DNA of 24,584 nt from a virus. How positions within the stretch are numbered: position 1 is the stretch's first letter; the number at the start of each line of letters is the position of its first letter. This document shows positions 1-24,584 of this stretch, one piece after another. The stretch lies in IMG/VR virus record IMGVR_UViG_3300000117_000236, positions 1 through 24,584 of that record; one strand, 5' to 3'. Both the position numbers and the translations under genes were made by a program. The notes beneath the pieces were generated by a model that saw only the letters and a list, made by a program, of their open reading frames with translations, had not been told where the DNA came from and searched no databases.

Positions 1-1
1 A

Positions 2-262
2 ACAACATGTACTGTTAAATTATTTAATACTGTAGCTTCTCTTGCAAGTTCAAACTATGATTCAAATACAGGAACAACAAAAGCCTTGGTGGCCAGTTCA
101 GGTAATATAACATTGAATGGTAATAGATGGAAACACTATAATGTTTCTAATTTGAATGTCACATTAGAAGAAGGCCAGTATGTACTTCCAAGAATTACAA
201 TGGGTGAAGATTTAAACAACTTAAGAGGACAATTCACAATAAAATATAAGAGGATAAAATAA
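2..262 (+). CDS. C-terminal part of a phage structural protein (5' end outside window)
   Basis: An open frame enters from the left edge and runs 86 codons to a TAA at 260-262, which overlaps the next start as TAATG. The peptide is rich in Thr, Asn, Ser and Gly with alternating hydrophobic residues, and ends in a basic tail (FTIKYKRIK). This composition fits a beta-structured virion protein such as a fibre or baseplate appendage. No family motif is recognised, so the exact role is unknown. The start-stop overlap suggests translational coupling to the following gene. Confidence 0.6.
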   Translation, partial: TTCTVKLFNTVASLASSNYDSNTGTTKALVASSGNITLNGNRWKHYNVSNLNVTLEEGQYVLPRITMGEDLNNLRGQFTIKYKRIK

Positions 263-756
263 TGGCAATAAGAAAATCAGATGATTTAGCAAATGACTCA
301 GATAGTAGATATAACAATTTACGAGATGCAACAAAGAGAGCAAAAATAACTGAAAGGTTTGATGATACAACACACAATGAACACGTGTCAGATGAAGCTT
401 TGCAGTTTTTAAACAAGAAATTAGATGAGTGCATCGACGCATTAAATACAAACACAACTAAAACAGGTATTACAACTTCACAAGCATCTGCAATAACAGC
501 TAATACAGCAAAGACAGGTATTACAACTAGTCAAGCATCTGCAATCACTGCTAATACGGCTAAAGTAGGAACAACTTCTACAGAGAGAAGTAGGATAGCC
601 GCAAATCATGCAAAAGTTAGTTATGATAAAAATTTATCTAACACTGAAGAAATAGATCTAAAAGCAACCGTTACAGAAAACAGAGGTGCATATACTTTAG
701 TATTTACTATAACTCATGACAGAATAACAAAAACAGCAACATTAGAACTATCTTAA
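262..756 (+). CDS. Repeat-containing phage fibre-like structural protein
   Basis: 164 residues. Residues 67-117 consist of three consecutive 17-residue units of the type KTGITTSQASAITANTA; the third unit is diverged (KVGTTSTERSRIAANHA). Repeats of this style are common in trimeric fibre and appendage proteins of marine phages, where they form elongated helical or coiled-coil rods. The N-terminal 60 residues are charged and probably helical. The last 35 residues (from about 130) look like a short beta-rich tip. The start has an AGAGGA ribosome binding site and overlaps the upstream stop as TAATG. The protein is likely a virion accessory or fibre-associated protein; the specific function is inferred from composition only. 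Confidence 0.55.
   Translation: MAIRKSDDLANDSDSRYNNLRDATKRAKITERFDDTTHNEHVSDEALQFLNKKLDECIDALNTNTTKTGITTSQASAITANTAKTGITTSQASAITANTAKVGTTSTERSRIAANHAKVSYDKNLSNTEEIDLKATVTENRGAYTLVFTITHDRITKTATLELS
460..612 (+). repeat. Three tandem 51-bp coding repeats
   Basis: Units at 460-510, 511-561 and 562-612 encode the 17-residue repeats of the fibre-like protein. The first two are nearly identical and differ mainly at silent positions; the third is diverged. The 51-bp period keeps the frame, so the copy number can change without breaking the gene. Confidence 0.8.
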
Positions 757-767
757 CACTAAAATGA

Positions 768-776
768 TATTTATAT
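768..776 (+). promoter_or_regulatory. TATTTATAT late-promoter-like motif, copy 1
   Basis: TATTTATAT in the 25-base gap upstream of the nucleotidyltransferase-ligase gene. It ends only five bases before the ATG at 782, leaving no room for a ribosome binding site if it is a -10 type element. It is one of 12 copies in the window. Confidence 0.55.
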
Positions 777-781
777 AGTAT

Positions 782-3100
782 ATGGATAAATTAACAAAAC
801 ATTTAGTAGATGGTTTAATACCTGAAAACTTGCAAATAAAAACTGTAGTCGCAATCTATCCAGGCCGATTTCAGCCTATGGGTGCGCATCACGCAAAAAC
901 ATATAAATGGCTTAAATCAAGGTTTAAAAATGCATATGTAGCCACAAGTGGAAAAGTTGATTTACCAAAATCTCCATTTTCATTTGCAGAAAAGAAAAAA
1001 ATAATAAAGTCTCACGGAATATCAAAAATTGTACAGGTTAAAAATCCATATAAAGCAGAAGAAATATTAAAAAAATACGACCCAAAAACAACAGCTGCAG
1101 TATTTATGGTAGGTTCAAAGGACGCAGGACGACTAAAAGGAAAGTTTTTTCAAGACTGGAAAGGAAAGGCAGAGGTTGGATATAAGGATGGCGCATATCT
1201 TATAATTGCTCCTCATGTTTCAATGAATGTAAGTGGATATGGTGAAATGAGTGGCACTGCAATTCGCAAGGCTTTAGGAGACTCAGAGCTAAATAAAAAA
1301 GAAAAGCAAAAAATATTCAAACAGATATTCGGTCATATAAAGAACTACAACATGGTTGTTAGTAAACTAGAACAGCTTAATGAATCTATATTAGAATTCT
1401 GTACAAAGGTTAACTTTTTAGAATTAATATCAGAGGCAAATTCTACTGCAACAACAGGTGGAGATGTTGATGACGGACCTCCAACATATTTTATAAATAC
1501 CCTCGGATATGAAAAAAATGGCAAAAAGTTTGCAGAGATGGTTGGATATGAAGTACTTAATTACATTATAGGTGACGGTTCAAGTGTTTTAGACCTAGCA
1601 TCAGATAAAGGGGTAGTAGATTATAATCAAGGTGTAACATATTTTCCAGCAGGAGTTGCAGGAGCAGATACTGCAACAAATCCACAAAACTATAAAGAAA
1701 CAAAGGCATATAAAAATTGGAAATCTAGAATTACAAAAATTGCACAAATAGCTGGAATGAAATTTATAAGTTTTATGGGAGCTGAAGAATCTAAAGACTC
1801 TACCAATGTAAGTGGTAATAAAATAAGTGAACCAATGAAATATGAAAAAAGGCCAACAAATATATCTGAAACATTAAGTAAATGGTTAGTTGATGAAATA
1901 TTACTAACCGAAGGCGGAGCTTATGGCCATATGTCACATCCATTTGATGATAAAGGACTAACATTTGGAGACTTCAAAAAAATTATAAACCTATCTTTAC
2001 AAGGAAATTTAGACCTAGAAAAAGCAGCCACAGAAAAAACTGACGGCCAAAATTTATTTATTAGTTGGAATGGCAAAATGCTAGCCGCTAGAAATACTGG
2101 AGACCTTAAGCGAGGTGGAATGGACTATAAAGCAGTAGCAGCAAAATTTAAAGGTAGAGGTAATATAGAAAAGGCCTTTACCTTTGCAATGAAAGATTTA
2201 GGAAAAGCAATAGGAAGTCTTAATCCTAAACAACAAAAAAAGATATTTGATGATGGTAACAACTGGGTAAATATGGAAATTATGTTTCCAGCTTCTGCAA
2301 ATGTAATTACATATGACGCACCGTACTTACAGTTTCATAATGTTTTACAGTATAAAGATGGAAAGGCTATAGGATCAGTTTCTGATGGAGCTAGAATTTT
2401 AGCTGGAATGATTGCACAAACAAACCAAACTGTTCAGAAAAATTTCTCAATAATAGGTCCTAAAGTATTAAAAATGAACCCACACCAAGATTACTCAATC
2501 AAAAAGCCATATTTTACAGCAAAGCTAAATAAACTTATGAAAAAGTTTAATATGAAAGACTCATCAACGTTTGCAGAATATCATCAAGCATGGTGGGAAG
2601 ATTATGTTGATAAAAATATAAAGGAAATAGATAATAAAACTAAAATGGGATTAGTTAAGCGTTGGGCATTCTTTGATAAATCATTTAGACTTGATAAAAA
2701 AACGTTGCCAAATGAAGAAACACTGAAAAAGGCAAAAGAATTTGACAAACAAAAACATGCAGACCAAGTAAAGAAAAATATGCAACCCTTTGAGACTTTA
2801 TTTTTTGAACTAGGAGCTGAAGTACTTAAAAATGTAGAAGGTTTTTTAGCTGCAAACCCAGATAAGGCAATTCAAAATGTAAGAAAGCAGGTTGCAAAAG
2901 CAATAGGTGATGTTAGAAAAGGTGGAGACCTTAAAAAGCTAAACAGAATGACTCAACAATTAAAAAAGATAGCTTCAATTGGAGGTTTTAAAACTATAAT
3001 TCCAAGTGAAGGCCTAGTATTTATATATAAAGGAAACACTTATAAATTAACAGGAGCATTTGCACCAGTAAACCAAATTACTGGTATGATGACGTTCTAA
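782..3100 (+). CDS. Fusion of cytidylyltransferase-like and KxDG ligase-like nucleotidyltransferase domains
   Basis: 772 residues. Residues 20-165 resemble the HxGH nucleotidylyltransferase family (NMN/pantetheine-phosphate/cytidylyl transferases): YPGRFQP at 26-32 and the C-terminal signature MSGTAIR at 156-162. The HxGH motif appears as GAHH (34-37), so its first His is missing. Residues from about 380 to 772 carry signatures of the covalent nucleotidyltransferase (RNA/DNA ligase, capping enzyme) superfamily: KTDG at 419-422 with candidate nucleophile Lys419, an acidic motif NMEIMF at 497-502, and EGLVFIYKG (743-751) followed by YKLTG (754-758), like motifs IV and V. About 240 residues, partly helical, separate the motif III-like and IV-like segments, longer than in minimal ligases. 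The linker at 199-377 holds five sites resembling gp21 protease cuts. There is no visible ribosome binding site. Nucleotide chemistry is likely; the substrate is unknown. Confidence 0.72.
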   Translation: MDKLTKHLVDGLIPENLQIKTVVAIYPGRFQPMGAHHAKTYKWLKSRFKNAYVATSGKVDLPKSPFSFAEKKKIIKSHGISKIVQVKNPYKAEEILKKYDPKTTAAVFMVGSKDAGRLKGKFFQDWKGKAEVGYKDGAYLIIAPHVSMNVSGYGEMSGTAIRKALGDSELNKKEKQKIFKQIFGHIKNYNMVVSKLEQLNESILEFCTKVNFLELISEANSTATTGGDVDDGPPTYFINTLGYEKNGKKFAEMVGYEVLNYIIGDGSSVLDLASDKGVVDYNQGVTYFPAGVAGADTATNPQNYKETKAYKNWKSRITKIAQIAGMKFISFMGAEESKDSTNVSGNKISEPMKYEKRPTNISETLSKWLVDEILLTEGGAYGHMSHPFDDKGLTFGDFKKIINLSLQGNLDLEKAATEKTDGQNLFISWNGKMLAARNTGDLKRGGMDYKAVAAKFKGRGNIEKAFTFAMKDLGKAIGSLNPKQQKKIFDDGNNWVNMEIMFPASANVITYDAPYLQFHNVLQYKDGKAIGSVSDGARILAGMIAQTNQTVQKNFSIIGPKVLKMNPHQDYSIKKPYFTAKLNKLMKKFNMKDSSTFAEYHQAWWEDYVDKNIKEIDNKTKMGLVKRWAFFDKSFRLDKKTLPNEETLKKAKEFDKQKHADQVKKNMQPFETLFFELGAEVLKNVEGFLAANPDKAIQNVRKQVAKAIGDVRKGGDLKKLNRMTQQLKKIASIGGFKTIIPSEGLVFIYKGNTYKLTGAFAPVNQITGMMTF
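3018..3026 (+). promoter_or_regulatory. TATTTATAT motif inside the ligase-like gene, copy 2
   Basis: The only intragenic copy noticed. It lies within the codons for LVFIYKG near the 3' end of the preceding gene and 88 bases upstream of the zinc-finger gene start at 3115, so it could serve that gene. The peptide it encodes is part of the conserved motif IV region, so chance occurrence is possible. Confidence 0.3.
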
Positions 3101-3114
3101 ATGAGAAAAAGGTT

Positions 3115-3672
3115 ATGAAAAAAGGTATAAGCGAAAGCAAAGTTCAAAGAATGAGAAATATAGTTAAAGGCGACTATACAAAATCCACAAGCACACAGGT
3201 AGGATATACTACTGATGATGTGAAATCTGAAGGAGATGTTTGGGAAGAAGGAAATAAAATTTGGACAATAAAAAATGGAATAAAACAAAATATTTCTAAA
3301 ATGCAAAGTGTTAGGGACATTGTTAATATGCCACTATCATGTCCTAATTGTGGTAAAATTATGAAAGGACAATTTGATAAGCACCATTGGAAAATAAACA
3401 AAAAATGCCTAAGTTGTGTATCTGTGGAAGAAACCAAACTCAGAAATTCAGGAAATTATGAGAAAAAACGAAAAGAGTTATTTAAGCTATCTAAACAATT
3501 AGAAATATCTGATATTGTAGAACAGTTTAATGAGTGGATAGAAAGTAATAATACATTTGTAACTGAAATTGGAGAAGTTGAAGATTGGGAAGGAGGACTA
3601 AATAAGTCAGAATTAAAGGCTAAATTTAAGAAAGAATTACTAGATTGGCAAAAACACTTAGAAGATATGTGA
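3115..3672 (+). CDS. Zinc-finger protein of unknown function
   Basis: 185 residues. A treble-clef-like or ribbon zinc site is suggested by CPNCG (C76, C79) and CLSC (C98, C101), spaced 18 residues apart with two His at 90-91 between them. The N-terminal part (GDYTKSTSTQVGY at 19-31, then GDVWEEGNKIWTIKNGIKQ) resembles small hypothetical proteins I recall from marine T4-like phages. The C-terminal 80 residues are charged and helical. The ATG at 3115 was chosen because the earlier ATG at 3101 runs into a stop after five codons; a weak AAGG lies just upstream. The N-terminus (MKKGISES) includes an I-S-E tripeptide. It follows the ligase-like gene at 14 bases, so the two may be co-expressed. Function unknown. 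Confidence 0.7.
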   Translation: MKKGISESKVQRMRNIVKGDYTKSTSTQVGYTTDDVKSEGDVWEEGNKIWTIKNGIKQNISKMQSVRDIVNMPLSCPNCGKIMKGQFDKHHWKINKKCLSCVSVEETKLRNSGNYEKKRKELFKLSKQLEISDIVEQFNEWIESNNTFVTEIGEVEDWEGGLNKSELKAKFKKELLDWQKHLEDM

Positions 3673-3691
3673 TACTATTTAACTGAGCTTA

Positions 3692-3700
3692 TATTTATAT
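3692..3700 (+). promoter_or_regulatory. TATTTATAT motif, copy 3
   Basis: TATTTATAT in the 59-base gap after the zinc-finger gene and 31 bases upstream of the next ATG at 3732. An AGGAAAAG ribosome-binding-like sequence lies between motif and start. Confidence 0.55.
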
Positions 3701-3731
3701 GATATAGGTTCAATAATAGGAAAAGAAAAAT

Positions 3732-3986
3732 ATGGCAAGATTAACAAACGAGCATTTACATAGTGATTTAAAGCTTGTAAAAAAAGAGTTAGAATACGTT
3801 AAAGAAAACCAAGAAAGAATGAGAGAAGATCTTTCTATGATTAAGAAAAAACTTCTTAATCCATATGATGGAGCCGTTACTAAGGTTAACCAAAACACTG
3901 CCTTTAGACGAAATGCACAAAAAACTCTATGGTCTATTTGGATAGCACTTATTGGTATAATTACTAAAATGATATTTTGGGATTAA
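3732..3986 (+). CDS. Small coiled-coil protein with C-terminal membrane helix
   Basis: 84 residues. Residues 5-45 form a charged heptad-like helix (LKLVKKELEYVKENQERMRE). After a short linker there is a hydrophobic segment at about 66-82 (LWSIWIALIGIITKMIFW) that can span the membrane. This layout, a coiled coil followed by one C-terminal membrane helix with RRNAQKTLW before it, is like XhlA-type holin accessory proteins and similar phage membrane proteins. It lies two genes before a clear holin, which favours a lysis-related role, but no lysozyme is present in this window. AGGA about 12 bases upstream of the ATG serves as ribosome binding site. Confidence 0.6.
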   Translation: MARLTNEHLHSDLKLVKKELEYVKENQERMREDLSMIKKKLLNPYDGAVTKVNQNTAFRRNAQKTLWSIWIALIGIITKMIFWD

Positions 3987-3988
3987 AA

Positions 3989-4762
3989 ATGAAAAAAGAA
4001 AGACTACACGAAATAATTAGTGAAGAAGTATTAAATATGTTGGAAGTTTCAATGACTAGTAAATTTAAAAAGGCAATTGAAGCTTTACAAAAAGTTCAAC
4101 TTGAACAGCAAAAATTAAGAAAAGCTTTTGTTGCTGAAAAAAATCCAAAAAAGAAAGAAAAACTTAAACAAGACATTATTAAAATGCATAAAATAGTTCA
4201 GAAGGCTGAACTAGAATTTAATCAGGCTATAAAGGTTGAACCTATAGACTTAGATGAAAGCGTACTTGAAGCTAAAAAAATAAAACCACATGGTCTTGGC
4301 TATAGAATGAATGCTAGAAGAGCCGTTGGAGACTTTAAGAAAGGAGAAAACATTGCTGCAGTTAGTAAAAGCGGTAAAGGTAATTTTAAAATTGAAGATA
4401 TAAACGACTTTAAAAAATATCCAACAAAAGACTGGAACTATGCGTATATTGTTAAAGAAGGCATATTAACAGAAGATGTTTGGAAAAGTTTTATTGATGA
4501 CATACCAGGAGGAAAACTTCACACAGCATATAATAGTGAAAAACGAAAAACAGTACAAGCAAGAAAAACAGATAAGGTTTGGGATGATGGTGTTCCTGTA
4601 TTAAAATATATTGCAAGAGCAAGTAAAAAACCATCTCCACTTCCAGCTGGAAAGTTTAAAATTATTGAAGATAATAAATATGGTTGGTGGTACTATCAAG
4701 TTGGAAGAACTTGGTATGGTATACAACAAAAAGACTATGGTACACCACCCTTTGAATACTAA
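3989..4762 (+). CDS. Unknown protein with helical N-terminus and aromatic-rich C-terminal domain
   Basis: 257 residues from the ATG at 3989. An in-frame TTG exists at 3977, but it would overlap the previous gene, and the ATG gives an N-terminus (MKKERLHEIISEEVLNML) like that of other small proteins here. Residues 25-85 are Lys/Glu-rich and probably coiled coil (QLEQQKLRKAF). The C-terminal third is aromatic and beta-rich (GWWYYQVGRTWYGIQQKDYG), possibly an SH3-like or lectin-like fold. L/I-x-E sites resembling gp21 cuts occur near the N-terminus (ISE) and mid-protein (LTE). I recognise no family. It may be a minor virion or internal head protein, by analogy only. Confidence 0.6.
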   Translation: MKKERLHEIISEEVLNMLEVSMTSKFKKAIEALQKVQLEQQKLRKAFVAEKNPKKKEKLKQDIIKMHKIVQKAELEFNQAIKVEPIDLDESVLEAKKIKPHGLGYRMNARRAVGDFKKGENIAAVSKSGKGNFKIEDINDFKKYPTKDWNYAYIVKEGILTEDVWKSFIDDIPGGKLHTAYNSEKRKTVQARKTDKVWDDGVPVLKYIARASKKPSPLPAGKFKIIEDNKYGWWYYQVGRTWYGIQQKDYGTPPFEY

Positions 4763-4780
4763 ATAAAGGAGTAAACAGTT

Positions 4781-5176
4781 ATGAGCATATTAACAAACCT
4801 ATTTTCAGGTGGAGCAGCAGACTTAGTAAAAGGAGTAGGAGGAGTAATTGATAACCTACATACGTCTAAAGAAGAAAAATTAGCAGCTGAACAAAAAATT
4901 AAACAATTAGTATCAGATTACGAAACTAAAATGGAAGCTAACATCACTGATCGATGGAAAGCAGATATGAATAGTGATTCTTGGTTAAGTAAAAATGTAA
5001 GACCTTTGGTCCTTATATTTCTAGTTGTATGTACAGTATTAATGATATTCATCGACGCCGGAACAATCGCATTTGAAGTTGAAGAAAAATGGACAGACCT
5101 ATTACAATTAGTTTTAATAACGGTTATAGGTGCATACTTTGGTGGTAGAAGTTTTGAAAAACGTGCAAAGAAGTAG
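4781..5176 (+). CDS. Three-helix (GTA-type) holin
   Basis: 131 residues. An amphipathic N-terminal segment (residues 1-30, Gly-rich) and a charged helix with EEKLAAEQKIKQL are followed by WLSKNVRPLVLIFLVV, a first membrane helix at about 73-95, and a second at about 103-121 ending in IGAYFGGRSFEK. The combination of SWLSKNVRP, the loop Asp between helices and the GAYFGGRS(x)EK ending is characteristic of the 3TM holin family named from gene transfer agents. Holins permeabilise the inner membrane at the end of infection. A strong AAAGGAG ribosome binding site sits 10 bases before the ATG. A weak hairpin with a T-tract follows the stop, so this may end the transcript that starts at 3692. Confidence 0.85.
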   Translation: MSILTNLFSGGAADLVKGVGGVIDNLHTSKEEKLAAEQKIKQLVSDYETKMEANITDRWKADMNSDSWLSKNVRPLVLIFLVVCTVLMIFIDAGTIAFEVEEKWTDLLQLVLITVIGAYFGGRSFEKRAKK

Positions 5177-5192
5177 CCTTTTTAGGTTTTTT
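5175..5192 (+). terminator. Possible weak intrinsic terminator after the holin gene
   Basis: A short stem (AGCCT pairing with AGGTT, including one G-U pair) with a TTTT loop is followed by a T-rich tract. The stem is only five pairs, so termination would be partial at best. Its position between the holin stop and the next motif copy is where a terminator would be expected. Confidence 0.35.
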
Positions 5193-5207
5193 GTTGTTGT
5201 AAATATA

Positions 5208-5216
5208 TATTTATAT
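5208..5216 (+). promoter_or_regulatory. TATTTATAT motif abutting the terminase start codon, copy 4
   Basis: TATTTATAT within an alternating AT run, ending two bases before the ATG at 5219. If it acts as a -10 element, the transcript would start at or after the start codon. There is no Shine-Dalgarno sequence. Confidence 0.5.
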
Positions 5217-5218
5217 AT

Positions 5219-6796
5219 ATGAGACAAAAACAATCTCTTAAGTCAATAATAAAAAGCGAATATACTAGATGCGCTGCAGACCCTGTGTACTTTATGAAAA
5301 AGTACTGTCAAATTCAGCATCCAACAAGGGGTAGAATACCGTTTCATTTATATCCATTTCAAGAAACTAGTTTAGAAAATTTATCTCTTCATGATTATAA
5401 TATTATACTCAAATCCAGACAGTTAGGTATATCTACACTATCTGCAGGATATTCTCTTTGGCTTATGCTATTTCAAGAAGATAAGAATGTACTTGTAATT
5501 GCAACAAAACAGGAAGTTGCAAAAAATCTTGTAACAAAGGTTAGAGAAATGCATAATTATTTGCCAAGCTGGTTAAAAGGCACCACTACAGAAGATAATA
5601 AACTCTCACTAAGATTCAAAAATGGTTCACAAATCAAAGCAGTTTCTAGTTCTGGAGATGCAGGTAGATCAGAAGCACTATCATTACTAGTAATTGATGA
5701 AGCCGCATTTATTGATAAAATTGACGAAATATGGGCATCCGCTCAACAAACACTTGCAACTGGTGGTAAAGCAATAATACTTTCTACACCAAATGGAACT
5801 GGTAATTTCTTTCACAAAACCTGGGTAGCAGCTGAAGAGGGTAGAAATAAATTTAATACTATTAGACTTCATTGGTCATTGCACCCAGAAAGAGACCAAC
5901 TATGGAGAAATGAACAAGAACAATTACTTGGTGTTAAAATGGCCGCTCAAGAATGTGACTGTGACTTTATTTCTTCTGGTAATACAGTAATTGAAGGACA
6001 AACTGTACAATGGTATAAAGATACATATATGCAAAATCCTGTAGAACGAAGAGGCAGAGATGGAGAATATTGGGTATGGGAATATGCAGACTACTCTAAA
6101 GATTATATGGTAGTTGCTGACGTCGCTAGAGGTGATGGAAGTGATTATTCTTCTTTTCAAGTTATAGACATTGACAACATTACACAAGTTGCAGAATTTA
6201 GAGGACAATTAACTCCAAAGGATTTTGGTAATATGTTGGTAACAGTCGCAACAGAATATAATGAAGCTTTACTCGTTATTGAAAATGCGAGTGTAGGTTT
6301 TGGCGCAATTCAAAGTGCAATCGATAGACAATATAAAAACCTATATTATACATATAGACAAGATGGCATTACAGATGCTACAACACAAATTTCAAAAGGT
6401 TATGATTTAAAGGATAAAAGTCAAATGACTCCAGGTTTTACAACATCTAGTAAAACCAGACCACTTTTAATTTCGAAACTTGATATTTATTTTAGAGAAA
6501 GATCGCTAATCGTCAGGTCAACACGACTGTTAGATGAATTGGCTGTCTTTATTTGGAAAGGACATAGAGCAGAAGCGCAAAGAGGATACAATGATGACCT
6601 AGTTATGGCATTATCTATTGGTCTTTGGGTTAGAGATACTGCACTCAAGCTTAGAAGCGATGGTATAAATTTAAGTAAAAATGCCATCGACAATATAGGT
6701 AGAAGTGATGGAATGTATACACAGAATGATACCCATAAAGATTGGAAATGGGACACTCCAAATGGTGGAGAAGATTTGACGTGGTTAATTAAATAG
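5219..6796 (+). CDS. 17: Terminase large subunit gp17
   Basis: 525 residues; the packaging motor ATPase and headful nuclease of T4-like phages. The N-terminus has the conserved YFMKKYCQIQHPTRGRIPF-type segment (residues 24-42), supporting the start at 5219 although no ribosome binding site is visible. The ATPase domain has a deviant Walker A, KSRQLGIST (65-73), Walker B LLVIDEA (156-162, D160/E161), and a coupling-like STPNG (189-193). The RNase H-like nuclease domain shows D301 in VVADVARGDGSDYS, E355 in LLVIENAS and D459/D460 in YNDDLVMAL, matching the acidic triad. T4 gp17 is 610 residues; this shorter form lacks extra N-terminal length. gp20 follows at 10 bases. The small subunit gp16 is not recognisable in the window. 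Confidence 0.97.
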   Translation: MRQKQSLKSIIKSEYTRCAADPVYFMKKYCQIQHPTRGRIPFHLYPFQETSLENLSLHDYNIILKSRQLGISTLSAGYSLWLMLFQEDKNVLVIATKQEVAKNLVTKVREMHNYLPSWLKGTTTEDNKLSLRFKNGSQIKAVSSSGDAGRSEALSLLVIDEAAFIDKIDEIWASAQQTLATGGKAIILSTPNGTGNFFHKTWVAAEEGRNKFNTIRLHWSLHPERDQLWRNEQEQLLGVKMAAQECDCDFISSGNTVIEGQTVQWYKDTYMQNPVERRGRDGEYWVWEYADYSKDYMVVADVARGDGSDYSSFQVIDIDNITQVAEFRGQLTPKDFGNMLVTVATEYNEALLVIENASVGFGAIQSAIDRQYKNLYYTYRQDGITDATTQISKGYDLKDKSQMTPGFTTSSKTRPLLISKLDIYFRERSLIVRSTRLLDELAVFIWKGHRAEAQRGYNDDLVMALSIGLWVRDTALKLRSDGINLSKNAIDNIGRSDGMYTQNDTHKDWKWDTPNGGEDLTWLIK

Positions 6797-6806
6797 GGAA
6801 AACAAA

Positions 6807-8630
6807 ATGGCAGACAAAACATTATTTGGACGATTAAAGAAAATTTTAGGACAATCAACTGTAGTTAGAAGAGTTGGTGATAATAAATTAAAAGTAATAG
6901 ATCCAGCAAGAGCACAATCAGCAGGTAATTTAGAAACAAACATGTTAGTGGATAGGTATAATAGACTTCATTCTACACCAGGAGGTAGTTCAGTTTATGA
7001 CCCAAGCCAAGGATTCAATCAGCTTAGAAATGAGCTATTTAAAGATTATGAATCAATGGATAATGACTCTATTATTTCAGCGGCATTGGATGTATATGCA
7101 GATGAGTCTACACTTAAAAATGAATTTGGTGATATACTAGAAATTAAAAGTGGTAAGAAAGAAATACAACAAGTATTACATAATCTTTTTTATGATGTGT
7201 TAAATATTGAGTTTAATCTTTATCCTTGGATTAGAATGATGTGTAAATATGGAGACTTTTATTTACATTTAAAAATTGTTGACAAATTAGGAGTAGTTGG
7301 AGTTAGTCCTTTATCTCCTTATGCTATTGCAAGACAAGAAGGTATTGACCCACAAAGACCAGAAGCTGTTGAATTTATATATGACGAAACGTTTGGTGGA
7401 GTTACTGGAGCATATGGTAAAACTAAAAATGGTAATAAAATATATGAAAATTACGAGATTGCACATTTTAGGCTTTTACAAGATACTAATTTTTTACCGT
7501 ATGGAAAGTCAATGATAGAACAACCTCGAAAAACTTGGAAACAGTTAACTCTTATGGAAGATGCAATGATGATTCACAGGATTATGAGAGCACCTCAAAA
7601 AAGAGCATTTAAAATAGATATTGGAAATATTCCTCCAGCAGAAGTAGATGCATACATGCAAAAGGTAATAAATAAAATGAAAAAGGTACCTTATATGGAT
7701 AAACAATCTGGTGAATATAATATGAAGTTTAATATTCAAAACATGATTGAAGACTTCTATTTACCTGTGAGAGGTGGAAATTCAAATACATCAATAGAAG
7801 ATATCGGTGGATTAGAATGGACTGGAGTGGATGATGTAGAATATTTAAGAAATAGAATGATGGCCGGTCTTAGAGTACCTAAAGCCTTTTTAGGATATGA
7901 CGAAAATGTTGAAGGTAAAGCAACCTTAGCAGCTGAAGACGTTAGGTTTTCAAGAACTATTGAAAGAATACAAAGAATATTTGTATCAGAACTTACAAAA
8001 ATTGCAATTGTTCATTTATATTCTCAAGGATACACAGATGAAGAACTTGTAGACTTTAGCCTTCAATTGACTAATCCATCAACAATAGCTGAACAAGAAA
8101 AACTTGACGTATTTGACAAAAAAGTTTCTCTTGCAGATGCTATAAAAAATAACAAAATGCTTTCTGAAGATTGGATTTACGATAATATTTGGAAAATGAG
8201 TAAAGATGAGGTTGAGTTAGAAAGGGAAAAAGTTGTAGAAGATATTATACAAGTATATAGACAGGATATGATTCAACAAAACGGTGAAGACCCAGCTAAA
8301 GAAAAAGAAATATCTGAAAAAATAAAAAAGAAAAATAGAGCAACACTATCGGCTTCTGGAGATACTAAAAAAACTAGAGGCGGTAAAAGTGATAGTGATG
8401 TTGGAAGACCTGAAGAGGATGTAGATTACGGAACTCAAAGAGCACCAAGAGGACGAGATCCACTAGGAAGTGAAACAAAAACTAGAGACGTAAAAAACAG
8501 AGATAGAAGTATAAAATTTGCAGCTAAAGAAGTATTAAATATGTTGAAAAATGATAAAAAAGTTGCTCTGAATGAACAATCTATGCTTGACGAGAATAAT
8601 CTATTGTCAGACGAAGATACAAAGGAGTAA
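6807..8630 (+). CDS. 20: Portal protein gp20
   Basis: 607 residues, somewhat longer than T4 gp20 (524). It forms the dodecameric portal ring at the unique capsid vertex through which DNA is packaged by gp17. Recognisable T4-type segments include the N-terminal region with YDPSQGFNQLRNELFKDYE, the SPYAIARQEG region, and the block at about 328-383 (EDIGGLEWTGVDDVEYLRNR, then GLRVPKAFLGYDE). From about residue 500 the C-terminus is charged and low in complexity (GGKSDSDVGRPEEDVDYG), ending with a helix KEVLNMLKNDKK and an acidic tail. That tail explains the extra length, and its sequence includes an L-N-E site (ALNEQS). AGGGA precedes the ATG. It directly follows gp17, unlike T4, where 18 and 19 intervene. 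Confidence 0.96.
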   Translation: MADKTLFGRLKKILGQSTVVRRVGDNKLKVIDPARAQSAGNLETNMLVDRYNRLHSTPGGSSVYDPSQGFNQLRNELFKDYESMDNDSIISAALDVYADESTLKNEFGDILEIKSGKKEIQQVLHNLFYDVLNIEFNLYPWIRMMCKYGDFYLHLKIVDKLGVVGVSPLSPYAIARQEGIDPQRPEAVEFIYDETFGGVTGAYGKTKNGNKIYENYEIAHFRLLQDTNFLPYGKSMIEQPRKTWKQLTLMEDAMMIHRIMRAPQKRAFKIDIGNIPPAEVDAYMQKVINKMKKVPYMDKQSGEYNMKFNIQNMIEDFYLPVRGGNSNTSIEDIGGLEWTGVDDVEYLRNRMMAGLRVPKAFLGYDENVEGKATLAAEDVRFSRTIERIQRIFVSELTKIAIVHLYSQGYTDEELVDFSLQLTNPSTIAEQEKLDVFDKKVSLADAIKNNKMLSEDWIYDNIWKMSKDEVELEREKVVEDIIQVYRQDMIQQNGEDPAKEKEISEKIKKKNRATLSASGDTKKTRGGKSDSDVGRPEEDVDYGTQRAPRGRDPLGSETKTRDVKNRDRSIKFAAKEVLNMLKNDKKVALNEQSMLDENNLLSDEDTKE

Positions 8631-8637
8631 TTCGATA

Positions 8638-8646
8638 TATTTATAT
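8638..8646 (+). promoter_or_regulatory. TATTTATAT motif, copy 5
   Basis: TATTTATAT in the 48-base gap after gp20 and 32 bases upstream of the ATG at 8679. A GAAGGG ribosome binding site lies between the motif and the start. Confidence 0.55.
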
Positions 8647-8678
8647 AAGAGATAAAGTATAAGTAGAAGGGCGTAAAA

Positions 8679-9542
8679 ATGGCTAAACATTCGAAAGTAA
8701 AAAATACTGGCATTTTGTTTGAACTATTAGTTCGACAGATTACCACTGACACATTAAACGGCGTTGCAAAGTCTCCAGCTATAGGTATAGTAAAGGAGTT
8801 TTTTGGTAAAGGCAAGAATACCGTTATTAAAAAAGAACTTCACCTATATAGAGTATTATTAGGCGAAAAGTTTAAAAGTTCACACAAGGCAGAAATAGCA
8901 ATTGATACTGTACTTAGGGAGCGTAATAAGCTTAATACGACTCAGTTAAGGCGTGAAAAATACAACCTAATTAGGGAAATTAAAAACAACTATAAATTAG
9001 ATGAATTTTTCACAGCAAAACTTGGAAAATATAAAGTAAACGCCGCAATTTCTACACTATTTGAGTCATCTACACAGGACTTTAAAAATCCTAAGTCAAT
9101 ATTATCTTCAAGATCTAATATTATTGAATATCTATGTGGAAATACTACACGCAATTCTAGTGTTGATAATGTAGTAGAAGCATTTAGAAAGGAAGATAAG
9201 GACTTAAGACTATTAGCATATAAAGTATTAGTCGACAAGTTTAATTCAAAATATAGTAAACTAGAAGAATCCCAAGCAGAAATACTTAGAGAATATATCA
9301 ATAATATCTCAAACACAGAAAATCTTAGAACTAAGCTACAAAAAATAGTAGCTGAACATCTTAAGCAGTTAAATAAAGACTTAAGTAAAATAGACGATAG
9401 TGTAGTAAAGATAAAACTTAAGGAAGTTGCAAAATTACTTAAAAGCTCTATTGTTAAAAAGCGAAAAATAGACGAGAAAAAAATACTTAATGTATTAAGA
9501 TTGTCTGAGCTTGTATCTGAGGTAAGAAATGTCGTTAAATAA
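8679..9542 (+). CDS. Conserved T4-like phage protein of unknown function
   Basis: 287 residues, basic and almost entirely alpha-helical by composition. The N-terminus (HSKVKNTGILFELLVRQITT, residues 4-23) resembles hypothetical proteins I recall from marine T4-like phages at similar positions near gp20/gp21. No catalytic or metal motif is visible. Long charged helices such as LREYINNISNTENLRTKLQK suggest an oligomeric or scaffolding-type protein. It overlaps the next gene by 14 bases, which implies coupled translation. A head-assembly role (prohead core or internal protein) is inferred from location only. Confidence 0.65.
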   Translation: MAKHSKVKNTGILFELLVRQITTDTLNGVAKSPAIGIVKEFFGKGKNTVIKKELHLYRVLLGEKFKSSHKAEIAIDTVLRERNKLNTTQLRREKYNLIREIKNNYKLDEFFTAKLGKYKVNAAISTLFESSTQDFKNPKSILSSRSNIIEYLCGNTTRNSSVDNVVEAFRKEDKDLRLLAYKVLVDKFNSKYSKLEESQAEILREYINNISNTENLRTKLQKIVAEHLKQLNKDLSKIDDSVVKIKLKEVAKLLKSSIVKKRKIDEKKILNVLRLSELVSEVRNVVK

Positions 9543-10029
9543 AACTATTGACGAACTTATAGATTTATATCTAGAAGAAGACTTAGAGGAAATAAGTGTA
9601 TCGGCAAATGCAGGCCACTATGATTCTCCGATGGCGTTTACTGGTAATAAACCAAAGCTCGAAAAGAAAAGAAAACAAAGAGCAACTACAAGTACTGGAT
9701 ATACTCTAGCTAAAAAGAGTAAAAAGAAAAAGAATAAATTAGGAGAATCTATGAAACATTCAGAAATGATAAAAGAAATTTTTGGTTTAAATTATAATAA
9801 ATTCAAAAAAGATGATTCTAAAAATTCTAGACAAAAGGTAAACGGTGCAGTAAAAGAAATAAATAGAAAACTTTTTGAAATTGAGCGAATAATTGGAAGA
9901 GCTACAAAATTAAAAAAGGAAGCAGGAGTTTCTAGAGATAACTATTGGAAATCAACTAGTCCTAGAATGAAAAAAATAGCTGAAAGACTTTTAAAGGTAT
10001 CACACAAATTGCGAGAATTATCCTCATAA
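9529..10029 (+). CDS. Small basic protein of the head gene cluster
   Basis: 166 residues. The acidic N-terminal helix (DELIDLYLEEDLEE, residues 8-21) is followed by a strongly basic stretch at about 44-72 (KLEKKRKQRATTSTGY, KKSKKKKNK). The C-terminal half has helical segments with conserved-looking RKLFEIERIIGRATKLK. It starts inside the end of the previous gene with a GAGGT ribosome binding site. The sequence between the basic region and the helices contains L-G-E and I-K-E sites similar to prohead protease cuts. The basic nature and position between portal and protease fit a prohead core or internal DNA-associated protein, but I recognise no family. Confidence 0.6.
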   Translation: MSLNKTIDELIDLYLEEDLEEISVSANAGHYDSPMAFTGNKPKLEKKRKQRATTSTGYTLAKKSKKKKNKLGESMKHSEMIKEIFGLNYNKFKKDDSKNSRQKVNGAVKEINRKLFEIERIIGRATKLKKEAGVSRDNYWKSTSPRMKKIAERLLKVSHKLRELSS

Positions 10030-10163
10030 TGAAACGTAAACAACATATAAAAGAAGAATTATCACCAGATGATATGAAAAAAATACGATTAGCCATTAGA
10101 AAAGAAATAGCTAGAGTATTTTTTGATTTATATAGAAAGAAAGGTGCATGGGCATCGTTATAG
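10029..10163 (+). CDS. 44-residue basic helical protein
   Basis: ATG at 10029 overlaps the previous stop (TAATG), and the frame runs to TAG at 10161-10163. The peptide begins MKRKQHIKEELSPDDMKKIR, and its second half IARVFFDLYRKKGAW is a hydrophobic/basic amphipathic helix. There is no independent ribosome binding site, so expression would depend on translational coupling. The TAG is part of the TAGGAG used by the next small gene. Charged-helix composition and tight packing support a real gene; function unknown. Confidence 0.6.
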   Translation: MKRKQHIKEELSPDDMKKIRLAIRKEIARVFFDLYRKKGAWASL

Positions 10164-10172
10164 GAGAATATT

Positions 10173-10334
10173 ATGTTTAATTTTACATGGCAAACTTGGA
10201 GTAATAAACCTGAAAATAAAAAGTTAATGGCAGAAAATATGGAAAAAGCTAAAAAGAAGTTTAATAGAGAAAAGTTTTTGTGGGAAGAACAATATAAGCA
10301 CCTACAAAACCAATATCGAGTTACAAATAAATAA
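10173..10334 (+). CDS. 53-residue Trp- and Lys-rich small protein
   Basis: ATG at 10173 is preceded by AGGAG at 10162-10166; the frame ends at TAA 10332-10334. The peptide starts with MFNFTWQTWSN, continues as a Lys/Glu-rich helix (MEKAKKKFNREKFLWEEQY) and ends in a basic tail. The good ribosome binding site and exact fit between neighbours argue for a real gene. Small proteins between gp20 and gp21 in T4 (gp67, gp68) are prohead core components, but sequence similarity cannot be claimed here. Confidence 0.6.
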   Translation: MFNFTWQTWSNKPENKKLMAENMEKAKKKFNREKFLWEEQYKHLQNQYRVTNK

Positions 10335-10347
10335 GAGGAGATGATAT

Positions 10348-10917
10348 ATGTCTTTTACAGGAAAGTCAACATTAAAAGGATATTTTAACGCAGGTGATGT
10401 ACCAACAGAAGCTAATTTTGCAGACCTAGTAGACTCTTGTCATGCAGGACATGGAAACTATTCAGTACTTGCAGTTGATGCAGCAAATCAAACTTTAACT
10501 GGTGATGGAGATGCACTTGGTGGAATAATCCATATATCTGCAACTGGAAGTAATGCAAGTACATATGTTGTAAAACTACCAGAGGCAACAACCAACAATA
10601 TTGGATTAAGTTATAAAGTTATTATTGGTGATAATGCTGCAAATGTTAGAATAGGACCAGATGGAACAACAACAAAATTAACGGGTAGTATTAACGTAGC
10701 GTCTGATGTAGCCGCAAAAACATTATATAGAGCTATACCGGTAGGATCTACGCATGTATCTTTATCTCATGCAGAACAAGAAAAAGGTGGTGTATCAGGT
10801 TCGTTAATAGAATTTTTCTATAATTCTGCAACAGGCGTTACAGTATTAGGTACAGTTTTATGTGACCATGAATCGCCATCCGGAACAGAATTATTTGGAA
10901 CAGGTGATATTGGATAA
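10348..10917 (+). CDS. Putative head decoration or other structural protein
   Basis: 189 residues with no long helices: Gly, Thr, Ala and Ser rich with alternating beta pattern (STYVVKLPEATTNNIGLSYK). The N-terminus MSFTGKSTLKGYFNAGDVPT, followed by EANFADLVDS, resembles the start of beta-rich phage fibre or head-fibre proteins. The body contains VIIGDNAANVRIGPDGTT and a Gly-rich C-terminus. A strong AGAGGAG precedes the ATG. It is unusual to find such a protein between portal and protease genes, so capsid decoration is the simplest guess; a tail-fibre-related origin is the alternative. Confidence 0.55.
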   Translation: MSFTGKSTLKGYFNAGDVPTEANFADLVDSCHAGHGNYSVLAVDAANQTLTGDGDALGGIIHISATGSNASTYVVKLPEATTNNIGLSYKVIIGDNAANVRIGPDGTTTKLTGSINVASDVAAKTLYRAIPVGSTHVSLSHAEQEKGGVSGSLIEFFYNSATGVTVLGTVLCDHESPSGTELFGTGDIG

Positions 10918-10940
10918 TTAAACACATCGGAGTAGATAAA

Positions 10941-11570
10941 ATGACAGATAAAAAACTATTAATAGACTATACCCTTTTTGAAGTTTCACCTCAACTAATT
11001 GCTGAGTCTGAAACTAAGAATAATGGTAGAGTTATTGTTCAAGGTGTCTTACAAAGGGCTAATGCAAAAAATCAAAATGGAAGAATGTATCCAAAAAATA
11101 TTCTTATGAGAGAAGTTAAAAATTATAAGAAAATTCAAATAGCCGAAAAAAGAGCTCTTGGAGAATTAGATCACCCAGAATCTTCTGTTGTTAACCTTCA
11201 AAATGTATCTCACAATGTTACAGATGCATGGTTTGATGGTGATGATGTTGTTGGAAAAGTAGAAATACTTGATACTCCAGCTGGAAAAATATTAAAAGAA
11301 CTATTAAAGGCTGGAATAAAATTAGGAATAAGCAGTAGAGGACTAGGAAGTGTTAATCAAGTTGACGAAGCTACTGTACAAGTTGGAAATGATTTTGAAC
11401 TTATATGTTGGGATTTTGTAAGTAATCCATCTACACACGGTGCATTTATGAAACCCACATCAATAACAGAATCTATTAATAATAATGTTAGTGAATGGGA
11501 ACAATGCGATAAATATTGTAAAGTAAATTCTATCATTAGAGAAATACTAGAAGATATGGAGATAAAGTAA
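10941..11570 (+). CDS. 21: Prohead core protein protease gp21
   Basis: 209 residues, close to T4 gp21 (212). It is the serine protease that matures the prohead by cleaving scaffold, core and major capsid proteins. The family signature is present: RANAKNQNGRMYPKNIL (39-55), catalytic His78 in GELDHP (74-79), and catalytic Ser at 131/132 in KLGISSRGLGS (127-137). LICWDFVSNPSTHGAFM (154-170) is the conserved C-terminal core. T4 gp21 removes its own ends; here I-A-E (20-22) and I-T-E (175-177) flank the core and would leave about 155 residues. GGAG precedes the ATG. The stop overlaps the next start as TAATG. Confidence 0.96.
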   Translation: MTDKKLLIDYTLFEVSPQLIAESETKNNGRVIVQGVLQRANAKNQNGRMYPKNILMREVKNYKKIQIAEKRALGELDHPESSVVNLQNVSHNVTDAWFDGDDVVGKVEILDTPAGKILKELLKAGIKLGISSRGLGSVNQVDEATVQVGNDFELICWDFVSNPSTHGAFMKPTSITESINNNVSEWEQCDKYCKVNSIIREILEDMEIK

Positions 11571-12220
11571 TGAAATTAAAAGACATATTAAATGAGTCTA
11601 GACTTGCGCCTGAACAAAAGAAAACATTCTTAGAGGCTGTTGCAAAATATAATGAATATGGAAAAGCAATTTATAGAGAGTCTAATCTAAGTGATATAAT
11701 AGAAACAATTGAAAAACTAACATCAGGAGCAAGCAAGTTTATTGTTGATGAATCTGAAGACTGGTTTGATGCGGTAACAATTAAGCGAGATTCTAAAGCA
11801 ATAGATAATTCAGCTAATGACTTTGTAAAAACTGCAAAAGAAATGGTTGGCATGCAGCAAAGATTAGAATCTTTATATGAAGACTTAGGAAATAAGTTAG
11901 GAAGATACTATGAGATTGTAGAAGCTATGGATCCAGTTGGCAAGGAAGACGGTGATATAGATAATGATGGTGATGAAGACAAATCAGATGAATATTTAGC
12001 AAATAGAAGAAAAGCGGTTGGAAAAGCAATTAAAACAGAAGCTGCTCCTAAAATGAGAAAAAATAAAGAAGCTGAATCTCTTCAAAAACTTATGAACCTA
12101 GTAGCTAATTCACAAAAAGGTGGAATGGGTAGTAGATATGGTAAAGAATTTGACAAAGCAAAAATTAAAGCTTTACGTGCTATGAAAGATATGGTAACGT
12201 ATTCAAACATAGGAGTATAA
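11570..12220 (+). CDS. Prohead core-associated protein with dockerin-like calcium loop
   Basis: 216 residues, start-stop coupled to gp21. The N-terminus MKLKDILNES is a short amphipathic helix ending in L-N-E, like the capsid targeting peptides of T4 internal proteins that gp21 removes. Residues 20-120 are helical. A dockerin/EF-hand-like loop lies at 129-140 (DIDNDGDEDKSD), with Asp at loop positions 1, 3, 5, 9 and 12 and Gly at 6, followed by EYLANRRKAVGKAIK; loop position 8 is Glu rather than hydrophobic. I recall similar DGDIDNDG segments near the scaffold genes of cyanophages. The likely role is prohead core or internal protein; calcium binding is inferred from the loop pattern. Confidence 0.65.
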   Translation: MKLKDILNESRLAPEQKKTFLEAVAKYNEYGKAIYRESNLSDIIETIEKLTSGASKFIVDESEDWFDAVTIKRDSKAIDNSANDFVKTAKEMVGMQQRLESLYEDLGNKLGRYYEIVEAMDPVGKEDGDIDNDGDEDKSDEYLANRRKAVGKAIKTEAAPKMRKNKEAESLQKLMNLVANSQKGGMGSRYGKEFDKAKIKALRAMKDMVTYSNIGV

Positions 12221-12222
12221 TC

Positions 12223-12645
12223 ATGAAATTACCAAACAGCTGGGATAAATTTGATATAAATGAATATCAAAGTAAAAACTTAAATGAAGCTAAAGAATAT
12301 AAAGCTGGTGATACTGTAAAATTAAAAACTGGTGAAACTGTAAAAATAAACCAAGTTGTAAAAGGACCAAGACCTCAATTTAATACGTATCGTACAAAAG
12401 TAAAAGGTAAACAAGTTGACTTTGGTACAAAGGATATTCGCGAAGGTAAATTAAATGAAGCTCCAATGGATAGAGGATTTGCAAAGGACTTTGAAAAAGA
12501 TTGTAAAGTTTTAATAACTCACGTCAAGCATGAAATGAAAACAGCTAAAGGTGCAGACAAAGCAGTGTTTAAGAAAATATTACAAAACCTACAGACAGTA
12601 GCAGGTTATCCTGCATTGATTGGTAAAATGGTTGGATCTAACTAA
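12223..12645 (+). CDS. Unknown small protein, possible internal head protein
   Basis: 140 residues. After an N-terminal region ending in NLNEAKEYK (residues 19-27) there is a beta-rich segment (AGDTVKLKTGETVKINQVV) reminiscent of an SH3-like/KOW barrel, then KLNEAP, then a helical C-terminal domain (KDFEKDCKVLITHVKHEM). Two L-N-E|A sites resemble gp21 cleavage sites and would release the barrel-like and helical parts separately. The AGGAG site is shared with the end of the upstream gene, two bases away. It belongs to the gp21 gene cluster. No family is recognised; packaging into the head is inference from the sites and position. Confidence 0.6.
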   Translation: MKLPNSWDKFDINEYQSKNLNEAKEYKAGDTVKLKTGETVKINQVVKGPRPQFNTYRTKVKGKQVDFGTKDIREGKLNEAPMDRGFAKDFEKDCKVLITHVKHEMKTAKGADKAVFKKILQNLQTVAGYPALIGKMVGSN

Positions 12646-12663
12646 AAGATTAAAGGAATAATT

Positions 12664-12918
12664 ATGAAAAAACAATTTGATATGCATGGATGGTTAAGAA
12701 AACAATGGCAAAAAGACCAAAACCTAAAAGAAGAAGTACAGCCACTAAATGAAGAATATATTGAAATCATGAGAGATCTAGATGAAGGTTTGTTACTGAT
12801 AAAAGACGGATGGCTTGAATGGAAAAAAGGTCCTATGACTGAAAAAGAAGACATTAAACCAGCACAAAAAGAATTAATGAACTATATCATTAGATGGATG
12901 AAAAAAAATATCAAATAA
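12664..12918 (+). CDS. Small helical protein of unknown function
   Basis: 84 residues, with AAAGGA before the ATG. The N-terminal 30 residues are basic and Gln-rich (HGWLRKQWQKDQNLKEE); the rest, from PLNEEYIEIMRDLDEGLLLI, is a helical domain with GWLEWKKGPMT and PAQKELMNYIIRWMKK. L-K-E and L-N-E tripeptides lie between the two parts, as in the preceding proteins. The following intergenic hairpin and T-tract make it the last gene of the unit that includes gp21. Function unknown. Confidence 0.6.
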   Translation: MKKQFDMHGWLRKQWQKDQNLKEEVQPLNEEYIEIMRDLDEGLLLIKDGWLEWKKGPMTEKEDIKPAQKELMNYIIRWMKKNIK

Positions 12919-12938
12919 TCCAATAAAAAATTGAAAAT

Positions 12939-12972
12939 AAATGGCATATAATTTTTATATGTCATTTTTTTT
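12939..12972 (+). terminator. Intrinsic terminator, 13-bp stem
   Basis: Stem 12939-12951 pairs with 12955-12967 (AAATGGCATATAA with TTATATGTCATTT, one G-U pair) around a three-T loop and runs directly into a T-tract. It ends the gp21-cluster transcript and separates it from the bS21 gene. Confidence 0.8.
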
Positions 12973-13015
12973 GTTTATATTAATACTAATTAAACGTTTA
13001 ACTAAAAATCAAAGT

Positions 13016-13378
13016 ATGCAAAAAAATTTTAAAAACAACCGTAATCAAAATAGAGACGGTAATTACAAAAAAAGACCTTTTAAAAAGAGGCACACAAGAG
13101 CAGACTTTTATATTGCAGGAAATCCTGATGGTGTAAAAGTACCAGACTCAGATTCTTTTACATTAGAAAAAGCTTTAAAATATTTAAAGAGACAGCTTAA
13201 AGACTCAGAAAAGTTATTTCTGTATAAGAATAAACAATATTACGAAAAACCATCACAAGTTAGAAAGGTAAAAATGGAAAGAGCAGTAGCCATGCAAAGA
13301 AGAGATGATGCAATCCAACGAAGAATGTATGGAAAAAACAACTGCTGGCTTGTTATGACTAAACATGGTGCAAAATAA
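13016..13378 (+). CDS. Phage-encoded bS21-like ribosomal protein
   Basis: 120 residues from ATG 13016. An upstream in-frame ATG (12941) lies inside the terminator hairpin and would add a spurious hydrophobic stretch, so it was rejected. Residues 47-103 match bS21: SFTLEKALKYLKRQLKDSE, then the hallmark YYEKPSQVRK (75-84; E. coli has FYEKPTTERKR) and a basic helix VAMQRRDDAIQRR. A basic Asn/Lys/Arg-rich extension (1-30) and a 17-residue tail (KNNCWLVMTKHGAK) are extra. bS21 sits near the anti-Shine-Dalgarno region of 16S rRNA and helps initiation; aquatic phages are known to carry it, presumably to remodel host ribosomes. No clear ribosome binding site is visible. The gene is bounded by terminators on both sides. 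Confidence 0.85.
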   Translation: MQKNFKNNRNQNRDGNYKKRPFKKRHTRADFYIAGNPDGVKVPDSDSFTLEKALKYLKRQLKDSEKLFLYKNKQYYEKPSQVRKVKMERAVAMQRRDDAIQRRMYGKNNCWLVMTKHGAK

Positions 13379-13402
13379 CACATAATAACATATTTTTTTT
13401 AC

Positions 13403-13439
13403 GAGAGGGCTATTTTTTTAGCTCTCTTGTTGTTTTTTC
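13403..13439 (+). terminator. Intrinsic terminator after bS21
   Basis: GAGAGGGCTA pairs with TAGCTCTC (one bulged G) around a T loop, followed by a T-rich tail to 13439. It closes the bS21 unit just before the promoter-like motif at 13454. Confidence 0.8.
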
Positions 13440-13453
13440 TATATATTTAGATA

Positions 13454-13462
13454 TATTTATAT
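13454..13462 (+). promoter_or_regulatory. TATTTATAT motif upstream of scaffold/capsid genes, copy 6
   Basis: TATTTATAT directly behind the bS21 terminator and 103 bases upstream of the gp22 ATG. It gives the longest predicted leader in the window and presumably drives gp22 and gp23, the most abundant structural products. Confidence 0.6.
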
Positions 13463-13469
13463 TCGAATA

Positions 13470-13536
13470 CGCTATCAATACTTTATATAGCGGTAACAAA
13501 TATAAACCCTACCTATTAAGATTCTCAATAATCTTA
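13470..13536 (+). promoter_or_regulatory. Two stem-loops in the gp22-gp23 leader
   Basis: Stem 1: CGCTAT (13470-13475) with ATAGCG (13487-13492). Stem 2: TAAGATT (13517-13523) with AATCTTA (13530-13536), six-base loop. Both lie between the promoter-like motif and the AGGAG of gp22. They could protect the 5' end of the capsid mRNA from decay or tune translation; this is inferred from position. Confidence 0.45.
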
Positions 13537-13565
13537 TTTCCAAATTAAAAATTAGGAGAAACACA

Positions 13566-14621
13566 ATGGCAAGTAGCAACTTACTTAAAGAAGCTATCGC
13601 TGACGCTAAAGCTGTTAGAGAAACAGCAATTGCAAACGCAAAATTGGCCTTAGAAGAAGCTTTCACTCCAAAACTACAATCAATGTTGTCTAATAAGATC
13701 GAAGAAGAATTAGAAGACGACGAAGATACAGTTGAAGAGCAATCAGATTCATCTACAATTGGTAAAGGCGACAATAAAGTCGACCAAGCTGATGGTGATG
13801 ATGAAGAAAAGTCTGAAACTGAAAAAACGTCTGCAGCTTATGGTTCTGAAGACAGCAACTTAAAAGTTGTTGACAAACTTACAGAAGCAGAAGATGAAGA
13901 AACTGAAGTTGAAGATGAGAAAGATGAAATGATGAAAGAAGAAGACGAAGATGACGATAACGTTGTTGACATTAACATCGATGCAGATGGTGATGATGAC
14001 GATGATATGGACATGGAGTTAGAAGCTATCATTAAAGAACTTGAAGCTGAGGACGAAGAAACTGAAATGGAAGATGAAAAATCTGAAATGGAAGATGAAA
14101 AAGATGAAATGATGAAAGAAGAGGACGAAGAAACTGAAATGGAAGATGAAAAATCTGAAGAGGAAGAAGAAATGGACGAAGAACTTAACATCGAATCTAT
14201 CTTAAACGCGTTAAAAGAAGAAGATGAAGAAACGGAAGAAGAAGATGAACAAGACGAAATGTATAAAGAGCAACTTGAAGAAGCTTATAATACTATTAAA
14301 TCTTTAAAATCTACTCTTAACGAAGTTAATCTTCTTAATGCAAAATTGTTGTTTTCAAACAAACTATTCAAGTCTCAAAACTTGACTGAGTCTCAAAAAA
14401 TGAGAGTTATTGAAACTTTCGACAGAGCTCATTCATTAAGAGAAGTGAAGCTTGTTTACACAACATTAGCTGAAAGCCTTAACACTCCAGTTAAAACTTC
14501 AAGAAAAGTTAGAACTGAAGGATTAGCGTCAAAAGCGCAAAAAACAACAAAGCCAAAACAAGTTATCAAAGAAGGTAACGAAATGGCAAGTAGAATGAGA
14601 AAATTGGCAGGACTACTTTAG
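13566..14621 (+). CDS. 22: Prohead core scaffold protein gp22
   Basis: 351 residues (T4 gp22 is 269). It is the major scaffold around which gp23 assembles and is later degraded by gp21. The N-terminal helix (LLKEAIADAKAVRETAIANA) is typical of gp22. The middle, about 48-235, is extremely acidic, with repeated EDEETEMEDEKSE-type units and a DGDDDDDMDMELE stretch. The C-terminal third is the conserved helical part (SLKSTLNEVNLLNAKLLFSN, then KSQNLTESQKMRVIETFDRA) ending in MASRMRKLAGLL. L-T-E, L-A-E and I-K-E sites fit gp21 processing. The position immediately before gp23 confirms the assignment. AGGAG precedes the start. Confidence 0.93.
   Translation: MASSNLLKEAIADAKAVRETAIANAKLALEEAFTPKLQSMLSNKIEEELEDDEDTVEEQSDSSTIGKGDNKVDQADGDDEEKSETEKTSAAYGSEDSNLKVVDKLTEAEDEETEVEDEKDEMMKEEDEDDDNVVDINIDADGDDDDDMDMELEAIIKELEAEDEETEMEDEKSEMEDEKDEMMKEEDEETEMEDEKSEEEEEMDEELNIESILNALKEEDEETEEEDEQDEMYKEQLEEAYNTIKSLKSTLNEVNLLNAKLLFSNKLFKSQNLTESQKMRVIETFDRAHSLREVKLVYTTLAESLNTPVKTSRKVRTEGLASKAQKTTKPKQVIKEGNEMASRMRKLAGLL
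14049..14159 (+). repeat. Perfect 39-bp direct repeat in the acidic part of gp22
   Basis: The 39 bases at 14049-14087 recur identically at 14121-14159, 72 bases apart, encoding EDEETEMEDEKSE. Identity at silent positions points to recent duplication or recombination within the acidic tract, consistent with a flexible, length-tolerant region. Confidence 0.8.
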
Positions 14622-14654
14622 TCTGCCTTAACAAATTAGAGAGGAGAATTCTAA

Positions 14655-16262
14655 ATGGAATCAATTAACAACCTATTAACAGATGCAGGTGCAGCTCACA
14701 GAAAGCAACTTGACGAAGCAAGAGCACTTACATCAAAATGGGAAAATACTGGTTTATTAGAAGGTATCGGAAATGAGTACGAAAAGTCAGGAATGGCTGT
14801 TCTTTTAGAAAACCAAGCTCGTCAGTTAATCGATGAAAATTCGAGAACTAACAGAGCTGGTGCTAATGCTGAAGAATGGTCAGGTGTGGCTCTTCCACTT
14901 GTAAGAAGAATTTTTGGTGAAATAGCTGCAAAAGATTTTGTATCTGTTCAACCAATGAATTTACCTTCTGGACTCGTATTTTTCTTAGACTTTAAATATG
15001 GATCTGATAAAGCAAATAACGGCTTTGCCCAAAATACGGATATTATGGGTAATACATCAGCTTCAGGCGAATCAACTGGCGGTCTTTATGGCGGCGGTAA
15101 ATTCGGATATTCAATGAATGCATCAAACTCAGACGTAACGATTACATCAGCGTCAGCAGTATGGGCAGATGTTGACTATGACTCAGACTTATCAGCTTCA
15201 ATCGTTGATGGATCTGTGTATACAGTAACAGCTACAATATCTCAGCTTACTAGACCTGATCTTGACGGTGTACAAGCATGGAGATTTGTATCTGGATCTT
15301 TATTAACAGAAGCAATGAACTTACCAGCTTATACAAAATTAACAACAAACGATACGAAAGTACAGTTTGTATTAAGTACAGGCGCTGCAACATTACCAAT
15401 TACAGCTGGAGATGCAGCAGGTAATACAATTCATTACTATGAACAACCAACTGCATCTACTAGAGGTGATTTTGAAGATACTTCAGGAGCTGATGTTTCA
15501 ATTCCAGAAGTAAACGTTGAATTAAGATCTGAAACTATTGTAGCTAAAACTCGTAAGTTGAAAGCTGTATGGTCTCCAGAATTTGCTCAAGATTTGAATG
15601 CATACCATTCAATTGACGCTGAAGCTGAATTAACTTCAATGTTATCTGAGTATATTTCAATGGAAATCGATCTTGAAATTTTATCAATGTTATCTGAAAA
15701 TGCTTTAACAAAAGAGTATTGGTCAGCTACTATTGGTGAAGTTCATGACGGAACTACTAACGGTGGTGAAGATGACTGGAATGCTGGCGGTACTGCTGCA
15801 GCATACAACCAAGGTACTTGGTTCCAAACTTTAGGTACTAAAATACAAAAAGTTTCTAACCAAATTCACGCAAAAACAATGAGAGGTGGAGCAAACTTCT
15901 TAGTTTGTGGACCAGAAGTTGCAACAATCCTAGAATCTATTCCTGGATATGCTGCTGATACTGACGGTAACCAAGCATCATTTGCGATGGGTGTACAAAA
16001 AGTTGGTGCATTAAACAACAGATTTACAGTTTACAAAAATCCATACATCCAAAAGGATGAAATTATTATGGGCTTTAGAGGAACTCAGTTCCTAGAAACT
16101 GGTGCTGTTTATGCTCCATACGTACCATTAATTATGACTCCATTAGTTTACGATCCTACAAACTTTACTCCACGTAAAGGTGTAATGACTCGTTATGCTA
16201 AGAAAGTTGTAAGACCAGAATTTTATGGTAAAGTATTTTGTAAAGGTGTAACTACTATTTAA
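14655..16262 (+). CDS. 23: Major capsid protein gp23
   Basis: 535 residues (T4 gp23 is 521); forms the hexamers of the T4-like head. Diagnostic segments: LVRRIFGEIAAKDFVSVQPM (about 83-102), PSGLVFFLDFKYG, the central ELRSETIVAKTRKLKAVWSP and EFAQDLNAYHSIDAEAELTS, and the C-terminal MTPLVYDPTNFTPRKGVMTR. The N-terminal about 61 residues (LLENQARQLIDE) form the propeptide region removed by gp21 in T4; here the likely cut is after Glu61 in L-I-D-E|N, a variant of the T4 LTE|A site. A strong GAGGAG precedes the ATG. No gp24 vertex paralogue is present in the window. A perfect terminator follows. Confidence 0.98.
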   Translation: MESINNLLTDAGAAHRKQLDEARALTSKWENTGLLEGIGNEYEKSGMAVLLENQARQLIDENSRTNRAGANAEEWSGVALPLVRRIFGEIAAKDFVSVQPMNLPSGLVFFLDFKYGSDKANNGFAQNTDIMGNTSASGESTGGLYGGGKFGYSMNASNSDVTITSASAVWADVDYDSDLSASIVDGSVYTVTATISQLTRPDLDGVQAWRFVSGSLLTEAMNLPAYTKLTTNDTKVQFVLSTGAATLPITAGDAAGNTIHYYEQPTASTRGDFEDTSGADVSIPEVNVELRSETIVAKTRKLKAVWSPEFAQDLNAYHSIDAEAELTSMLSEYISMEIDLEILSMLSENALTKEYWSATIGEVHDGTTNGGEDDWNAGGTAAAYNQGTWFQTLGTKIQKVSNQIHAKTMRGGANFLVCGPEVATILESIPGYAADTDGNQASFAMGVQKVGALNNRFTVYKNPYIQKDEIIMGFRGTQFLETGAVYAPYVPLIMTPLVYDPTNFTPRKGVMTRYAKKVVRPEFYGKVFCKGVTTI

Positions 16263-16287
16263 TAAATACCCACTATATATTTTTTAG

Positions 16288-16320
16288 AGAGGCTAGTTTT
16301 TACTAGCCTCTTTCTTTTTT
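16288..16320 (+). terminator. Strong intrinsic terminator after gp23
   Basis: Perfect 10-bp stem, AGAGGCTAGT (16288-16297) with ACTAGCCTCT (16302-16311), four-T loop, followed by TTCTTTTTTT. It ends the gp22-gp23 transcript. Confidence 0.9.
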
Positions 16321-16334
16321 TAGTAGTATTTTTA

Positions 16335-16343
16335 TATTTATAT
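16335..16343 (+). promoter_or_regulatory. TATTTATAT motif upstream of phoH, copy 7
   Basis: TATTTATAT 33 bases upstream of the phoH start at 16377 and immediately behind the gp23 terminator, so it is positioned to restart transcription. Confidence 0.6.
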
Positions 16344-16376
16344 GTAATAGTATACAACATTTAAATGGAGGTTATT

Positions 16377-17039
16377 ATGGCAAAACAAAACATTGAAAAA
16401 ACACCACCAAAAGGAAATGTAAAATTTTCCATATCCTTATCAGAGGAACAAAAGTCTGCAAAACAGGCTATGCTTCATCATCCTTATAACTTTATAGTTG
16501 GTAAAGCAGGTAGTGGTAAAACCTTACTGGCCTGTCAAGTTGCTCTTGATATGTTTTTTAAAAGAATGATAAATAAAATTATTATCACAAGGCCAACTGT
16601 ATCCACAGAAGATAACGGTTTTTTACCTGGTAGTGAAAAAGAAAAGATGGAACCTTGGTTAGTACCTATTAGGTCTAATATGAGAAAAGTTTATAATAAA
16701 CCTCTTATACTAGATAAAATGGAAAAAGAAGAATCAATAGAACTAGTTTCACTAGCACACTTTAGAGGTAGAACATTTGAAAACTCAGTAGTTATAGTAG
16801 ATGAATTTCAAAACCTAACAAGATCTCAATTAAGAATGGCATTAGGACGATTAGGTAAAGGTTCTACAATGATATTTTGTGGAGATAATCAACAAATTGA
16901 TTTAAAGGATAAAAATTATTCTGCAATAGTAGATGTTTCTAAAATATCTGACTCCGAATATGTGTATAAACGAATACTGTTGGATAACCATAGGCATCCG
17001 GCAATAGACAATGTCTTTGAAATGTTGATGAGTATGTAA
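16377..17039 (+). CDS. phoH: PhoH-like ATPase
   Basis: 220 residues from the ATG at 16377. The ATG at 16365 was rejected because it overlaps the GGAGGT that serves as ribosome binding site for 16377. P-loop ATPase of the PhoH family: Walker A GKAGSGKT (42-49), RPTVSTEDNGFLPG (72-85), Walker B VVIVDEFQN (138-146) and sensor GDNQQIDL (169-176), then NHRHP near the end. PhoH is a frequent auxiliary gene in marine T4-like phages. Despite the name derived from phosphate starvation, its biochemical role in phages is not established; helicase- or RNA-related activity has been proposed for the family. Its place between capsid and neck genes, with its own motif and after a terminator, suggests independent control. 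Confidence 0.95.
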   Translation: MAKQNIEKTPPKGNVKFSISLSEEQKSAKQAMLHHPYNFIVGKAGSGKTLLACQVALDMFFKRMINKIIITRPTVSTEDNGFLPGSEKEKMEPWLVPIRSNMRKVYNKPLILDKMEKEESIELVSLAHFRGRTFENSVVIVDEFQNLTRSQLRMALGRLGKGSTMIFCGDNQQIDLKDKNYSAIVDVSKISDSEYVYKRILLDNHRHPAIDNVFEMLMSM

Positions 17040-17059
17040 TTAAATACAATACTTCTTTA

Positions 17060-17068
17060 TATTTATAT
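17060..17068 (+). promoter_or_regulatory. TATTTATAT motif upstream of gp13, copy 8
   Basis: TATTTATAT in the 59-base gap between phoH and gp13, 30 bases before the ATG at 17099. It would drive the neck-gene cluster gp13-gp14-gp15. Confidence 0.6.
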
Positions 17069-17098
17069 AAGAATAGTTAACTAATAAGTGGGAAATAT

Positions 17099-18247
17099 AT
17101 GGCAACTCAAATACCAATCTGGACAGGCACATCTAACTTTTCATCTGGTCAAACACCTTTTGGCTTTTATGATGGAGAAACTTCATTTACTAATGATGTA
17201 GATAATACAGCTGCATGGTGCGCCAAAAGATTGGGTTATCCTATTGTAGATATCGAATTGCAATCTGGAAGTTTATACGCTGTATTTGAAGAATCAATAA
17301 CTGAATACAGTTCTCAAGTAAACTATTTTAATATAAAGGAAAACTTACTTAATCTACAAGGTGCACCGTCTGGTTCTAATTTAACACATAGAGAAATAAC
17401 TCCTAATTTTGATAGAATGATAACTTTAGCAAATCAGTATGGAACAGAAGCTGGAGTTGGCGGTGATGTAACATATAAAACTGGTTCTATAACTGTAACA
17501 CCTGAATCAGGACAAACCTATAATTTAGATAATTTATGGGCAAATGTTTCTGAAAGCGGAAATAATATTGAAATAAAGCGAGTATTTTATGAACCTGCTC
17601 CTGCAGTAACTAGATTTTTTGACCCTTATGTAGGAACAGGAGCTGGATCTGAACAAATGCTGCAAGGTTTTGGATGGGGACAATACTCACCAGCTGTAAA
17701 CTTTTTAATGCTACCAATGTATGATGACTTATTGAGGGTTCAAGCAATTGAATTTAATGATGAAATACGAAAATCTGCATATACTTTTGAATTGATAAAT
17801 AATGAATTACGAGTGTTTCCAATTCCAACGGCAGAAGCAAAAATTCAATTTCAGTATATTGTAAAAAATGACAGAAAAGATCCATTAAAAACCAATAATG
17901 GTTCTATAACAGACTTCTCAAATGCAACCTATAACAACATGCAATACACTGAGATAAACCATGCAGGAAAACAGTGGATTAGAAAATATACGTTAGCCTT
18001 GGCAAAAGAACTTTTAGGTAGTATACGTAGTAAATATGGAAGTATACCTATTCCTGGTGGAGAAACTAATCTTGATGGTGATACATTAAGAAACGAGGCA
18101 ACATCAGAAAAAGAAAATTTGCTAACTCAGCTTAGAGAAGATTTAGAAGCAACAAGTAGAAGAAACATGCTTGAGCGACAAAAAGACGAAGCTGAATTTA
18201 TGAATGATACATTAAACAGAATACCTTACCCAATTTATATAGGATAA
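17099..18247 (+). CDS. 13: Neck protein gp13
   Basis: 382 residues (T4 gp13 is 309). With gp14 it forms the neck ring that closes the filled head and receives the tail. The N-terminus (PFGFYDGETSFTNDVDNTAA, WCAKRLGYPIVDIELQSGSL) is the marine T4-like gp13 signature. The middle has RFFDPYVGTGAGSEQMLQGF, GWGQYSPAVNFLMLP and the helix DLLRVQAIEFNDEIRKSAY. The C-terminal region has helices with WIRKYTLALAKELLGSIRSK followed by IPIPGGETNLDGDTLRNEAT, as in cyanophage gp13. A weak GGGA ribosome binding site is present. gp14 follows after two bases. Confidence 0.92.
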   Translation: MATQIPIWTGTSNFSSGQTPFGFYDGETSFTNDVDNTAAWCAKRLGYPIVDIELQSGSLYAVFEESITEYSSQVNYFNIKENLLNLQGAPSGSNLTHREITPNFDRMITLANQYGTEAGVGGDVTYKTGSITVTPESGQTYNLDNLWANVSESGNNIEIKRVFYEPAPAVTRFFDPYVGTGAGSEQMLQGFGWGQYSPAVNFLMLPMYDDLLRVQAIEFNDEIRKSAYTFELINNELRVFPIPTAEAKIQFQYIVKNDRKDPLKTNNGSITDFSNATYNNMQYTEINHAGKQWIRKYTLALAKELLGSIRSKYGSIPIPGGETNLDGDTLRNEATSEKENLLTQLREDLEATSRRNMLERQKDEAEFMNDTLNRIPYPIYIG

Positions 18248-18249
18248 TT

Positions 18250-18816
18250 ATGGCATTATTTGGTGGACAAAGAGATATAAGCCTATTTAGAACTTTAAAT
18301 AGAGAGTTAATAAACGAAATTATTGACACTGAGGTGGATATTTTTAAGGCTGCCATACATGATACAGTTGGAAATTTATATGGAGAAGCATTAAATAAAG
18401 TATATATGCAAGGCGTAAGGGTTGCATGTTTAATTGATATGGGCGAAGAAGAATGGTCTAGTGACGAATTTGGAGCAGATGTCAATCACACTACAGAATT
18501 TAAGTTTTTGCGAGATGATTTATTACCAGCTGGAAGTATAGGATCTCCATCAGCAAATGTTGTTTTAGAGGTTGGAGATATAATATGGTGGGATGCAACT
18601 TATTGGGAAATAGATGAAGTTCATGAACACCAATATCTATTTGGTAAAAATCCTTCAACAGATAAAGGATTTGTAGACGGAGAAAGAACAGATTCTTTAG
18701 GTGGTGAATTTGGCTCAAGTTTCTCAATAATTGTAAAAACTCATGAAACTAGAAAAAGTAAACTAAAATTAGAAAAAATAAGATCTGGTGTAAATAATAG
18801 AATATCTAATTTATAA
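18250..18816 (+). CDS. 14: Neck protein gp14
   Basis: 188 residues, shorter than T4 gp14 (256). The assignment rests on the gene order after gp13 and on segments that match the gp14 pattern: a helix with LYGEALNKVYMQGVRVACLI where T4 has a similar MRGVECYYIPRE-type stretch, then LEVGDIIWWDATYWEIDEVH, corresponding to the T4 GDLIYFPMDNSLFEINWV region, followed by YLFGKNP. The C-terminus is helical (KTHETRKSKLKLEKI). AGGA lies before the ATG; the stop overlaps the next start (TAATG). It is expected in the neck with gp13. Confidence 0.85.
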   Translation: MALFGGQRDISLFRTLNRELINEIIDTEVDIFKAAIHDTVGNLYGEALNKVYMQGVRVACLIDMGEEEWSSDEFGADVNHTTEFKFLRDDLLPAGSIGSPSANVVLEVGDIIWWDATYWEIDEVHEHQYLFGKNPSTDKGFVDGERTDSLGGEFGSSFSIIVKTHETRKSKLKLEKIRSGVNNRISNL

Positions 18817-19739
18817 TGAAAAAAACAAACAACATATCACACGATAGGGCTAGCCAAACTAGTAACAATGATTCAACCATTAAAGACATTACTATTGGAA
18901 TTTACGATGTTGACGAAGCTATCACATACTACTTCAATCAGGTAATAAAACCCAAGGTAGATGATGGTGATGAAACAATTGATGTTCCTATTATATATGG
19001 TTCTCCAGAACGATGGAAGTCTGTACAAAAAAGTGGAGCATTTAGAGATTCTAAAGGAAAAATACAAATACCCTTAATAATGTATAGAAGAACAGGTCTA
19101 GAAAGAGTTGAAGGTATGATGGGTAATAAAATAGATGCGGCCGATCCAACTAGTATAGTTAGACAGTTTGCAACTAGATATAACCCTAAAAATAGATATG
19201 ATAGGTGGAATATACTACAAGGACAAAAACCATCTAGAGAATATTATAATGTTATTATACCAGATTACGTAAAAATTACATACGACGTCGTTGTATGGAC
19301 AGAATATGTTGCACAACAGAATAAGATTATTGAAGATATAAACTATAATGCAAACTCTTACTGGGGTGAAAAAGATAACTTCAAATTCTTAGCTATGATG
19401 GATAGTTTTACTACTGAAAATACATTAGAACAAGGACAAGATCGATCAATAAGGGCTAATTTTCAAATAACTATGAATGGATATATTATACCAGATAGTG
19501 TACAAAAAGATGCCACAAATTTTGCAAATAGAACATTTACAGCTAAACAGCTAACAACTACGGAGTTTGTGTTTAGTGATATAGATAAACCAATTAATCA
19601 GAACTCTTCAAATGTTAATAAAACTGGTTCGTTAATTGATGAGGGAAATACTCTCGATGCCACAAAAAGGCGGCTTGAAGGAAGTGGAGATCCAGCAAGC
19701 AACAAGTTAATAGATAAATATAAACAAAACAAATTCTAG
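18816..19739 (+). CDS. 15: Tail sheath stabiliser / tail terminator gp15
   Basis: 307 residues (T4 gp15 is 272). gp15 caps the tail tube and sheath and joins the tail to the head neck. Features in common with T4 gp15: an early IDVPIIYGSPERW strand region (T4 has IRVPITYASKEHF), IQIPLIMYRRTGLERVEG, RYNPKNRYDRWN, a PDYVKITYDVVVWTEYV strand-helix block (T4 IKMIYELSIFTRYEDD), and RSIRANFQITMNGYIIPD (T4 RRIEWSLTFEVNGWMYPP). The first 20 residues and the last 60 (Asn-, Ser- and Lys-rich) are extra and probably disordered. The start overlaps the gp14 stop and no separate ribosome binding site is evident. Confidence 0.88.
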   Translation: MKKTNNISHDRASQTSNNDSTIKDITIGIYDVDEAITYYFNQVIKPKVDDGDETIDVPIIYGSPERWKSVQKSGAFRDSKGKIQIPLIMYRRTGLERVEGMMGNKIDAADPTSIVRQFATRYNPKNRYDRWNILQGQKPSREYYNVIIPDYVKITYDVVVWTEYVAQQNKIIEDINYNANSYWGEKDNFKFLAMMDSFTTENTLEQGQDRSIRANFQITMNGYIIPDSVQKDATNFANRTFTAKQLTTTEFVFSDIDKPINQNSSNVNKTGSLIDEGNTLDATKRRLEGSGDPASNKLIDKYKQNKF

Positions 19740-19749
19740 GAGAAAAGAA

Positions 19750-20058
19750 ATGGTTACAGATACCGAAATCGCAGAAAAATTAAAAGAACACAGAGAAGCA
19801 AAAAAAGCAACAGATACTATGGTTGATTCAGAAGACTTAAAGTTGTTGAAAAAATTACAATCTGATATGGATAATTTAGTTGTTGCGTTTGGCCAGCTAG
19901 CAATTCAAAAGAAAGCAATTACAGCTCAAGAAACACAATTAGAGAATGCTTTGGTTGAAATTAAAGAACAAGAAGTAAAACTGGCTCAACAACTTAGTAA
20001 TAAGTATGGAGTTGGTTCATTAGACATATCTACAGGTAAATTTTCAGCCTCTAAGTAG
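19750..20058 (+). CDS. Small coiled-coil protein between gp15 and gp18
   Basis: 102 residues. Almost all of residues 5-88 is a charged helix with heptad spacing (DLKLLKKLQSDMDNLVVAFG, ENALVEIKEQEVKLAQQL). It ends with KYGVGSLDISTGKF, a non-helical tail that I recall as typical of small proteins beside sheath genes in marine T4-like phages. A strong AGGAG precedes the ATG; the gap from gp15 is 10 bases. Small terminase gp16 also contains a central coiled coil, so that identity cannot be excluded, but there is no DNA-binding domain here and the protein is short. A role in neck or tail assembly is inferred from position. Confidence 0.65.
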   Translation: MVTDTEIAEKLKEHREAKKATDTMVDSEDLKLLKKLQSDMDNLVVAFGQLAIQKKAITAQETQLENALVEIKEQEVKLAQQLSNKYGVGSLDISTGKFSASK

Positions 20059-20078
20059 CATTTTGGGAATTTAACCGA

Positions 20079-20087
20079 TATTTATAT
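20079..20087 (+). promoter_or_regulatory. TATTTATAT motif upstream of gp18, copy 9
   Basis: TATTTATAT in the 94-base gap before gp18, giving a leader of about 65 bases up to the ATG at 20153, where AGGAGA is the ribosome binding site. Confidence 0.6.
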
Positions 20088-20152
20088 ATAGTTAAGAAAT
20101 ACTTAAAACTTAGAGTGTTTGTCATAAAAGTAAACATATAGGAGAAATAAAC

Positions 20153-22627
20153 ATGGCCGAAAGAATTGTTAGCCCAGGTGTTTTTACACAAGAAAACGAC
20201 CTATCATTTTTGCCAGTTGGTATTGGAGAAATTGGAGCTGCTATCATAGGTAATACCCAAAAAGGTGTTGCATTTGAACCGCAGGTAATCAGATCATTCA
20301 ATGAATTCCAAGACCAATTCGGAGCAGGAACAGACGGAACATACGTTCCATATACAGTAAAAGAATACATCAGACATGCAGGAGCAGTAACAATTGTTAG
20401 AACGCTTGGCTTATCAGGATATAGCAACTCAGATTCAGCATTAATATATACAATGCTATCAGGTTCTGGTGCAGAAGTTACTCAATCAGCCTTTATTGGT
20501 GCAGTACTTCACCCATCAGCAAGAGATGAAGATGCTACATTTACATCGGATGCAGTTATAGGTGAACTTGCAGCTGGTAATAAAGACTTTATTAATGGTA
20601 AGGTATCTCACAGTTTTACAAACACTGAAGCTCAAACAAATCTTACATTCTCATTTGATGAATCTAATAGTGATTATATCTTAAATTGCTTAGGACAAGA
20701 TTCTGCAAGATATGTACCATCAACTACATTAGATGCTGCAGATACTCCAATTAGTGCTTTATATGTTTATGCATTATTTAATTCTGAGTCAATTGCACAA
20801 CATATTGATGAAAAAAGCTTTTCTAATCTTACAGGAGTAGGAAATATACAAACAACTACAATGACTGCATCTAGAATGGACTTAGACTTTAATGGAGGAA
20901 CAAATTCTCCAATTGGAGCAGCAGGATATTCACATGCAGCAACTCCTTGGTTCCGTTCACAAACAGTTAATGGAAATACGTCTAGATTATTTAAAGTTCA
21001 TACATTAGGACATGGAAATGCAGTTAATGACGACTTTAAAATATCAATTTCAAATATTAAGAAAGCAGGTACTGTTAAAGGTGATGACTATGGTTCATTT
21101 ACTTTACAAGTTAGAAAATATGATGATACTGATACTAGACCTGTAGCAATAGAAACTTATGCAAATTTAAGTTTAGATCCAGACAATGCTAATTTCCTTG
21201 GTCGTAGAGTTGGAACACAATATAGATCTTACGATGCATCAGGAAAATTAGTTGTAAATGGAATGTATCCTAATATTTCTAAATATGTTAGACTTGAGGT
21301 AGAAGAAGCTGTTACAAATAAAGTATTCTCTCCAAAACTTGTACCATTTGGACATGATGCATATTACTCACCGTTTACAGCAACAGTTGTTTGTAATAAT
21401 GGTGCAGCAGATAATGTTACTGCAGCTTATCCTCCAGCTGTTTTAGTTGTTTCTAAGTCACATGATGATTCAAAATCATTCTTTGGATTTGAATTTAATT
21501 CAGACAATGCAAAAGGAAACTACAATTACGTAGCTCCATTATCTGATACTGCAGCTGCAGTTCATAATAAAGCATTTATTTTAGATGCATCAGCTTTATC
21601 TGGTTCAGGAACATACGTTGATTTAGATTCACCATTGAAATATAAAAAATTCTCAGTTGCATTCCAAGGTGGTTTTGATGGAGTTAATCCTGCATTAAGA
21701 GTTTCATCTGGAAAAGATTTATTAGCAGCTAATACATTTGGACACGATATTAGTTCAACTACATCAACTGGATATACAGTATATAAGAAAGCATTAGATG
21801 CAATCTCAAACCCTGATGAAATCGATATTAATCTTATTGTAACTCCAGGTATATTAAATTCTAATTCAACATCTGTAATTGCAAAAGCAATTGAAATATG
21901 TGAAGATAGAGGTGATTGTTTCTATATTTTTGACCCTAATAATTCATTAACTGGTGATAGCGTATCAAGTGCAACTGCACAAGCTGATTCATATGATACA
22001 AACTATGCTGCAATGTATTATCCTTGGGTAAAAATCTTAGATGCAGCAACAAACAGATTTAAGTTTGTACCACCATCTGTTGTTATACCTGGTGTATATG
22101 CATTCAATGATAAAGTAGCTCACCCATGGTTTGCACCAGCAGGTCTTAATCGTGGTAGTTTAACTACTGTTCTTGATGTTTACACAAGATTAACGCATGC
22201 AGAAAGAGATTCATTATATGAAGGTAGAATTAACCCGATTGCAGTATTCCCAAGAACTGGAGTTTGTGTATGGGGTCAAAAAACACTTCAAGCTAAACCA
22301 TCTGCATTAGACAGAATCAATGTACGTAGATTATTAATAGCTGCTAAGAAGTTTATTGCTTCTGCAACTAAATATCTAGTATTTGAAAATAACACGACTG
22401 CAACAAGACAAAGATTCTTAAATATTGTTAACCCTTATTTAGAATCAGTTCAACAAAACCAAGGTCTTTACGCATTCCGTGTAATTATGGATGAAACTAA
22501 CAACACACCTGATATAATTGATAGAAACATAATGAAAGGTGAAATATTCTTACAGCCTGCAAAAGCTGCAGAATTCATTATCATTGACTTCAACATCATG
22601 CCAACAGGTGCATCGTTTGATGAATAA
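20153..22627 (+). CDS. 18: Tail sheath protein gp18
   Basis: 824 residues (T4 gp18 is 659). It forms the contractile sheath around the gp19 tube. The N-terminus (ERIVSPGVFTQENDLSFLPV, then IGEIGAAIIGNTQKGVAFEP) and NEFQDQFGAGTDGTYVPYTV are typical sheath sequences, with VKEYIRHAGAVTIVRTLG next. The C-terminal fold is equally clear: RINPIAVFPRTGVCVWGQKT, INVRRLLIAAKKFIASATKY, RQRFLNIVNPYLESVQQNQG and FLQPAKAAEFIIIDFNIMPT. The extra length lies in the middle (about residues 110-480), Ser/Asn/Ala-rich and beta-like, corresponding to the surface-exposed domains of T4 gp18 that tolerate insertion. Confidence 0.96.
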   Translation: MAERIVSPGVFTQENDLSFLPVGIGEIGAAIIGNTQKGVAFEPQVIRSFNEFQDQFGAGTDGTYVPYTVKEYIRHAGAVTIVRTLGLSGYSNSDSALIYTMLSGSGAEVTQSAFIGAVLHPSARDEDATFTSDAVIGELAAGNKDFINGKVSHSFTNTEAQTNLTFSFDESNSDYILNCLGQDSARYVPSTTLDAADTPISALYVYALFNSESIAQHIDEKSFSNLTGVGNIQTTTMTASRMDLDFNGGTNSPIGAAGYSHAATPWFRSQTVNGNTSRLFKVHTLGHGNAVNDDFKISISNIKKAGTVKGDDYGSFTLQVRKYDDTDTRPVAIETYANLSLDPDNANFLGRRVGTQYRSYDASGKLVVNGMYPNISKYVRLEVEEAVTNKVFSPKLVPFGHDAYYSPFTATVVCNNGAADNVTAAYPPAVLVVSKSHDDSKSFFGFEFNSDNAKGNYNYVAPLSDTAAAVHNKAFILDASALSGSGTYVDLDSPLKYKKFSVAFQGGFDGVNPALRVSSGKDLLAANTFGHDISSTTSTGYTVYKKALDAISNPDEIDINLIVTPGILNSNSTSVIAKAIEICEDRGDCFYIFDPNNSLTGDSVSSATAQADSYDTNYAAMYYPWVKILDAATNRFKFVPPSVVIPGVYAFNDKVAHPWFAPAGLNRGSLTTVLDVYTRLTHAERDSLYEGRINPIAVFPRTGVCVWGQKTLQAKPSALDRINVRRLLIAAKKFIASATKYLVFENNTTATRQRFLNIVNPYLESVQQNQGLYAFRVIMDETNNTPDIIDRNIMKGEIFLQPAKAAEFIIIDFNIMPTGASFDE

Positions 22628-22643
22628 AAAGTAAAATAGACGA

Positions 22644-22652
22644 TATTTATAT
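22644..22652 (+). promoter_or_regulatory. TATTTATAT motif upstream of gp19, copy 10
   Basis: TATTTATAT in the 55-base gap between sheath and tube genes, 30 bases before the gp19 ATG, with AGAGGAG between. A separate start for the tube gene fits its high copy number in the virion. Confidence 0.6.
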
Positions 22653-22682
22653 TAAAGATATACAAATAGAGGAGAACAATAA

Positions 22683-23174
22683 ATGGCTAACTTAATCGAT
22701 CCAAATGAAGCAATGTTTACGGCATTTGAGCCTAAACAGCAAAATAGATACATTTTCTATATTGAGGGTATACCTGCTTTCTTAATACATAAAGCGGCAA
22801 GACCGAAAATTACACAAGAAACTGTAACTCTTGAGCACATCAACGTTACTAGATACGTTAAAGGAAAATCTAAATGGGATGTTGTAGCATTAACATTATA
22901 TGACCCAGTAGTTCCATCAGGAGCTCAAGCAGTTATGGAATGGGTAAGACTACACCATGAATCTGTAACAGGTAGAGATGGTTATGCAGACTTCTATAAG
23001 AAGGACGTAACAATTAACGTACTTGGACCGGTAGGTGATAAAGTAGAAGAATGGACTGGTAAAGGTGCATTTATTACTGAAGCAGACTTTGGAACATTAG
23101 ATTGGACAGCCACCAATGCATATAATGAAATCGCAATGTCAATTCAGTGTGATTATTGGATACTACAATTCTAA
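22683..23174 (+). CDS. 19: Tail tube protein gp19
   Basis: 163 residues, the same length as T4 gp19. It polymerises into hexameric rings forming the DNA conduit inside the sheath. The sequence follows the tube-protein pattern: NRYIFYIEGIPAFLIHKAAR early, the strand VTLEHINVTRYVKGKSKWD, LTLYDPVVPSGAQAVMEWVR, then KDVTINVLGPVGDKVEEWTG, GAFITEADFGTLDWTATNAY and a final IAMSIQCDYWILQF. The strong AGAGGAG ribosome binding site and its own promoter-like motif fit high expression. A terminator follows shortly after the stop. Confidence 0.97.
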   Translation: MANLIDPNEAMFTAFEPKQQNRYIFYIEGIPAFLIHKAARPKITQETVTLEHINVTRYVKGKSKWDVVALTLYDPVVPSGAQAVMEWVRLHHESVTGRDGYADFYKKDVTINVLGPVGDKVEEWTGKGAFITEADFGTLDWTATNAYNEIAMSIQCDYWILQF

Positions 23175-23201
23175 TAGCATTATAAATATTAAATTTAAAA
23201 G

Positions 23202-23232
23202 ACTCCTAGCTAAAAAAGTTAGGAGTTTTTTA
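23202..23232 (+). terminator. Intrinsic terminator after gp19
   Basis: ACTCCTAGC (23202-23210) pairs with GTTAGGAGT (23218-23226), nine pairs including one G-U, A-rich loop, then a T-tract. The upstream A-run could let it work on the opposite strand too, although no minus-strand gene approaches it. Confidence 0.85.
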
Positions 23233-23253
23233 TTACTTTTTAGTTTTGTTTTA

Positions 23254-23262
23254 TATTTATAT
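23254..23262 (+). promoter_or_regulatory. TATTTATAT motif upstream of gp26, copy 11
   Basis: TATTTATAT directly behind the gp19 terminator and 45 bases before the ATG at 23308, where GGAG is the ribosome binding site. Confidence 0.6.
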
Positions 23263-23307
23263 ATGTATATATCAAATGCAAACGTTATAAAAATGGAGAA
23301 ATAAGTT

Positions 23308-24165
23308 ATGGCAGAAAAAGGCTTAACAGACGAACAAATCAAACAGCAGCTCGTCGCTGAAAACAGTACAAACATTAACGATTCTAAAGGCAAAGTGGAA
23401 TATAAATTTCCAACTGAAGTTATAGATTTACCTAGTAAAGGTAAATTATATCCAGATGGCCACCCTTTACAATCAGGTACAATAGAATTAAAATATATGA
23501 CAGCACGAGAAGAAGACATATTAACTTCTCAAAATCTTATTCAAAAAGGTGTTGTTTTAGATAGACTATTACAAGCACTTATAGTTACACCTTGTAATTA
23601 CGATGACATTCTTATTGGAGACAAAAACGCAATAATGGTAGCAGCAAGAGTTATGGGTTATGGTTCTGACTATAAAGTAGAAATTGAAGATCCATATACT
23701 CCAGGAGAAAAACAAGAAACTGTTATTGATTTACAACAGTTACAAGATGCTAATGTTGATTGGAACTTAATTGGTGATGATAATTCATTTGACTTTGATT
23801 TACCACTATCAAAAAGAACTATAACATTTAAACTGCTTACACATGGTGATGAAGGAAAAATTGCTGAAGAAGTAAAAGCCATGAAAAAGAACTTCAAAAA
23901 TAGAGGATATGCAGGAGTAGATGCTCAATTAAGTACTAGATTAAAGCATATGATTACAGCTGTAGATGGCGATGCAACTCCTAAGGTTATTAGAGAGTTT
24001 GTAGATAACCAATTCCTATCACGAGATACTAGAACTTTTAGAGAACAAATTAAGAAGGTTTCACCAGATATTGATATGACATTCACATTCGTATCAGATA
24101 TTACTGGACAAGAACGAGAGATGTCAATTCCTCTTGGTGTCAACTTTTTTTGGCCTGGGGCCTAA
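23308..24165 (+). CDS. 26: gp26-like baseplate hub / tail assembly protein
   Basis: 285 residues. It resembles the T4_baseplate family of T4-like gp26/gp51 proteins: FPTEVIDLPSKGKLYPDGHP (about 34-53), ELKYMTAREEDILTSQNLIQ, LLQALIVTPCNYDDILIGDK, ARVMGYGSDYKVEIEDPYTP, then a beta domain (LPLSKRTITFKLLTHGDEGK) and the ending SIPLGVNFFWPGA, in which NFFWP is a common terminus of this family. The location after sheath and tube matches a tail assembly protein. Its 3' end overlaps another open frame and carries a seven-T run followed by a GC-rich stem-loop, so a minority of ribosomes may produce a form 78 or 79 residues longer. T4 gp26 is a hub component of 208 residues; homology to the T4 protein specifically is less certain than the family call. 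Confidence 0.82.
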   Translation: MAEKGLTDEQIKQQLVAENSTNINDSKGKVEYKFPTEVIDLPSKGKLYPDGHPLQSGTIELKYMTAREEDILTSQNLIQKGVVLDRLLQALIVTPCNYDDILIGDKNAIMVAARVMGYGSDYKVEIEDPYTPGEKQETVIDLQQLQDANVDWNLIGDDNSFDFDLPLSKRTITFKLLTHGDEGKIAEEVKAMKKNFKNRGYAGVDAQLSTRLKHMITAVDGDATPKVIREFVDNQFLSRDTRTFREQIKKVSPDIDMTFTFVSDITGQEREMSIPLGVNFFWPGA

Positions 24166-24400
24166 CTATAGGCCCATTCTGCATAAGCAAATATTTCAAC
24201 TTTGCTACAACTCCAAAGGAGGGTTTACATTTTCGGATGTATACGATCTACCGGTGTATCTTAGAATTTACTATTTCAAACTTCTTAATGAACAACTTAC
24301 ACTTGAGGCTGAAGAAATGGAAAAAGCTAAAAAAGGAGGTGGAAGCTCATCTGGACCTCCAAAAGTTCCAACCTTTGCTAGAAATGCACGTCCTAAATAG
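24134..24400 (+). CDS. Out-of-frame C-terminal extension of gp26 (likely expressed by frameshift)
   Basis: This frame is offset +1 from gp26, open from 24080, and has only TTG 24134 and GTG 24137 as possible starts, neither with a ribosome binding site. After the seven-T run it encodes GLGPNYRPILHKQIFQLCYN, then SKGGFTFSDVYDLPVYLRIY, a helix YFKLLNEQLTLEAEEMEKAK and a Gly/Ser/Pro-rich basic tail (GGGSSSGPPKVPTFARNARP). The sequence reads like a genuine domain, and I recall similar LHxxIF...GFxxxDVYxMPVYLR small proteins beside gp26 in marine T4-like phages. Entry from gp26 at the T-run would add 82 residues after F281, giving about 363 residues (+1) or 364 (-2). Reinitiation at TTG/GTG near the gp26 stop is the alternative. 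Confidence 0.7.
   Translation: MVSTFFGLGPNYRPILHKQIFQLCYNSKGGFTFSDVYDLPVYLRIYYFKLLNEQLTLEAEEMEKAKKGGGSSSGPPKVPTFARNARPK
24145..24175 (+). other. Candidate programmed frameshift signal (T7 run plus stem-loop)
   Basis: Seven T at 24145-24151 are read TTT TTT T in the gp26 frame. After a six-base spacer (24152-24157) comes a perfect stem GGGCCTA (24158-24164) / TAGGCCC (24169-24175) with loop ACTA. A GC-rich stem is exceptional in this AT-rich region, and the gp26 stop codon lies at its tip. The tRNA-Phe can re-pair perfectly after slipping in either direction on the T-run. Geometry matches known slippery-site plus stimulator arrangements. Confidence 0.65.
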
Positions 24401-24422
24401 GCCAAAAAACTAAGCTCCTTTA

Positions 24423-24431
24423 TATTTATAT
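24423..24431 (+). promoter_or_regulatory. TATTTATAT motif, copy 12
   Basis: TATTTATAT in the 59-base gap after the gp26 extension, 28 bases upstream of the ATG at 24460, with AGAGGA between as ribosome binding site. Confidence 0.6.
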
Positions 24432-24459
24432 ATGATTAAATAGATATAGAGGAACAAAC

Positions 24460-24584
24460 ATGTCACAAGAAAAACAACTACGATCTCAGATTAGAGAATA
24501 CGTTAAATCCATTATTAAAGAAGAAAACTTTATAAGCCGTTATCTTAGAAATATGGCTAAAAGAATGGAGCGTCGTGAGTTTGA
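24460..24584 (+). CDS. N-terminal part of an unknown phage protein (3' end outside window)
   Basis: ATG at 24460 with a good AGAGGA site opens a frame of 41 codons to the window edge. The peptide (QLRSQIREYVKSIIKEENFI, then SRYLRNMAKRMERREF) is basic and helical. The first 22 residues resemble the charged helical N-termini of other small proteins in this window, including an I-K-E-E segment. The position after tail tube and gp26 is where a tape measure or another tail gene often lies, but the fragment is too short to identify. Confidence 0.6.
   Translation, partial: MSQEKQLRSQIREYVKSIIKEENFISRYLRNMAKRMERREF

Follow-up and report, generated by a model that had tools for sequence, protein, structure and literature searches.

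The question raised by this locus is whether a gp26-like gene of a T4-like phage yields a single protein or, through a shift of reading frame near its 3′ end, a short and a long form. The window, that is, the whole 24,584-nt stretch of viral DNA analysed (IMG/VR record IMGVR_UViG_3300000117_000236), holds a sheath gene at 20153–22627 and a tube gene at 22683–23174, followed on the plus strand by the gp26-like gene at 23308–24165. A preliminary description had proposed that this gene is extended by a programmed frameshift at the position of a tail assembly chaperone (TAC), in a layout like that of the textbook lambda-type G/GT frameshift. Its placement of the gene just past sheath and tube was confirmed by PHROG matches, and its reading of the DNA held throughout. 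The 285-residue product (TAC-N) ends GVNFFWPGA, encoded by AAC TTT TTT TGG CCT GGG GCC TAA with the stop at 24163–24165. The T7 run (24145–24151) is followed by the six-base spacer GGCCTG (24152–24157) and by a perfect 7-bp stem that includes the stop, and the +1 (equivalently −2) frame, open from 24080 to 24400, continues for 82 residues beyond the run. This extension (TAC-C; plus strand, 24152–24400, stop at 24398–24400) would bring the long form to 363 aa, with the predicted junction NFF/GLGPNYR. As had also been described, the extension has neither an ATG in its open frame (24080–24400) nor a ribosome binding site of its own; a TTG at 24134 lacks an evident one. The −1 frame of the window is likewise open, for 82 codons; in relatives it often spans 1–12 codons and is unconserved.

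Profile searches place the window gp26 in the T4 gp26/gp51 family. Residues 34–282 matched phrog_150 (baseplate hub; E = 3.8e-8), a family that includes both T4 gp26 and T4 gp51. PF12322 (T4_baseplate) matched the relatives L078 (E = 3.7e-15), Rhodothermus phage RM378 (2.4e-9) and phage GXN1 (1.5e-23); the window protein by itself fell short of the PF12322 threshold. T4 gp26 and gp51 are paralogues (BLASTP 2e-6, with a PF12322 match in each), gp51 being the longer at its C-terminus. AlphaFold2 (AF2) models were made separately, for TAC-N alone and for the extension alone. The TAC-N model (pLDDT 85) matched viral T4-like baseplate hub and hub assembly proteins in BFVD, and a Foldseek search of the PDB with it gave no significant match. 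Compared with TACs of the lambda, P2, SPP1 and HK97 types, it showed no significant likeness in sequence or fold in this analysis, the HK97 TAC reaching only E = 2.3. A tape measure protein is encoded 3′ of the gp26 gene in Microcystis phage Mel-JY01 (phrog_305, 1.8e-9) and, by annotation, in Flavobacterium phage immuto. The tube-to-tape-measure placement thus takes its tube from the window and its tape measure from these two phages, as the window stops short of the tape measure gene. The recorded host of GXN1, Streptococcus agalactiae, is odd-looking for this family.

Relatives were collected by tblastn in phage records and then by scans of IMG/VR, giving 178 loci that form 56 clusters at 80% identity; L072 and L087, whose ends are unrelated sequence, were excluded. 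With GXN1 or RM378 as seed, scans yielded hardly any relatives. The tblastn step recovered the same overlap in Mel-JY01, immuto, RM378 and two other phages. In 178/178 loci the extension lay in the +1 frame, with a conserved domain of about 60–100 residues, and nine further new contigs concurred. Its median dN/dS was 0.13 (343 pairs), and between the window and L009–L011 dN was 0.06–0.12 with dS of 0.5–1.7; by these substitution patterns the extension is evolving as a protein under purifying selection. The +1 overlap, found again at 178 related loci and with an extension constrained as protein, is more than chance. The model of the extension (pLDDT 82) comprises three helices and had no significant structural match with Foldseek.

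The overlap is joined at a conserved site. At the same place in 178/178 loci there is an in-frame TTT whose next base is T or C (TTT-Y), so that the P-site codon could re-pair in the +1 frame, as in a prfB-like slip. The variants were TTTTTTTGGCCT (89 loci), TTTCTTTGGCCT (34), TTTTTTTACCCT (34), TTCTTTTGGCCT (14), TTTCTATGGCCT (4) and three single cases; sites in the Flavobacterium-phage group read CTT TGG and the others TTT TGG or TTT TAC. Across the 56 clusters, 98/100 Phe codons of the site were TTT, compared with 79% elsewhere in the same genes; the binomial P of 1.5e-8 is indicative, as clusters share ancestry and are not fully independent. TTC was never found as the second codon of the site in the 178 loci. 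The +1 frame of 16 loci (7 clusters) begins no more than two codons before the site, which confines the shift to a short overlap; there, TTT-Y is the sole type of overlap codon able to re-pair +1 with two-base identity. The slipping codon itself may vary, being the first codon (TTT-C) in CTA variants and the second in TTC TTT variants. In phage GXN1 the site reads TTC TTT CGT (L004:4706–4717); in influenza A and amalgaviruses, UUU_CGN has been reported as a +1 motif (cited in PMC7230728). The preliminary description had looked to an alignment of gp26 ends in related phages: the overlapping frame and TTT-Y were kept in all 178 loci, but the long T run and the stem are not general.

Comparison established the conserved overlap, its frame, its site and its coding constraint, together with the homology to T4 gp26/gp51 and the position of the gene. 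Overlapping ORFs joined near the 3′ end by a conserved putative shift, the arrangement of G/GT-type TACs, were found in 178/178 loci. The proposal of a frameshift-made long gp26 at the TAC position is in this way supported, and we consider it very probable that a +1 programmed frameshift at the T run yields a short and a long TAC from one gp26 gene. We infer the slippage itself, its efficiency and its exact codon from the sequence comparison. Most ribosomes would finish at the gp26 stop codon and make the 285-aa TAC-N. At AAC TTT TTT TGG, a fraction would undergo a +1 slip of the P-site tRNA-Phe, from UUU to the overlapping UUU within the T run (24145–24151), with the Trp codon in the A site. 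These would then decode GGC CTG GGG and onwards, giving a 363-aa TAC-NC whose C-terminal domain is helical. From the parallel with lambda gpG/gpGT, we infer that the gene functions as a tail assembly chaperone; its short form would coat the tape measure protein and its long form recruit tail tube subunits.

Could the extension instead be a separate protein, started inside gp26 (at TTG 24134 in the window) or by re-initiation past the stop? Many loci do carry a TTG or ATG upstream in the +1 frame (ATG in 41/178), the Mel-JY01 annotation gives the extension as a separate, internally started protein, and in L202, L207 and LR756511 it has an ATG of its own at or just past the gp26 stop. However, 54/178 loci (21/56 clusters) have no ATG, GTG or TTG in the +1 frame ahead of the conserved domain, an internal start leaves the conservation of TTT-Y unexplained, and the lineages with a genuine start of their own have no TTT-Y site. 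A separate gene with its own start, which had been named as counting against a frameshift, therefore exists in three relatives, none with TTT-Y, but the 54 start-less loci speak for the shift, and we regard independent initiation as unlikely.

Slippage by −2, as in phage Mu, enters the same frame as +1, and a T7 run permits tRNA-Phe to re-pair two bases back; the preliminary description had left the two open. At TTC TTT TGG (14 loci) and TTT CTA (5 loci; TTT CTA TGG), however, −2 re-pairing is mismatched and +1 fits, so a single mechanism for all loci must be +1, and −2 shifting is very unlikely. Transcriptional slippage, which would produce mRNAs of altered length, is suggested by the T7 homopolymer of the window, but TTTCTTTGG in 34 loci and TTCTTTTGG in 14 have runs of just 3–4 T's at the same place and in the same frame, making it highly improbable as the source of the long form. 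Error-prone homopolymer sequencing or a broken in-frame fusion gene, where loss of one T would fuse the two frames, is scarcely credible given the same T count and frame in independent contigs as well as in the genomes of the isolates Mel-JY01 and RM378, and the unchanged frame at sites without a long homopolymer. Among the loci compared, then, each of these four rival readings breaks down for some lineages, and we return to +1 frameshifting as the preferred reading.

Downstream structure was rejected as a general stimulator. The stem-loop of the window (GGGCCTA-ACTA-TAGGCCC; plus strand, 24158–24175), with arms at 24158–24164 and 24169–24175 and the loop ACTA, had been put forward as part of the signal. 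An identical stem occurs in L008–L011 and a compensated version in L041 (GGGCTTA/TAAGCCC); L043 and L051 share a different stem, compensated between them (CGGGC/GCCCG vs CGGGT/ACCCG). Beyond these nearest relatives and a few others it was not recovered: over the 56 clusters, downstream folding gave a mean z of −0.28 (40 nt; three clusters below −2) or −0.71 (80 nt), and most showed no folding signal. The stem-loop is clade-local and may modulate efficiency, outside the general signal. Upstream pairing of Shine–Dalgarno type was in weak excess (−3.7 vs −2.8 kcal/mol; 40/56 clusters), and neither it nor downstream structure was a clear stimulator common to all 56 clusters. The A-site codon, TGG or TAC, is conserved, and dual coding forces this as well.

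The same family apparently uses the opposite direction in cyanophages. In S-PM2 the gene ends TCT TTT TTC GCA TAA with an extension in the −1 frame, and xxT TTT TTC with the −1 frame was found in 80/80 loci of S-PM2-type contigs. Cyanophage gp26-gp51 is like the window gene in family, gene order, Phe-Phe position of the extension and homologous domain, but differs in its putative shift, −1 at T_TTT_TTC instead of +1. Profiles of the +1 and −1 extensions matched in hhalign (local mode, deeper alignments) with a probability of 93% and a score of 39, which none of 60 shuffled controls reached (maximum 19). The cyanophage extension in turn matched the C-terminus of T4 gp51 (profile probability 97%); direct profile comparison of the window-family extension with T4 gp51 was not significant. 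S-PM2 gp51 (L212:3191–3364) is annotated as a separate gene 51 with an ATG past the gp26 stop. With T_TTT_TTC and the −1 frame conserved across 80/80 relatives, it looks, from sequence, like a −1 extension of gp26 rather than a separate gene.

In the TAC-N tree, cyanophages and T4-type phages split from the +1 clade with support of 100/100, and the separate-ORF arrangements (L202/L207 and LR756511) nested on the +1 side; branches are long and the deepest placements unsure. The fused long form is not universal among relatives, as L202, L207 and LR756511 carry the domain as a separate predicted ORF. L202 (3718–4043) and L207 (3715–4013) have no TTT-Y; their extension lies in the −1 frame and carries an ATG of its own, a few nucleotides past the gp26 stop. 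In LR756511 (L005:3769–3926), a huge-phage relative, a TAATG stop–start overlap replaces the frameshift. One family copy was found in each of the Mel-JY01, immuto, RM378, GXN1 and L202 records, the last of 187,848 bases, and two in T4 and RB43. Probably, then, a deep +1 branch of the gp26/gp51 family reaches the same C-terminal domain as its −1 sister branch at a homologous Phe-Phe position, a one-base change in the phase of the T run (TTT TTT Tnn vs nnT TTT TTC) accompanying the reversal, with T4 gene duplication and the separate ORFs of L202 and LR756511 as further solutions.

Work by Vladimirov and colleagues in 2022 is said to have found frameshifting kept in several T4-like groups, with T4 using genes 26 and 51. 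The preliminary description knew of no such case for T4-like gp26, a claim of novelty overtaken by that work: as relayed by later papers, T4 gp26 and gp51 were there identified as T4-like TACs (Vladimirov, Gautam & Davidson 2022, cited in PMC10885494 and PMC12846349), some T4-like phages pair a short gene with a fused long one (per PMC10885494), and poly-T −1 signals occur in TAC-N genes of T4-like phages (per PMC12846349). Both T4 proteins are also given as hub assembly chaperones (PMC3004832), and T4 was long listed as an exception to the lambda-type G/GT frameshift (PMC5009743). T4 resembles the window in family and in gp51 being gp26-like with a C-terminal domain, but has two genes and no frameshift, where the window has one gene with a putative +1 shift. 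Frameshifted TACs are thus a known kind; the +1 direction in this gp26/gp51 branch appears to be new, and we found no description of it.

Other systems share parts of the arrangement. TACs of lambda (gpG/gpGT), P2, SPP1 and the HK97 type likewise have a short and a frameshifted long form between tube and tape measure, but lambda and SPP1 shift −1 (PMC5009743, PMC6316719) and lack detectable sequence or fold similarity to the window gp26. A +1 TAC frameshift has been proposed at TTT-CGC in HF1-group haloviruses (PMC7230728) and likewise in HSTV-2 (PMC5009743), comparable with TTT CGT in GXN1; these are archaeal myoviruses, and they are likened to the window gene by the type of their proposed frameshift. 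In prfB (release factor 2), the P-site slip takes place on CUU_U or, in certain species, on UUU_U (PMC5009743), and such slip codons recur here, including CTT TGG in the Flavobacterium-phage group; prfB has a stop in the A site, however, where these loci have sense TGG or TAC, and its strong Shine–Dalgarno stimulator is absent here. Fungi offer an earlier example of a gene family in which the shift direction is reversed (PMC5009743).

One putative chaperone family would thus have four or more routes to a short and a long form, or to their parts, including both shift directions at the same residue pair, and its natural sites make the determinants of shift direction directly testable. Annotation is also corrected: the extension in relatives is listed as a ‘hypothetical protein’ or omitted, and the cyanophage ‘gene 51’ of databases looks like a portion of a frameshifted gene. 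Elsewhere in the window, a very acidic, repetitive ORF (EDEETEVEDEKDEMMKEED repeats; 13566–14621) lies directly 5′ of the major head protein and is possibly a prohead core protein, and a 164-aa protein with short internal repeats (TAKTGITTSQASAITAN) is encoded at 262–756.
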